A stretch of DNA of 48,498 bases from a virus. The stretch covers positions 1-48,498 of IMG/VR virus record IMGVR_UViG_3300042010_000048; one strand, given 5' to 3'. The translations under genes and the position numbers were made by a program. A model generated the notes under the pieces. The model saw only the letters and a list, made by a program, of their open reading frames with translations, had not been told where the DNA came from and ran no database searches. Shown here in pieces: positions 1-48,498 of this stretch; position 1 is the first letter of the stretch, and each line of letters opens with the position of its first letter.

Positions 1-118
1 AGTAGATGGTGTGGGGTATAATAGTTTGGTATACGCATCGGACGACCAGACTGCGCCATGATTAAATATCCAGAAGGATTACCAAGAGGGCTGCATTCCG
101 GGCGAACGTACCAGACTG
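1..118. repeat. Terminal direct repeat, left copy
   Basis: Bases 1-118 are identical to 48381-48498. They hold the last 20 codons of the J-like tail-tip gene (its stop TGA is at 59-61) and the first 20 codons of the next tail gene (ATG at 58), joined by an ATGA overlap exactly as in one continuous operon. The repeat is therefore best explained as the overlap left by an assembler on a circular or circularly permuted genome, not as a packaged terminal repeat. Removing one copy gives a circle of 48,380 bp. Confidence 0.97.
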
Positions 119-573
119 TTAGCCCTATTCAGCGCTCACGACTTGAGAACGGTAGAGCTAGGCAGCGTCGTCGGTTCACTAGTGTTCCGACAATGGCGTC
201 TATTAACTGGATATTCAATTCTGTTGAGTCGCAGGTATTTGAGGCATGGTGGCGAGACTCGCTAATCGACGGCTCTCAATGGTTTGAGTGCCCTCTTGAA
301 ACTCCGCTTGGATATGAACTTGATTACGTCGCAAGATTCACTGATATCTACTCTGGCCCGTCTAGAGTGGGTCCGCTTCTTTGGTCGTTCTCGGCTGAAC
401 TTGAGTTAAGGGAAAGACCTATTTTGGATGCTGGATGGGGTGAATTCCCCGAGTTTATTCTTGATCAGTCTATTTTCGATTTGGCAATGAATCGCGAGTG
501 GCCTTTGAGCCCTTGGCAGGTCTACATCGAAGCCATGGATACAGCAATTAACGAGGACTGGCCGCAGCCATGA
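58..573 (+). CDS. Tail-tip associated structural protein (putative)
   Basis: 171 residues. It follows the J-like tail-tip gene directly on the circular map with an ATGA overlap, so the two are translationally coupled. The N-terminus (KYPEGLP, then a basic stretch RARQRRRFTSVP) and the middle (FEAWWRD, DGSQWFECPL, TPLG, ARFTDIY, then LELRERP) match, from memory, a conserved protein found after the tip gene in many Pseudomonas siphoviruses. No enzymatic motif is visible. The position between tip and fibre suggests a baseplate or adaptor role; that role is inference. Confidence 0.75.
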   Translation: MIKYPEGLPRGLHSGRTYQTVSPIQRSRLENGRARQRRRFTSVPTMASINWIFNSVESQVFEAWWRDSLIDGSQWFECPLETPLGYELDYVARFTDIYSGPSRVGPLLWSFSAELELRERPILDAGWGEFPEFILDQSIFDLAMNREWPLSPWQVYIEAMDTAINEDWPQP

Positions 574-1373
574 GTAATTACAACACGGGCAATCCCGTAC
601 CATCTACAGATCCTCGAGACCTTGACGACAACGCGACAACTTTCGACGAACTTCTACAGTCGGCAACTCCTAGCGTCCCTGACCGACTAGGTGTTCCCCG
701 AAAAACTTGGTGGCAGATGGAACAAGACGCGGCCGCGCTGTTTAGCCCTAACATATCTGCGCTGGCAGGGTTGACCGGCGCGGCGGACTTGGGTCTTTTC
801 TTCACCGGTCTAGGGGCGCTGTCTACGTATTCACTCAGCTCGGCGGGGCGGTCTTTGTCAGCGGCGGCAGACGCGGCGGCACAACAGGCGGCGTTATCAT
901 GGGCGGCTGCAAAGGACAGTCCAGCCTTTATTGGTACCCCTACCGCCCCGACGCCTGCTGTAGGAACGGGCACCACGCAGATAGCGACCGCCGAGATGAT
1001 CCAGGATGAAATAGCCAACGCGCGCGCGTGGACCCCTTACACTCCGACGATTACGCCACTATCCGGTTCCTTCACGTCGGCCTCTGTCGCAGCTCGGTAT
1101 TTGGTGGTCTTCGGCATTTGCTATGTGCAGATTGTTTTGACTGTCACGACGAAAGGTACCGGCGAGTTCCCTACATTGTCCCTGCCCTTTCCAGCGCTCA
1201 GCGGGTCAGCTGAGCATTTATTGCCGTGCCGCTCCAGCACGGGACCGCTCGCGCTAGGGCAAGCCAAGATAAACTCGGCGTTAACTGGAATCCAAATAAC
1301 CAGGTACGACAGTGGCGAGCTGACGGCTGACGGCACCAACATAAACGTGCAGGGCTTCTACCCAATCGCCTAA
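570..1373 (+). CDS. Tail fibre protein
   Basis: 267 residues, overlapping the preceding gene by ATGA. The first 50 residues (TGNPVPSTDPRDLDDNATTF, then a TWWQME segment) resemble the N-terminus of the next gene, so both probably use the same anchor to the tail tip. Residues 60-115 are Ala/Ser-rich, as in fibre shafts. The stretch TPTAPTPAVGTGTTQIATA is typical of fibre linkers, and the C-terminal 100 residues start with WTPYTPTIT and look like a compact beta domain, probably the receptor-binding head. No lyase or hydrolase motif is visible. Confidence 0.8.
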   Translation: MSNYNTGNPVPSTDPRDLDDNATTFDELLQSATPSVPDRLGVPRKTWWQMEQDAAALFSPNISALAGLTGAADLGLFFTGLGALSTYSLSSAGRSLSAAADAAAQQAALSWAAAKDSPAFIGTPTAPTPAVGTGTTQIATAEMIQDEIANARAWTPYTPTITPLSGSFTSASVAARYLVVFGICYVQIVLTVTTKGTGEFPTLSLPFPALSGSAEHLLPCRSSTGPLALGQAKINSALTGIQITRYDSGELTADGTNINVQGFYPIA

Positions 1374-1385
1374 TTGAGAATTTTT

Positions 1386-3296
1386 ATGACAAATACCTAC
1401 CTGACCGGCAATCCTCTTGGGTCGAAAGCCGCTAAAGATTTATACGACAACACCTCGAATTTTGACGAGGGGTTGAACTCGCTCTCCCCCTCCTTTTACG
1501 ATCGTTTTAACCGACGTCGTGAAACCTGGGCCGGGATGGAAAAAATAGTCTCCGATTTCTTGGAGAACATGGGTTTCGAGGCGACGCATCTAACCTATGT
1601 AGACGGGTCGCCTCTGATCGTCTCTAGACCAACGCAACTGATCGACCGCGCCGGCTCGATCTACAAAGTCAAACAGCCTGCGAGTTTCCCGGTGACACTC
1701 ACGGGTACCTGGGCCACGGATAGCGCAGTACTGGTAGATGTCGCAGACATGGCGTTGCGCCTTGACCTGTCGAACTCCGTCGACCTCGCTAAAGGCTCGA
1801 CAATGGTCGGGCACAGGATCAACGCGACAGGCGCAGTCGGTCAAACAGTTCGGAGCAAGCTGACTGAATTTGTTAGCGTTAAGGATTTCGGTGCGGTTGG
1901 CGATGGCGTTACTGATGACACCGCAGCCTTCCAGCTCGCCGTCGCTTACGCCACTGCCACGAAGAACGTAGGCGTTAAGATACCAGCGGGCCTGTACGTT
2001 ATATCCGGTAGCCTGCCCATGTCTGGTGGCTATGTGAACGTATGTTTTTACGGAGAGGGCAGAGCCAGCAGGATTCAGTGGGCTGGCGCGCAGCCTATGT
2101 TCACGTGCGCCACAGGGATCGCGGAGTTGTCGTTTCGGGATTTCGTTGTGGACAATACGGCCGCGCCGAATGTTCTAGAGAACGCCATATTCTATTTTCC
2201 GGAAGGCAACAGTCAAACGGATTTCACCAACGTACACTACCTCCCGGACCTCGGCACTAGTACAGCAGGCTCGAGTTTCTACGTCTGTGGCGTTGGGAAG
2301 TCTAACGACAGCGTCAACTTTGTAAACTGCTATATGTTCGTTAGCCGGGCCGGTATCAGGCTTGGCGCCGGCAGCTCTGTTTATGTCCACGGTGGTCGTA
2401 TCGTAGGTGGATTCCCGACGCTGACGCAATCTGTAGGTATCGAATTAACGGGCGGGATGGGTGGTGTTTGGGTTACCGGTACCGACATCATTAACCACCT
2501 CACTGGCGTATCTATCAACCAAACATCCGGCGTTACGAATAGAGAAATATTCCTCATCGAGGCCTGCCTCGATAGTTGTAACACGGGGCTAGACGTTTCT
2601 GATTCCAGCAGTTATGTAAGCTGGACCGGGGTATGGGCGGCTAGCTGTACCAACGCCAACATAAACTACACCCCTACTAGTGATGCGGCAGTACTAAATC
2701 TATCAGGCGGCACTATCTTCAATGCGGGAGCCATGGACATGGTTGCGGCCTCCCAAAACTATGGCCTGTCGATAAACCAGTACGGGCGAGTGATGTGCAG
2801 CGGAGTTACATTCCGCAACAATAAAAACAGAGCCTTTAGCTGTAATAGCGGTTCTAGGACAGTTCTCGCCATTATCGAAAATTGTGTATTCTTCTCTAAC
2901 GGTACTAGCGGGCGATCCGGGTCGATACAGGCTTTCTTGGCGGGCGCGTTAACTTTCCGGAATAACAACATGGAAACTAGCGTTGTTGGAAACGTCAACG
3001 TAGACGATCCGAGTGCGTCTCTCATGGAGATTAGTGGCGTCCGTGGCTACCGAGGCTTTGCTTTACGTAGCGGGCCTGCGCTAGGGGGATCATCGGTGCA
3101 GGTAACCAATACCACGGGGCAAAAACTGATCGGTTATCTACGTGGCGGCTTGGTGCAGAACGTGCTGATCAATGGTACGGCTGTCTATGACCAGGGTACG
3201 CCAGTTATAGCAAACCTACAGATATCCCTTGAACCTGGCGACAGCTACACCGTTGTTTATACTTCAGCCCCGAATCTTAGTTGGTATTTCGCGTGA
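1386..3296 (+). CDS. Tailspike with pectate-lyase-like beta-helix (putative depolymerase)
   Basis: 636 residues from the ATG at 1386; an in-frame TTG at 1374 is less likely. The N-terminal 50 residues repeat the anchor of the fibre upstream (TGNP, DLYDN, FDEGL, RETWAGME). Near residue 165 comes VKDFGAVGDGVTDDTAAF, the signature that opens the right-handed beta-helix of many tailspikes (pectate-lyase fold). The following 400 residues alternate short hydrophobic strands with Gly/Asn turns as a parallel helix would. Such proteins bind and often cleave capsule, O-antigen or exopolysaccharide. The catalytic residues cannot be assigned by eye. Confidence 0.85.
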   Translation: MTNTYLTGNPLGSKAAKDLYDNTSNFDEGLNSLSPSFYDRFNRRRETWAGMEKIVSDFLENMGFEATHLTYVDGSPLIVSRPTQLIDRAGSIYKVKQPASFPVTLTGTWATDSAVLVDVADMALRLDLSNSVDLAKGSTMVGHRINATGAVGQTVRSKLTEFVSVKDFGAVGDGVTDDTAAFQLAVAYATATKNVGVKIPAGLYVISGSLPMSGGYVNVCFYGEGRASRIQWAGAQPMFTCATGIAELSFRDFVVDNTAAPNVLENAIFYFPEGNSQTDFTNVHYLPDLGTSTAGSSFYVCGVGKSNDSVNFVNCYMFVSRAGIRLGAGSSVYVHGGRIVGGFPTLTQSVGIELTGGMGGVWVTGTDIINHLTGVSINQTSGVTNREIFLIEACLDSCNTGLDVSDSSSYVSWTGVWAASCTNANINYTPTSDAAVLNLSGGTIFNAGAMDMVAASQNYGLSINQYGRVMCSGVTFRNNKNRAFSCNSGSRTVLAIIENCVFFSNGTSGRSGSIQAFLAGALTFRNNNMETSVVGNVNVDDPSASLMEISGVRGYRGFALRSGPALGGSSVQVTNTTGQKLIGYLRGGLVQNVLINGTAVYDQGTPVIANLQISLEPGDSYTVVYTSAPNLSWYFA

Positions 3297-3364
3297 GCAT
3301 TATCCTGGCGGAAGTAAACGACGGGGCGAACGAGCGTCTTGATGAGATTATCAGGACTCCATAA
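3293..3364 (+). CDS. Possible 23-residue ORF coupled to the tailspike gene
   Basis: A GTG at 3293 overlaps the tailspike stop in a GTGA arrangement and opens 23 codons (MSIILAEVNDGANERLDEII...) that end just before the terminator. The overlap is the same as that used by real genes in this genome. The encoded peptide resembles no family I know. It may be the remnant of a chaperone or fibre C-terminus. Confidence 0.25.
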   Translation: MSIILAEVNDGANERLDEIIRTP

Positions 3365-3370
3365 TAACAA

Positions 3371-3400
3371 AAACCCCGCCTAATCAGCGGGGTTTCTTTT
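3371..3400. terminator. Bidirectional terminator
   Basis: The stem AAACCCCGC (3371-3379) pairs with GCGGGGTTT (3387-3395). It is followed by TTTCTTTT on the plus strand and by TTTTTGTT on the minus strand. It separates the convergent tail operon (+) and small-gene operon (-). Confidence 0.9.
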
Positions 3401-3593
3401 AGTGGATGGTTGGTCCAGTCGGCAGAACCATCGGCTCTTCCCCCTCATAACAACGCTCGGCAATCAACACGCTGAAGTCACCACCTTCGCATGGGCTCAT
3501 CTCGATATTGAATCCAGACTCAGCCAGGTTAACAACCAGATCCGAAACCATGTCAGGAAACGGGAAGAATTTCAGTTTGATTCGTTGGCTCAT
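3399..3593 (-). CDS. Hypothetical protein, 64 aa
   Basis: Last gene of the leftward small-gene operon, ending against the terminator. It overlaps the gene before it by four bases. A short beta-rich protein with a hydrophobic middle (PDMVSDLVVNLAESGFNIEM) and no motif that I recognise. Confidence 0.6.
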   Translation of the reverse strand: MSQRIKLKFFPFPDMVSDLVVNLAESGFNIEMSPCEGGDFSVLIAERCYEGEEPMVLPTGPTIH

Positions 3594-3784
3594 TCGTCTC
3601 GCTCCAAAAAATAATCACAACCGCCATTACCGCCACGCTCTTCTACGACTCCACCAGTTAAACAATGATGTCTATTAACGTAAGTCGCGCCCATCACGCC
3701 AAGATGCTCATTCTCAACATCATGATCAAAAAGATCGCCAGCTAGAATCTTGAATTCTGGATAGCTTATTTTGATTCTTTTCAT
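3590..3784 (-). CDS. Hypothetical protein, 64 aa
   Basis: ATGA overlaps with both neighbours make this a member of one tightly coupled message. The sequence begins MKRIKISYPEFKILAGDLFD and contains several His and Cys residues (NRHHCLTGG, GGCDYF), but no spacing typical of a zinc site. Function unknown. Confidence 0.6.
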   Translation of the reverse strand: MKRIKISYPEFKILAGDLFDHDVENEHLGVMGATYVNRHHCLTGGVVEERGGNGGCDYFLERDE

Positions 3785-3987
3785 TTAATCGGCTTCCGTA
3801 TTTCCTGCAATCCAGAACATTCGTTACAGTAAATCACCCCGTAACTCCTTAGAAACACTCCACCGCTACCGCTGATCTCGTGCTTGCAATGACAAGCTTT
3901 CTCTGAGAACTCTAAGTTCTTCGCGCATTTCGACAATTCCTGCAAGCCAGTAGTTCTTTTGTTCTCCATTTTGGTATGGACAGTCAT
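3781..3987 (-). CDS. Small zinc-ribbon-like protein, 68 aa
   Basis: Start at 3987 is set by a strong ribosome-binding site, GGAGG six bases ahead. Residues CHCKHE and, about 20 residues later, CNEC could bind one metal ion. The first 122 bases overlap the RMF-like gene 3866-4054 in another frame, so one stretch of DNA may encode two proteins. A metal-binding role is inference from the Cys spacing. Confidence 0.5.
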   Translation of the reverse strand: MTVHTKMENKRTTGLQELSKCAKNLEFSEKACHCKHEISGSGGVFLRSYGVIYCNECSGLQEIRKPIK

Positions 3988-4054
3988 TCCTTCCCTCCAG
4001 ATAGGCTACTTTGCCCTCTAGGTAATAACGGTTACTTAAGGCTTTATGTTGCAT
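3866..4054 (-). CDS. RMF/CrpP-like small protein, 62 aa
   Basis: The pattern EGKVAYLEGRNDCPY, then a spacer and YWLAGIVEMREE, follows the scheme of ribosome modulation factor and of the related CrpP-like proteins (gly-rich helix, C/NPY, then WLxGW/I and a charged helix). The family usually has 55-70 residues, which fits. RMF dimerises ribosomes in resting cells; phage members have no proven role known to me. The ribosome-binding site is weak, and the start lies 19 bases inside the end of the upstream gene. It overlaps 3781-3987 by 122 bases out of frame. Confidence 0.6.
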   Translation of the reverse strand: MQHKALSNRYYLEGKVAYLEGRNDCPYQNGEQKNYWLAGIVEMREELRVLRESLSLQARDQR

Positions 4055-4269
4055 AATGATTTACCCATTGCTTTCAGCGCAGCAGTCAATCTTGGCGTTT
4101 GTGGCGCCTCGATAGCTGCTGCGATTAATTCGTTTAGTGCTAACTTGCGTGCTGCGTGACGATCCTTGTTCTGGATGCTGTGACACTTGATACAGGCAAG
4201 ATTCGGCAGGTAGCGGCGACCGGCTAACTCTGGATGTTTCTCGCACTCCTTGCCGTAGACTGATCTCAT
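4036..4269 (-). CDS. Small zinc-finger protein, 77 aa
   Basis: Residues CEKHPELAGRRYLPNLACIKC form a likely metal site (CxxH and CxxC), as seen in short phage proteins related to HNH-endonuclease N-termini, but the HNH core itself is absent. AGGA lies seven bases before the ATG. The rest is an Ala-rich helix. It overlaps its upstream neighbour by four bases. Confidence 0.6.
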   Translation of the reverse strand: MRSVYGKECEKHPELAGRRYLPNLACIKCHSIQNKDRHAARKLALNELIAAAIEAPQTPRLTAALKAMGKSLCNIKP

Positions 4270-4511
4270 GGAAAGGTCCTTATGAGCCGCTCCATCAGAG
4301 ATGCGTTAATGAGAGATCTAAGCGGATCTATTTGTGGAACGAAGGCATTCGCCCGAATTAGCAACCCCGACAGATCGACGATGGTGGCTTGCAGTTCTTC
4401 AACTTCTTCCGGCCAGAATTTTAGATTGTCGCAATCGTCTGTGTACCACCCGGCCTTTAGGTCTTTGATGGCGGCTTGCAGTTCGGCGAGTTCGTTATCT
4501 CGATTGTCCAT
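4266..4511 (-). CDS. Hypothetical coiled-coil protein, 81 aa
   Basis: Start has GAGG five bases ahead. The protein has two Leu-rich heptad-like stretches (ELAELQAAIKDLKAGW and EEVEELQATIVDLSGLL), so a helical hairpin is likely. Similar short coiled-coil proteins are common in phage early operons. Function unknown. Confidence 0.6.
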   Translation of the reverse strand: MDNRDNELAELQAAIKDLKAGWYTDDCDNLKFWPEEVEELQATIVDLSGLLIRANAFVPQIDPLRSLINASLMERLIRTFP

Positions 4512-5189
4512 TTAAACCTCGACTGTTTCGCGGAAGCACTCGGCGTCTTCCAGAATTGAATTGGCCTTTCGGACAAGGGCGGCAACTACTCGATGATTCG
4601 CACCATTGCTCATCCCGTATTCGGTTGCTACATCCTTCACGACCGCGGCTTTCTCTATCTGCCAGGCGCGGTGCGCCTCCAAAGGGCAAAGGAACAGGCC
4701 GAGGTACTTCATCCGCGAGCCAGTGTTGCAGTACGCGCTGAACTTGCCGCGACTCTTGTGAAATGAGACGCCAACCGGCAACGGTCCGCGAACAGCCTTC
4801 GAAGAAGTGAACAACGAATTTATCCGTCGCGGCACGAATGAGCATGCGCCAGGTCGGTAGATCCGGTTGCCAGGGATGAGTAGATCCTTGTCGATCTCGT
4901 AGATCATTCCGTTGTGGTCGCGGTTCATGTACCCAGGCTGCTCGCTGCACCAATCGGCAAATTCTTGGAAGTCGGCAAACCCGTTGGTCACGCCGATGTA
5001 TGACGGGCCTTTAACATGAGCCATTGTTCCGACTGAGCACCGCGTCTTCACGCCGGCCCATACATCCGATGCGCGTGAGTGATGGGTCAGTCCGTTAACC
5101 TTCCACGTCACCATCCAAAGGCCTTGATCGTTCTGACGGTCCAGGCAGCCGTGAACGCTTTTTGGAACGCGCTCAATTTTACTGCTCAT
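4512..5189 (-). CDS. AP2-domain homing-endonuclease-like protein, 225 aa
   Basis: The N-terminal half (RCSVGTMAHVKGPSYIGVTN, FADFQEFADWCSEQPGY, DKDLLIPGNRIYRPGACSFV, PRRIN) is the layout of free-standing phage endonucleases that resemble T7-group HNH proteins. The C-terminal half (GVSFHKSRGKFSAY, KYLGLFLCPLEAHRAWQIEK) is an AP2-type DNA-binding domain. Such genes are mobile and cut related genomes at the empty site. GGGAG seven bases before the ATG sets the start. A canonical HNH catalytic triad is not obvious to me, so activity is uncertain. Confidence 0.8.
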   Translation of the reverse strand: MSSKIERVPKSVHGCLDRQNDQGLWMVTWKVNGLTHHSRASDVWAGVKTRCSVGTMAHVKGPSYIGVTNGFADFQEFADWCSEQPGYMNRDHNGMIYEIDKDLLIPGNRIYRPGACSFVPRRINSLFTSSKAVRGPLPVGVSFHKSRGKFSAYCNTGSRMKYLGLFLCPLEAHRAWQIEKAAVVKDVATEYGMSNGANHRVVAALVRKANSILEDAECFRETVEV

Positions 5190-5404
5190 TCGCTTGCTCC
5201 CTTGTTCGCCAGCGTTAGTCGAACTGCCTCGGTCCAGCCTTTAACCCAAAGCCGAAAGTTCAATTTGTCCAGCCTCGGGTAAGGATTTTCATCTTGGTCG
5301 GCACCATAAGAACCGATGTAAAAACCCTGCTCGTAAGGAGAATCAAGCGGAACCTTAGAGCCGTCTTTGCGGATAAGACAGGCAGGCATTGGAATTTCGT
5401 TCAT
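5186..5404 (-). CDS. RMF/CrpP-like small protein, 72 aa
   Basis: The core YEQGFYIGSYGADQDENPYP followed by FRLWVKGWTEAVRLTL matches the ribosome-modulation-factor scheme (helix with Gly, NPY turn, W-x-x-GW helix). This is the second such gene in the operon; it is clearer than the one at 3866-4054. It is coupled by ATGA to the AP2 gene and uses the same GGGAGCAAGCGA leader before its ATG, suggesting copying of the leader. The role in infection is unknown; ribosome or host-enzyme modulation is speculation. Confidence 0.65.
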   Translation of the reverse strand: MNEIPMPACLIRKDGSKVPLDSPYEQGFYIGSYGADQDENPYPRLDKLNFRLWVKGWTEAVRLTLANKGASE

Positions 5405-5730
5405 TCGCTTGCTCCCGATTCGGTGGGTTTGGCCAGGGCTGCATCGATTCGCTTGCTAAGCCCCATAGAGTGTTTCCATCCGCCATCTTGACGAAGAACT
5501 GGAAGCCAGTCAGACGCCTCGCGCAGCAATTCGACCAGCTCCACATTCCGCTGCTCGGCGGCGTTCCGTTCAAGTTTCAGTGAAAGCACTTCGCCGGAAA
5601 GCTCGGCTGTTCGATCTTCAAGCTTTGCCAGCTCTTCCCGCAGCGCATCCAGTTTACGTTCGGTGGCATACAGCTTTGCCTCGGCCCTTTCACAGCGACC
5701 GGACAGACCACCCTCTTCATTCATGCCCAT
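5401..5730 (-). CDS. Hypothetical coiled-coil protein, 109 aa
   Basis: GGAGG eight bases before the ATG at 5730. Residues 10-75 are a long amphipathic helix (ERKLDALREELAKLEDRTAE and following), then a short tail with GWKHSMGLSKRIDAALA. Phage proteins of this kind often carry a related tail, but I know no function. It sits mid-operon with ATGA coupling downstream. Confidence 0.65.
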   Translation of the reverse strand: MGMNEEGGLSGRCERAEAKLYATERKLDALREELAKLEDRTAELSGEVLSLKLERNAAEQRNVELVELLREASDWLPVLRQDGGWKHSMGLSKRIDAALAKPTESGASE

Positions 5731-5733
5731 TTT

Positions 5734-5811
5734 TCAAACCTCCGATAGTCCGTTATGAAACAGGCGGCACGTCAGCGCCAGAAAGACGATATAGCCAGCA
5801 ACCCAGATCAC
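5734..5811 (-). CDS. Possible 25-residue membrane peptide
   Basis: A GTG at 5811 overlaps the stop of the gene before it (GTGA), with AAGG eight bases ahead. The peptide IWVAGYIVFLALTCRLF would span the membrane once. It fills the gap between two real genes and stops just before the next ribosome-binding site. Support is from context only. Confidence 0.4.
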   Translation of the reverse strand: MIWVAGYIVFLALTCRLFHNGLSEV

Positions 5812-5981
5812 GACTTGCACACCTTTTCAAAGTAGCCGTCTACGTTCGGCCACGTCTTCTCAGCGATCATCAGGCATCGAAACGCCTGATCATCAAGGCC
5901 GTCGTTGTAACTCATCCGATTAGAAACAACGAACCCAATACACAGCAGAACCACGATTACGAATGTTGTAATTGTTTTCAT
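5808..5981 (-). CDS. Small membrane or secreted protein, 57 aa
   Basis: Starts two bases after the stop of the gene upstream, with GGAGGATTA ahead of the ATG. The first 20 residues (MKTITTFVIVVLLCIGFVVS) form a signal anchor; the rest is polar and ends with a Cys. Single-pass inner-membrane proteins of this size are frequent in phage early regions. Function unknown. Confidence 0.6.
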   Translation of the reverse strand: MKTITTFVIVVLLCIGFVVSNRMSYNDGLDDQAFRCLMIAEKTWPNVDGYFEKVCKS

Positions 5982-5983
5982 GA

Positions 5984-6238
5984 CTAATCCTCCATGCTCA
6001 ATTCTGCCTGCTCAGGATCTTCCATGTCTACGCCGTCAGAGTCGAATTTGCATTCCCATACGTGGCTGTAGAGAGACGAGTACATTTCGTAGCTGATACC
6101 GCCGACCAACAATGCACCACGCAGCATGCCGAAGATGTGTTTGTATTCGCTGGTGCGGGAACGCTGGAATTTGTCGTCTGCGAAGGAGATGGCTTTGTGG
6201 ATCGTTTTGGTGAACTCTGCTTGATTCTTGGTATGCAT
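5984..6238 (-). CDS. Hypothetical protein, first gene of the leftward small-gene operon, 84 aa
   Basis: AGGAG lies eight bases before the ATG and a promoter is visible at 6265-6293. The protein is helical with aromatic residues (EYKHIFGMLRGALLVGGISY) and an acidic C-terminus (MEDPEQAELSMED). I do not recognise the family. Its place at the head of the operon fits a protein made early. Confidence 0.65.
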   Translation of the reverse strand: MHTKNQAEFTKTIHKAISFADDKFQRSRTSEYKHIFGMLRGALLVGGISYEMYSSLYSHVWECKFDSDGVDMEDPEQAELSMED

Positions 6239-6264
6239 TGGGTTGCTCCTGTTGGCTTAAACAA

Positions 6265-6293
6265 ATGGTAAGCGAGCCATAGGAAATGCGCAA
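6265..6293 (-). promoter_or_regulatory. Leftward promoter for the 3399-6238 operon
   Basis: On the minus strand TTGCGC (6288-6293) is followed after 17 bases by TACCAT (6265-6270). Both hexamers match four of six consensus positions. It lies 27 bases upstream of the first ATG. Confidence 0.5.
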
Positions 6294-6301
6294 CAGTTAT
6301 T

Positions 6302-6310
6302 TGGTAAACT
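6302..6310 (+). promoter_or_regulatory. Extended -10 promoter for the lysis genes
   Basis: TGGTAAACT is an extended -10 element (TGn plus TAAACT) 28 bases before the endolysin ATG, without a clear -35. The same element recurs before packaging, head and tail genes (25405, 32044, 33000, 36723, 40564, 41690). Confidence 0.5.
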
Positions 6311-6337
6311 GAGGATATATTTTCAGATGGTGATGTC

Positions 6338-6757
6338 ATGTCAGTAGCACGCGGGATCAGGAACAACAATCCAGGCAATATCGACTACAACCCAGCAAAC
6401 AATTGGCAGGGTCAGCTCAAGGTAGACAAGACCATTGAGCCGCGCTTCTGTCGGTTTGATACGCCAGAGAACGGTATCCGCGCACTCGGCAAGCTACTGC
6501 AAACCTACCAGCGCAAGCACGATCTGAAGACGGTCAAGGCGATCATCAGCCGATGGGCTCCGGCAACAGAGAACAACACGAACGCGTACGTAAAATCGGT
6601 CGAAGCGTACACGAACACGAAACCTGGCGCAGAAATCGACTTACGAGAACATGAGATTCTGAAGGGGATGATGAAGGCGATCATTCGTCACGAGAATTCG
6701 AACTACGAATACCCTGACGCGATCCTATCTGAAGGTGTACGCCGTGCGCTCGTCTGA
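6338..6757 (+). CDS. Endolysin (putative muralytic enzyme), 139 aa
   Basis: The protein begins with GIRNNNPGNIDY and continues with NNWQGQL, RFCRFDTPENGIRALGKLL, ISRWAPATENNTNAYV. This is, from memory, the family annotated in phages as endolysin or P5-like muramidase/transglycosylase, which cuts the glycan chain of peptidoglycan. No signal peptide is visible, so a holin would be needed for release. The Rz/Rz1 pair follows at once, which supports the lysis role. The nearest holin candidate is far away, at 25087-25407. Confidence 0.8.
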   Translation: MSVARGIRNNNPGNIDYNPANNWQGQLKVDKTIEPRFCRFDTPENGIRALGKLLQTYQRKHDLKTVKAIISRWAPATENNTNAYVKSVEAYTNTKPGAEIDLREHEILKGMMKAIIRHENSNYEYPDAILSEGVRRALV

Positions 6758-6760
6758 ACT

Positions 6761-6774
6761 ATTCTCCGGAGAAC
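6761..6774. promoter_or_regulatory. Palindrome copy 1 (TTCTCCGGAGAA)
   Basis: The sequence ATTCTCCGGAGAAC fills the gap between the endolysin stop and the Rz start. Its GGAG is seven bases before the Rz ATG, so the palindrome also contains the ribosome-binding site and could hide it in a hairpin. Confidence 0.6.
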
Positions 6775-6778
6775 ACTA

Positions 6779-7219
6779 ATGCCGATCTGGCTAACCGCGC
6801 TACCCTGGCGATTCCTCTCAGGTCTCGCGTGTGGGGCGTTCGTGGTTTTCCTTTGGCATGATGCGAGCGTGTCGAGGATTGAGCTGAAACAGGCTAAGGA
6901 GAAGGCGCAGGCTACACTAGAGCAGTCAATCGTTGTAACTCAAGCTGACGCGAAGGCCAGCAAGGAATTATTAGATGCAAAGGCTAAAACTGATCTGCTT
7001 GCTGGCGAGCTTGCTTCTGGTGCTAAGCGGCTGCGTATCGCGGCAACCTGTGTGCCAGTTGCCAGTGGTGCCAGAGTGGATGATGGAGGATTTGCCATCC
7101 TCAATCGAGTCGCTGAACAAAGTTATATCGCCCATCGAGAGCTTGTCCAGCGAAAAGACGCCCAAATAAAAGGCCTGCAAGAAATTATCAGCGGCCTACA
7201 AAACGGTTCGCGAAACTAA
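6779..7219 (+). CDS. Rz: Rz-like inner-membrane spanin
   Basis: 146 residues with an N-terminal membrane anchor (about residues 5-26, ALPWRFLSGLACGAFVVFLW) and a long helical periplasmic part rich in Ala, Lys and Gln. The shape is that of lambda Rz, which joins the inner membrane to the outer-membrane lipoprotein Rz1 and fuses the membranes at lysis. The Rz1 gene is nested inside it in another frame. The 3' end overlaps the convergent gene 7188-7727 by 32 bases. The ribosome-binding site is part of a palindrome. Confidence 0.85.
   Translation: MPIWLTALPWRFLSGLACGAFVVFLWHDASVSRIELKQAKEKAQATLEQSIVVTQADAKASKELLDAKAKTDLLAGELASGAKRLRIAATCVPVASGARVDDGGFAILNRVAEQSYIAHRELVQRKDAQIKGLQEIISGLQNGSRN
6975..7169 (+). 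CDS. Rz1: Rz1-like outer-membrane lipoprotein spanin, nested in Rz
   Basis: 64 residues in the +1 frame, wholly inside Rz. The N-terminus MQRLKLICLLASLLLVLSGC is a lipoprotein signal with the lipobox ending at Cys20. The mature part has several Pro residues (PVCQLPVVPEW), as usual for Rz1. The nested arrangement is that of lambda. It should sit on the inner face of the outer membrane and bind Rz. Confidence 0.85.
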   Translation: MQRLKLICLLASLLLVLSGCVSRQPVCQLPVVPEWMMEDLPSSIESLNKVISPIESLSSEKTPK

Positions 7220-7727
7220 TTTCTGTCTCCAGCCTGCATCTCTTTGACTGAAGACCCATGCCAGTCGGCAGATTGCTAGGTGCCTTCTTGAAATCAGTGT
7301 TTATACCGTGTCGCTTCATCCAGGCGCGGAATGGTGTCGAGTGGCAGTATCCAAGCATGGTCGCAACCTCGGTTACGGTATGCGTCCTCTTGGCTCGCTC
7401 AATCAAGTCACGAACTGATTCGCCTGTACGCGCCTCGTACTCCTTTGGAAGCGTTGGCTGCCGATCAAGCTTTGCCTTCGAAAGCTTCTGCCGGGTAACC
7501 TCTGTAATCGGCGCTCGGTTCTGATGCGCATTGCAGCTACCGAACTTCGGCCATTCCACCTTGAGATTGTGTCGCTGAAGATATGAGCGCAATCCTTTTG
7601 GATGTTTATATCCGAGAATCCTTGCTGTAGTCGCGCACGCATAGTTATCAGACGCAAATCCGCGAACCACTTCAATAAATGGCTGGCCGTATTCTGATTC
7701 TACCTCTGCAACAACTGATCTAGCCAC
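7188..7727 (-). CDS. Protein with two helix-turn-helix-like repeats, 179 aa
   Basis: Starts at a GTG with GGAGG six bases ahead. Two segments are related to each other: near residues 12-60 (GQPFIEVVRGFASDNYACAT, then ILGYKHPKGLRSYLQRHNL) and near residues 102-145 (GESVRDLIERAKRTHTVTEV, then MLGYCHSTPFRAWMKRHGI). Each looks like a DNA-binding helix-turn-helix. It sits in a cluster with another HTH protein and an HNH endonuclease, so it may be a regulator or part of a mobile endonuclease unit. The function is not established. Confidence 0.65.
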   Translation of the reverse strand: MARSVVAEVESEYGQPFIEVVRGFASDNYACATTARILGYKHPKGLRSYLQRHNLKVEWPKFGSCNAHQNRAPITEVTRQKLSKAKLDRQPTLPKEYEARTGESVRDLIERAKRTHTVTEVATMLGYCHSTPFRAWMKRHGINTDFKKAPSNLPTGMGLQSKRCRLETEISFANRFVGR

Positions 7728-7730
7728 GAT

Positions 7731-7943
7731 TTACCTCCAGGTTTCATAACTTGCAACTTTCTCAATGGTGCGAACTGATACATCAAATTTTTGGGATAAC
7801 GCCTTATTGCTGGCGATTGAATTGATCCTGGCTATTTCTGAAACCTTCCATTCTTTCAACTGACGGATCATCTCTGCGTCTTCCTCATTTAGCTTCGACG
7901 TGTGATGATTTCGGCCTCTGGATGGATTGATTGGTGCGGCCAT
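7731..7943 (-). CDS. Small helix-turn-helix protein, 70 aa
   Basis: Residues 18-66 (KLNEEDAEMIRQLKEWK, then NKALSQKFDVSVRTIEKVA) form a helix-turn-helix of the kind usually fused to HNH homing endonucleases (SxxTIxxI followed by W). Here it is a separate gene next to an HNH gene, so it may be a detached DNA-recognition domain. It ends three bases before the GTG of the next gene. Confidence 0.6.
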   Translation of the reverse strand: MAAPINPSRGRNHHTSKLNEEDAEMIRQLKEWKVSEIARINSIASNKALSQKFDVSVRTIEKVASYETWR

Positions 7944-7978
7944 TAGATTTGGATTCCTTGGCTTTCTGTTAGTGGATT

Positions 7979-8004
7979 GCCCCGTGGTTAGCGGGGCTTT
8001 GTTT
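7979..8004 (+). terminator. Rightward terminator
   Basis: The stem GCCCCG (7979-7984) pairs with CGGGGC (7992-7997) and is followed by TTTGTTT on the plus strand. The T-rich side lies on the plus strand, so it would stop transcripts that read from the lysis genes antisense into 7188-7943. On the minus strand it lacks a U run. Confidence 0.65.
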
Positions 8005-8012
8005 GGGAGATT

Positions 8013-8696
8013 CTATTTCTTCTTTTTCAGCTTGGCAAGCGGTTTAACCTTGCTCCAGAGATCTGGATGCTTGGCATTTTTGGTTAGGTTGCACCGGGGG
8101 CATAGAAGCTGGAGATTGTGAGGCCAGTTAGACCCGCCAAGCGCAATAGGCATGACGTGGTCTACGTGGTATTTCTTGTCGCCGGAAGACTCTAGAGCGT
8201 TACCGCAGCCGGTACACATTCCGAACTGAGACTCGAATAGCTTCTGTATGTCAGAGGCCGAAAAAGATCCTTCAGCGTTTCGTTCTGCGCATCTTCTCTT
8301 GTGAGATATAGCTCTTAGGGTGTCAGGATTTCGCTCATTCCAAGCCTTCACTGAGGCGCGGTGCGCCGGCTTGTTCTTTTCGTAATACCGGTTAGCCCTG
8401 GCGCTCATCTTCTCAGGATCTTGCGCCCAGTATCTGCGAGATCTTTCTGAATAAGCCTCTTTGTTTTCTAGGTAATACGCCTTTGCCCTTTCTGCTCTTG
8501 CTTCTTTATTTGCAGCCTCCCACTTGTCAACAGAAATTTTACGCTGAGCCTTATTGGCTTCATACCACTCGCGATTCTTTTTGTTTACGCATAGCTTGCA
8601 CGATCCGCGATACTCGTCTGTTTTACGAGATGATCTCGGGTCTTTATGGAATTCTGAGAAGGGTTTTTCTGTGTTGCAGGAGGCACAAACTTTCAT
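8013..8696 (-). CDS. HNH endonuclease with long repeat linker, 227 aa
   Basis: The N-terminus has two CxxC pairs (CASC, CKLC), a zinc finger. The middle is built of related units of about 17 residues (YYLENKEAYSERSRRYW, then YYEKNKPAHRASVKAW). The C-terminal 75 residues hold CTGC, YHVDHVMPIALGGSN, and NLQLLCPRCN, the complete beta-beta-alpha HNH fold with its zinc. Such free-standing genes are homing endonucleases. It interrupts the stretch between the HTH genes and SSB and ends in a Lys tail (LKKKK). No intron partner is seen. Confidence 0.9.
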   Translation of the reverse strand: MKVCASCNTEKPFSEFHKDPRSSRKTDEYRGSCKLCVNKKNREWYEANKAQRKISVDKWEAANKEARAERAKAYYLENKEAYSERSRRYWAQDPEKMSARANRYYEKNKPAHRASVKAWNERNPDTLRAISHKRRCAERNAEGSFSASDIQKLFESQFGMCTGCGNALESSGDKKYHVDHVMPIALGGSNWPHNLQLLCPRCNLTKNAKHPDLWSKVKPLAKLKKKK

Positions 8697-8702
8697 TGAT
8701 AC

Positions 8703-8796
8703 GCACTCATCATGTGGTCATCGGATGTATTCGGCAGGCGATGATGAGTCGCTTTTCGGGTGCCCCCTAGCCGAAATCCAATTATATCATGAGTGC
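8703..8796. repeat. Inverted repeat in the SSB-HNH gap
   Basis: GCACTCAT (8703-8710) faces ATGAGTGC (8789-8796), closing a 94-base element that fills the space between ssb and the HNH gene. On the minus strand it contains TATAAT (a -10 candidate just after the ssb stop) and a TTTCGG/CCGAAA stem. It may be a promoter and leader for the HNH gene, or the border of an inserted unit. Confidence 0.45.
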
Positions 8797-8805
8797 TTTT
8801 TTAGG

Positions 8806-9189
8806 CTAAAACGGGATCTCGGAATTATCGAAATCTTCTGCTGGCGCGGGAACTGGCTTGCTCTGCTGTGGCTTTGGAGAAGACCCGGAGCTATCGGATT
8901 TGCTGCCCACGAGATCGATTGTTCCTACGCGAACTTGCAAATATGTCTTTCCGTCGTTTTCACGAGTAGACAGCTCGCCAGACACCGCAACTCCCTGACC
9001 CTTTACGAGATAGTCAATCAGCTTCGACTCTGCCTGCTTGCCCCAAAGCGCACATGCGATCCAGATTGTCTGTGCCTTGTCGCCGTAACCAGCCTTGACC
9101 GCAACGCTGAAGTTCGCTACGGCTGTACCGCCAGCATTGTTAACCTTGACGTCTCCGCCGATATTGCCAGTGAATGCAAACAGGTTCAT
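8806..9189 (-). CDS. ssb: Single-stranded DNA-binding protein
   Basis: 127 residues: an OB-fold domain (MNLFAFTGNIGGDVKV, ANFSVAVKAG, IWIACALWGKQAE, YLVKGQGVAVSGEL, TYLQVRVGTIDLVG), a Ser/Gly/Pro-rich linker and the acidic tip DFDNSEIPF, the standard contact point for host repair and replication proteins. It coats single strands during replication and recombination. GAGG lies seven bases before the ATG, and the start overlaps the stop of the upstream gene. Confidence 0.95.
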   Translation of the reverse strand: MNLFAFTGNIGGDVKVNNAGGTAVANFSVAVKAGYGDKAQTIWIACALWGKQAESKLIDYLVKGQGVAVSGELSTRENDGKTYLQVRVGTIDLVGSKSDSSGSSPKPQQSKPVPAPAEDFDNSEIPF

Positions 9190-9758
9190 TGTGCCGCCTC
9201 TTGTGGATTAACGATTTGTGCTTTCTGTTCGTCGGTCAATTTACCAGATTGCTCAACGCGTGCAATGATTTTTTCTGGCGTTGCCTTGCCTTCTGCGATC
9301 AGTGCGAGCCATGCAGCCAGGTTGTCCGCGAATTTCTGCGCGTCGTAGTAGGCGACAGACAGCTTCTTGATCAGATGCGGCTTGCGAACACCACGACGAG
9401 CGCTGATCAGGGTTTCATAGTCGCCCTTGATATCGCCCAATGCCGCGACCTTGATGCCTCCAACCTCAACACCGCCATAGATGACAGTCGGATCTCCATA
9501 CAGAGTGATTGCCTTGCCGACCCACTGGCTAGACTTGTCACCCCAGCCATCAGGCTGAGCAATGCATTTCAGCATTCCCTTTGACGGCTTGTATGGCGTT
9601 GCTGGGCACTCAGCCAGATGAATGAATACGGGATGGTCTCGGTCGCCAGGAGTAACCTTTGACACTGTGAATGTTTGCGGTCCAGTTAAGAATGTTTCGT
9701 AATTGACTTGGTCCGACTTGGGCTTCGTTGCTGCACGGATATCCACATCTTCACTCAT
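9186..9758 (-). CDS. Recombination-module protein of unknown function, 190 aa
   Basis: It lies between the RecE-like exonuclease and SSB with four-base overlaps on both sides, the slot where many phages encode a strand-annealing protein. The middle (WVGKAITLYGDPTVIYGGVEVGG and IKVAALGDIKGDYET) looks like a beta barrel. From memory it resembles conserved hypothetical proteins that accompany this exonuclease type. A single-strand binding or annealing role is inference from position; I do not see a RecT, ERF or Red-beta motif. Confidence 0.7.
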   Translation of the reverse strand: MSEDVDIRAATKPKSDQVNYETFLTGPQTFTVSKVTPGDRDHPVFIHLAECPATPYKPSKGMLKCIAQPDGWGDKSSQWVGKAITLYGDPTVIYGGVEVGGIKVAALGDIKGDYETLISARRGVRKPHLIKKLSVAYYDAQKFADNLAAWLALIAEGKATPEKIIARVEQSGKLTDEQKAQIVNPQEAAQ

Positions 9759-10594
9759 TCTTCATCTCCAAAATCAATTTCTACTTCGTCGTTTTTCTCA
9801 AGCGCCCAAAACGGTAGCCCGATCAATTGTTCTTCTGAGGCGCCATCGTACCCTTCGTACACTCCGGTTTCAAGACAATTCGCGTAGGTATTTAGCGCAG
9901 CCCGATATTGAGTGCGGCCAATCTCAATCGACTCATCATCCAGCCGATAGCACATGACGTTATGCGGGGCTTTGCTCTCGCATGCAATAAAGCCAAAACC
10001 TCCAAGGCGCTGGCCAGTGGCCCAGTAATAAACATCCATGTAAAACGCAGCCTGGAACGCATAGCCGTACTTGGCAATCGCATTGCTAAACCCACGCGGA
10101 CTAGCGTCGGTCGTCGTCTTCAGATCCGGCGAGAACCCGCGATCTAGCAGGCGGTCGAATCGGCATCGAACGAGAATTCCTGTCTCTGGATCTTTGGCGT
10201 ATACCGAAAGCTCGTTGCGTCCTTGCTCCTGATACAGCCACTTGTTCGCGACTGGATTGGCTCGCACTGCCGACTGCATGGCGGTGATCTGGCTAGCATC
10301 AGCCGACACAAGCACGTTATCAGTACCATGTGACGCGCAGAGGGCCTTGTACTCTGTTGACCGACGATCTTTGCCAGAAGGTAACGTGACGTACTGCTTG
10401 GCGAACAACTCGGGCTCAAGGATGGCCGAGTGGGTTGCGCTTCCGGTGAACATGGCGGCGGTCTGCTTGAAGTCTCCGTATTTGAAGTGCGCCGGACTGA
10501 CTGCGATCTTCTTCAGGCCGGTGCAGCTAATGCCAGGGCCTGAGTGGTATGCAGCGTTTGATAGCTGGTCTGCTGTGTAGATTCCTGGTTTCAA
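9755..10594 (-). CDS. RecE-like PD-(D/E)XK exonuclease (DUF3799 type)
   Basis: 279 residues from a TTG at 10594, which has GGGAG eight bases ahead and overlaps the stop of the gene before it (TTGA). A TTG at 10609 is the longer option. The start (YTADQLSNAAYHSGPGISCT) and the segments FTGSATHSAILEPE, CRFDRLLDRGFSPDLKTTTD and YAFQAAFYMDVY match the RecE C-terminal nuclease family: Asp in RFDRL and SPDLKT plus the Lys form the metal-binding core. It would chew 5' ends of double-strand breaks for phage recombination together with its neighbours. Confidence 0.85.
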   Translation of the reverse strand: MKPGIYTADQLSNAAYHSGPGISCTGLKKIAVSPAHFKYGDFKQTAAMFTGSATHSAILEPELFAKQYVTLPSGKDRRSTEYKALCASHGTDNVLVSADASQITAMQSAVRANPVANKWLYQEQGRNELSVYAKDPETGILVRCRFDRLLDRGFSPDLKTTTDASPRGFSNAIAKYGYAFQAAFYMDVYYWATGQRLGGFGFIACESKAPHNVMCYRLDDESIEIGRTQYRAALNTYANCLETGVYEGYDGASEEQLIGLPFWALEKNDEVEIDFGDEE

Positions 10595-10716
10595 TTGCAC
10601 TTCTCCCAATACCGCGCCAATTTCATATACCGATCCCGCTTAGCTTTAGTAATCCGATGCCCAAACTTATCAGCCTCGCCGATGATTGCTGCCCAGAGTG
10701 CGTCGCGGTAGGTCAT
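10591..10716 (-). CDS. Hypothetical protein, 41 aa
   Basis: ATG at 10716 overlaps the stop of the ProQ-like gene, and its own stop overlaps the TTG start of the exonuclease. This chain of four-base overlaps is strong evidence that it is translated. The peptide is basic and helical (ALWAAIIGEADKFGHRITKA, KRDRYMKLARYWEKCN). Function unknown. Confidence 0.6.
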   Translation of the reverse strand: MTYRDALWAAIIGEADKFGHRITKAKRDRYMKLARYWEKCN

Positions 10717-11084
10717 GCCGCAACCCTCAACTTAGCCTGATAAACCGAAGCCTTCCGCGCCTTCTTAGCCTTTCGAAACGCCTTCAACTTGTCAATCGCC
10801 CGCTGCCGATGATCGTCAGAGACTGGACCGTATACCGAGCCGTCGAGGTTGTAGCGGAATGGCGTTGATGCCAGTGCGCGATGGTAGTTTGGACTAGCAA
10901 GCCATGAGTTCATAGCGGCTCTCTGGATTGCCAGCGGGATAGTCAGCACACCAGCACATCGCAGCTTTGCCAGTTGCAGCGTCGTGCCAATTGCCAGTGG
11001 CTTAGGCTGGTCGCGGTTGAATAGTTTCGGGAATGCGGATTGTAGGGCGGCGATTCCGAGGTTGACTTTTTGTTTGTGGTTCAT
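10713..11084 (-). CDS. ProQ/FinO-domain RNA chaperone
   Basis: 123 residues. The order of motifs fits ProQ/FinO: LQSAFPKLF (15-22), KPLAIGTTLQL (28-38), a helix, YHRALAS (67-73), RYNLDGSVYGPVS (77-89), then HRQRAIDKL and a basic tail (KAFRKAKKARKA). ProQ proteins bind structured RNAs and 3' hairpins and affect sRNA pairing and stability. Here it lies in the recombination operon, coupled to DUF551 upstream and a small ORF downstream. A role in protecting phage RNAs or in tapping host sRNA control is inference. Confidence 0.8.
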   Translation of the reverse strand: MNHKQKVNLGIAALQSAFPKLFNRDQPKPLAIGTTLQLAKLRCAGVLTIPLAIQRAAMNSWLASPNYHRALASTPFRYNLDGSVYGPVSDDHRQRAIDKLKAFRKAKKARKASVYQAKLRVAA

Positions 11085-11320
11085 GGCTGTGGCACCTGAT
11101 CAAGCGGCATCCAGTGAGTTACGGCATCCAAGCACTGCGAGCGAGTTTCGCCGATGATGTTCCAGTATTGGTTGCCATGCTGTGCAAGATAACCGGCACC
11201 GTACCAGTTCAAGCCTTCTTCTTCGTGCGCCATTGAATTCATCCAGCGGTCATTGTTAGCCAGTGCCACGATCTGATGCAGCTCAGGCATGCGGTCTTTG
11301 ATGCTAATCCAGTTGCTCAT
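11081..11320 (-). CDS. DUF551-family protein, 79 aa
   Basis: Start taken at the ATG at 11320; a TTG six bases upstream is possible. MSNWISIKDRMPELHQIVAL at the front and CLDAVTHWMPLDQVPQP at the end are the usual frame of DUF551 phage proteins (WISvxdrLPe ... VTHWMPLP). The family has no known function. It is the first gene of the recombination operon, just after a strong promoter. A second DUF551 gene is at 23647-23883. Confidence 0.8.
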   Translation of the reverse strand: MSNWISIKDRMPELHQIVALANNDRWMNSMAHEEEGLNWYGAGYLAQHGNQYWNIIGETRSQCLDAVTHWMPLDQVPQP

Positions 11321-11348
11321 TTTCAACCCATCCTATTTGTGTTCGCAG

Positions 11349-11377
11349 AGATTAGCCCGTCACTTTCCTCGCGTCAA
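11349..11377 (-). promoter_or_regulatory. Leftward promoter for the recombination operon
   Basis: Minus strand: TTGACG (11372-11377), 17-base spacer, TAATCT (11349-11354). It starts immediately after the T run of the terminator of the gene upstream, so terminator and promoter are back to back. Confidence 0.75.
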
Positions 11378-11380
11378 CAA

Positions 11381-11412
11381 AAAAGGCCGAATCTTTTTAG
11401 GATTCGGCCTTT
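11381..11412 (-). terminator. Terminator of gene 11431-11994
   Basis: Twelve-base perfect stem: AAAGGCCGAATC (11382-11393) with GATTCGGCCTTT (11401-11412), loop of seven. On the minus strand it ends in TTTTTTGTT. Gene 11431-11994 is thus its own transcription unit. Confidence 0.9.
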
Positions 11413-11430
11413 CTGTTTTCCGAAGAACGA

Positions 11431-11994
11431 TTAAGCGGCTTTCGGCTTCCGGATCTCTTTCGGAACCTTGGACTGGAAACGCATTACGAGCTTACGTAGG
11501 CGCTGCTCAAACTCGTCGCGGTCGTCGTCGTTCAGGTGTTCGATGACCACAATCGCGTCATGCCATAGGGCGCCGTTCATGTGGTTTCCGGCTTTGACTA
11601 GGACGCCTTTAAGCTCTGGGTCTTTAATAACCTCAGTAGGCTTGGTCAGCGCCTTACGCTTTTCAGCTACCGCGTCAACAATCTGGCGAACGCTTTTGAA
11701 TTCCTTGATATCCATCTTGTAGCCGAACGCTGCTCTGAATGCAGATGCGTACTGCTTGATAGCTCTAGGGGCTGGCGTCACATTGATGCCGACTGCCGGC
11801 CTACCTTGAACGCTATTCCAGCCGTTGTCCTCGTAGCCCTGTGCCAGCCATGGATCAAACTTCTCCAGGCTGTCTATGTTCTCGTCCTTGACTAACTGCA
11901 AAAACCCGCCTGCCACATCGTCCAGCTTATTTGCCTGATCGGCAATTTTCTTCAGTTCGATGCCTTGCTTGCTTGGGGTGGTAGTAGTAGTCAT
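11431..11994 (-). CDS. Hypothetical protein in its own transcription unit, 187 aa
   Basis: Single gene between the central control region and a strong terminator, with GAGG nine bases before the ATG. Mostly helical and charged: an N-terminal part (ELKKIADQANKLDDVAGGFL), a middle with a Pro-rich turn (NVTPAPRAIKQYASAFRAAFGYKM) and a basic C-terminus (KLVMRFQSKVPKEIRKPKAA). I do not recognise the family. Being the only leftward gene of the divergent control region, it could be an early regulator or host-takeover protein; that is inference. Confidence 0.7.
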   Translation of the reverse strand: MTTTTTPSKQGIELKKIADQANKLDDVAGGFLQLVKDENIDSLEKFDPWLAQGYEDNGWNSVQGRPAVGINVTPAPRAIKQYASAFRAAFGYKMDIKEFKSVRQIVDAVAEKRKALTKPTEVIKDPELKGVLVKAGNHMNGALWHDAIVVIEHLNDDDRDEFEQRLRKLVMRFQSKVPKEIRKPKAA

Positions 11995-12044
11995 GATCGT
12001 TGCCTCGTAATAGTCAAAAGCTTCCTATGCTGTAATCCTCAGGA

Positions 12045-12075
12045 CAGGGGGCGCCGCTAGTGGCGTTTGCCCCTG
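12045..12075. repeat. GC-rich inverted repeat in the leader of 11431-11994
   Basis: CAGGGGGC (12045-12052) pairs with GCCCCTG (12069-12075), and CGCC (12052-12055) with GGCG (12062-12065). Transcribed leftward it would form a stable hairpin about 50-80 bases before the ATG of the 187-residue gene. There is no U run, so a leader structure or operator is likelier than a terminator. Confidence 0.5.
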
Positions 12076-12141
12076 CCTGTTTGTAAGGCTAGCTGACCCA
12101 TGGCCGGCGTCAAAGACGAATTAGGAATAAGCGGGCTACGT

Positions 12142-12147
12142 TTTATA
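12142..12147 (-). promoter_or_regulatory. Leftward -10 of the divergent control region
   Basis: Minus strand TATAAA at 12142-12147; its -35 position is covered by the palindrome at 12165-12178, 17 bases upstream. No consensus -35 is seen. Confidence 0.4.
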
Positions 12148-12164
12148 GCTATCAAAATCTAAGT

Positions 12165-12178
12165 GTTCTCCGGAGAAT
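12165..12178. promoter_or_regulatory. Palindrome copy 2 (TTCTCCGGAGAA), central operator
   Basis: GTTCTCCGGAGAAT lies 17 bases from the leftward -10 (TATAAA, ending at 12147) and 16 bases from the rightward -10 (TATGCT, from 12195). It therefore occupies the -35 position of both divergent promoters. A dimeric regulator bound here could switch both at once. Confidence 0.65.
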
Positions 12179-12191
12179 TGATTTTAGTTTG

Positions 12192-12200
12192 TGGTATGCT
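12192..12200 (+). promoter_or_regulatory. Rightward extended -10 of the divergent control region
   Basis: TGGTATGCT (TGn plus TATGCT), 35 bases before the start of the small HTH gene. The palindrome at 12165-12178 covers the -35 position. Confidence 0.5.
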
Positions 12201-12234
12201 TTGTCACCTCAAACCATTACATGAGTAACAAAGC

Positions 12235-12405
12235 ATGATGACGCTGGTCCAGATCAGAGAAGCCCTAAAGGACAAAAACCTGGCCTACGTAGCCAGAGAG
12301 ATAGGCATGACGCGACAGAAGCTGTGGGCCATTGCGAAGGGTGAGACAGCCAATCCAAGCATGATGACGGCAGAGAAAATCAGCGAATATCTGGAGCGCA
12401 AATGA
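12235..12405 (+). CDS. Small helix-turn-helix protein, 56 aa
   Basis: Begins MMTLVQIREALKDKNLAYVA and continues REIGMTRQKLWAIAKGETAN, then TAEKISEYLERK. This is a compact Cro/XRE-type helix-turn-helix (alanine in helix 2, TRQKLWAIAKG as recognition helix region). It is the first rightward gene after the operator at 12165 and its stop overlaps the next start (ATGA). It is a natural candidate for the protein that binds the TTCTCCGGAGAA palindromes, but that link is inference. An alternative start is the ATG at 12238. Confidence 0.7.
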   Translation: MMTLVQIREALKDKNLAYVAREIGMTRQKLWAIAKGETANPSMMTAEKISEYLERK

Positions 12406-13046
12406 TCAAGCCAATCCTAACTGACTATGGCGACTATCGATTCCGCAGCCGACTTGAAGCTCGATGGGCTTTATTCTTTGACCGCGTCGGTATTGCCTGG
12501 GACTACGAGCCAGAAGGATTTTCTCTGCCGGTTAACGGTAGATACCTTCCCGACTTCTGGCTTCCTGAAAGCGCCTGCTATGTTGAGATCAAGCCATTCC
12601 TTAAGCCCGATCCATCGGAGACATCCAAATGCAAGGAGCTAAGTCAGGATCACAGTGTCCTATTGATCTGCGGAGATCCTCTTGAACACAGAGCAATGAC
12701 CTATGAGAACGGCGATAGATCTGGAGCTTTTGCCCGTAACGCCATGTCAGATTGGCCGATGGTTAAGTTCTCTCCGAGAATGAGCGAAATAGCCTTGGTC
12801 GAATTTGGCTCCTATACGTCAACAAGAAATGCAGCTCGCGACGCAAGGAAGGCAAAATTCGAGCATGGAGAGACACCAAAGGCAAAAGCTCGGTTTTCTC
12901 GACCAGCAACCGAAAGTTCACCGCAAAATAAAGACCCTAAAACTCAGGCTTTTATTGCCGGTGTAGAAGAACTAAAAGCTAGCGGGCACACAACGCTTTC
13001 GGCAATCAAAATTATGATGACTAGGCCACAAGGGGAATCCAAGTAA
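12402..13046 (+). CDS. PD-(D/E)XK nuclease-like protein, 214 aa
   Basis: The N-terminal 65 residues carry RFRSRLEARWALFFD (Glu19), YEPEGFSL, RYLPDFWLP (Asp51) and VEIKP (Glu62, Lys64), the E-PD-ExK core of a family of phage endonucleases. The C-terminal part is basic and disordered-looking (KAKARFSRPATESS). It is coupled to the HTH gene upstream and the initiator downstream by overlaps. Roles in host DNA breakdown or in processing replication intermediates are both possible. Confidence 0.75.
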   Translation: MIKPILTDYGDYRFRSRLEARWALFFDRVGIAWDYEPEGFSLPVNGRYLPDFWLPESACYVEIKPFLKPDPSETSKCKELSQDHSVLLICGDPLEHRAMTYENGDRSGAFARNAMSDWPMVKFSPRMSEIALVEFGSYTSTRNAARDARKAKFEHGETPKAKARFSRPATESSPQNKDPKTQAFIAGVEELKASGHTTLSAIKIMMTRPQGESK

Positions 13047-13852
13047 TGGCTGGAGATTGGATAAAGCTAGAGGTTGTCACGCCAGACAAGCCGGAGGTAT
13101 CAAGGATCGCTGATATCTTGTCTATCGATCATGACGCAGCGCTTGGCAAGCTGGTTCGCGTATGGATTTGGGCAGATCTTCAGACTATTGACGGTAACGC
13201 TGTTGGCGTTACAAAAAACGCGATAGACCGTATCGCATACATGCCAGGATTTGCATCGGCGATGATTTCTGTTGGTTGGATCTCGGGGAACGATCAAGAG
13301 CTGGTTTTGGTAGGCTTCGACAAGCATAACGGAAAAGGCGCGAAGAAACGGGCACTTACGAACCAAAGGGTCACTGATCACAGGAAAAAAGAAACGCAAG
13401 AGAAACAGATTTGTAACGCTCCAAGCGTTAACAATGACGTTACCAGAGAAGAGAAGAGAATATTAGAATCAAATACTCTTGTCACCGGCACGCCGGAGAC
13501 TGATGGGTTTGAGCTTTCTTCATCTGAAGACGAGTCAGTGCCAGTAGGAAGAAAAAAGCTTCCATTTACGTACACAGACATTCAGAATGCTTACAACAAG
13601 ATTTGTCGCGGAACATTCAAAGGCTGCGACGCAATGACGGCAAAACGAAAAGGAAAGGTGCGAGCAATGGTTGCTATGGAGTTCATGGGGCAGAAACCAT
13701 TCAAAGACCTAGGCATAGGATTCTGGGAGCAGTACTTTACCGACTGCCTGAGCAATCCTCACTGGTGCGGCAACAATGATCGTGGATGGAAGGCTAACTT
13801 CGAGTTCGTGACCACTCCAGACAACGCCCTGAAGATCCTGGAGGTCGAATGA
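13046..13852 (+). CDS. Replication initiator / helicase-loader protein, 268 aa
   Basis: The N-terminal domain (GDWIKLEVVTPDKPEVSRIA, GKLVRVWIWADLQTIDGNAV, then VGWI) is the winged-helix part found in phage O-like and DnaD-like initiators. A charged linker follows (residues 105-165), then a C-terminal domain with NKICRGTF, MTAKRKGKV and FWEQYFTDCLSNPHW, typical of the helicase-loading end. It is followed directly by the DnaB-type helicase. Its own gene contains clustered GTAACGC sites (13194-13443), so it may encode and bind the origin as lambda O does. Confidence 0.75.
   Translation: MAGDWIKLEVVTPDKPEVSRIADILSIDHDAALGKLVRVWIWADLQTIDGNAVGVTKNAIDRIAYMPGFASAMISVGWISGNDQELVLVGFDKHNGKGAKKRALTNQRVTDHRKKETQEKQICNAPSVNNDVTREEKRILESNTLVTGTPETDGFELSSSEDESVPVGRKKLPFTYTDIQNAYNKICRGTFKGCDAMTAKRKGKVRAMVAMEFMGQKPFKDLGIGFWEQYFTDCLSNPHWCGNNDRGWKANFEFVTTPDNALKILEVE
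13194..13480. other. Candidate replication origin inside the initiator gene
   Basis: Five GTAACG-type half-sites occur in two groups: GTAACGC/GCGTTAC facing each other at 13194-13212, and GTAACGCT/AGCGTTA at 13413-13430 followed by ACGTTAC at 13437-13443. An A/T-rich purine stretch (13445-13480) lies beside the second group and could be the melting site. The design of binding sites within the initiator gene next to an A/T-rich segment is that of lambdoid origins. Not proven. Confidence 0.4.
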
Positions 13853-15264
13853 ACGTAGAGCGCGAACTGTACTCGCAAGAGGCAGAGCATGGTGTTCTAG
13901 GCGCCCTGATGATTAAGCCGGAATTGTGCGAAGAGATTGGGGCGTTTCTTGCTCCTCAAGATTTCGCCTACGAAGACAACGGGATGCTTTATTCGATGAT
14001 CTTGGCGTGCCACTCCAAGAAGGTATCGCCGGACCCTGTGACGCTTATGGATATCCGCACTGAGATGCCTAGTGGTGAGATGACAATCGTCTACGCCGCC
14101 GAGATCATGCGTAATATCCCGAGCTCTGCAAACGCTATCCCATACGCAAATATCGTGGTTGAGCGCTCGGTGGCCCGAAAGCTGCACGCCCTCTCGATGC
14201 AAATTGCTGAGATATCGCAATCGCGAGGCAAGATCAACGAGCAGGTAGCTCAGGCTCAAGCACTAATCATGGGCTTGAGCGTCACAGAGTCGACGCCAGA
14301 CTTCATTACTTACGTTCAGGCGCTTGACGAGGTTCTAAAGCGAGCCCAAGATCGAAGAGATGGTATTGCGGATCTAGGCCTTAAGTTCGGAATTGAAGAG
14401 CTTGACGAAATCATTCGCGGGATACGCAAGCAGCACCTGATCATCATTGCTGGTCGACCTGGCACCGGTAAAACAGTTCTAGGAATGGGGCTTGCAGAGC
14501 AGGCGAGCGTATACCACGGTAAAAACTGTCTGTTCTTTTCTCTTGAGATGGCCGGCGTTGACTTGGCTCAACGATCTTTGGCTTCATTGTCAGGCGTTAG
14601 CCTTCAAAAGATTGAGACGGGCAGGGCATTTGACGATGATGCAGATATCGCACTAGTTAACGCAGCCGCATTCAAAATGAAGAATGCCAACCTTAATATC
14701 TGCGAAAAACCAGCCTTGATGTTCAGCAGAATTTGCAACATGGCTCGTTTCCAGCACAGGGTTAAGCCTCTTGATCTGATTGTCATCGACTACCTCGGTC
14801 TTATCGTCGGAGATCCGTCAAAGAACATCCAGAACCGAAACCAAGAGCTTGGCGCTATTAGTCGTGGGCTTAAGGCTCTGGCAAAGGAGCTGGACGTGCC
14901 TATCGTTGCGCTGGCGCAACTTAACCGGGGTATCGAGGGGCGTACTGATCCAAAGCCAAAAATGAGCGACCTTCGCGACTCTGGCGAGATCGAGCAGGAT
15001 GCAGACGTAATCATCATGGCTCACCGAGATATGCAGTCGGAGCGAGGCCGTAATGGCGTGACTGAGGTTGAGGCCGTAAAGGTGCGCCATGCAAAGCCTG
15101 GGTTCTGCGTTCTTCAGTTTCAGGGCGATAAGGCTAGGTTTGTGAGTTGCGATAGAACAAACTGGGATGCTGACGAGCCGACTAAAGAAGCGGAAAAGCC
15201 TAAATCAGCAAGGGATTACATACAAAAGAAATCTTCCAAAAAAGACATGGAAGAAGGCTACTAA
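13849..15264 (+). CDS. Replicative DNA helicase, DnaB family
   Basis: 471 residues, the usual DnaB length. The N-terminal helical domain (EAEHGVLGALMIKPELCEEI) is followed by the linker and the RecA-like motor: Walker A AGRPGTGKT at 201-209, FFSLEM, Walker B LIVIDYLGLI and the PxxxxAQLNRGIEGR motif with Arg finger region, then SDLRDSGEIEQDADVIIM. It unwinds DNA 5' to 3' at the fork as a hexamer. It overlaps the loader gene by four bases. No primase domain is attached, so host DnaG is probably used. Confidence 0.95.
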   Translation: MNVERELYSQEAEHGVLGALMIKPELCEEIGAFLAPQDFAYEDNGMLYSMILACHSKKVSPDPVTLMDIRTEMPSGEMTIVYAAEIMRNIPSSANAIPYANIVVERSVARKLHALSMQIAEISQSRGKINEQVAQAQALIMGLSVTESTPDFITYVQALDEVLKRAQDRRDGIADLGLKFGIEELDEIIRGIRKQHLIIIAGRPGTGKTVLGMGLAEQASVYHGKNCLFFSLEMAGVDLAQRSLASLSGVSLQKIETGRAFDDDADIALVNAAAFKMKNANLNICEKPALMFSRICNMARFQHRVKPLDLIVIDYLGLIVGDPSKNIQNRNQELGAISRGLKALAKELDVPIVALAQLNRGIEGRTDPKPKMSDLRDSGEIEQDADVIIMAHRDMQSERGRNGVTEVEAVKVRHAKPGFCVLQFQGDKARFVSCDRTNWDADEPTKEAEKPKSARDYIQKKSSKKDMEEGY

Positions 15265-15440
15265 TGGAGACCCAAGATGACTTCATATGCGGAACCTGCT
15301 TCGTCACACAATTTGGCGATCCTGTCAATTGCCGAGATCGAAGCCATAGAGAGCCACAAAGCGGACTGTCTCCAGAGATGGAAGCTAGCTCGGGACCATG
15401 CCAGCGCGATCTATTTGGGGTTGAAGTCGAATCGCGGTAG
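15264..15440 (+). CDS. Cys-rich small protein overlapping the next gene, 58 aa
   Basis: ATG at 15264 overlaps the helicase stop (TAATG) and has GAAGG six bases ahead. METQDDFICGTCFVTQFGDP, VNCRDRSH and later GPCQRDL give four Cys residues in a zinc-like spacing. It overlaps 15277-15531 in another frame over almost its whole length. Both frames have good ribosome-binding sites. I cannot tell whether one or both are used; Cys-rich proteins in this slot after a phage helicase are common. Confidence 0.45.
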   Translation: METQDDFICGTCFVTQFGDPVNCRDRSHREPQSGLSPEMEASSGPCQRDLFGVEVESR

Positions 15441-15531
15441 ATTGTGGGCTGAGCGCGAATTGAAGACTAAGCCCGAGATCGAAGCCGAAACCCGGCGCCA
15501 ACTGAACTTATTGCTGAAGGTGAAGAAATGA
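15277..15531 (+). CDS. Hypothetical protein, 84 aa
   Basis: GGAG lies seven bases before the ATG. The C-terminal 45 residues (LKSNRGRLWAERELKTKPEI, EAETRRQLNLLLKVKK) are a well-formed charged helix, and the end overlaps the start of the next gene by ATGA. No family recognised. See the alternative frame 15264-15440. Confidence 0.6.
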   Translation: MTSYAEPASSHNLAILSIAEIEAIESHKADCLQRWKLARDHASAIYLGLKSNRGRLWAERELKTKPEIEAETRRQLNLLLKVKK

Positions 15532-15911
15532 AAATGGCAGACGATCTTGAATATGCCAATGCAGAAATTGAATATCTAAAGCAGTGCCTCGACATAAAGA
15601 ACGCTGATTGTCCTGATCGGGCAACCCTGCCAGGCATCGCGGGCTACAAGAAGGTCTTTCAGGTGTTCATCACAACCGAATGCGGCTGCGACATTGAGGA
15701 AGGCGAGTACGGCGTAACGATCATCAATATGTTCGACTCGTTCCTTGAGTCTGGCGACTTTGAGCTTATCGAGGAAGCGATTGCAGAAGTTATCGGCGAC
15801 TTGACTCTGCCAGAGGAAGGTCAGACGCCATTCATCGTCTATGAGGCAGGCGAACGACAAGACGTGTTCTGGTGCAAATACTATCTGGTCAAGATGGATT
15901 CAGCCGAATGA
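15528..15911 (+). CDS. Hypothetical acidic protein, 127 aa
   Basis: Begins with a helix (DDLEYANAEIEYLKQCLDIK), followed by an acidic alpha/beta domain (KVFQVFITTECGCDIEEGEY, GDFELIEEAIAEVIGDLTLP, FIVYEAGERQDVFW). Its stop overlaps the RusA start. Its position between helicase and resolvase suggests a link with DNA metabolism, but the sequence gives no functional motif. Confidence 0.65.
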   Translation: MKMADDLEYANAEIEYLKQCLDIKNADCPDRATLPGIAGYKKVFQVFITTECGCDIEEGEYGVTIINMFDSFLESGDFELIEEAIAEVIGDLTLPEEGQTPFIVYEAGERQDVFWCKYYLVKMDSAE

Positions 15912-16258
15912 TTGAACTGACCGTGCCTTACCCACCAAAGGAACTGAACCCGAACGCCAAGACTCACTGGGCAGCTAAGGCCAAATGGGTAAAACTCTAT
16001 AGGGGCCTGTGCCGCGATATAGCGCTCGAAAACACTGAGCCAGTACCATCGGGTGACCTGGTGTACGACATGACCTTCTACCCGCCTGACAAGAGGCGAC
16101 GTGACGACGATAATATGGTTGGCGCGAGCAAATCGCAAAGAGATGGGATTGCAGAGGCATTGGGCATCGACGATGTGAGATTCCAGCTAAGGGTTCGCGT
16201 TCGCGAGCCAGTACCAGGCGGAAAGGTCGTGGTGAAAATCTATGAGGATGTCGAATGA
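15908..16258 (+). CDS. rusA: RusA-family Holliday junction resolvase
   Basis: 116 residues from the ATG at 15908; a TTG at 15872 would add a non-conserved leader. PYPPKELNPN at the front, DKRRRDDDNM (Asp67-69 with Asn70) and QRDGIAEALGIDD (Asp79, Asp88-89) are the RusA signature: acidic residues that bind magnesium and cut four-way junctions. It resolves recombination and replication intermediates before packaging. Overlaps both neighbours by four bases. Confidence 0.92.
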   Translation: MIELTVPYPPKELNPNAKTHWAAKAKWVKLYRGLCRDIALENTEPVPSGDLVYDMTFYPPDKRRRDDDNMVGASKSQRDGIAEALGIDDVRFQLRVRVREPVPGGKVVVKIYEDVE

Positions 16259-16599
16259 AATTCATCGTATGCGGCGGACGTGATTACGCAGACAGAGCCC
16301 GACTGAATCAGGTACTTGACGGCGTACACAAGAAATGCACCATCCACGCGATTATCGAGGGTGGCGCTAATGGGGCGGATCGACTTGCTAGAGAATGGGC
16401 GCTAGAGAAAGGCGTGCAGGTGTTTACGGCGATTGCTAACTGGAAGCTGTACGGAAATGGCGCAGGACCGAAACGAAACGCGGCAATGCTCGCTCTAGAG
16501 CCTGATGGGGTGATTGCGTTTCCTGGTGGTAGTGGTACGCGGGATATGACCAGAATCGCCGAACTGTCAGACGTAAAAGTCATGCATATTCTATTCTGA
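16255..16599 (+). CDS. YspA-like SLOG-domain protein (DUF2493)
   Basis: 114 residues with MKFIVCGGRDYADR at the start, IIEGGANGADRLAREWALEK in the middle and VIAFPGGSGTRDMTRIA towards the end: the Rossmann-like SLOG fold of YspA/DUF2493. SLOG proteins bind nucleotides or nucleotide-derived ligands. Phage copies are widespread but of unknown role; sensing or removal of a signalling nucleotide is a possibility, not shown. Confidence 0.85.
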   Translation: MKFIVCGGRDYADRARLNQVLDGVHKKCTIHAIIEGGANGADRLAREWALEKGVQVFTAIANWKLYGNGAGPKRNAAMLALEPDGVIAFPGGSGTRDMTRIAELSDVKVMHILF

Positions 16600-16605
16600 A
16601 ATAGC

Positions 16606-16634
16606 TTGACGCCAACCCAGCAGCACCGTAAATT
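16606..16634 (+). promoter_or_regulatory. Promoter upstream of gene 16677
   Basis: TTGACG (16606-16611), 17-base spacer, TAAATT (16629-16634). The degenerate palindrome at 16635-16648 follows the -10 directly, so a protein bound there would cover the start point. Confidence 0.65.
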
Positions 16635-16648
16635 GTTTTCCAGAGAAC
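16635..16648. promoter_or_regulatory. Palindrome copy 3, degenerate
   Basis: GTTTTCCAGAGAAC differs from GTTCTCCGGAGAAC at two positions. It touches the -10 of the promoter at 16606-16634 and would act as a repressor site there. Its right flank, AGTTA, is shared with the copy at 27959. Confidence 0.5.
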
Positions 16649-16676
16649 AGTTAAATTGAGAGTTTGGAGGGGTGTG

Positions 16677-17027
16677 ATGGGTGATTTTCAGAGTGACGAG
16701 ATTATTTTATCGAGGAAACGGCATAAGTGCTGCGAGTGCTCAGGCGTAATTGAGAAAGGCCGTCAGTACAAGCGGTACTTTGGCGTATGGGATGGTGATT
16801 TCGGTTCCTACAAAATGTGCATTCCTTGCGCTAATACATTCGCATGGCTTGACGCATCACTGCGAGACGGGCCATTCGGTATATTGCAAGATGAAGGAAT
16901 ATGCTTTACTCAGCTTCAAGACGAGTTGGCCAACTGGTGCCACGACTCGAAAAACCAAGATGAAGAGGCTTGCGCACGACTGCAATCCATGAAAGATCGA
17001 CGCGAATTTGCTAAGGATTACAAATGA
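16677..17027 (+). CDS. Small zinc-binding protein, 116 aa
   Basis: Start at the ATG 16677 with GGAGGGG four bases ahead. RKRHKCCECSGVIEKGRQYK and about 30 residues later KMCIPCANT give two CxxC pairs for one zinc. A helical C-terminus follows (FTQLQDELANWCHD). Proteins of this layout are common in phage early regions; I know no proven function. First gene of the long small-gene operon. Confidence 0.7.
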   Translation: MGDFQSDEIILSRKRHKCCECSGVIEKGRQYKRYFGVWDGDFGSYKMCIPCANTFAWLDASLRDGPFGILQDEGICFTQLQDELANWCHDSKNQDEEACARLQSMKDRREFAKDYK

Positions 17028-17197
17028 CCCTAACCGACCTACTCCCCCTCCTAATCGCCATCTACGAAAAACACGGCGACCTACCACTCGCTACAGGCTT
17101 CGACGACCATAAGCCTATTGTGGGGGCGCTGGTTAGCGAGTTTGAGAAGACGAGCGAGATTGGTAAGAAGGGCGAGCTGTTTGTTGATTTTTATTGA
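17024..17197 (+). CDS. Hypothetical protein, 57 aa
   Basis: ATG overlaps the stop of the gene before it. MTLTDLLPLLIAIYEKHGDL and VGALVSEFEKTSEIGKKGEL form a small helical domain with an aromatic end (FVDFY). The sequence resembles short conserved phage proteins that start with TxxELLxxLxxxxxxHGD, from memory. Function unknown. Confidence 0.65.
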   Translation: MTLTDLLPLLIAIYEKHGDLPLATGFDDHKPIVGALVSEFEKTSEIGKKGELFVDFY

Positions 17198-17206
17198 GGT
17201 GATGGA

Positions 17207-17434
17207 ATGAGCAGCAGAGAAGAGTTTGAGGCGTGGTGGAGCTCAACGCCGATCCTTAGAGAGAACAAAATGACCATTGCCGAGAAATCTTGGCAGGCTT
17301 CCCGCGCACACGAATCTGACCTACTCGCAGCGCTAAAAGCCATAACCAACTCCGGCCCCGACGCAATACCGATCAAGGAGGCGTTTGAGATGGCGCATAG
17401 GGCGATTGAGCGGGCTACGGGGGAGAAGGTATGA
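17207..17434 (+). CDS. FEAWW-type phage protein, 75 aa
   Basis: SREEFEAWWSS near the front and SWQASRAHESDLLAAL in the middle follow a pattern shared by many short phage proteins (FExWW ... WxA ...). Such proteins form an exchangeable accessory set with the Ea22-like family. GAGGTGATGGA precedes the ATG, and the end overlaps the next start. Confidence 0.65.
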   Translation: MSSREEFEAWWSSTPILRENKMTIAEKSWQASRAHESDLLAALKAITNSGPDAIPIKEAFEMAHRAIERATGEKV

Positions 17435-17727
17435 GTGGGCACACGAAAGGGCCGTGGCTGTATCGTGGCAAGAGTGATTCAGTTCATATGCCAGATGCTG
17501 AATACCCATATGGCAAGCAGATATTTCAGTTTCGCGATGAGTGCTCGCCTAGTGATGCTGACTTGACACTGGTACTCGCCTCGCCTGATTTGCTTGACGC
17601 GCTGATTGATCTAGTGGACGATATTTCAGATCGATTTGACATGGATTCACCAAGCACGAATCCAGGCATAAAGATTTACGTAGAGCGTGCACGATCTGCT
17701 ATCGCAAAAGCTACAACAATTCAATAA
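17431..17727 (+). CDS. Conserved accessory phage protein, 98 aa
   Basis: HTKGPWLYRGK at the front and ADLTLVLASPDLLDALIDLV in the middle match a common accessory family of phages and prophages (HTxGPW ... NAxLIAAAPdLLeAL). These proteins are linked to Ea22-like genes. Function unknown. It is the last gene before a short gap. Confidence 0.7.
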   Translation: MSGHTKGPWLYRGKSDSVHMPDAEYPYGKQIFQFRDECSPSDADLTLVLASPDLLDALIDLVDDISDRFDMDSPSTNPGIKIYVERARSAIAKATTIQ

Positions 17728-17728
17728 C

Positions 17729-17738
17729 TTGTATACAA
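17729..17738. repeat. Short palindrome TTGTATACAA
   Basis: Perfect ten-base palindrome in the 62-base gap before gene 17790. It contains a -10-like TATACA/TACAAT, but no -35 is visible. It may be part of an operator or a weak promoter. Confidence 0.3.
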
Positions 17739-17789
17739 TCCTGACCGGATATTCGCCTTTTAACAATAACGAACACGGAAACGAACAAT

Positions 17790-18077
17790 ATGAACATCCG
17801 CGCAAAGTTTGAAGAGATTTGGCCGGTGCCTGATGGGCTCCAATGGAATGAGCGCGCCGGAGAGTACAGGGTGCGCACCTTCTACAATGCCTGGGGGACT
17901 ATCTGCAACGAGCGAAACGCCCGCCTCGACACCTTCACCCGCTGCCAGGAGACTATGGCGCCGGTTATGGCGTTGGTGGATGAGCTTGTGAAAGAGGTAG
18001 AGGATGCTTACTCTGCTTATGGCGTGATGCCTGAATGTGTTGATCGCGCCAAACAAATCATGGAGCATAAGAAATGA
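17790..18077 (+). CDS. Accessory phage protein, 95 aa
   Basis: The N-terminus (FEEIWPVPDGLQWNERAGEY, then NAWGTICNERNARLDTFTRC) repeats the layout of FExWW-type accessory proteins, ending in a helix (VEDAYSAYGVMPECVDRAKQ). It overlaps the next gene by ATGA. Function unknown. Confidence 0.65.
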   Translation: MNIRAKFEEIWPVPDGLQWNERAGEYRVRTFYNAWGTICNERNARLDTFTRCQETMAPVMALVDELVKEVEDAYSAYGVMPECVDRAKQIMEHKK

Positions 18078-18292
18078 ACGCACTACCCGGACAACTGGAG
18101 CTTATGACGGTGATCGATCATAAGATGCTTGCTCAAAACTATCTCATGTCTCCGACCAAGATCTACGAGGCAGAAGACACCCACAAGCCAGCCGGTGTGC
18201 GCCTGGCTAAGATGCTATCCATGTACGACGACTCGCCCTCATCGCAATTGTGGTCCGATATTCAGCGGTTGGCGCGGGAAATACTGAAATGA
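18074..18292 (+). CDS. Hypothetical protein, 72 aa
   Basis: Helical and mid-operon, with overlaps on both sides. No motif I recognise; the C-terminus (LWSDIQRLAREILK) is an amphipathic helix. Confidence 0.6.
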   Translation: MNALPGQLELMTVIDHKMLAQNYLMSPTKIYEAEDTHKPAGVRLAKMLSMYDDSPSSQLWSDIQRLAREILK

Positions 18293-18411
18293 CTCATCAG
18301 GAAGCATGGGAGAAATTTAGGCTGGCAAAGATTGATTTGTGGATTGCGGTCGGTCGCGCCATTCAGCAATTTGGTTCCGACATAATCAAGCACGCAGAAA
18401 GCAAAAAATAG
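18289..18411 (+). CDS. Hypothetical protein, 40 aa
   Basis: ATG overlaps the stop of the gene upstream and the frame stays open for 40 codons (QEAWEKFRLAKIDLWIAVGR), ending just before a promoter and terminator. A short amphipathic helix protein of unknown function; overlap is the main evidence. Confidence 0.55.
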   Translation: MTHQEAWEKFRLAKIDLWIAVGRAIQQFGSDIIKHAESKK

Positions 18412-18413
18412 TG

Positions 18414-18442
18414 TTGACGCCACACCAAAAGGCTCCTAATGT
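18414..18442 (+). promoter_or_regulatory. Promoter overlapping a terminator
   Basis: TTGACG (18414-18419), 17-base spacer, TAATGT (18437-18442). The -10 lies in the loop of the terminator hairpin, so the same bases end one message and may start the next. Confidence 0.5.
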
Positions 18443-18456
18443 GAGCCTTTCTTTTT
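18428..18456 (+). terminator. Terminator after gene 18289-18411
   Basis: AAAGGCTC (18428-18435) pairs with GAGCCTTT (18443-18450), followed by CTTTTT. Confidence 0.8.
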
Positions 18457-18476
18457 GGATTATTTTTGGAGGGGTT

Positions 18477-18689
18477 ATGAAGGACGCACAAGACCTGAAA
18501 ATACAGCGCGCAATCTCGGCGCACGAGGCATACAAAGCATCCTGGACAGAAGGGAGGTCGGCATTCAGTCGCGAGATGATCAGTCCCCGAGGCGGTAGGC
18601 ACAATTACTCAAGTTATTTCCACGAGATTAATAAGCACATGACAAAGACAATCACAAAGATTCGCAAAATCCTTGAGGACGCCAAATGA
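18477..18689 (+). CDS. Hypothetical protein, 70 aa
   Basis: Start at the ATG 18477, which follows GGAGGGGTT. A basic helical protein (DAQDLKIQRAISAHEAYKAS, then HMTKTITKIRKILEDAK). It overlaps the next gene by ATGA. No family recognised. Confidence 0.65.
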   Translation: MKDAQDLKIQRAISAHEAYKASWTEGRSAFSREMISPRGGRHNYSSYFHEINKHMTKTITKIRKILEDAK

Positions 18690-19015
18690 CCATCTCAACC
18701 ACAACCCTAAAAAACGCAGCCAGATCGCTCGGCTATGACCTGTGGAGCGATCCGGACGGTAGCCATTACCTGGCGGACTATGACGGCGTAAAGCTGCGCA
18801 GGTGGGATCCTGAGCATGATGACGGGGATGCGCTAAGGTTGGCGGTCAAGCTTCGTTTGGATATTACTTTCTACAACGGATTTCAGGAGGTTCACGTGGA
18901 GGTATCAAGCGGCGACGGAGTTAGCCCCACTATTGAACTGTACGGAGAAGAGCTTTATTCTTCGACAAGACAGGCCATTATCAAAGAGGCCGCAAAGATC
19001 GGAGCCGCACTATGA
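18686..19015 (+). CDS. Hypothetical protein, 109 aa
   Basis: LKNAARSLGYDLWSDPDGSH near the front and ADYDGVKLRRWDPEHDDGDA resemble the small alpha/beta domain of accessory phage proteins (xYxWxPxxddgdal). The C-terminal helix STRQAIIKEAAKIGAAL completes it. Function unknown. Overlaps both neighbours by four bases. Confidence 0.65.
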   Translation: MTISTTTLKNAARSLGYDLWSDPDGSHYLADYDGVKLRRWDPEHDDGDALRLAVKLRLDITFYNGFQEVHVEVSSGDGVSPTIELYGEELYSSTRQAIIKEAAKIGAAL

Positions 19016-19338
19016 GCACCTACAATGACGACATTCAAAAATGGATCAAGCGCAGCAATCGAAAGGCGGCAAAGCTGATCAACCATGAAGACGGGAAATA
19101 CCGCATCGTCTACTTAGACAAGGGGAAGGTACGTGTAGGCGTTGTTCGCGATGGCATGTACTGCCGATATGGGGTTTCTTGCTATGGCGCGATGTACAGT
19201 ACCGACCCAATGAGTCTATGGCAGTCAGGTCCAGGGGCCTGCACGCAGGGCGATGTACAAATCATGACCGATTATCTGAACGACACCAGTGCGCTTGCGG
19301 ACTTCGATTTCGGATCAATCAAGGAGCTAACGTGGTGA
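19012..19338 (+). CDS. Hypothetical protein, 108 aa
   Basis: Basic N-terminus (DIQKWIKRSNRKAAKLINHE), a beta-rich middle with several Cys and Tyr residues (GMYCRYGVSCYGAMYSTDP) and an acidic end. I do not recognise it. ATGA overlap with the gene upstream. Confidence 0.6.
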   Translation: MSTYNDDIQKWIKRSNRKAAKLINHEDGKYRIVYLDKGKVRVGVVRDGMYCRYGVSCYGAMYSTDPMSLWQSGPGACTQGDVQIMTDYLNDTSALADFDFGSIKELTW

Positions 19339-19415
19339 TTGCATTGACTTACTTCATTCTCGTCTACAAAATGCCTGCCGTTAAGGTGAAAATTAGTTAT
19401 TGGAGGGGTGTATGA
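19332..19415 (+). CDS. Possible 27-residue ORF
   Basis: GTG codons at 19332 and 19335 lie at the stop of the previous gene and open a frame for a hydrophobic peptide (VIALTYFILVYKMPAVKVKI) whose stop overlaps the next ATG. Could be a tiny membrane peptide or just a spacer. Weakly supported. Confidence 0.3.
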   Translation: MVIALTYFILVYKMPAVKVKISYWRGV

Positions 19416-19855
19416 GTGATTATTCTGAGCTGAAGAAGCTGGCTGAGGCTGCAACGCCAGGAAAATGGCGAATGGAGCGAGATGATCTGTTCTTTTACGA
19501 GGATGGCTATACCAAGCACTTGATGGAGTGCAATGAAGGTTCTGATTTCGAGCTAGTTGATCATCGGGCGAACCTTCGATTCATCGCCGCCGCCAATCCT
19601 GAGGTAGTGCTCGCCCTGATGGCCGAAAACGAATCTCTGCGCAAGGATGCTAAGCTGTATCGACAGATAGAGCGCGCAGCCAAAGACCTTCCGGATGGTT
19701 GGGAGATTCGCGTGTGTGTAGAGAAGGATGCTGGATACGCAGAGCTATATGATCCAGATGGATGCGAGATCGATTTTCCGAATAGCTGCGAGACACTTGC
19801 ACGCACCGTATCAGACGCCATCGATCACGCAAACGATTCTCCGGAGAACCCTTAA
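19412..19855 (+). CDS. Ea22-like accessory protein, 147 aa
   Basis: Start at the ATG 19412 after GGAGGGGTGT. LKKLAEAATPGKWRMERDDL, RANLRFIAAANPEVVLALMA and ENESLRKDA are the core of the Ead/Ea22-like family found in lambdoid and other phages. The C-terminal half is acidic (GWEIRVCVEKDAGYAELYDP). Function unknown. Its last codons are formed by the palindrome copy at 19836-19849, so that site is also coding. Confidence 0.75.
   Translation: MSDYSELKKLAEAATPGKWRMERDDLFFYEDGYTKHLMECNEGSDFELVDHRANLRFIAAANPEVVLALMAENESLRKDAKLYRQIERAAKDLPDGWEIRVCVEKDAGYAELYDPDGCEIDFPNSCETLARTVSDAIDHANDSPENP
19836..19849. promoter_or_regulatory. Palindrome copy 4 (TTCTCCGGAGAA)
   Basis: ATTCTCCGGAGAAC lies within the last codons of 19412-19855. 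Its GGAG is eight bases before the ATG of the next gene, as in copy 1, so it also supplies that ribosome-binding site. Confidence 0.6.
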
Positions 19856-20079
19856 TGGTCAACCTGGAGCTCTACGGGCTCAAGCTGGCACTCGATATCC
19901 ATTACGCCATATCTGAGCCAGCCACACGTCACGCAAACGGCTCCAGCGAGCTTGAGTGGGCTCTCTCTAGCGGCACCGACGAAATAGGCGAAACAATTTC
20001 AAAAGAATCGCTTGACTTAATCTCGATCCAGTTCCAAAGTGACATCGAACGCGCTATTTGGGCGCAGATAGGGAGATAG
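19855..20079 (+). CDS. Hypothetical protein, 74 aa
   Basis: The ribosome-binding site GGAG is part of a palindrome. Helical protein (ELYGLKLALDIHYAISEPAT, then ESLDLISIQFQSDIERAIWA) with no recognised motif. Confidence 0.6.
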   Translation: MVNLELYGLKLALDIHYAISEPATRHANGSSELEWALSSGTDEIGETISKESLDLISIQFQSDIERAIWAQIGR

Positions 20080-20082
20080 GGA

Positions 20083-20259
20083 ATGGATAAGCACTGCAAA
20101 GGCTGCTTGTCACATCACAAGGCTGGCTGGCCACCGAATCACAAGAATGCAAAATACAATGACTGGTGCTGCGCTCACGGATCATTCGCAAGCAAGGCAA
20201 TTGGTCACTGCAAAAACACTGGCATGAAGCGCATAAAAGTAATCGAGGTGAAATCATGA
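20083..20259 (+). CDS. Cys/His-rich small protein, 58 aa
   Basis: MDKHCKGCLSHHK, then WCCAHGSF and GHCKNTG give six Cys and several His residues, a probable zinc-binding micro-domain. It starts three bases after the previous stop and overlaps the next start by ATGA. Such proteins are frequent among phage early genes; function unknown. Confidence 0.65.
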   Translation: MDKHCKGCLSHHKAGWPPNHKNAKYNDWCCAHGSFASKAIGHCKNTGMKRIKVIEVKS

Positions 20260-20474
20260 GCATCACAGTAAAATCCGCACGGGAAGCACTCGAGGCCGCA
20301 CACGCAACGTACATTCAGTGCGACCACGACGACGTAGCAAGCGCCAAAGAAACCCTGGACAATGCACGCCACACCTTCTGGAATACCTGCGCCGCATTCT
20401 GCACCAGCCTCGAATTCAAGCACTCCCTGTCTGAGGTAGAATCGGCTCTCGTTACTCAGGGGCTTTGGACATGA
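20256..20474 (+). CDS. Hypothetical protein, 72 aa
   Basis: Helical protein (VKSAREALEAAHATYIQC, ASAKETLDNARHTFWNTC). The ATG at 20256 overlaps the stop upstream and follows GAGGTGAAATC, which decides the start over longer in-frame options. No family recognised. Confidence 0.6.
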   Translation: MSITVKSAREALEAAHATYIQCDHDDVASAKETLDNARHTFWNTCAAFCTSLEFKHSLSEVESALVTQGLWT

Positions 20475-20752
20475 GCTATATTGTTATTGGTGTTATGAAC
20501 ATGCCATATCATTTGGCAATGTCATCAGAGCTTTCTAGAATTCAGTTTTATAACATTGCGACTGCCTATTTTAGAAAAACAGAAAAGATTTCAAAAGAAC
20601 TCGAGGTCATAGTTAATGAGAACAGGGCTCTAAGAAATGACGCTGACAAGTTTGGAATTATTCAACAGGCAATGGATAATCTTAAGGATTACAAGAGAGA
20701 CGGGACAATATGGTCTCTAGCCTCGACTCTATACCCGGAGGATAAGAAATGA
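20471..20752 (+). CDS. Hypothetical protein, 93 aa
   Basis: Start at 20471, overlapping the upstream stop. A short hydrophobic front (SYIVIGVMNMPYHLAM) is followed by a long helix (RKTEKISKELEVIVNENRAL, RNDADKFGIIQQAMDNLKDY). It could be membrane-associated, but one TM segment is not clear. Function unknown. Confidence 0.6.
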   Translation: MSYIVIGVMNMPYHLAMSSELSRIQFYNIATAYFRKTEKISKELEVIVNENRALRNDADKFGIIQQAMDNLKDYKRDGTIWSLASTLYPEDKK

Positions 20753-21003
20753 GCGAGTTGCAGCCTGGGATGTTGGCGCTTATCGTTGGATCTCGTTACG
20801 CTGGCACTCAGATCAATATCGGCAAGATGGTTGAGGTAATATCCATTGAGCCAGACAACCAAGCGTTGGTTAAAGGCGACTCAATCACGGATCAACACGG
20901 TGGAACGGTAGATCAGGCTCTTTGCTTGAAGACTCATCTCTTACCGATCAAGCCCCAGTGTGACCCGCTCGACGTAACCCATAAGGAAGAACTGCATGCA
21001 TGA
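20749..21003 (+). CDS. Hypothetical SH3-like protein, 84 aa
   Basis: LQPGMLALIVGSRYAGTQIN, GKMVEVISIEPDNQALVKGD and CLKTHLLPIKP have the rhythm of a small beta barrel seen in several accessory phage proteins (GxxAxIxG ... N.GkxVEV). Overlaps both neighbours. Function unknown. Confidence 0.65.
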   Translation: MSELQPGMLALIVGSRYAGTQINIGKMVEVISIEPDNQALVKGDSITDQHGGTVDQALCLKTHLLPIKPQCDPLDVTHKEELHA

Positions 21004-21181
21004 AGTAATTCAGGAGATGATTAGTCGTGGTTGGACCTATCCGATCATAGCGCTAAGGACGGGCATCTCGGAAAACCGTCTGCGTGACTGTAATCTAGGT
21101 GTACGCGAAGAGCGCAAGCTGTATGAAATCGCGACGAACGAAGCAAAAATCGACATCGATACACTTGGGGATGAGCAATGA
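20996..21181 (+). CDS. Small helix-turn-helix protein, 61 aa
   Basis: MHEVIQEMISRGWTYPIIAL then RTGISENRLRDCNLGVREER is a compact helix-turn-helix of the kind found in small phage DNA-binding proteins (LxxxGWsxxxIAxxtGxsxxRLxxixxG). It lies mid-operon and could be a local regulator. It overlaps its neighbours at both ends. Confidence 0.65.
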   Translation: MHEVIQEMISRGWTYPIIALRTGISENRLRDCNLGVREERKLYEIATNEAKIDIDTLGDEQ

Positions 21182-21642
21182 GCCGCAGCGACGGAAGCAC
21201 AGCAGATTACTACGTACTCCCTGAAGGCGCTACACAGCTTCAGGATCTGATCAGTCATCGCGATATGAATTCGCAAATTGGTGAAATATTCCGAGCCTGC
21301 TATCGGTACGGGATCGTCAGTCACAGCGACAAGATGCGCGACGCTAAGAAGATCCGCTTCTACGCTCAGGCTGAGGTTGAGCGGCTGGAGAAGCTAGCTC
21401 AAGCTGAGGAGCCTTCACATATTATTTCGGATATTCCAGAGGGGATTTACTGGGAAGATGCAGATGATAAGTATGAATGGCTAGCCACTGACAGAGAAGG
21501 GGCGTTTTGGTTTGTTAAAGAACCAGAGCTGAAGCCTCACGGCAAGACATGGGAATATCCTGGAAACACAAATATGGAAACAATTGACGAGACTCCTCGC
21601 GATCTCGCCAAATATCGCCGCCCAACGTGCACAGCCCAATGA
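21178..21642 (+). CDS. DUF3310-like protein, 154 aa
   Basis: DYYVLPEGATQLQDLISHRD, then GEIFRACYRYGIVSHSDKMR and DAKKIRFYAQAEVERLEKLA follow the DUF3310 pattern (DHYxxxg ... i...F..g..iKY..R...K....DL.KA.fYl), a helical domain that also occurs fused to the T7-type nucleotide kinase. The C-terminal part (GIYWEDADDKYEWLATD) looks like a small separate domain. Exact function unknown. Confidence 0.65.
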   Translation: MSRSDGSTADYYVLPEGATQLQDLISHRDMNSQIGEIFRACYRYGIVSHSDKMRDAKKIRFYAQAEVERLEKLAQAEEPSHIISDIPEGIYWEDADDKYEWLATDREGAFWFVKEPELKPHGKTWEYPGNTNMETIDETPRDLAKYRRPTCTAQ

Positions 21643-21675
21643 CCGAATACAACGAGCAGCGCTAAAAATTCAATC

Positions 21676-21698
21676 AAGGCCCGGATTCAGGGCCTTTT
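21676..21698 (+). terminator. Terminator after the DUF3310-like gene
   Basis: AAGGCCC (21676-21682) pairs with GGGCCTT (21690-21696), followed by TTTTC. It closes the small-gene operon from 18477. Confidence 0.8.
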
Positions 21699-21762
21699 CA
21701 TTGCATAATGGATTTCAGCAGTGCGTTGAATCAGCACAATTATTGAAATACGGAGCGGCACA

Positions 21763-22884
21763 ATGCAGCAATATGATGAGCAGCGTGTAAAGGAAGTGGT
21801 CGGGATGTTCGGCACCAACGCAGCTATGGCTGAGGCGCTAGGGGTTCATGAGCGGACTATGCGGCGATGGAAGGCTAGGCTTGCGCTCTCGGGCTACAGT
21901 CCTAGCCATGACATGACCAAGCAGTGTCCCGACGGCTACAAGGTAAAAGGTGTCAGCTCTTACTACAACCGCGACGGCGAGCTGTCTGGACAGTGGGTTA
22001 AGACCAGCGCAGACAACGAGCGCCGCTACGAAATGATGGTAGAGGCGTGCCAGGCATTAAAGGAGGATCTGCCAGTTCTAGTGCCTCGTGCATATGCCGG
22101 CGAGTTTCTGCCTGACCTGATGGCGTGCTATCCAATCGGCGATCCTCACATCGGCGAGTACATCTGGTCAGAAGAGTGCGGCAAGAGCTGGGATTTGGGC
22201 ATCGCCGAACGCATGCACTGCGGCGCAATGGCTGCGCTAGTAGAGGCCGCACCACGCACTGAGAGCTGCACAATCGTAAACCTTGGGGATGCAGCGCATT
22301 ACGATTCCATGGCTGCTGTAACACCACGTAGCGGCCACCACTTGGATGCAGACAGTCGCTACGCGAAGATGGTGCGCGTACTGGTCAAGGTTATCCGTCA
22401 GTGCATCGAGACTGCGCTTACAAAGCACAAGACGGTGCATATCATCAACGTCCCCGGAAACCATGATGAGACTGGCGCTCTGTGGCTATCGATTGCGCTG
22501 GATCACATCTACGCAAACGAGCCTCGTGTGACTGTAGATACGAGTCCTGCCCTGTTCAGCTACTTTGAGTTTGGTAAGAACCTCGTTGGCACGCATCACG
22601 GGCACTCGTGCAAGGCTGACAAGCTAGGCCAAGTAATGGCTGCCGATCAACCGCAAGCATGGGGCCGCACAGAGCATCGGGCATGGTGGACTGGTCACGT
22701 TCACCACGAGAGCAAGAAGGAGTATCCAGGCTGCACAGTCGAGACGTTCAACACGCTAGCCCCTGGTGATGCCTACGCCACTGCTGGCGGCTGGAGGTCG
22801 CGGGAGAACATGAAGTGCGTCGTATTGCACCGCGAGTTCGGCGAGGTAGCACGCCACACCGTTCACCCTTCGATGCTTCACTAA
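21763..22884 (+). CDS. Calcineurin-like metallophosphoesterase with N-terminal HTH
   Basis: 373 residues. Residues 8-40 (RVKEVVGMFGTNAAMAEALG, VHERTMRRWKARL) are a helix-turn-helix. The rest carries the metallophosphoesterase motifs in order: GDPHIGEY (Asp127, His129), NLGDAAHYDS (Asp176), PGNHDE (Asn233, His234), GTHHGHS (278-281) and TGHVHH (312-315), which hold two metal ions. Phage enzymes of this kind may be nucleases or phosphodiesterases; substrate not predictable. GGAG lies seven bases before the ATG. It stands alone between a terminator and a promoter. Confidence 0.88.
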   Translation: MQQYDEQRVKEVVGMFGTNAAMAEALGVHERTMRRWKARLALSGYSPSHDMTKQCPDGYKVKGVSSYYNRDGELSGQWVKTSADNERRYEMMVEACQALKEDLPVLVPRAYAGEFLPDLMACYPIGDPHIGEYIWSEECGKSWDLGIAERMHCGAMAALVEAAPRTESCTIVNLGDAAHYDSMAAVTPRSGHHLDADSRYAKMVRVLVKVIRQCIETALTKHKTVHIINVPGNHDETGALWLSIALDHIYANEPRVTVDTSPALFSYFEFGKNLVGTHHGHSCKADKLGQVMAADQPQAWGRTEHRAWWTGHVHHESKKEYPGCTVETFNTLAPGDAYATAGGWRSRENMKCVVLHREFGEVARHTVHPSMLH

Positions 22885-22894
22885 AATAAATAGA

Positions 22895-22923
22895 TTGACC
22901 TGCTGAAAATGCAGGTCTAATCT
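22895..22923 (+). promoter_or_regulatory. Promoter with embedded inverted repeat
   Basis: TTGACC (22895-22900), 17-base spacer, TAATCT (22918-22923). The repeat GACCTGC (22897-22903) / GCAGGTC (22911-22917) fills the spacer and is perfect, so it may be an operator, or a weak terminator of the gene upstream. Confidence 0.7.
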
Positions 22924-22947
22924 TGCTGAAATTAACGGAGGTGGAAA

Positions 22948-23157
22948 ATGAAGAAATACCCATGGGATCAAGAGAAAGAAATTGACTGGGATGCGCCTTG
23001 GCCGGATATCGCGAATCAGTACGCCGATAGATATTTTGAGTCGACGAACAACCTGATTGACTATTATTTCAAGGCTCAGATATTGAAGATGGCATGTATT
23101 GCGGGATGGTGTATATCTGCGATTCTATTCATTTGCTTGGTGGTGGTTACTCAATGA
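22948..23157 (+). CDS. Small C-terminally anchored membrane protein, copy A, 69 aa
   Basis: MKKYPWDQEKEIDWDAPWPD at the front, a helical middle and a C-terminal membrane span (CIAGWCISAILFICLVVVTQ). It is a close paralogue of 23223-23432: same length, same MKKYPW start, same EIDW and same C-terminal anchor. GGAGG precedes the ATG. The soluble part should face the cytoplasm. Function unknown. Confidence 0.75.
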   Translation: MKKYPWDQEKEIDWDAPWPDIANQYADRYFESTNNLIDYYFKAQILKMACIAGWCISAILFICLVVVTQ

Positions 23158-23207
23158 TCAACGTTATCCCGCGCTATCCACGCGGTCTATTCTCAGAATT
23201 CGAATGA
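23154..23207 (+). pseudogene. Truncated copy of gene 23429-23650
   Basis: ATG at 23154 overlaps the stop of membrane protein A and encodes 17 residues, MINVIPRYPRGLFSEFE, then a stop. The full gene after membrane protein B starts MTINVIPRWKDGPPDKFE. The shared INVIPR and FE and the same position after a paralogous gene show that this is the broken second half of a duplicated two-gene unit. Confidence 0.65.
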
Positions 23208-23222
23208 TTGGAGGTGGTAAAA

Positions 23223-23432
23223 ATGAAGAAATATCCGTGGGAGTTTGATAAAGAGATTGACTGGAGCGCAGAGCCGATTGACATTGTAAAGCAGTACCAA
23301 GATATGTACTTCATTGTGGTAGACAGGTTTATAGACCGCTACTTCATTTCTAAAGTCGTTAAAGCGGCGTGCTACACAGGCTGGATTATTGCGGCGATCC
23401 TTGGCTATTGTCTTGTAGCGGTGTCAAAATGA
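23223..23432 (+). CDS. Small C-terminally anchored membrane protein, copy B, 69 aa
   Basis: Start at the ATG 23223 after GGAGGTGGTAAAA, nearly the same leader as copy A. MKKYPWEFDKEIDWSAEPID, then a helical middle (DIVKQYQDMYFIVVDRFIDR) and a C-terminal membrane span (CYTGWIIAAILGYCLVAVSK). Paralogue of 22948-23157, produced by tandem duplication. Overlaps the next gene by ATGA. Confidence 0.75.
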   Translation: MKKYPWEFDKEIDWSAEPIDIVKQYQDMYFIVVDRFIDRYFISKVVKAACYTGWIIAAILGYCLVAVSK

Positions 23433-23650
23433 CTATAAACGTAATCCCCCGCTGGAAAGACGGCCCGCCCGATAAATTCGAGGCAGGACAGTTCGTGGTT
23501 TATTCTGATGGAGAGTGCCAGCTAATCGGTTGGAACGGGTATCCTCAGTCAACGCACGGCATCGTAAAACACACAACCCTAATCGAGCCGCACGAGCTTG
23601 ATTGGTTGCAGAGTATGGCGGTTAAGCGCTGTTTGGGGGAGTTGAAATGA
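23429..23650 (+). CDS. Hypothetical protein, 73 aa
   Basis: Starts MTINVIPRWKDGPPDKFEAG and continues with a small beta domain (FVVYSDGECQLIGWNGYPQS) and a helical end. The intact version of the truncated ORF at 23154-23207. Overlaps both neighbours by four bases. Function unknown. Confidence 0.65.
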   Translation: MTINVIPRWKDGPPDKFEAGQFVVYSDGECQLIGWNGYPQSTHGIVKHTTLIEPHELDWLQSMAVKRCLGELK

Positions 23651-23883
23651 ATGAATGGATTAGCGTTGAGGAGAGTTTGCCGGAACATGGAGAGCATGGA
23701 TTGTGCGCCCTTCATTCATACAATCAGTCGGGCAAACGGTTAATAGTTGTACCTTTTACGTTCATGTATGATCAGTTTCATCCGTTCGCTGATGAAGATA
23801 ACATCGAGAGCGACGATTACTGGATTTATCCTCTTTACTGGCCGACTCACTGGCAACCATTACCGGAGCCTCCAAGCATATGA
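23647..23883 (+). CDS. DUF551-family protein, 78 aa
   Basis: MNEWISVEESLPEHGEHGL at the front and IYPLYWPTHWQPLPEPP at the end are the DUF551 frame. Second DUF551 gene of the genome (the other is 11081-11320). The family is common in phage accessory regions; function unknown. Confidence 0.8.
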   Translation: MNEWISVEESLPEHGEHGLCALHSYNQSGKRLIVVPFTFMYDQFHPFADEDNIESDDYWIYPLYWPTHWQPLPEPPSI

Positions 23884-24065
23884 CAACCCTAATCGCAATC
23901 TGGCTAGCATATGGCGTCTTCAGTTTTTGGCCGTTGGTTATGATCGAATGCGACATCACTAAAGGCAAATGGTACGAATGGCTAGCAGCATGGGCAGTCT
24001 GGACCGTGTGCTGGCCCTATCGCTACATTCAGGATGCTTGGTATTGGTGGAGGGCTAGGAAGTGA
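23880..24065 (+). CDS. Trp-rich small membrane protein, 61 aa
   Basis: A first span (TTLIAIWLAYGVFSFWPLVM) and a second aromatic segment (EWLAAWAVWTVCWPYRYIQD) suggest two membrane passes, with an unusual number of Trp residues. It overlaps both neighbours. Function unknown. Confidence 0.65.
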   Translation: MTTLIAIWLAYGVFSFWPLVMIECDITKGKWYEWLAAWAVWTVCWPYRYIQDAWYWWRARK

Positions 24066-24250
24066 GTGTAGATATCCCAAGAGGCTGGCAGATTTCTGAT
24101 TCTGTTGCACGTGAATATCATCACAATAATTGCAGCTACAACACGCATCTTATGCTTTGCGATTGTGATGTATTGTTCAGGCACCCGGAATTCTTATCTG
24201 ATGTTTTTTACGGTAAGGACGGGATAGTTATTGAGAGGAAGCAAGAATGA
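24062..24250 (+). CDS. Hypothetical protein, 62 aa
   Basis: GTG start overlapping the upstream stop. SVDIPRGWQISDSVAREYHH and a Cys/His-containing middle (NNCSYNTHLMLCDCDVLF) give a possible metal site. No family recognised. Confidence 0.55.
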   Translation: MSVDIPRGWQISDSVAREYHHNNCSYNTHLMLCDCDVLFRHPEFLSDVFYGKDGIVIERKQE

Positions 24251-24465
24251 CCACAATCAACGACCTAGACCAAATCAACATAATGGCGATGATGACCATG
24301 TGCGAGCTTGGGTATGCGCGGTATGAGCGGTTTCGTGCTGGGCTTAAGATGGATGATGAGGCTTGCGAGAAGCTTAGGCAGTTCGTGCATTCCAATGCTG
24401 ATCGCGAGCATGAGCTAGAACTACGAATTAAATGTGCGCCGATGTACAAACCTATGGCATACTAG
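24247..24465 (+). CDS. Hypothetical protein, 72 aa
   Basis: Helical protein (IMAMMTMCELGYARYERFRA, DDEACEKLRQFVHSNADREH). Last gene of this operon; overlaps the gene upstream by four bases and is followed by a terminator. Function unknown. Confidence 0.6.
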   Translation: MTTINDLDQINIMAMMTMCELGYARYERFRAGLKMDDEACEKLRQFVHSNADREHELELRIKCAPMYKPMAY

Positions 24466-24512
24466 CCCAGTCAGCGCGCTATCCTACCTCTTGCATCGTT
24501 TAGCGGTTGACA

Positions 24513-24536
24513 AGCGATGATCCCCCTCCCATCGCT
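24513..24536. repeat. Inverted repeat upstream of a terminator
   Basis: AGCGATG (24513-24519) faces CATCGCT (24530-24536), directly after a TTGACA (24507-24512) that lacks a -10. The 24466-24547 gap holds this hairpin and nothing else I can name. Confidence 0.35.
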
Positions 24537-24547
24537 GCTACACCTTT

Positions 24548-24580
24548 AGCCCATCGTGAACCGTCCGATGGGCTTTTTTT
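24548..24580 (+). terminator. Strong terminator
   Basis: AGCCCATCG (24548-24556) pairs with CGATGGGCT (24566-24574), followed by a run of seven T. Confidence 0.92.
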
Positions 24581-24585
24581 GATCA

Positions 24586-24807
24586 GTGAAAAGTGATTTT
24601 ATGATTGAAAGCATAGAAGAAGGTCTGATATATAGGTCGCCAAGTGGATTGTTTTTTAGGGTTCTGCATTTGGCAAGGCACGCACAGGACTGTTCTTGGC
24701 CTATGGTGGTATATGAAAATATAAACCCAACAAAAGACGCGCCTGCCGGAACAATATGGGTTTTAGCAGAAAGCATATTTATCATAACATTCAGCCATAT
24801 GCATTAA
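24586..24807 (+). CDS. DUF1653-like protein (putative), 73 aa
   Basis: The segment GLIYRSPSGLFFRVLHLARH, then SWPMVVYENI and TIWVLAESIF follows the DUF1653 pattern (GxYrHxKGxxYxVlxxAxHs ... mVvYr ... lWVRpxxxF). GTG at 24586 or ATG at 24601 could start it; neither has a good ribosome-binding site, and the terminator lies just upstream, so expression needs its own promoter or read-through. Confidence 0.5.
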   Translation: MKSDFMIESIEEGLIYRSPSGLFFRVLHLARHAQDCSWPMVVYENINPTKDAPAGTIWVLAESIFIITFSHMH

Positions 24808-24867
24808 ATGCAATTTTTTACGCAAAACAGGCAGAATATGTGCAGTTTTATGCGCGTGTTATCATTC

Positions 24868-24954
24868 CTGCATCCGGCGACAATGCCAGCGCAGGACTTG
24901 AAATCCTGTTAGCTTCCGGATCGGATTGGGAGATGATACCCGGTCGAAATGCAG
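24868..24954 (+). ncRNA. Candidate structured RNA upstream of the holin-like gene
   Basis: CTGCAT (24868-24873) pairs with ATGCAG (24949-24954) and encloses a CAGGA/TCCTG stem with the seven-base loop CTTGAAA and a GGG/CCC hairpin. A terminator follows at 24959. The CTTGAAA loop is that of a tRNA-Ser(UGA) anticodon, but a T-arm is missing, so it is not a normal tRNA. No convincing protein frame covers this stretch. Untested. Confidence 0.3.
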
Positions 24955-24958
24955 TACT

Positions 24959-24996
24959 AGCCCTGACTGGACGTCCAATCCTACTCGGGGCTTTTT
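24959..24996 (+). terminator. Terminator with branched hairpin
   Basis: AGCCC (24959-24963) pairs with GGGCT (24888 + 100, at 24988-24992), enclosing the palindrome TGGACGTCCA, followed by TTTTTATT. Confidence 0.6.
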
Positions 24997-25040
24997 ATTG
25001 CCCGCCAAAAAGTGATATCACAAAGCCACCGAACTGAAAC

Positions 25041-25049
25041 TGATATCAT
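25041..25049 (+). promoter_or_regulatory. Extended -10 upstream of the holin-like gene
   Basis: TGATATCAT fits TGn plus TATCAT. Transcription from it would begin near 25056, which argues for a start codon at 25078 or 25087 rather than 25057. Confidence 0.4.
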
Positions 25050-25086
25050 TACTCCAATGTTGTACATTCCTAAACCTATGACCACT

Positions 25087-25407
25087 ATGAAGCCAAATAA
25101 AATGCCCGACTCTCCTAACGGCTGGTTTACACTGCTATCCAACCTTCCGGGGCCACTCCAAGCGTTTGGGGCGGCTATCATCACTGCGGTGTTGCGGGTT
25201 TACTACGACAAGTCCGAGACTAGTTGGCAGCGTGTTGGTCTTGAGGGTGCGCTGTGTGCGTGCCTGGCTACTGGTCTGTCGATGGTCAGCGCTTACTTCG
25301 GACTACCCGAAAACTCAGGCGTATTCATCGGCACATTCGTCGGTTTCATCGGCGTGATTAAGTTCCGCGAGTACATGGGTAGGCTGCTGGATAAGAAGTC
25401 GAGCTGA
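25087..25407 (+). CDS. Holin-like membrane protein (holin family 3 type)
   Basis: 106 residues from the ATG at 25087; ATGs at 25078 and 25057 are alternatives and none has a clear ribosome-binding site. Three membrane segments are visible (LQAFGAAIITAVLRVYY, LCACLATGLSMVSAYFGL, VFIGTFVGFIGVIKF), with the KMPDSPNGWF leader typical of lambda-type holin family 3 proteins of Gram-negative phages. It would open the inner membrane to release endolysin. It stands beside the terminase genes, far from the endolysin, as in a number of Pseudomonas phages. Confidence 0.75.
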   Translation: MKPNKMPDSPNGWFTLLSNLPGPLQAFGAAIITAVLRVYYDKSETSWQRVGLEGALCACLATGLSMVSAYFGLPENSGVFIGTFVGFIGVIKFREYMGRLLDKKSS

Positions 25408-25413
25408 TATACT
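25405..25413 (+). promoter_or_regulatory. Extended -10 promoter for packaging genes
   Basis: TGATATACT (TGn plus TATACT), 25 bases before the small-terminase ATG; no clear -35. Confidence 0.55.
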
Positions 25414-25437
25414 AGCTTCCACAATGGAGGCTTTTTA

Positions 25438-25914
25438 ATGGCTAATAGACCAATCGTTCACACAGGGGATAAGACCTCTACTGTCGGGCGCTCAAGAATG
25501 TTTGAGACGCCTGATGATTTGCGTGAGGCTTGCTTGGGTTATCTTGAGTGGGCAGATACGCATCCGCTGCAAGAAGAGAAACACTTCTGCTTTCAGGGTG
25601 AGATAACCACTGCTTACGTGAGCAAACCCCGCGCCGTAACCATAGTCGGCCTATGCCTGCATCTTGGTATCCATCGCCACACTTGGCAGAACTACCGTAT
25701 CAGCGAAGAATTCGATCTAGTCTGTGATGAGATTGAAGACCGCATGAAGCAGTACAAGTTCGAGAATGCCGTCGCGGGTCTGATGAACCCTACGCTGATT
25801 GCGCGGGATATTGGGTTGGTTGAGAAGTCGAGCGTTGACCTGACTAGCGGCGATGGCACGATGAGCCCGCAGCAATTGACCTTCAACATCATTAAGCCTA
25901 AAGATGCAGTTTGA
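25438..25914 (+). CDS. terS: Terminase small subunit
   Basis: 158 residues. FETPDDLREACLGYLEWADT, then KPRAVTIVGLCLHLGIHRHT and DLVCDEIEDRMKQYKFENAV with LMNPTLIARDIGLVE form the DNA-binding and oligomerisation pattern of the phage DNA-packaging protein family related to PRD/gp3-type small subunits. It recognises the pac or cos region and hands DNA to the large subunit. GGAGG lies before the ATG and its end overlaps terL by 11 bases. Confidence 0.88.
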   Translation: MANRPIVHTGDKTSTVGRSRMFETPDDLREACLGYLEWADTHPLQEEKHFCFQGEITTAYVSKPRAVTIVGLCLHLGIHRHTWQNYRISEEFDLVCDEIEDRMKQYKFENAVAGLMNPTLIARDIGLVEKSSVDLTSGDGTMSPQQLTFNIIKPKDAV

Positions 25915-27310
25915 CATCTCATCTGCCTACCTGCCGTTCGTTGACCTTGAGAATGTAGCCACAAGGCGCGAACTGCTGCGTGATGCGCGGTATCACATCA
26001 TGGAAGGGGGGCGCGGTGGGGGTAAATCACACTTCATTGCCGAACTGCTAGTAGTTGAGGGATATCTACAGCCTCAGCGCATTCTCTGTACGCGCCAGAT
26101 CCAGAAATCAATCAAGGCGTCTGTTCTCCAGTTGCTGGCTGACAAGATCGACAAGCTCGGCCTGTCTTGGTTCTATGACGTACAGCGGACTCAGATCGTC
26201 GGCAAGAACGGCACAGTATTTCTGTTCGAGGGCCTACAATCCAACATCGATAGCATTAAGTCGATGGAAGGCATCACCCGCGTATGGATCGAGGAGGCGC
26301 ACGGGGTTGTTGACGACAGTTGGAGTGTGCTGATCCCGTCCATCCGTGGCGCAGGCTCAAAGTTCATTATATCCATGAACCCCGGCAACATCATGGACGC
26401 GAGCTATGTTCGCTTCGTGGCTAATCCGCCATCGAGCAGCATTCACCGCAAGATCAACTATGACTCCAACCCGTTCTTCCCTGAAGTGCTTGAGACTGAG
26501 CGACTGGAGTGCCTGAGCCGCTTCCCTGACGCTTATCCGCACATCTGGCTAGGTGAGCCAACGGCAGATAGCGAGCACGCCATCATCAAGCCGTCGTGGA
26601 TTCAGGCAGCTATTGACGCGCATATCGTCTTGGGCTTCAAGCCAGAAGGCATCAAGGTTGTAGGCATGGACGTTGCCGACGAGGGTGCAGACAGTAACGC
26701 AATGACTGCTCGTCACGGCTCTGTAGTGTTCGACCTTGAAGAGTGGCGCAAAGGCGACGTGATATTCAGCGCTAACAAGGCATTCGCATATGCCGACCTG
26801 AACGGATTCGACCAGCTTACCTATGACTCCATTGGCGTAGGTGCTGGCGTGAAGGCTGAAACGAATCGCCTAATGGATCAGCGCCAGTCATCCAGGCAGA
26901 TGCAGGTGTCCGGTTTCAACGCTGGCGGATCAGTCGTTAGCCCTGACTCTGAATACATGGTTGGTAAGAAGAACAAGGACATGTTCTCGAACATCAAGGC
27001 TCAAGCTTGGTGGCAGATGCGCGACCGCTTCAGCAAGACCTACAAGGCCGTCAGAGAGGGCGCAGTCTATCCAGCTGACGAGCTTATCAGTCTGTCGTCA
27101 ATGCTGCCTCATCTTGAGCAGCTTAAGGCTGAGCTGTCACGCCCGATGGTTGACTACGACAACAACGGAAGGGCGAAAGTTGAGAGCAAAAAAGACATGG
27201 CAAAGCGAGGAATTCCGTCCCCTAACTTGGCTGATTCGCTTATAATGGCGTTCGCTACTACCGAACAAGCCGGAGGAGGTGTTTTTCTGCCAGCGAGGTT
27301 GCGCCGTTGA
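25904..27310 (+). CDS. terL: Terminase large subunit
   Basis: 468 residues, PBSX/SPP1-type. Walker A is GGRGGGKS (residues 35-42), Walker B region VWIEEAH, then SMNPGN. The C-terminal nuclease has VGMDVADEGADSNA and later LADSLIMAFA with metal-binding Asp residues. It powers DNA entry into the prohead and cuts the concatemer. The DNA-end type (pac or cos) cannot be decided from this, although the circular assembly without fixed ends fits headful packaging. Confidence 0.95.
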   Translation: MQFDISSAYLPFVDLENVATRRELLRDARYHIMEGGRGGGKSHFIAELLVVEGYLQPQRILCTRQIQKSIKASVLQLLADKIDKLGLSWFYDVQRTQIVGKNGTVFLFEGLQSNIDSIKSMEGITRVWIEEAHGVVDDSWSVLIPSIRGAGSKFIISMNPGNIMDASYVRFVANPPSSSIHRKINYDSNPFFPEVLETERLECLSRFPDAYPHIWLGEPTADSEHAIIKPSWIQAAIDAHIVLGFKPEGIKVVGMDVADEGADSNAMTARHGSVVFDLEEWRKGDVIFSANKAFAYADLNGFDQLTYDSIGVGAGVKAETNRLMDQRQSSRQMQVSGFNAGGSVVSPDSEYMVGKKNKDMFSNIKAQAWWQMRDRFSKTYKAVREGAVYPADELISLSSMLPHLEQLKAELSRPMVDYDNNGRAKVESKKDMAKRGIPSPNLADSLIMAFATTEQAGGGVFLPARLRR

Positions 27311-27909
27311 AGATGCTGCATATTGTCACTAGGAAGACCGCGAAAGCAATAGGCTTGAAGAGATATTTCAGTGGCAAGCTATGCGCGCACGGACATGTAT
27401 GCGAAAGGGTAATTGGTAGCGGCTTGTGTGATGATTGCCGGCTGATACTTGGCCGCAAGCATGACGAGACTCGCCGTAACGACGATCAGCGCAAGGCGTA
27501 CATGGCCGGCTACCTGGCTGAATACGTAAAGGAAAACCGAGAGGACATCCGACGGAACGCAAGGAATCATTACGCCAAGCATCGACCGCTAATGGCCGAA
27601 CGAGGCAAAGCGTTTCGCGAGTCGAACAAGGATCTATACCGCGCCTTGTGCCATCAGCGCAGAGCAAAGATTCACAACCGTATTCCTGCATGGTGCAGCA
27701 AAGATGATCTGAAAACCATCCGGGCTATGCATAGAGAGGCTAGGCGCCTTGAGTCAATCACCGGCATCGCCTTTCACGTCGATCACATCATCCCGATTGC
27801 TGGACGCCTTGTATCTGGCCTGCATGTGCCGAGCAATATGCAGATCCTGACGAAGCATCAGAACCTCGCTAAACTCAACCAGTTCGACCCTTGGGCATTC
27901 CAGGGCTAA
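27307..27909 (+). CDS. Free-standing HNH endonuclease after terL
   Basis: 200 residues from a TTG at 27307 that has GAGG eight bases ahead; the ATG at 27313 is the alternative. An N-terminal zinc finger (CAHGHVCE, CDDC), a linker with YAKHRPLMAERGKAF, and a C-terminal HNH core (FHVDHIIPIAGRLVSGLHVP, SNMQILTKHQNLAK). A homing endonuclease next to the terminase gene can cut related phages that lack it. Its start overlaps the terL stop. Confidence 0.88.
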   Translation: MKMLHIVTRKTAKAIGLKRYFSGKLCAHGHVCERVIGSGLCDDCRLILGRKHDETRRNDDQRKAYMAGYLAEYVKENREDIRRNARNHYAKHRPLMAERGKAFRESNKDLYRALCHQRRAKIHNRIPAWCSKDDLKTIRAMHREARRLESITGIAFHVDHIIPIAGRLVSGLHVPSNMQILTKHQNLAKLNQFDPWAFQG

Positions 27910-27919
27910 CACCATCCCC

Positions 27920-27948
27920 GCACGGTATCAACCAGCCTGTTACCGTGC
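27920..27948. terminator. Hairpin after the HNH gene
   Basis: GCACGGTA (27920-27927) pairs with TACCGTGC (27941-27948). No T run follows, so it is at best a weak or factor-dependent terminator. Confidence 0.4.
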
Positions 27949-27958
27949 GCAAATAATG

Positions 27959-27972
27959 ATTCTCCGGAGAAC
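27959..27972. promoter_or_regulatory. Palindrome copy 5 (TTCTCCGGAGAA)
   Basis: ATTCTCCGGAGAAC lies nine bases upstream of the -35 of the promoter at 27982-28010. This is an activator-like distance, unlike the -10-adjacent copy at 16635. Confidence 0.6.
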
Positions 27973-27981
27973 AGTTAGCGC

Positions 27982-28010
27982 TTGACGGTGAGCCAAATAC
28001 CGGAAATAAT
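27982..28010 (+). promoter_or_regulatory. Promoter for genes 28038-29122
   Basis: TTGACG (27982-27987), 17-base spacer, AATAAT (28005-28010). Confidence 0.7.
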
Positions 28011-28037
28011 CGGCTCACTTCATAGGAGGCGGTAAAG

Positions 28038-28328
28038 ATGGCGACGGTTAAAGAGAAGGCGCTGGTTGCGGAGATTACAGATCTGGCAATGGAGATGGGC
28101 GATGGCGATTACAATGTATGCGTTGATTATCACGGTCATATCCACGCTGTTGACGTTCGAATTGCACTGAGAGGCTCAAGCGATTGGGTTTACTACGCTG
28201 AAACTTGTTACCTAAGCGGGCGACGTGACGTATTTACAGAGAAGAAATCAATTCCCGAGCTAAAGAAAATGCTGGCTCAGGTAAAGAAACACCACAAATC
28301 ATTCGACGCGGACGGGGTTAAGTTATGA
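28038..28328 (+). CDS. Hypothetical protein, 96 aa
   Basis: AGGAGG eight bases before the ATG. Helix (KEKALVAEITDLAMEMGDGD), then a beta domain (NVCVDYHGHIHAVDVRIALR, WVYYAETCYL) and a basic tail. Its pattern is that of short accessory phage proteins; function unknown. First gene of a four-gene unit placed between packaging and head genes. Confidence 0.7.
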   Translation: MATVKEKALVAEITDLAMEMGDGDYNVCVDYHGHIHAVDVRIALRGSSDWVYYAETCYLSGRRDVFTEKKSIPELKKMLAQVKKHHKSFDADGVKL

Positions 28329-28840
28329 GTAAGGTTGATTGGAGTTTGGCGCCGGAAGCAACTCACTATTTGGACGCTGGTGATCTAAATACGAGATTTC
28401 GCGATTTGACTGGTGATACATGGAAGTATTTTAATGCGATCACTGGAAAGTGGGTGCAGCATTATTTCAGCTCGGAAGATCTGTTAGCACGTCACGATTT
28501 GATTGCACGCCCAAAGCCTAAGCAATGGTCAGGCCCGCAAGATGGGTTGCCGCCAGTAGGAATTAAGTGCGAGTATGGCTCCGATGAAAGCGGATGGAAG
28601 AAAATAAATGTTCTGGCGCACACTATGGTCGGCGGTACGTCAGCGGTCGGACAGACCGGTGACAATGGTCAAATTTGCATAGGTGCTGCGCAGTACTGGC
28701 GCCCAAGTCGTACAGCCGAACAACTAGCCGCCGACCTCCGCGAAACCGCAATCCGCGAGATCATGGATATTGCCGATGTGGATTGCCGGGTTACTGCGGC
28801 TCGACTGGTTGATGCTGGGTTTAAGCGGGAGGTGGTTTGA
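28325..28840 (+). CDS. DWSxAPE-type accessory protein, 171 aa
   Basis: The front (KVDWSLAPEATHYLDAG) and the parts GPQDGLPPVGIKCEYGSDES and AAQYWRPSRTAEQLAADLRE are widespread in modular phage proteins that also occur fused to methyltransferases or DUF-domain proteins. No enzyme core is visible. The C-terminal helix (EIMDIADVDCRVTAARLVDA) is conserved-looking. Overlaps both neighbours. Confidence 0.7.
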   Translation: MSKVDWSLAPEATHYLDAGDLNTRFRDLTGDTWKYFNAITGKWVQHYFSSEDLLARHDLIARPKPKQWSGPQDGLPPVGIKCEYGSDESGWKKINVLAHTMVGGTSAVGQTGDNGQICIGAAQYWRPSRTAEQLAADLRETAIREIMDIADVDCRVTAARLVDAGFKREVV

Positions 28841-28992
28841 TGGGTATCGGCTTTCAGATTACGATGACGGCGCTTGTTATAGCAGCGCTTGCAGTCCTGT
28901 TTTATGATGAGGCGCCAAAGTGGGTAAAGATTATCGGAGGTCTTGCATTCTGGTGCGTTCCGGTTGGCATCATCATTCAGATATGGTCGTAG
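28840..28992 (+). CDS. Small two-span membrane protein, 50 aa
   Basis: ATG overlaps the stop upstream (TGATG). Two hydrophobic segments (FQITMTALVIAALAVLFY and IIGGLAFWCVPVGIIIQIW) separated by EAPKWVK. Function unknown. Confidence 0.6.
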   Translation: MGIGFQITMTALVIAALAVLFYDEAPKWVKIIGGLAFWCVPVGIIIQIWS

Positions 28993-28996
28993 CAAT

Positions 28997-29122
28997 ATGT
29001 ACGCAGAGACATTCGATGATCTATATGACGCAAGATCGGCAGCCGACGAACTTGAGTGGGCCGGATTTACAGTTAACTTAATCCGTCTTAGAGTTGGGTT
29101 TGCAGTTTTCGCAGACTTATAA
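28997..29122 (+). CDS. Hypothetical protein, 41 aa
   Basis: Starts five bases after the previous stop. YAETFDDLYDARSAADELEW and a beta-like end (FTVNLIRLRVGFAVFADL). Weakly supported; position before the terminator and open frame only. Confidence 0.4.
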   Translation: MYAETFDDLYDARSAADELEWAGFTVNLIRLRVGFAVFADL

Positions 29123-29133
29123 AACCTCAAGGA

Positions 29134-29221
29134 CTTGACAAACACAAAAACACCATTTCCAATCTGTCCACGATCCATAAACCGTGGACATTTGAGATTT
29201 GGTGTTTTTTCATTTGTCAAG
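29134..29221. terminator. Large nested bidirectional terminator
   Basis: Three nested stems: CTTGACAAA/TTTGTCAAG (29134-29142, 29213-29221), AAACACCA/TGGTGTTT (29148-29155, 29200-29207) with a T run after it, and GTCCACG/CGTGGAC (29166-29172, 29183-29189). It separates the convergent plus operon and the minus-strand MuF gene, whose last codons it includes. Confidence 0.8.
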
Positions 29222-30112
29222 CTTGCGCTTGGCTCGCTCGATGATTGCCGTAGATAGTGGGTTTCCCTTGTCGTCAACCAATACTTCGACTTGGCTACAG
29301 TAACAAAAGATCATATTAGGAACAATCGAATACCAAGTTGCAACTTCCTGAATAGTGAAAAGCTCACCATGGCGTGCGATATGAGATGCGCGGCTTGTAC
29401 TCTTAAGCGCTGACAGGTGGAGCAATTTAGACTTGATGCCTAGGTCGGTCTGCGCCTGTTGCGCCTCTTCTCGCCTAGCTGTACGCATCGCACCTACAAC
29501 TTCTGTCTGTGCAATACGGCTAGCGTCAAACTTGCTGACTCCAATCCTTGTCTCGATGTTCTCCGCTATTTTACGTGGATTGAGACCGCTAGCCATTCCA
29601 CGAGACAGAGTAGACGCCAGATCGCCAGTCATATCGTCAGCGATCTTCTTCATCTCGTTGAACGTGCGAGCCTGGAGCAGACTAAGCCGGCGACGATAAG
29701 GAGCACTAGTCAACAGCGAGTCAAGGTGCGGCCTGCTGACTGCATAAGCCTCAGACTGGATTGCAAGGTTGGACATGGTTAAAGCAGTGCCCTGCACATA
29801 GGCAGGAGTGACATAGCCGGATAGGAACCAGTTCGTTTGCGGCGTGCCATCATCAATAAGCTGGCCAATCAGCATGGAAATCTCATTATCCATGTTGGCT
29901 AGCGTGAAATCATCCAGCTCAAAGATGTACGTCTTCTGCTCGGCGTTGACAGCGTTAAGCGTCACGACCTTGTACGGGATGCGCTTCAGGATCGCCAGAA
30001 CGCCTTTCTGCACAGCGTCAATGCGCCTATCGAAGTCCTTGATAGCCTTCTGGACTCTCGCCTGCTGCCCCGTTGGGTCAGTTTCGCTACGGGGAATTAT
30101 GGGTTCTCCCAT
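29210..30112 (-). CDS. MuF/SPP1 gp7-like head morphogenesis protein
   Basis: 300 residues. The conserved core is at 150-225: RRLSLLQARTFNEMKKIADD, TLSRGMASGLNPRKIAENIE, RIGVSKFDASRIAQTEVVGA, which matches the SPP1 gp7/Mu F family. These proteins bind the portal and sit inside the head, often entering the host with DNA. It is on the minus strand, opposite to the other head genes apart from the portal. No toxin or enzyme domain follows the core; the C-terminus is short and basic. Confidence 0.85.
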   Translation of the reverse strand: MGEPIIPRSETDPTGQQARVQKAIKDFDRRIDAVQKGVLAILKRIPYKVVTLNAVNAEQKTYIFELDDFTLANMDNEISMLIGQLIDDGTPQTNWFLSGYVTPAYVQGTALTMSNLAIQSEAYAVSRPHLDSLLTSAPYRRRLSLLQARTFNEMKKIADDMTGDLASTLSRGMASGLNPRKIAENIETRIGVSKFDASRIAQTEVVGAMRTARREEAQQAQTDLGIKSKLLHLSALKSTSRASHIARHGELFTIQEVATWYSIVPNMIFCYCSQVEVLVDDKGNPLSTAIIERAKRKLDK

Positions 30113-30125
30113 GTGTAAATAATCC

Positions 30126-30155
30126 TTGCGCTATTCGTTTGGTTTGACGTAAATT
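30126..30155 (+). promoter_or_regulatory. Promoter for gene 30177
   Basis: TTGCGC (30126-30131), 18-base spacer, TAAATT (30150-30155). A TTGACG at 30144-30149 lies inside the spacer but has no -10 at the right distance. Confidence 0.4.
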
Positions 30156-30176
30156 GTACGCCACATAGGAGGGGTT

Positions 30177-30584
30177 ATGCTCAAGAAAACGCTAAAACAG
30201 AAGGTGCGAGACTGGTGCGATAAGACGTATCACAGAAAGATTGATATCTTTCACGACAAGCGATTCCAGCCGCTTGTTAACAACAGATGCCAGATGAACG
30301 CTGCTGCACTTGTAGCCTCAGGAGAAAGCGTTGCTATTGTCGAGTGCGTGATGATCCACGACAATACCTGCACGCTGCACTACATAAATCTAGATGACCA
30401 AGGCAGATATTTCGATGCAACTCTTGGCTATGAATATCTTAATTCTGATTACAGGCTAGTCAGGATATATCGCGAGCTTCCTGAATTTTCTTGCGATCAC
30501 CTATTCAATGAGAAGCGGCGCATCTGCTTGGAGGCGCTTGGAAGGTGGAAATACAAGCTGCATGAGGCGACGGATCTTTTGTAA
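30177..30584 (+). CDS. Hypothetical protein between portal and MuF genes, 135 aa
   Basis: Single plus-strand gene with AGGAGGGG before its ATG and its own terminator, lying between two minus-strand head genes. It has NNRCQMNAAALVASGESVAI, VECVMIHDNTCTLHYINLDD and GRYFDATLGYEYLNSDYRLV, which looks like a compact alpha/beta fold with one Cys and several His residues; a papain-like layout (Cys, His, Asp) is imaginable but I cannot assign it. Function unknown; it behaves like a later insertion. Confidence 0.65.
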   Translation: MLKKTLKQKVRDWCDKTYHRKIDIFHDKRFQPLVNNRCQMNAAALVASGESVAIVECVMIHDNTCTLHYINLDDQGRYFDATLGYEYLNSDYRLVRIYRELPEFSCDHLFNEKRRICLEALGRWKYKLHEATDLL

Positions 30585-30588
30585 AAAC

Positions 30589-30616
30589 AAGGCCCCAAAC
30601 TAGGGGCCTTTCTTAT
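30589..30616. terminator. Bidirectional terminator
   Basis: AAGGCCCC (30589-30596) pairs with GGGGCCTT (30603-30610), followed by TTCTTATT on plus and by TTGTTTTTA on minus. It serves gene 30177 and the portal gene, which converge. Confidence 0.85.
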
Positions 30617-31983
30617 TGCACGGTTGCCGGATCTTCTGGCGCGGGCTCTACATCGGGAAGCGGAGTAAGCGCTTCCGTGTTTTCGTACCCCGCCGCTGTC
30701 CGCATCTCTTCAGGACTAAAGATCATATCGCCACTCGCCAGGCTGGAAGCATTGACCTCGCTCATGGTCTTCACGTTCAGCAGCTTCTCTGCATCAGTCG
30801 ATTCAGTCAGCTCATCGAACATTACTTCGAAGTCTTCACGGCGCTCAATGACACCGTGATCCATCATCCATTCAACCACTAGTCGCGAATTAGGGCCGAC
30901 TTCATTCAGGCGGCGACCTTGGCCGAAGCGGTTGAACGCCTTGATGTCCTCGTTGCTAGCTAGCGTGCCAGTCTGACGACCTACGATGATCGTAGAGCCT
31001 ACGCCGATGCCAGCGCCTACCTCTTGCAGGTTGACTTCGAACGGGCCAACCGGATCAGGCACAGCGGACGTGATTGCGTTAACAGTTCCGCCCTGTGTGA
31101 TGATTGCGGAGTCAATGCCACGGTTAAGGCCCGACACCACTTCATCGTATAGCGTACCCACTTCCGACAATTGCATGCCATGGGCGCGGGCGAGATCAGA
31201 AAGATTTGTGTCCTTCTCGAATCCGATATGGATAGCCCGAGCAGCAGCCTTTATGTATGCCTCACCAGAACCGCCAGTAACTTTCTCCAGGCTGATCAGT
31301 GCGTTCAGGATGGGCTCGTACACCGACTCTGGCTCAGTAATCGAGCCGAAGATAATCACGCGGCTAGGGTGCATCTCAACTTGACGAGGCGAGTTGCCAG
31401 ATACTTCGCTGTGTTCGTTGTAGGTGAACATCAGGGGGGCGCCGTAAGTCGGGCTAGCCTGATTGGTGTCCCACACGGAAACGGTAAGCGAGCCACGCCA
31501 AGTAGGGATAAACTTTACGATGGCGGCCGCGCTCACTGTTTTCAGTGGCTCATTCCACTGCTTCGAGTCCTTAACCTGAATAATCAGGCCAGCATAGCCA
31601 CCGACCATCTTACGCTTATCAGTCTCCTTGATCGCAGACCAGATAGCTTTCTTCTTAAATAGCCGCTTAACGTCCTTTTCCCACTGAGTCTCATCGCGGG
31701 ATTCGTCGAACTCGTCTTCGCCCTCAATGATCCAAGGGTTCGTCTGCCACGTCTTATTGAGGATCTGCATAAGTGCGCCATGACCAACGCCATGACGCTT
31801 ATAGACGCGATAGAACTCGTCAAAGCCAGGGTTATCAGGGAAGCCGTATTCGCAGTATGCTCTGGGCCGCTTCGTATCCAGCGCGCCAGTACCGAACGCA
31901 GCCAACTGACGAGACGCAGCGATCTGCCGTTCAGCCAGGTTATTCAGCGCCATCATCAGTTCAGGTGGTGCATTGACAGTCAT
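30613..31983 (-). CDS. Portal protein (DUF1073 type)
   Basis: 456 residues, the usual size. NKTWQTNPWIIEGEDEFDES, DKRKMVGGYAGLIIQVKDSK, EMHPSRVIIFGSITEPESVY and TIIVGRQTGTLASNEDIKAF match the DUF1073 portal family, the dodecameric ring through which DNA enters and leaves the head. GAGG lies nine bases before the ATG. It lies on the minus strand and diverges from the prohead protease gene, whereas most phages transcribe these together. Confidence 0.9.
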   Translation of the reverse strand: MTVNAPPELMMALNNLAERQIAASRQLAAFGTGALDTKRPRAYCEYGFPDNPGFDEFYRVYKRHGVGHGALMQILNKTWQTNPWIIEGEDEFDESRDETQWEKDVKRLFKKKAIWSAIKETDKRKMVGGYAGLIIQVKDSKQWNEPLKTVSAAAIVKFIPTWRGSLTVSVWDTNQASPTYGAPLMFTYNEHSEVSGNSPRQVEMHPSRVIIFGSITEPESVYEPILNALISLEKVTGGSGEAYIKAAARAIHIGFEKDTNLSDLARAHGMQLSEVGTLYDEVVSGLNRGIDSAIITQGGTVNAITSAVPDPVGPFEVNLQEVGAGIGVGSTIIVGRQTGTLASNEDIKAFNRFGQGRRLNEVGPNSRLVVEWMMDHGVIERREDFEVMFDELTESTDAEKLLNVKTMSEVNASSLASGDMIFSPEEMRTAAGYENTEALTPLPDVEPAPEDPATVQ

Positions 31984-32043
31984 AAAATAGGGCCTCGTAA
32001 ATTACCCATATGATATCACTTGCCAAAAGTCGGTATTAGTGCG

Positions 32044-32052
32044 TGGTAAACT
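32044..32052 (+). promoter_or_regulatory. Extended -10 promoter for head genes
   Basis: TGGTAAACT, 37 bases before the GTG of the protease gene. The 14 bases TGGTAAACTATCGG recur with one change at 45665. Confidence 0.55.
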
Positions 32053-32080
32053 ATCGGCTATCTATTGGAGGGTTAGCCCT

Positions 32081-33412
32081 GTGAAAAAAACGCGTGTGAA
32101 CATCCTGTCGGCGGTTAACGCTGACTCGATCAAGATTGAGCGCACAGAGGTAGCTGGCGAGAAGTACGCGGTTATCAAAAATGTGCTGTGGATGAAGGAC
32201 AACATCGTGCTCAACGATGGTCTGTACTCTTCGTCTGAGAACGCCAAGGGTTACGCCTCGATGGATGGCCGCGTGATGCCATTTGGTCATCCAGAGGTTA
32301 ACGGCCAGTACGTCGCTATAAGCTCGCTAGACAACGCCGATGTTGCGGTGGCGCTAGGTAAGCATTACGGTGGTGTTCACGCTCAGAACGTGCGACAGGC
32401 TGGCGAAGAGTACTTTGCCGATGTAATGATCAACGAGCGCGTAGCTAAGTCCCATCCAGATGGTGAAATGCTGCTGAATTGGGTTGGCAAGGCTGAGGAC
32501 TACCAAGTCAATGGCGCCGCTAAGCCAGATCCGGTGCATATGTCTACCGGCCTGATGACTGCTCGCGTCAATGCTAAAGGCGAGTCGCGTGGTAAGTCGT
32601 ATAGCTGGATCGCTACTCAGCAGTCCTACGACCACCTGGCAATCCTGTTCCATGAGCAAGGTGCTGGCGGTGACGAGGTTGCAATCGCCGTTAACTGCGA
32701 TTCGGTCATTAACTCTGTGCTGCCTACAGTCAACGAAGACGCCCTAGACGACTCGTACGGCGAGAAGCTTGCAATTCTGAGCGAGGCAGTCAAAGAGCGA
32801 TTCGCAACATCGGATTCTTACGCATACGTGCAGGACTTCGATGATCGTGCGCTGATCTACGTAACACCAGAAGGCACTTATACCATCGACTACCACTATG
32901 AGGGTGATAATCCAATCCTTACTGGCGAATCGAAAGTTGTAACTGTTGAAACGTCTTATAAGGTGAAAACCAACTCCATGATTGAGCACGTTAGAAGCGT
33001 GCTAAAATATTTCAGTACCAAAACTAAACAGCCAGTAGTGGCTAATGTGATCGAGGAAACATCCGATATGAAACCCGAAGAACTGCAAGCGGCGCTCGAT
33101 GCGCAGGCTGAAAAGTTGCAGGGCGCGTTCAACACTGCGCTTGCGGCTCTTGAAGCTAAACATGGCGAGGCACTGACTGCTGTTAATGCCAAGCTCGAAG
33201 CTAACGCTGAGGCCGGCCTGAAAGACAAGCGCGCCGCAGTAGCCAAAGTTCACGGCGAAGTTGTTGCAAACGCCTTGAGCGGTGAGGCTCTGGATGCAAT
33301 GTTCGCCAGCGTGCAAACCGCTGCCGGCATCGTTTCGGGCGCTCCAGTTACCAACGCCAAAGACGAGTTCGAAGGCTATAGCTTGAACCAAGCTGATCAG
33401 GAGGCCAAATAA
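32081..33412 (+). CDS. Prohead protease (DUF2213) fused to scaffold
   Basis: 443 residues from the GTG at 32081, which has GGAGGG eight bases ahead; the longer frame from 32039 would run through the promoter. The first 210 residues (WMKDNIVLNDGLYSSSENAK, MPFGHPEVNGQYVAISSLDN, VMINERVAKSHPDGEMLLNW, MSTGLMTARVNAKGE) are the DUF2213 protease family that cleaves the scaffold during head maturation. The last 114 residues are Ala/Glu/Lys-rich, helical and scaffold-like (ELQAALDAQAEKLQGAFNTA). The scaffold part has its own start at 33068. Confidence 0.88.
   Translation: MKKTRVNILSAVNADSIKIERTEVAGEKYAVIKNVLWMKDNIVLNDGLYSSSENAKGYASMDGRVMPFGHPEVNGQYVAISSLDNADVAVALGKHYGGVHAQNVRQAGEEYFADVMINERVAKSHPDGEMLLNWVGKAEDYQVNGAAKPDPVHMSTGLMTARVNAKGESRGKSYSWIATQQSYDHLAILFHEQGAGGDEVAIAVNCDSVINSVLPTVNEDALDDSYGEKLAILSEAVKERFATSDSYAYVQDFDDRALIYVTPEGTYTIDYHYEGDNPILTGESKVVTVETSYKVKTNSMIEHVRSVLKYFSTKTKQPVVANVIEETSDMKPEELQAALDAQAEKLQGAFNTALAALEAKHGEALTAVNAKLEANAEAGLKDKRAAVAKVHGEVVANALSGEALDAMFASVQTAAGIVSGAPVTNAKDEFEGYSLNQADQEAK
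33000..33008 (+). promoter_or_regulatory. Extended -10 inside the protease gene, before the scaffold start
   Basis: TGCTAAAAT, identical to the element at 36723. It lies 59 bases before the internal scaffold ATG. Confidence 0.45.
33068..33412 (+). CDS. Capsid scaffold protein, in-frame inside the protease gene
   Basis: An in-frame ATG at 33068 has GAGGAAAC nine bases ahead, so a separate 114-residue product is likely, as lambda Nu3 inside C. MKPEELQAALDAQAEKLQGA and the following 60 residues form a charged coiled helix; the C-terminus (EFEGYSLNQADQEAK) would be the capsid-binding end. Scaffold guides assembly of the major capsid protein and is then degraded. Confidence 0.7.
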   Translation: MKPEELQAALDAQAEKLQGAFNTALAALEAKHGEALTAVNAKLEANAEAGLKDKRAAVAKVHGEVVANALSGEALDAMFASVQTAAGIVSGAPVTNAKDEFEGYSLNQADQEAK

Positions 33413-33849
33413 TGGCTAACGTTATCTGGCGTGGTCCTGTGCATCTTGCACAGCCTGATTCGCGCACTCTGAAGTTCACTGCTTCGACCCTGCCTGGCTT
33501 GGCGGTTTCGATCACTACCGGCCAGTTTGTAGTGGCGGCAACTTCGAAGGTTGACTTCTTCATCACCCACAATCGCGCCTACATCGGCGAAACCGTGGAC
33601 ACCGCGATCCCTGCTGGCGAAACTGGCGAAGCTTTCAAGCCTGTTCCGCAGTACGAGTTCCAGGTTCGCATGGCTGCCGCAACCTACGCTCCTGGCGCAG
33701 TGTTGAGCATCGTCAACGGTCAGTTCAAGGCCGCTGTTACTGGTGAAGTCGCTGTAGCCGCTTTCGACGAAGCTGCCTCCCGCGCTGTCGGTGCCAACGG
33801 TCTTGCCGACGTTCGCATCCTCGCTAACTCCTACGTGGTGCCTGCATAA
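33412..33849 (+). CDS. Head decoration protein (putative)
   Basis: 145 residues between scaffold and major capsid protein, with AGGAGG before the ATG. Beta-rich throughout (TASTLPGLAVSITTGQFVVA, YEFQVRMAAATYAPGAVLSI) with the final DVRILANSYVVPA. Position and composition are those of capsid-stabilising decoration proteins of this head-gene order. No sequence motif proves it. Confidence 0.75.
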   Translation: MANVIWRGPVHLAQPDSRTLKFTASTLPGLAVSITTGQFVVAATSKVDFFITHNRAYIGETVDTAIPAGETGEAFKPVPQYEFQVRMAAATYAPGAVLSIVNGQFKAAVTGEVAVAAFDEAASRAVGANGLADVRILANSYVVPA

Positions 33850-34859
33850 TGCCTATTCTGACTTTTAACAAAGAGCAAGAGGCTGCCGTCATTGGCAAGC
33901 GTCGCGCTCACAACGCCCGTCAAGAGCGTCTTGCGCGTGATAGCGAAGGCGAGATGATTGGTAACGCCTACACCATCCCTCGCGATGCTTGGGCTGCCTA
34001 CGACAACGACCTGATCACCTTGCAGCGTGCAGCGCTCGGCGTGTTCACTGACTTGGCCAGCCTGCAAAAGAACGTTCCAATCGGCAAGGTTCTGCAATAC
34101 TTCTCCAAGGTCGGCGATCAGGGCGAAGTGAACAGCTCGATTGATGGCCGTAGCCGTGCGAAAGCCGACGCTCCAGTCATTGATTACGAAGGCACCCCGC
34201 TGCCGATCTACGACACCACCTTCACCTTCGGCTGGCGCGATGTTGAAGCCGCTCGTCAAGACGGTGGCTGGCAGTACCTGGATGCCGCTACTCGCGACAA
34301 CGGCAACCGCCGCATCGTTGAGAAGCTGGAAGACCTGGTAATCAACGGTGACACCAAGTTCAACGTTGCCGGCAACCAGATCTACGGTCTGCGTACTGCT
34401 CCAGGCCGCGCTACCGGTAACTTCGGTAACGTCGATCTGGTAACCGCTACCGGTGCTCAGTGGGTTGAAGCGATCAAGCGTGTTCTTCTCGGCCTGCAAG
34501 CCAAGAACTTCTACGGTGGCGCTACCATCTACCTGAACTACGGTGACTGGTTCGCCGCATCGGTTAACGACTACGTTACCGCCGCGCCTCAGAACACCAT
34601 CCTGGCTCGCCTGATGGCAATCCCTGGTGTTGTCTCCATCGTTCCATCCACCGCTGTTCCAGTGAACGAAATCCTCGCCGTTGTAAAAGAACGCCGAGTG
34701 CTGGAAATCCTGACTGCGATGCCTGTTACCACCATGCCGATTGAACGTAAAAACTTCACCGACGAGTACAGCTTCCAGATCATGACCGCCGTAGCGCCGC
34801 AGTTCAAGCGCGACATGGCTGGCAACGCTGGTTACGCGCAGTTCGTTAAAGGCGCATAA
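33849..34859 (+). CDS. Major capsid protein
   Basis: 336 residues. LAALGVFTDLASLQKNVPIG-like helix (ALGVFTDLASLQKNVPIGKV), YFSKVGDQGEVNSSIDGRSR, YDTTFTFGWRDVEAARQDGG, EKLEDLVINGDTKFNVAGNQ, IYGLRTAPGR and the end QIMTAVAPQFKRDMAGNAGY are typical of the HK97-fold DUF2184-type capsid proteins. The strongly G/C-ending codons (GGC, ACC, AAC) suggest high expression. A terminator follows directly. Confidence 0.92.
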   Translation: MPILTFNKEQEAAVIGKRRAHNARQERLARDSEGEMIGNAYTIPRDAWAAYDNDLITLQRAALGVFTDLASLQKNVPIGKVLQYFSKVGDQGEVNSSIDGRSRAKADAPVIDYEGTPLPIYDTTFTFGWRDVEAARQDGGWQYLDAATRDNGNRRIVEKLEDLVINGDTKFNVAGNQIYGLRTAPGRATGNFGNVDLVTATGAQWVEAIKRVLLGLQAKNFYGGATIYLNYGDWFAASVNDYVTAAPQNTILARLMAIPGVVSIVPSTAVPVNEILAVVKERRVLEILTAMPVTTMPIERKNFTDEYSFQIMTAVAPQFKRDMAGNAGYAQFVKGA

Positions 34860-34875
34860 CCGCCTGAGTTAGAAT

Positions 34876-34900
34876 AGGGGCCTTGATTGGCCCCTTTTTT
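34876..34900 (+). terminator. Terminator after the major capsid gene
   Basis: AGGGGCC (34876-34882) pairs with GGCCCCT (34889-34895), with six T. Placed directly after the most expressed gene, it would lower expression downstream. Confidence 0.9.
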
Positions 34901-34912
34901 ATTGGAGTGAAA

Positions 34913-35089
34913 ATGAAAGAGTTTGAGATTACGCAGCGCGGCGTCTTCGTTGACGGCGTAGAACTTGAGATTGGCGCACGCGTTAAGCATGAGTCCCTGC
35001 CCGTCACGCTGGTTAACAAGGCTGTTGAGGTTGAATCAGTAGAGATCGAGGCCCCTCGCCGTGGTCGCCCGCCAAAGGATAAAGAGTAA
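34913..35089 (+). CDS. Hypothetical protein, 58 aa
   Basis: Start at the ATG 34913 after GGAGTGAAA. A small beta domain (FEITQRGVFVDGVELEIGAR) with a basic tail PRRGRPPKDKE, resembling an AT-hook. It follows the capsid gene and is coupled to the next one (TAATG). Possibly a neck or head-inner protein. Confidence 0.65.
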   Translation: MKEFEITQRGVFVDGVELEIGARVKHESLPVTLVNKAVEVESVEIEAPRRGRPPKDKE

Positions 35090-35256
35090 TGGCCAGATTC
35101 CGCGTCACATACCCAACGAACGGCCTTGAGGCTGGCGCTGTAGTAGATGCCGACTCATGCCCTCAATGGCTTAGGGGTAAGTGTGTATCGCTGCCTGATG
35201 AGGCTGTGAAGGTGCTTGAGGTGGCGAGTCCTAAGCCGAAGGTGAAGGGCAAGTAA
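35089..35256 (+). CDS. Hypothetical protein, 55 aa
   Basis: Overlaps the previous stop. FRVTYPTNGLEAGAVVDADS, CPQWLRGKCVSLPDEAVKVL and a Lys/Pro tail. Short proteins of this layout follow the capsid gene in related phages, from memory; role unknown. Confidence 0.6.
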   Translation: MARFRVTYPTNGLEAGAVVDADSCPQWLRGKCVSLPDEAVKVLEVASPKPKVKGK

Positions 35257-35260
35257 AGAA

Positions 35261-35290
35261 AAAGCCCCGAATAATGGGGCTTTATTTTTT
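35261..35290. terminator. Bidirectional terminator
   Basis: AAAGCCCC (35261-35268) pairs with GGGGCTTT (35276-35283), followed by ATTTTTT on plus and by TTTCTTTAC on minus. It separates the head genes from the minus-strand cargo island. Confidence 0.88.
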
Positions 35291-35603
35291 AGAATGGTTT
35301 CACAATCGCCTTTCGCCCATCAGAAAAATACAGTACGGCATGAGACTGTGAGCTGTATGGTGAATAGCTATCGGCGAGCATCTTCCCGTAAACATTTGGC
35401 TGGTCCTGTTCGTCTGGCGCACCCCATCTCTCGCCGCAGCATTCGCACCAGTTATCTGACTCAGTGTCCAGCTCGTAAAAAGCGGTTGATGCTTGGGCCG
35501 ACGACAGCGCCTGAATGAAAACATCCTCGCCAACGTCGTCGTTATTTACGAAATATCCACCAGAATTATTCTGATCGAAGTGATACCACTTTAAAGCTGT
35601 CAT
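35289..35603 (-). CDS. Conserved phage protein with CxCC motif, 104 aa
   Basis: KWYHFDQNNSGGYFVNNDDV at the front and DTESDNWCECCGERWGAPDE in the middle match a family common in phages (KWYxFxQNNSGGxF ... DCxCCGdRW), from memory. Probably binds zinc. Last gene of the minus-strand island. Confidence 0.75.
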   Translation of the reverse strand: MTALKWYHFDQNNSGGYFVNNDDVGEDVFIQALSSAQASTAFYELDTESDNWCECCGERWGAPDEQDQPNVYGKMLADSYSPYSSQSHAVLYFSDGRKAIVKPF

Positions 35604-35657
35604 AAATCATCTCCCGTCTCTTTGAGTTAAGTTGATACTATGCATCCCGCATTGCTA

Positions 35658-36485
35658 TCAAGTCAAGAACTTCATAACAATCGGCGAAATCTCCTTAGCC
35701 TTAGTCACGAGAAACAAATGCCCGTCGTCAATGATGTGCATTTCAGCGTTAGGAATGCGGTTGGCGATGAATCCCATATTAACCAAGGGAATGATCGGAT
35801 CGTCATTGCCAGCCAGAACGAGAGTCGGTTGCTTGATCTTGTGCAACCAGAATGCCGATGACCACCACCAGACCGCCATGCCTTGGAGCTTGTAACCGAG
35901 TTGAGAGGTTGGCGCCTTCATTTTGTTAGCGTAACTTGCGCACAGTTCAGGATTATTCCGAAACGAGCCGCCGTAGATCTCCGGAGCGATTGCAGCCATA
36001 TGCTCAGGGTTCGTGTAGCGCTCAGGGCTAGCCATCATCATCAGAACCTTCATCGACGGCGGAACCATCGTCACGCCTGAAGAGGTAGCTGCCAGAATAA
36101 GCTTGGTGCAGCGCTTCGGATGGTCATAGGCGAACTGTTGAGCAAGGAATCCGCCCCAGGAGACACCGGCAACTGTCACCTCGTCGTAATCCAGCACATC
36201 AAGCATACGGGTTACGAGTCGTCCGAGGCCGCTGAATGTGTAAGGCAACAGAGGTGTTGATGATCCGCCAACACCAGGCACGTCGAAGGCAATCACCTCA
36301 AGATCCGGATCCAGCGCATCTACTAATGGAAATACAAGCTCCAGTGATGCGCCGATACCGTTAAAAAACAGCAGAGGCATAAGAGTTGACTTGCCTGGAC
36401 GAACAGCCGTGCGGATTGCCTGTCCGTCGATAATGACTGTGCGATAAACGAATGGTGTTGTTTTTATTTCCGTTAAGCAGCTCAT
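35658..36485 (-). CDS. phaZ: Medium-chain-length PHA depolymerase homologue (alpha/beta hydrolase)
   Basis: 275 residues from the ATG at 36485, which has AAGGA six bases ahead; an ATG at 36491 has no spacing. It contains RTAVRPGKS, FNGIGASLELVFPLVDALDP, DLEVIAFDVPGVGGSSTP, the lipase box GVSWGG (Ser109), MMASPERY, YGGSFR, KQPTLVLAGNDDP (Asp228) and IIDDGHLFLV (His256), a full Ser-Asp-His triad. From memory these blocks are nearly those of Pseudomonas PhaZ, the intracellular enzyme that hydrolyses medium-chain-length polyhydroxyalkanoate granules; the usual length is about 283, and the phage form lacks the last ten or so residues. It would free carbon and energy stored by the host. It lies in a small minus-strand cargo island with its own promoter. 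Confidence 0.9.
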   Translation of the reverse strand: MSCLTEIKTTPFVYRTVIIDGQAIRTAVRPGKSTLMPLLFFNGIGASLELVFPLVDALDPDLEVIAFDVPGVGGSSTPLLPYTFSGLGRLVTRMLDVLDYDEVTVAGVSWGGFLAQQFAYDHPKRCTKLILAATSSGVTMVPPSMKVLMMMASPERYTNPEHMAAIAPEIYGGSFRNNPELCASYANKMKAPTSQLGYKLQGMAVWWWSSAFWLHKIKQPTLVLAGNDDPIIPLVNMGFIANRIPNAEMHIIDDGHLFLVTKAKEISPIVMKFLT

Positions 36486-36505
36486 CGTCATTCCTTTGGT
36501 TTGGA

Positions 36506-36652
36506 CTACAAGAAACTCAGCACGCGCTCGTATTCTGCTGTCATTCGGTCTGCTTCGGCTTTGGCTTCTTGTTCTGTCTTGAAGCTGCCTATGATCATTT
36601 CGCCGCTGGTTACGGTGAAGGTGTTGCGGGCTTTCTGTACTGTGAAGGTCAT
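36506..36652 (-). CDS. Hypothetical protein, first gene of the phaZ unit, 48 aa
   Basis: AGGA eight bases before the ATG and a promoter upstream. MTFTVQKARNTFTVTSGEMI, then SFKTEQEAKAEADRMTAEYE resembles short phage proteins of beta-hairpin plus helix type (GxFxTxxeAxAwad). It lies 20 bases before the phaZ start and shares its message. Function unknown. Confidence 0.65.
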   Translation of the reverse strand: MTFTVQKARNTFTVTSGEMIIGSFKTEQEAKAEADRMTAEYERVLSFL

Positions 36653-36686
36653 GTCGTTTTTCCTGTGGTTTTATTGCGTGATTCGT

Positions 36687-36715
36687 AGGCTATTCCCTCG
36701 CAGATTCTACGTCAA
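36687..36715 (-). promoter_or_regulatory. Promoter of the phaZ unit
   Basis: Minus strand TTGACG (36710-36715), 17-base spacer, TAGCCT (36687-36692). It belongs to the class used by early genes and diverges from the tail promoter at 36723. Confidence 0.6.
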
Positions 36716-36722
36716 TAGCCCG

Positions 36723-36731
36723 TGCTAAAAT
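36723..36731 (+). promoter_or_regulatory. Extended -10 promoter for neck genes
   Basis: TGCTAAAAT, 28 bases before the ATG at 36760; same nine bases as at 33000. Confidence 0.55.
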
Positions 36732-36759
36732 ATGGGAAACTATTTTCCAGGCCTGAAAA

Positions 36760-37158
36760 ATGACACTCCAATACTCGGTAGCAGTGAACAACGCACGTCT
36801 TGACGCATTCGAAACTGCTGCCGGTACGTCGGCCAAGCTGCGAATCTATACCGGCTCTGTTCCTGCTAACTGTGCGGCGGCTGCTACGGGTACGCTGCTG
36901 GTTGAGATGGCGCTGCCGTCTGATTGGATGTCGGCTGCTTCTGCTGGCGTTAAGGCTAAGACCGGCACATGGTCTGGCACTGGCGCTGCTGCTGGTACCG
37001 CTGGCTATTTCCGCATCGTTGATACTGCTGGCACCACTGCGCACGCGCAAGGTACATGCGGACTCGGTAGCGGTGATATGTCGCTCGACAACACCAGCAT
37101 CGCCGTCTCCCAAGTCGTAACCGTCAACTCCTTCTCGCTGACGACCGGTAACGCATAA
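36760..37158 (+). CDS. Virion structural protein (putative), 132 aa
   Basis: Ala/Thr/Gly-rich with short beta strands (VAVNNARLDAFETAAGTSAK, LRIYTGSVPANCAAAATGTL, MALPSDWMSAASAGVKAKTG, FRIVDTAGTTAHAQGTCG). This is a recognisable head-tail region protein of Pseudomonas phages, from memory (LRiytGtqPancaaa..Gtlla.l.lp..a). Probably a minor capsid or fibre-like decoration. Confidence 0.7.
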   Translation: MTLQYSVAVNNARLDAFETAAGTSAKLRIYTGSVPANCAAAATGTLLVEMALPSDWMSAASAGVKAKTGTWSGTGAAAGTAGYFRIVDTAGTTAHAQGTCGLGSGDMSLDNTSIAVSQVVTVNSFSLTTGNA

Positions 37159-37169
37159 GGAAATGCGTT

Positions 37170-38735
37170 ATGGCGACCAAGCTCTACCTTATAGGGATAG
37201 GTAATTCTCTAAGCGGCACATTTCCCACTGGAGAACAGTCGTCTCTGACGCCTAGCTGGTCGCTTACTGGCGCGTCAAATCTGTACACGATGCGCACTAC
37301 AAAGGGTGGAGCGCAGGTATCCCTCGCCGGATCAAGCCTTGCAAACACCTCTTTGCAGCGGGCCTTCTGTGCGCACTTCGCATCTGACACACTGAATACC
37401 GCTCAGAGTGTTGGTGGTGGTTCGAACACCGTAACAATCAACGTTGCTAACCGCGAATCTAACCTGAGTATGAACTTCGGGTCTGATTTACGGTGCAACG
37501 TCTATGTCTGGCGTCCGTCCACCGGCACAAAGGTCGGCACGATTGGCGACTGCCTGGCAATGACTGGCAGCGTAGAGCCTGGAGCTGCAAACTCTGAGCG
37601 CTCAAACAGCGCCTCTACCGTAAGCACATCAACCGTAAGCGCGCTCGCTGGTGACGTGATCATCTGCGAGATATGGCAGTTCCATACGCAGGCAGCGGCA
37701 ACAAGCTATACCGGCGACGTGTGGGCATCCGGCACCACAGAAACATTGACGTCAAACGTCGTCGTTACTGATCACGCCTCGTTTCTTAGCTTCAGCGCTG
37801 ACACTCTGACATTCGGCACGCCAAGCACTGACATTGGCGCAACGGTTGTGCTGACTCTGGCTGCCGATACCGCTTCGTCTGCCTCGGTTGTTGCCGTATC
37901 TACGCAATCCGCCATTACGGCGCAGAATGATTCGGCTTCAGGATCTTCAGCTATCGGCGTGTCTGCCAGTAGCTCGCTGTCGATTCAGAATGACTCAGCG
38001 TCTTCTGCGTCTGTAGTTAAAGTGTCCGCACAGTCGTCTGTCTCGCTGGCTGGTGATTCGATATCTGCAACCGCCTCGCAGACAGCCTCGGTCAGCGCAG
38101 AGGCATCGATCACGCTACAAGGTGACTCGGTATCAGCGCAGGCACTTGCTGCGATATTTTCTATCTCTTCCACAACCAACGCTGGCGACTTGATAAGCGC
38201 TCATGCCGGCTCATCTATTGCTGCTTCGTCTTCGCTGCCTGTGCAGGCTGATAGCGTATCTTCTAGCGCTGGAGTTGGGTCATCGGGGGCGTTGTCTGCT
38301 CAGCTTGCTGACGATCAGGCTCAATCGTCATCAGCTGTTGCGGTTGACTCGTCGTTGTCTGCCGTGACTGGTGATGACTCGCCGCTGTCAGTCGGAACTG
38401 TATCAATTACAGCTGAAGCAGCCAATCAGGAATTCGACGACTCTTCTGAGTCTGAATCAGCAACTGCAATATCCGCAGAGTCAGAATCGATTGTCGCTGC
38501 TGATATAATGTCCGCATCAGTTTCTGTAGGTGGAGAATTAACGCCATCACCAGAACGCACACTATTTATTGGTACGCAAGTTCGCAGCCTGGCAATAGAT
38601 TCGCAGAACAGATCGTCAGCGCAAATTAGCCAGTCAAGAGTTGTAGCCTTAGAGCCTCAGCGCAGACAGCAAACACTGGTCGCGCAGAACAGAACAGTAG
38701 CTCCAGAGCCTCAGAATAGGAATATCGCAGAATGA
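37170..38735 (+). CDS. Repeat-containing structural protein, 521 aa
   Basis: The first 200 residues are a beta-rich domain (TLNTAQSVGGGSNTVTINVA, CNVYVWRPSTGTKVGTIGD, GDVIICEIWQFHTQ). Residues 225-420 consist of about eight degenerate repeats of some 22 residues with the pattern DSxSSxAxVxVSxxSSxSLQ. The end has further Gln/Arg-rich repeats (RSLAIDSQNRSSAQISQSRV, EPQRRQQTLVAQNRTVAPEP). Long Ser/Ala repeats suggest an extended fibre or whisker on head or neck. The C-terminus overlaps the next gene. Confidence 0.7.
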   Translation: MATKLYLIGIGNSLSGTFPTGEQSSLTPSWSLTGASNLYTMRTTKGGAQVSLAGSSLANTSLQRAFCAHFASDTLNTAQSVGGGSNTVTINVANRESNLSMNFGSDLRCNVYVWRPSTGTKVGTIGDCLAMTGSVEPGAANSERSNSASTVSTSTVSALAGDVIICEIWQFHTQAAATSYTGDVWASGTTETLTSNVVVTDHASFLSFSADTLTFGTPSTDIGATVVLTLAADTASSASVVAVSTQSAITAQNDSASGSSAIGVSASSSLSIQNDSASSASVVKVSAQSSVSLAGDSISATASQTASVSAEASITLQGDSVSAQALAAIFSISSTTNAGDLISAHAGSSIAASSSLPVQADSVSSSAGVGSSGALSAQLADDQAQSSSAVAVDSSLSAVTGDDSPLSVGTVSITAEAANQEFDDSSESESATAISAESESIVAADIMSASVSVGGELTPSPERTLFIGTQVRSLAIDSQNRSSAQISQSRVVALEPQRRQQTLVAQNRTVAPEPQNRNIAE

Positions 38736-39031
38736 CAGAGACATACACTGGAGGCCCGGATAAGCCTACGATTGTGAAAGATCCTGAAGAGGTTCTGGAT
38801 TACACGTTCGATTGGTCTGCATATCTGGCTGATATCACTGATACGATTGCCTCTGTAGTGTTCGAGCCTGTTGGCGTTGTGGTCGATTCGTTCAGCAATA
38901 CAACAACATCCGCAACTGCATGGGTCTCTGGTGGCACGAACGGCACTACCGCATACGTAACCTGCGCAATCACCACAACAGAAGGTCGCACGGCTGTTAG
39001 GTCTATTTACTTGAAGATTAAGGATCGCTGA
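38732..39031 (+). CDS. Ig-like head-tail region protein, 99 aa
   Basis: KDPEEVLDYTFDWSAYLADI, then DSFSNTTTSATAWVSGGTNG and VTCAITTTEGRTAVRSIYLK match a small beta-sandwich protein often found with neck genes of Pseudomonas and other phages (KDPnavLDYxxDWsxWL...GGtxGxxYxVtnxixTxxGR). It may decorate the head or the tail. Coupled to both neighbours. Confidence 0.75.
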   Translation: MTETYTGGPDKPTIVKDPEEVLDYTFDWSAYLADITDTIASVVFEPVGVVVDSFSNTTTSATAWVSGGTNGTTAYVTCAITTTEGRTAVRSIYLKIKDR

Positions 39032-39420
39032 TGCCTAGTATCGAGCAAATTAAGGCTTACTTTCTGGCGTACGGCATTCCGGTTCCGCCTGACTTCATCT
39101 TGCAGCTCTGGATTGATTCGGTAGAAGTAATTCAGCCGTGCCTAGATGGTGCTGGTTATCCAGAGGCCACGCAGACGCTAATCTACCTGTATCTGCTCGG
39201 CTTAACGGGGTACGTGAATGTGGATCGTCAGATTAGCTCGCAAACTGCTCCGTCTGGTGCTTCTCAGTCTTTTCGCTGGGGCGCTTTTGCTGACCGGTAT
39301 CGCTCTCTGCGTTCTCTTCTTAATACGCTGGACACTTCTGGTTGTACCAGCTCAGTGATTCCGCCTGAACCTGGCGCATCTGCCGGCCTATGGGTATCCA
39401 CTGGTGGGAAGTGCTGCTAA
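39031..39420 (+). CDS. Head-tail connector protein (putative), 129 aa
   Basis: Helical front (IEQIKAYFLAYGIPVPPDFI, LQLWIDSVEVIQPCLDGAGY), then ATQTLIYLYLLGLTGYVN and a fixed tail. The position and the helical fold fit the adaptor that follows the portal in the neck. Starts at an overlap with the preceding stop. Confidence 0.7.
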   Translation: MPSIEQIKAYFLAYGIPVPPDFILQLWIDSVEVIQPCLDGAGYPEATQTLIYLYLLGLTGYVNVDRQISSQTAPSGASQSFRWGAFADRYRSLRSLLNTLDTSGCTSSVIPPEPGASAGLWVSTGGKCC

Positions 39421-39764
39421 TGGCCTTCATGTCCGCGTGGTACATGATCGACACCGCAACCGTGTACCCTCGCGTCTCTGAGGGCGACTGGGGCGGCGGC
39501 GTAACATACGGAACCCCGTACACCATCCTTTGTGGTCACGAAGGCGTATCAAGGCAATCACGCGACACTGAAGGCGCAGAGTTCGTAACGCGTGACATTT
39601 ACTACACGGGCGACACTCGGCCAGCATACCTAGACCGCATCGCATACGGCGACACAACGGCACAGACTTGGGATGCAGTCTCGGCCGCAGAGATCCGAAA
39701 GATCGCTCGTCATGGCATGTCGGCGTTTGGATACGAAGACGAGTACGAGCTGGAGACTGTCTGA
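39420..39764 (+). CDS. Neck / head-closure protein (putative), 114 aa
   Basis: Start at 39420 (TAATG overlap). YMIDTATVYPRVSEGDWGGG, VTYGTPYTILCGHEG and FVTRDIYYTGDTRPAYLDRI form a beta-barrel-like protein; WDAVSAAEIRKIARHGMSAF follows. Matches the stopper position between adaptor and HK97 gp10-like gene. Confidence 0.7.
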   Translation: MAFMSAWYMIDTATVYPRVSEGDWGGGVTYGTPYTILCGHEGVSRQSRDTEGAEFVTRDIYYTGDTRPAYLDRIAYGDTTAQTWDAVSAAEIRKIARHGMSAFGYEDEYELETV

Positions 39765-40177
39765 TGCCGGTTCGTGGACTTAAGGAAGTTCGCCAGCAAT
39801 TACGCAGAGTGTTCGGCGACATCTCCGGGCCTAAAGCAGAGAAGACGCTGACTGAGGTCCTTATTATCGCGGCCGGATATGCTGCAACGATGACGCCAAT
39901 CGATACGAGCAACCTGATTAACAGTCAGTATCGCAAGATAACCGCTTACGGAACTCGTGTCGTTGGCGCAATCGGTTACACGGCTGCTTATGCTGCTGCT
40001 GTGCACGACGCGAAAGGAACTCTTAAAGGCACAAACACGCCTCGCACCAAATCCGATCCGTCACGCGGCAACTTCTGGGATCCTGATGCTGAGCCTGAAT
40101 TCCTACGAAAAGCATTCGAAGACTCTGGTGCCAGAGCCGATATAGACGCAGCCATTCAACGCGGGATGAAAGTCTAA
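39764..40177 (+). CDS. HK97 gp10-like neck protein
   Basis: 137 residues from the ATG at 39764. LKEVRQQLRRVFGDISGPKA, the helical TEVLIIAAGYAATMTPIDTS and INSQYRKITAYGTRVVGAIG, TAAYAAAVHDAKG follow the gp10 family (aa..aP.dTG.L..S......g...v.vg..v.YA..vE.G). It joins the head to the tail completion protein. Confidence 0.8.
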   Translation: MPVRGLKEVRQQLRRVFGDISGPKAEKTLTEVLIIAAGYAATMTPIDTSNLINSQYRKITAYGTRVVGAIGYTAAYAAAVHDAKGTLKGTNTPRTKSDPSRGNFWDPDAEPEFLRKAFEDSGARADIDAAIQRGMKV

Positions 40178-40569
40178 TGAGTCACACACCAATCAATCTG
40201 TTTCGCGACTGGCTAGAGGCTTACGTTTCGACGGCTGGCTATACGATTAGTCGCGGCATGTGGGAAGAGGCAGGCACAGGAAGCGCTACAAAGAAATTCG
40301 TCGCCGTATGGTCTGACTCTGGACGCTCGCCTAACGGTGAAATCCAGTATCCGCATATTCGCGTGATCGTTACTGGTCGGGCTAATGGAAGGGCTTTAGG
40401 TGATACAGAGGCAGTCGAGCTATTCATTGAGTCGCTATTCGATGCCGCCATTGCTAACTTCTCGACTAGCTGCATGATGCAAATTCGAGCGCTTGGAAGT
40501 ATCCAAGGTCCGTATTACACGGAAACCAACAGACCGTGGCTGGAAATCAATTTCGAGCTTACGTGTTAA
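40177..40569 (+). CDS. Tail terminator protein (putative)
   Basis: 130 residues. LFRDWLEAYVSTAGYTISRG, HIRVIVTGRANGRALGDTEA and TNRPWLEINFELTC have the order of the minor tail protein that caps the tail tube (lambda gpU-like). It directly precedes the tail tube gene, which is where the terminator is encoded. Overlaps the gene upstream by ATGA. Confidence 0.75.
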   Translation: MSHTPINLFRDWLEAYVSTAGYTISRGMWEEAGTGSATKKFVAVWSDSGRSPNGEIQYPHIRVIVTGRANGRALGDTEAVELFIESLFDAAIANFSTSCMMQIRALGSIQGPYYTETNRPWLEINFELTC

Positions 40570-40572
40570 ACT
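40564..40572 (+). promoter_or_regulatory. Extended -10 promoter for the tail tube gene
   Basis: TGTTAAACT, 62 bases before the ATG at 40635; it overlaps the stop of the tail terminator gene. Confidence 0.5.
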
Positions 40573-40634
40573 ATTTATTGAAATATACGCTCAGTTGTGG
40601 GCGATACTCAACAACCTTATAGGAGGCGCCGAGA

Positions 40635-41366
40635 ATGGCCCTTAACTGTGCAAGTTCTAAATTCGTAGGTAAGAGCGTTCTCGCAGAATTTGCTCTAGCT
40701 TGCGGTGATGTTGATCCGATGACGCTGACATGGCTTCCGCTGGGTGCCGCTCGCAACAAATCGCTGACTATGAGCGCCGACACTGTTGATGCGACCGCAG
40801 ACGATTCTGTAGGCGGCTTCCGTGACACCTTGATCACCTACAAAACCTTCGAAGTGTCTATCGATGGCGTTACCAAGCGAGACGATGGCACCACCTCGAA
40901 TCAACAGTTGCTGTTTGATCACTTCGTTACCGATCCACAACCGTACATCTGGTTGCGCCTTACCGGTCCAATCAACACTGTTATTGGCTTCTGCATTCTT
41001 ACCGAATTCAGCCAAGAGTTCCCTTACGACGATATCGCTACTTACTCCATCACTGCAAGCGCAACCTCGCGCCCAGGTGGACTGGCTAGCGTTATTGTTG
41101 AAGATACTCCGATTGCCGTTACTGCTGTAATTACCACACCTGCAACCGCAACTGTAGCTGTCGGCAACGTGACCAACATCGATCACTCTGTAACTCCAGC
41201 CGCCGCTAACCAGGCAGTAACCTGGACTTCCAGCACGCCAGCAAATGCCACCGTGAACTCTAGCGGTCGTGTCACTGGCGTGGCTGTCGGTACTTCTACC
41301 ATCACGGCAACATCGGTGGTAGACCCTACCAAGTCCGACACAACCGTCGTCACCGTTACAGCGTAA
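40635..41366 (+). CDS. Major tail tube protein with C-terminal Big2 Ig-like domain
   Basis: 243 residues with AGGAGG before the ATG. The first 160 form the tube domain (LTWLPLGAARNKSLTMSADT, GGFRDTLITYKTFEVSIDGV, LLFDHFVTDPQPYIWLRLTG). Residues 165-243 are a bacterial Ig-like group 2 domain (ITTPATATVAVGNVTNIDHS, VTWTSSTPANATVNSSGRVT, VGTSTITATSVVDPT), which sticks out of the tube and may bind cell-surface sugars. Own terminator follows. Confidence 0.92.
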   Translation: MALNCASSKFVGKSVLAEFALACGDVDPMTLTWLPLGAARNKSLTMSADTVDATADDSVGGFRDTLITYKTFEVSIDGVTKRDDGTTSNQQLLFDHFVTDPQPYIWLRLTGPINTVIGFCILTEFSQEFPYDDIATYSITASATSRPGGLASVIVEDTPIAVTAVITTPATATVAVGNVTNIDHSVTPAAANQAVTWTSSTPANATVNSSGRVTGVAVGTSTITATSVVDPTKSDTTVVTVTA

Positions 41367-41380
41367 AGCAGTAGATACAA

Positions 41381-41406
41381 AAAAGCCCCTTAGCTGGGGC
41401 TTTTTT
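41381..41406. terminator. Bidirectional terminator after the tail tube gene
   Basis: AAAAGCCCC (41381-41389) pairs with GGGGCTTTT (41396-41404), with T runs on both strands. It also stops the convergent gene 41412-41621. Confidence 0.9.
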
Positions 41407-41411
41407 ATTGT

Positions 41412-41621
41412 TCAAATTTCCTTCTTGGCTAGCAATATGTACTTGCTTGGCTCAATGCAGGCGAATCGAGGATCTTCACCAATTGACCGGTTATATGAGT
41501 TGTACGTCTCGGCCTTTTGAAAGCAGTCGGCATCGCTAGCTACAGCCTCTCTTGCTGTGAGGTCAATGTAATCGCAGCCAACATCAGAACACAATCCAAT
41601 CACTAGCATCAGAGTAAGCAT
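41412..41621 (-). CDS. Small secreted or lipoprotein-like cargo protein, 69 aa
   Basis: The front MLTLMLVIGLCSDVGCDYID is a short hydrophobic signal with Cys residues at 11 and 16; GLC could be a lipobox. The rest is polar with two more Cys (ADCFQK, FACIEP). It is a lone minus-strand gene inside the tail operon with its own promoter (41654-41681) and terminator, the hallmarks of a moron. It may act at the host envelope, for example in superinfection exclusion; not shown. Confidence 0.65.
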   Translation of the reverse strand: MLTLMLVIGLCSDVGCDYIDLTAREAVASDADCFQKAETYNSYNRSIGEDPRFACIEPSKYILLAKKEI

Positions 41622-41653
41622 TTCGTATCCTTGAATTCGTTTGAGTTGGCGCA

Positions 41654-41681
41654 GTATAGCGCTGCTCCAAATTACGTCAAG
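41654..41681 (-). promoter_or_regulatory. Promoter of the minus-strand moron
   Basis: Minus strand TTGACG (41676-41681), 16-base spacer, TATACT (41654-41659). Confidence 0.75.
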
Positions 41682-41689
41682 CGCTGAAT

Positions 41690-41698
41690 GATAGAATG
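41690..41698 (+). promoter_or_regulatory. Extended -10 upstream of the tail chaperone gene
   Basis: TGATAGAAT (TGn plus TAGAAT), 26 bases before the ATG at 41724. It diverges from the moron promoter. Confidence 0.45.
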
Positions 41699-41723
41699 GA
41701 TGATATTTCTATGGGCGCTAAAA

Positions 41724-42347
41724 ATGCGAGCTATTACCTCGATTGGCGAGATCGGATGTACTGCCGGTGATCACGAATATCTCTTTAGGCCATCACTTGC
41801 CGCAATGGATTCTCTAGGCTCGCCCTCCGAGATTGTGGAAAAATTCAGCCTCCTGTTCTCTGCTCCTAAATTCAACCCTGTGTGGCCTGTGCCCGCGTAC
41901 AGGGCGTGGGAGCGAGAAGTAATGGCTACGGCATATGACGTGCTGATGGCTTGCTGCGATTCTGACGTGACGCCTCTGCTTGGACATATGGGCAGCAAGT
42001 GGGGATCGTTTGTTCCTGGCGCAATGCCTTCGCATGACATGGTTCACATTGCTAGATCTCTCATGCGCCACGGGATTATCGGTCTTAAACCTGAAGGCAG
42101 GCTGATCGCAAAGCCCAAAGAAGAATTCGTGCCGGAATTCAAACCGCGCGAATTTGTTGCTCAGGCCGTCGCGCATCTAGGCCTATCAAGCGCCGAAGCC
42201 TGGCAGATGACAATGACTGAGTTCTCTGGCGCCATGCAATCAAAATTCGGCAAGCCTGACACTCTTCCGCCGCCAGAAGAACACGACGAAGCAATGTCAC
42301 GCCTCGCAGAAATTAACAGATTGCGTCAGTATCAGGTGAAGAAATGA
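41724..42347 (+). CDS. Tail assembly chaperone-like protein (DUF6246 type)
   Basis: 207 residues from the ATG at 41724; in-frame ATGs at 41688 and 41700 would overlap the promoter. MRAITSIGEIGCTAGDHEYL, FRPSLAAMDSLGSPSEIVEK, MPSHDMVHIARSLMRHGIIG and AVAHLGLSSAEAWQMTMTEF match, from memory, the DUF6246 family placed between tail tube and tape measure, where tail assembly chaperones are encoded. I see no obvious slippery site with a second frame. Confidence 0.75.
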   Translation: MRAITSIGEIGCTAGDHEYLFRPSLAAMDSLGSPSEIVEKFSLLFSAPKFNPVWPVPAYRAWEREVMATAYDVLMACCDSDVTPLLGHMGSKWGSFVPGAMPSHDMVHIARSLMRHGIIGLKPEGRLIAKPKEEFVPEFKPREFVAQAVAHLGLSSAEAWQMTMTEFSGAMQSKFGKPDTLPPPEEHDEAMSRLAEINRLRQYQVKK

Positions 42348-44908
42348 CTATTAATGCCGGATCCATCCAATACCAAGTTGAAATTGAGACGGCTCAGGTT
42401 CTTACAGGCTCGCAGAATGTCAACAAGAGCCTGGACGGCCTGCAAACTGGATTCAATAAGACCGACAAGGCCGCCGCCAACTCATCCAAGAGCATGAGCA
42501 CTCTCGGCAAGAGCATGAACACGGCTGGATCGGAGTCGTCTAAATTCGGTACTGCGTTGACTCCCCTGGCTGGAGCAATCGCCGGCATCGTGTCCGCTCA
42601 GGCTTTGGCAAGCCTACAAAAGCTAAGCGAACAATTCACCCTGCTCGAATCCCGTGTAAAGCGCCTGTCTGCAACTGCCGCTGACGCTAAGACTAACTAC
42701 GCGGCGCTGATTCAGATTTCATCGGCCGGCGGCTCCGATCTAACGACCACGATTAAGCTATGGGAGAGCCTAACAGCGTCTCTGACTAGCCTTGGCGTTA
42801 CCCGCGACCAAGTGCTTAGCCTGACAGACACACTGCAAAAGATTGGCAAGATCGGCGGGTCTAGCGCAGAAGAGATAAGCGCGGCGCTGCGCCAATTTAG
42901 CCAGTCTGTAGCTGGGGGTACGCTGCGTGCTGAAGAGTTCAACTCGATCATCGAGCAGATGCCAGAGCTTGGCCGAAAGATCGCTGACGGCCTAGGCATT
43001 CCGTTTAATGAACTTCGCCAGCAAATGCTGGACGGTAAGCTGACGATTGACCGCGTACTGACTGCTATTTACGATCAGACAGGGAAGGTTAATACCGAAT
43101 TCAAGAATGTACCACGCACTGTTGGCGATGCCAGTAACGCAATCGTCAACTCGATGGGTGTTGCGATATCCAAGATTGACCAGGCTGCTGGAGCTTCTCG
43201 TGCGCTTGCCACAGCGCTGGACGCAGTAGCAAGAGGCATCCGCCTATCTTCTGGACAGCTAGATGACCAGCAGCAACTGGCAAAGCTCGTCACTGATCGC
43301 GCTACAGCAGAGCAGCAATATGCAACACAGGTTAGATTCGGCCTAAAAGAAACAGCGGCAGCAACACAGCTTCGAATCGACGGATATAACGCCGAGATCA
43401 AAGCGATTCAAGATCGTAAGGTTGCCCAGCAGAAAGCAGAGAACGACAAGCTAAAGATCACCGCTCCTGCAAATGCTCCAGCTAGCGACTCACAGAAAGC
43501 TCTAGAAACCCTGGCAAAAGAAGCCGAACTAGCCAAGATCGTTGGCGTCGAGCGCGCAAAACTACAGGCCATCCAAAAGCTTGGCGACAATGCTACGGAT
43601 GCAGAGAAGGCAAAGGCTGCTGAGCTGGCCGCGTCTATCTACAATCTTGAGACTGCTCGCAAAACAGAAGGCGCGACAAACAAGAAAGTCAAGACAGAGG
43701 CAGAGCAGCTAGCCACTAGAGCAGCAGCAGCCGAGAAGAAAGGCATTGATGACAACATCAAGGCGTTTCAGGAACTTGGTGTGCAGATGGCTGCTGTCGG
43801 CCAGAATGCCAGAGATGTAGCGATGCAGCAGGCAGAGTTGAGCCTGAACAAATACGCGACTCCAGAGCAAGTCAAGACTGTTCGCGAGATGGCTGGCGCT
43901 CTGTACGATCTAAACCAGGCTAAGTCGAATAAGGCCCTTCTTGGACAAGTTGATCCAGCGGCAGGCGCACAGCAAGGACTTGATCAGCAGCTAAAAGACC
44001 TTGACACGCTCAAGACTGCAAAGATGCTCAGTGATACCGAGTACCTGACATTCAAAGAGCAAGCCGAGACAGACTACAACGCACGGATGACCGAGATCGA
44101 AACAGCCCGTTTCGCTGCTCAGTCTGCCGGTAATGCTGCTCTTGTTGCGGGGATGGACGCTCTTGCAGCATCCGGCACACAGGCTCTAGGCGGCTTGCTG
44201 TCCGGAACGATGAGCCTTCAGGATGCAATGGGCAATATCGCCAATACCGTACTTAATTCGGTGATTGGTTCTTTCGTGCAGATGGGCACGGACTGGGTTA
44301 AACAGCAGTTCGTAATGCAAGCCGCGACCCAGGCAACCAAGGCCGCAGAGATTGGCGGGATCGGTGCGGTAGCAGCCGCTCAGGCAGGCGCTACTGGTGC
44401 AATCGCGGCAACCACTACAGCTACGGCGGCAACCACTGGTACGGCTGTGGCATCGTCCATGGCGCCTGCTGCTGGCCTGTCTTCTATCGCTTCGTTCGGT
44501 GGCGCGGCTGTAATTGGTGGCGCCGCTTTGCTTGCGACCATGGCGCTAGCTAGTTCGTTTGGCGGTGGTCGTCTGAATGGTGGCCCTGTAAGCGCCGGAA
44601 ACATGCACCGCGTTAACGAAAACGGTAAGCCTGAGATCTTCAATGCGGCAAACGGTCGTCAGTACATGATGCCCAACACCCGTGGCGAAGTAGTCAGCAA
44701 CAAGGATGCAACTGCTAGTGGCGGCGGATCTGCACCGCCAGTTATCAACATTAACAACTACGGCCAAGGACAGGCAACCACTAGCAGTAAGTTCAGCGAG
44801 GCCGATAAGCGCTGGGTCGTGGATGTTATTGTGGGAGACATGCAGGGCGGCGGTACTTCTGGCCGCACTGTCAACCAAATCACCGGAACAAAGAGGGCTG
44901 GCAGTTGA
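42344..44908 (+). CDS. Tape measure protein
   Basis: 854 residues, which would give a tail of roughly 120-130 nm at 0.15 nm per residue. The tape-measure domain lies near 100-250 (LWESLTASLTSLGVTRDQVL, SAEEISAALRQFSQSVAGGT, LRAEEFNSIIEQMPELGRKI, MLDGKLTIDRVLTAIYDQTG). Long coiled helices follow, then hydrophobic Ala/Gly-rich segments at 690-745 and a C-terminus with GRLNGGPVSAGNMHRVNENG. It sets tail length and may help DNA cross the inner membrane. Overlaps both neighbours by four bases. Confidence 0.95.
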   Translation: MTINAGSIQYQVEIETAQVLTGSQNVNKSLDGLQTGFNKTDKAAANSSKSMSTLGKSMNTAGSESSKFGTALTPLAGAIAGIVSAQALASLQKLSEQFTLLESRVKRLSATAADAKTNYAALIQISSAGGSDLTTTIKLWESLTASLTSLGVTRDQVLSLTDTLQKIGKIGGSSAEEISAALRQFSQSVAGGTLRAEEFNSIIEQMPELGRKIADGLGIPFNELRQQMLDGKLTIDRVLTAIYDQTGKVNTEFKNVPRTVGDASNAIVNSMGVAISKIDQAAGASRALATALDAVARGIRLSSGQLDDQQQLAKLVTDRATAEQQYATQVRFGLKETAAATQLRIDGYNAEIKAIQDRKVAQQKAENDKLKITAPANAPASDSQKALETLAKEAELAKIVGVERAKLQAIQKLGDNATDAEKAKAAELAASIYNLETARKTEGATNKKVKTEAEQLATRAAAAEKKGIDDNIKAFQELGVQMAAVGQNARDVAMQQAELSLNKYATPEQVKTVREMAGALYDLNQAKSNKALLGQVDPAAGAQQGLDQQLKDLDTLKTAKMLSDTEYLTFKEQAETDYNARMTEIETARFAAQSAGNAALVAGMDALAASGTQALGGLLSGTMSLQDAMGNIANTVLNSVIGSFVQMGTDWVKQQFVMQAATQATKAAEIGGIGAVAAAQAGATGAIAATTTATAATTGTAVASSMAPAAGLSSIASFGGAAVIGGAALLATMALASSFGGGRLNGGPVSAGNMHRVNENGKPEIFNAANGRQYMMPNTRGEVVSNKDATASGGGSAPPVININNYGQGQATTSSKFSEADKRWVVDVIVGDMQGGGTSGRTVNQITGTKRAGS

Positions 44909-45393
44909 GTATTCTAGATATTGTTCGGGCTAGCGGCGGACCTGATTGCATTATTCCAACCCTGGAACTGTCTTGTCCTGTGTGGGCTGCATCGCTATTC
45001 ATCTGCGCCGGCTACGAAGACATCACGGCAGTAACGGAACTTGGCGCAACCGTTACATTCTTGGCGGCTGGTATTGACGTGTCGCTGCCGAAGAAGAACA
45101 ACGACGGAACTCAGAAGCTGTTGTTCGCTATTGACAACGTTCGCGGTGATGCTCAGGCGCTTATCGATCAGGCTCAGGCAGTTGATGCGCGGATTACTAT
45201 CACTTACCGTACTTACTTGGCGTCTGACCTTTCGGCTCCAGCAGAGAAGCCGTATCGAATGACATGCATCAGTGCGACCATGAAAGGGCCAACTGTCGAG
45301 ATTAGCGCTGGCTACTTCGACATGATTAACGCGTCATGGCCGAGAGATGTTTATACAGCAGCATTCGCCCCAGGCATCAAGTACATCTCATGA
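44905..45393 (+). CDS. Minor tail protein, DUF1833 type
   Basis: 162 residues from a TTG at 44905, with AGAGGG seven bases ahead and a TTGA overlap with the tape-measure stop; no ATG is near. FLAAGIDVSLPKKNNDGTQK, LLFAIDNVRGDAQALIDQAQ, ITITYRTYLASDLSAP and CISATMKGPTVEISAGYFDM, INASWPRDVYT are the DUF1833 signature. It belongs to the distal tail complex and precedes the NlpC/P60 and tip genes as in related siphoviruses. Confidence 0.88.
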   Translation: MSILDIVRASGGPDCIIPTLELSCPVWAASLFICAGYEDITAVTELGATVTFLAAGIDVSLPKKNNDGTQKLLFAIDNVRGDAQALIDQAQAVDARITITYRTYLASDLSAPAEKPYRMTCISATMKGPTVEISAGYFDMINASWPRDVYTAAFAPGIKYIS

Positions 45394-45791
45394 TCGAAAA
45401 ATACCTATCAATTCCGTATGTCGATGGCGGTCGGTCCATGGATGGGCTGGACTGTTACGGGCTGCTTATCCGGATCAGAGAAGAGCTAGGATTAACTGCA
45501 CCTCCAGATGTAGGCAGCATCACGCGCCATAATGTTATTGGGATGCAACATCGATATTCAGAGACTGTCGGTCAACTAGAAGAATGCCAGCCTGAAGTCG
45601 GCGCAATTGCAGGCGTATTCCGTAACAAGGCGCTGATCCACGTCGGGGTTGTTGTCAGCATCGATGGTAGACTATCGGTACTAGAAACCAATCCTAAATC
45701 TGGACCTCGCTGGCTAAGAGTTCGCGAGTTTAAAGATCAATACGCCAAGGTCATCTTCTATCGTGATAGACATTTTCCCGAATCATCTTGA
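45390..45791 (+). CDS. NlpC/P60-type tail peptidase
   Basis: 133 residues from the ATG at 45390 (ATGA overlap). IPYVDGGRSMDGLDCYGLL contains the catalytic Cys22, and ALIHVGVVV holds His84; ETNPKSGP follows. These tail-tip enzymes cut peptide bridges of peptidoglycan to let the tail pass. Length and gene order (DUF1833, NlpC/P60, J-like) are standard. Confidence 0.9.
   Translation: MIEKYLSIPYVDGGRSMDGLDCYGLLIRIREELGLTAPPDVGSITRHNVIGMQHRYSETVGQLEECQPEVGAIAGVFRNKALIHVGVVVSIDGRLSVLETNPKSGPRWLRVREFKDQYAKVIFYRDRHFPESS
45665..45673 (+). promoter_or_regulatory. Possible extended -10 upstream of the J-like gene
   Basis: TGGTAGACT; with its right flank it matches the head promoter at 32044 in 13 of 14 bases. 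It lies inside the NlpC/P60 gene, 90 bases before the J-like start. Confidence 0.35.
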
Positions 45792-48441
45792 CGGCGGACC
45801 TTGCGAGACTGCATACACAGAACGGCGCATGACTATTGCTGCGTGGCTCGATAGTTATACGAAGGACGGTTACAAAGACGGCGACCATATGCCGATCAGC
45901 GTGAAGGTTGAAGGCGAGATCATTGATAAGTGCGACTGGTCAACCTTCGTATTCAAGCCTTCCGATTACGTAGAAATCCGAATCGAGCCAAAGGGTACTG
46001 ATCCGTTCTCAATGGCTGTTGCTATCGTTGGCGCAGTCAAAGCTGTATTTGGCATGCTCATGCCTGCGCTACCTGGAACTCCAAAGACTCCAGGTCAAGG
46101 CGAATCGCTGATTGAAAGCAGTGTAAAAGGCAACAAGGTAAAGCTCGGTGGCGTAATCCGCGAATCTTTCGGCATGCAAAAAATCTATCCAGACTTTCTG
46201 GTCCCTCCGCGAAAGTATTTCAGTGGCCCTCGAACGCAGTGGACTGAACTGTTTATGTGTGTCGGCAAGGGTAGCTTTGACATTCTTGCAGGCAACGTCA
46301 GGATTGGCGATACCCCATTGATCGCGCTTGGTGCTGAAGCCTCCTATCAAATATTTGAGCCGGGGGAAATAGTGTCCGGCAACTCCGCGTCTAACAACTG
46401 GCATAACGCGGTAGAGGTTGGCTCCAGCACTACGGGCGCGGCTGGTCTTGAGCTTACATTCACGACAGACGTTACGCCTATCGCATCCGCCGGGGCTTTT
46501 GCGTTCTCTGGCTACACCATCAGCATTCCTACCGGTCAAGGCACATTCCCTGCTGACTGGACTGTCGGACTTGTGCTGCGCGTAGTAGCCCCGTACACCT
46601 ACACCGTTACAGATGGCGGTGGATCAGCTCGCGACGTCATAACTGGCCCGCTAGGCATGCTCAACCCGACTGTTGGCGACACTATCGAAGTTACCGGAAA
46701 CAACGAAGGGAAATACACCGTAAACTCCTATACGGGCGGCGGCTCGCCTAGCATGACGCTCAACTATGAGTGGGGCGATCCTGCTAACTCCATGAACGTC
46801 GGCACTGGTCTTGCGGCTATCGGTCCCGATGGATTGCGCTTCCGAATTGCTGCGTATAGCGCTTCGTCGATCACGGTTGTTAGGCTTACATCGGCCGGCA
46901 CTGATGACGTATCGTTCCCAGGCTTTGATGCGCTCACAACGTCGTCAGGCAGCGTAGCTGTCGATGCCCTTAGTGGTTCAGGCGGATGGCGCGGCCCGTT
47001 TCCTGCTTGCCCTGAGAACGAGCTTGCGTCGCTTGTTGAGTTCGACATGTTTTTGCCGGAAGGTTTGACGCACGTAGGCGGGAAGGGCGATCTAAACGAG
47101 AGGACCGTTAGCTTCGAGGTTCAGTATCGTGAGGCTGGATCTTCTGGCGCCTATACATCCCAGTCATTCAGCTATACCGCCAACACTCTCGACCAAACAG
47201 GCTTTACCAGAACCATCTCGCTACCCTATCCAATGCAGCCAGAAGTGCGGATGCGCAAGACTGCGCCCGCAGAGGAAAGTATTCAAGATCACAACACCAT
47301 CCAATGGTATGCATTGCGCTCGCTACTTCCTTCGCCGTCAAGCTATGCCGGCGTGACGACTCTCGCTGTTAAGGTTCAGTCGTCTGACAGAATTGCAGCT
47401 CAAACCGAAAGCCTTGTATGGGTTATCGGCACCAGAATCCTACCGACTCGATCTGGCGGCTCATGGACTGTGCCAATCCCGACACGGGATATTATTCCAG
47501 CGACTGCATACATCGCCAAAAGTATTGGCTATACCGACTCTGACCTAGATCTAGCGGAAATGGATCGTCTCGACACTGTATGGAAGGCGCGTGACGACAA
47601 CTTTGACCTGCAAATAACCGACGCCAGCACCGCGAAAGATACGCTAAACGATGCTTTAGGCGCTGGATTTGCTGAACTCGCTCTTGATCGCGGGGTTATT
47701 CGCCCTGTACGCGACGAGCCTTGCACAACTTTCGAGCACATGTACACACCGCAGAACATGACTGAAGGCCTGACACGAGATGTACAGATGCCGGGGCCTG
47801 ATGATTTCGATGGCGTTGACATCTCGTATATCGATAAAGACTCTTGGGTTGAAACGGTTGTCGAATGCCGTCTTCCAGGTGATCTAGGCCGTAGAGCGGA
47901 AAAGATCAAGGCAACTGGCGTAATCGACAGAACCAAGGCCTGGCGTCTTGGCATGCGTCGTCGTCGTATCCAGCGATATCGCCGCGACCGCTACTCATGG
48001 TCTACCGAAATGGACGCTATGAATAGCCGGTATATGTCTTACTGCATGGTTGCCGACGACGTTCCCGGCTACGGCCAAAGCGCAATGATGCTGGACTTCA
48101 CTATTGGCATTGGCTATGTCTCGGTTGAATCATCCGAGCCTTTAGATTGGTCTGTAGGCGGAACTTACATGGCAGCCATTCGTAAGCAGGACGGTACAGT
48201 CTCCGGCCCATATGTAGCAACCCGAGTGGATGACTATAACTTTACGATCCCGTCTCTGGACTTCGCCCCCGATGTTAGCTGGGAATACGAGCCGCCTCAT
48301 ATCTTGTTTGGTCCGGCAACTCGTTACCACTATGCGGTGCTTGTATCAGACGTTAGCCCATCAGGCATATCTAAATGTTCAGTAGATGGTGTGGGGTATA
48401 ATAGTTTGGTATACGCATCGGACGACCAGACTGCGCCATGA
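45763..48441 (+). CDS. J-like tail-tip (central fibre / host-specificity) protein
   Basis: 892 residues from a GTG at 45763, which overlaps the peptidase gene. The front (DIFPNHLDGGPCETAYTERR, MTIAAWLDSYTKDGYKDGDH, then a hydrophobic segment with AVAIVGAVKAVFGMLM) is typical of J-like hub proteins. LGGVIRESFGMQKIYPDFLV, LFMCVGKGSFDI and the C-terminal block with CRLPGDLGRRAEKIKATGVI, AWRLGMRRRRIQRYRRDRYS follow. Several beta domains (residues 205-420) lie in the middle. It forms the tail hub and helps choose the receptor. The stop overlaps the next gene on the circular map. Confidence 0.9.
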   Translation: MIDIFPNHLDGGPCETAYTERRMTIAAWLDSYTKDGYKDGDHMPISVKVEGEIIDKCDWSTFVFKPSDYVEIRIEPKGTDPFSMAVAIVGAVKAVFGMLMPALPGTPKTPGQGESLIESSVKGNKVKLGGVIRESFGMQKIYPDFLVPPRKYFSGPRTQWTELFMCVGKGSFDILAGNVRIGDTPLIALGAEASYQIFEPGEIVSGNSASNNWHNAVEVGSSTTGAAGLELTFTTDVTPIASAGAFAFSGYTISIPTGQGTFPADWTVGLVLRVVAPYTYTVTDGGGSARDVITGPLGMLNPTVGDTIEVTGNNEGKYTVNSYTGGGSPSMTLNYEWGDPANSMNVGTGLAAIGPDGLRFRIAAYSASSITVVRLTSAGTDDVSFPGFDALTTSSGSVAVDALSGSGGWRGPFPACPENELASLVEFDMFLPEGLTHVGGKGDLNERTVSFEVQYREAGSSGAYTSQSFSYTANTLDQTGFTRTISLPYPMQPEVRMRKTAPAEESIQDHNTIQWYALRSLLPSPSSYAGVTTLAVKVQSSDRIAAQTESLVWVIGTRILPTRSGGSWTVPIPTRDIIPATAYIAKSIGYTDSDLDLAEMDRLDTVWKARDDNFDLQITDASTAKDTLNDALGAGFAELALDRGVIRPVRDEPCTTFEHMYTPQNMTEGLTRDVQMPGPDDFDGVDISYIDKDSWVETVVECRLPGDLGRRAEKIKATGVIDRTKAWRLGMRRRRIQRYRRDRYSWSTEMDAMNSRYMSYCMVADDVPGYGQSAMMLDFTIGIGYVSVESSEPLDWSVGGTYMAAIRKQDGTVSGPYVATRVDDYNFTIPSLDFAPDVSWEYEPPHILFGPATRYHYAVLVSDVSPSGISKCSVDGVGYNSLVYASDDQTAP

Positions 48442-48498
48442 TTAAATATCCAGAAGGATTACCAAGAGGGCTGCATTCCGGGCGAACGTACCAGACTG
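48381..48498. repeat. Terminal direct repeat, right copy
   Basis: Exact second copy of 1-118. It contains the true 3' end of the J-like gene (stop ending at 48441) and a truncated copy of the start of the 171-residue tail gene (48438-48498), whose full version is at 58-573. Confidence 0.97.

Follow-up and report, generated by a model that had tools for sequence, protein, structure and literature searches.

Phage auxiliary genes for photosynthesis, nucleotide metabolism and phosphate metabolism are well known. In cultures producing polyhydroxyalkanoate (PHA), phages from mixed communities carry phaC, phbB, fadJ and other synthesis-side genes, with neither phaZ nor a depolymerase mentioned in the text of that report (PMC12013262). 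Intracellular breakdown of medium-chain-length PHA (mcl-PHA) is apparently characteristic of Pseudomonas as a genus; the depolymerase PhaZ of Pseudomonas putida KT2440 uses a Ser102–Asp221–His248 triad, needs Asn35 and the FNGIG loop for activity, and ends in a C-terminal tail that is probably disordered, while its S184F variant has increased esterase activity and mcl-PHA activity lowered 16-fold (PMC12504323). In a host phaZ mutant, PHA stayed high, at 62% by weight, for 96 h or longer (PMC3918157); the depolymerase is thus the gate to the store, and PhaZ alone can govern mobilisation.

A phaZ homologue in a complete phage genome

The window, the whole 48,498-nucleotide stretch analysed here (IMG/VR record IMGVR_UViG_3300042010_000048), ends in identical 118-bp direct terminal repeats, and is therefore a complete phage genome. 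Terminase, portal, capsid, tape measure and tail genes are all present, together with lambda-like replication genes (O-like, DnaB and exonuclease VIII); a search of ten genomes, the window and nine related records of 44–49 kb, found no tyrosine integrase. The phaZ gene lies on the strand opposite to its virion-gene flanks, between capsid and neck genes as first read from the sequence, in a minus-strand cassette with the order 48-aa ORF, phaZ, DUF7296 gene, set between the capsid and structural genes (Table 1).

Table 1. Coordinates of the phaZ cassette, its flanks and related features in the window
Feature	Position	Strand	Basis
Direct terminal repeat, 118 bp	1..118	+	copy at 48381-48498
Major capsid protein (phrog_771; DUF6260), slot flank	33849..34859	+	profile matches
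Bidirectional terminator-like hairpin, between minus-strand cassette and capsid operon	35261..35283	.	consensus match only
DUF7296 / phrog_4867 gene, downstream of phaZ	35289..35603	-	profile matches
phaZ, PHA depolymerase homologue, 275 aa (277 aa from alternative ATG 36491)	35658..36485	-	TIGR02240, identity, AF2 model
Codon, catalytic His256 (His248 in P. putida PhaZ)	35718..35720	-	alignment; PMC12504323
Codon, catalytic Asp229 (Asp221 in P. putida PhaZ)	35799..35801	-	alignment; PMC12504323
Codon, catalytic Ser109 (Ser102 in P. putida PhaZ), lipase box GVSWGG	36159..36161	-	alignment; PMC12504323
Shine-Dalgarno AAGGA, 6 nt ahead of ATG 36485	36492..36496	-	sequence; 14 phages keep AAGGA or AGGGA
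48-aa leader ORF MTFTVQKARNTFTVTSGEMIIGSFKTEQEAKAEADRMTAEYERVLSFL, adjoins phaZ on upstream side	36506..36652	-	conservation in relatives
Virion structural protein (phrog_3758), other slot flank	36760..37158	+	profile match

From its first ATG the phaZ ORF (36491..35658, minus strand) has 277 codons, and from a second, at 36485, it has 275. The second start is better supported, because the AAGGA abuts the first ATG and lies 6 nt from the second, and because the homologues in L014 and L019 start there; the sequence-only reading of an intact 275-codon gene is accordingly favoured, and its ribosome-binding site is confirmed. Residue numbers refer to the 275-aa protein, with two added for the 277-aa numbering. 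The same reading's claim of an own promoter was not borne out: a consensus scan found no sigma70-like site upstream of phaZ, with overall matches at about the number expected by chance, and the DNA 5' of the 48-aa ORF is not common to all phaZ-bearing relatives. A candidate promoter picked out by eye in that DNA, TTGACG-17-TAGCCT, scored below threshold, is missing from several relatives, and was rejected.

The 48-aa ORF beside phaZ is 81–100% identical in close relatives and 41–49% in L017/L018, occurs upstream of phaZ in the unrelated contig L021 (56%), and is also found without phaZ (L120, L127, L133, L142 and others); this family appears generally to occupy first place in the minus-strand slot. 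Linkage of the DUF7296 gene with phaZ is inconsistent among relatives.

Protein identity

The window protein scores 410.4 bits against TIGR02240, the NCBIfam equivalog for poly(3-hydroxyalkanoate) depolymerase (cut-off 250.6; E = 3.4e-123), with the second-best family at 113 bits; PcaD (109.3 of 255.85 bits) and haloalkane dehalogenase (39.8 of 241) both fall under their own cut-offs. Closer similarity to other hydrolases than to PhaZ, a possibility raised at the outset, is clearly not what was found (410 against at most 113 bits), and kinship with a PcaD lactonase, a haloalkane dehalogenase (about 40 bits) or another esterase was rejected on these scores. A search of 84,980 species genomes gave 442 stretches coding for relatives, the best 80 of which are Pseudomonas-type phaZ at 64–68% identity, with titles naming Pseudomonas in all cases apart from an unplaced gammaproteobacterium and a MAG labelled Paucimonas; no chromosomal phaZ more than 68% identical to that of the window was found in these genomes. 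Homology to PhaZ is upheld by the equivalog score, far over cut-off, and by these best 80 of 442 relatives. Ten other phage PhaZ homologues score 370–477 bits against the same equivalog.

Identity with P. putida PhaZ is 67% over the shared length. The motifs GVSWGG, GNDDP and DDGHLFLV, noted from the translation, are all found in the protein, the catalytic residues align with the P. putida triad (Table 1), and Asn35 and the FNGIG loop are conserved; the lipase box has a hydrophobic residue at X1, as expected of PhaZ (PMC12504323, PMC10003648). AlphaFold2 models the protein with confidence (pLDDT 86.9) as an alpha/beta hydrolase bearing a helical cap region; the nearest folds in a structure search are general esterases, lactonases and alpha/beta hydrolases, a result that does not discriminate. 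In the alignment with P. putida PhaZ the C-terminal tail is absent, in keeping with the earlier view that this tail, and only this, has been lost.

An accessory slot between capsid and neck genes

Eighteen further IMG/VR contigs carry the gene, 82–100% identical, with its position unchanged and the structural genes again on the other strand. A capsid-based search, designed to avoid selecting on phaZ (at least 88% capsid identity, both flanks readable), gave 31 loci, of which 11 have phaZ in the slot, in opposite orientation, and 20 lack it there. Slots are nearly empty (∼200 bp) in L131, L137 and L140, and alternative minus-strand cargo includes TerB, SPFH/Band 7 and T5orf172 nuclease-like genes (slots with alternative cargo: L120, L132, L145, L130, L143, L148 and L151). 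The capsid/neck slot is an accessory slot, of which phaZ is one of several cargoes.

Phage phaZ copies show a median dN/dS of 0.07 (151 pairs), and 0.03–0.12 in a second phage group; these values indicate strong purifying selection, by which the phage PhaZ protein is maintained. Two homologues, in L013 and L199, contain an in-frame stop. The phaZ genes of L017 and L018 are diverged in the N-terminal half and nearly identical to the window gene in the lid and C-terminus, a mosaic that suggests recombination inside phaZ. In L003 and L004 the portal is 86–91% identical to that of the window and the capsid just 27%, beside the same phaZ; head-gene modules appear to be swapped in this phage group.

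Recurrence in unrelated phages

A profile search returned 51 viral phaZ loci, and none of the genes flanking chromosomal phaZ (phaC and others) was found in the 44 of these fetched with new flanks. At least eight other phage contexts carry phaZ without other pha genes. A 283,622-bp contig matches the Pseudomonas fluorescens jumbo phage Noxifer at 77% DNA identity (64% of 20.8 kb covered), and its phaZ, flanked by genes for DNA polymerase and NTP pyrophosphohydrolase, replaces Noxifer gp081; in a GC-rich group related to the Pseudomonas syringae phages Medea1 and Cruim01, phaZ adjoins a NinB gene; and L021 resembles Bordetella phage BPP-1 and Burkholderia phage BcepC6B in its replication genes. 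Baseplate genes accompany phaZ in a contig of 91 kb, and Hdf/DarB-like antirestriction genes in another; three further carriers, of 307, 229 and 280 kb, have large terminase matches. Host contamination was rejected as an explanation, with no chromosomal phaZ flanking genes at the viral loci checked and phage genes around phaZ in the contexts examined.

Some phaZ-bearing contigs hold further notable genes. A reverse transcriptase gene (phrog_1423, 2.3e-118) lies directly 5' of phaZ in a 48.9-kb phage contig (L173:6804-7964); a cysteine dioxygenase-like gene (phrog_4786), perhaps another metabolic cargo, lies ∼1 kb 3' of phaZ in L174 (8959-9627); and a TROVE/Ro60-type RNA-binding protein gene is found in a 116-kb phage contig that also has phaZ aboard (L020:15403-16908).

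The window gene has phage genes on both sides in a complete genome, and is variably present at a fixed site under selection. Its initial description as an auxiliary metabolic gene is strengthened by the fixed accessory slot, purifying selection and recurrence in unrelated phages.

Origin and host

In a tree that included Burkholderiales, rhizobial and actinobacterial PhaZ, the Pseudomonas chromosomal proteins form one clade (SH-aLRT 99), and every phage sequence lies outside this clade, the branches being long and varied; next to the clade of the window come two copies from Pseudomonas megaplasmids (SH-aLRT 94). Deep branches are weakly supported, and the tree thus does not fix the number of captures. 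Recent capture from a living Pseudomonas is not supported, given the position of the phage genes outside the chromosomal clade, and phage PhaZ appears to be an old, phage-circulating family, distinct from recent copies of genes in sampled living hosts. The megaplasmid copies, in L029 (P. serbica) and L203 (P. silesiensis pPL1), are phage-like second phaZ genes on replicons of ∼1.1 Mb, that of P. serbica lying near R2K ATP-grasp and HipA genes.

A wider and reasonably probable reading is that unrelated phages, ranging in size from 48-kb tailed to 230–310-kb jumbo phages, share this old circulating family, whose members would not be recent host copies; that emptying the host polyester would be a general, convergent strategy against PHA-storing bacteria; and that the gene would have been exchanged with Pseudomonas megaplasmids.

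The host of the window phage is probably Pseudomonas, because mcl-PHA breakdown is apparently a trait of that genus and the nearest named phages of two carrier groups infect it. Capsid relatives infect Enterobacterales, Pasteurellaceae and Pseudomonas; among 199 Pseudomonas genomes no prophage close to the window phage was found, the matches being weak and to a tape-measure domain. A Pseudomonas host would already own phaZ, so that any benefit to the phage must come from dosage or regulatory escape.

Proposed role and alternatives

The preferred reading, given a probability of roughly 0.75, is that the window gene encodes a phage-borne intracellular mcl-PHA depolymerase that mobilises the carbon store of the host. 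After infection, PhaZ would be expressed from the minus-strand cassette, dock on host PHA granules and hydrolyse the polyester to (R)-3-hydroxyalkanoic acids, which host acyl-CoA ligase and beta-oxidation could convert to acetyl-CoA and reducing power that phage replication would draw on; overall, the host cycle of synthesis and degradation would be tipped towards breakdown, in starved, granule-filled cells where carbon would limit the burst. The sequence-only reading is supported as to the PhaZ family and the phage context, with mcl-PHA activity and the host inferred; the gene is best seen as part of the old phage-borne lineage.

The main caution on substrate is the divergence of the lid, which governs substrate choice in PhaZ and is the least host-like part of the protein (identity to P. 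putida PhaZ 53%, core 71%), given the 16-fold loss of mcl-PHA activity in host S184F. The lid (133-192) is full length, with the hinge at 190-195 changed from YYWQLF to YKLQGM and Ser184 replaced by Ala. A PhaZ-derived esterase whose altered hinge directs it to other acyl esters (lipids, acyl-homoserine lactones or 3-hydroxyalkanoyl surfactants), so as to serve signalling, membrane change or lysis in place of granule breakdown, would fit these changes and the general esterases and lactonases among the nearest structural folds. However, all phage PhaZ tested score as the PHA depolymerase equivalog and none exceeds the cut-off of another equivalog; the lid retains motifs common to the window and host proteins (ASP.RY..P and IAP.IYGG) and is 93% conserved between the window and L017, within the phage clade; and other phage PhaZ lineages keep the host-like YYYQ and Ser184. 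Such a shift of substrate is considered unlikely, and the window PhaZ is likely to be active on mcl-PHA.

Distinctly unlikely as the principal benefit, and in effect a variant of the preferred reading, is that granule removal serves to clear room in the cytoplasm or nucleoid, or to free membrane, for replication, assembly or lysis; PHA can be a large part of the cell (24–62% of its weight across strains of P. putida U; PMC3918157) and jumbo phages also carry phaZ, although clearing space is compatible with a feeding benefit and sequence cannot tell the two apart. That the gene is inert, either picked up from a host by chance or joined on by chimeric assembly, might be argued from the variable content of the slot and the in-frame stops in two homologues, but is highly improbable and already contradicted by purifying selection (dN/dS 0.07) and recurrence: 18 more contigs are arranged alike, terminal repeats mark a complete genome, and a chromosomal phaZ above 68% identity was not found.

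Comparison with known systems

A virus-borne enzyme that opens the polyester carbon reserve of its host is apparently undescribed so far. No report of phage PhaZ was found in the open literature, with subscription papers and virome supplementary tables outside this scope, and no such PhaZ was found in 50,697 deposited phage genomes, from which records very near the window may be excluded and in which the best match, at the sensitivity of the search, was a lactonase-like gene of 28% identity; the initial impression that PhaZ was undescribed as a phage function is in line with both searches. The mobilisation of stored carbon by phage PhaZ would raise the testable question of whether phages use it to replicate in starved cells, and would connect infection by phages with the turnover of PHA, both environmental and in bioplastic production, with a possible loss of PHA yield in the latter; the divergent phage lids would offer natural variants of an enzyme relevant to bioplastic recycling.

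The phage esterase/lipase family phrog_789, the sole PHROG match to the window protein (1.9e-30), shares its fold, but is a distant general alpha/beta hydrolase and the match spans part of a 637-position profile. The phage genes of PHA-producing mixed cultures (PMC12013262) are likewise auxiliary genes in PHA metabolism, differing in that they act on the synthesis side and the window phaZ on the breakdown side. The second phaZ of Pseudomonas megaplasmids (P. serbica, and P. silesiensis pPL1) is closer, on a neighbouring branch at 65–66% identity, although plasmid-borne, with P. serbica also having an ordinary chromosomal-type phaZ. The PhaZ of P. putida KT2440/KT2442 (TIGR02240) is similar in sequence, catalytic triad, Asn35, FNGIG loop and lid length, to within one residue; the window protein differs from it in being phage-borne, without phaC, phaD or phasin neighbours, in its short extra N-terminus and missing disordered C-terminal tail, and in its changed lid hinge and Ser184.
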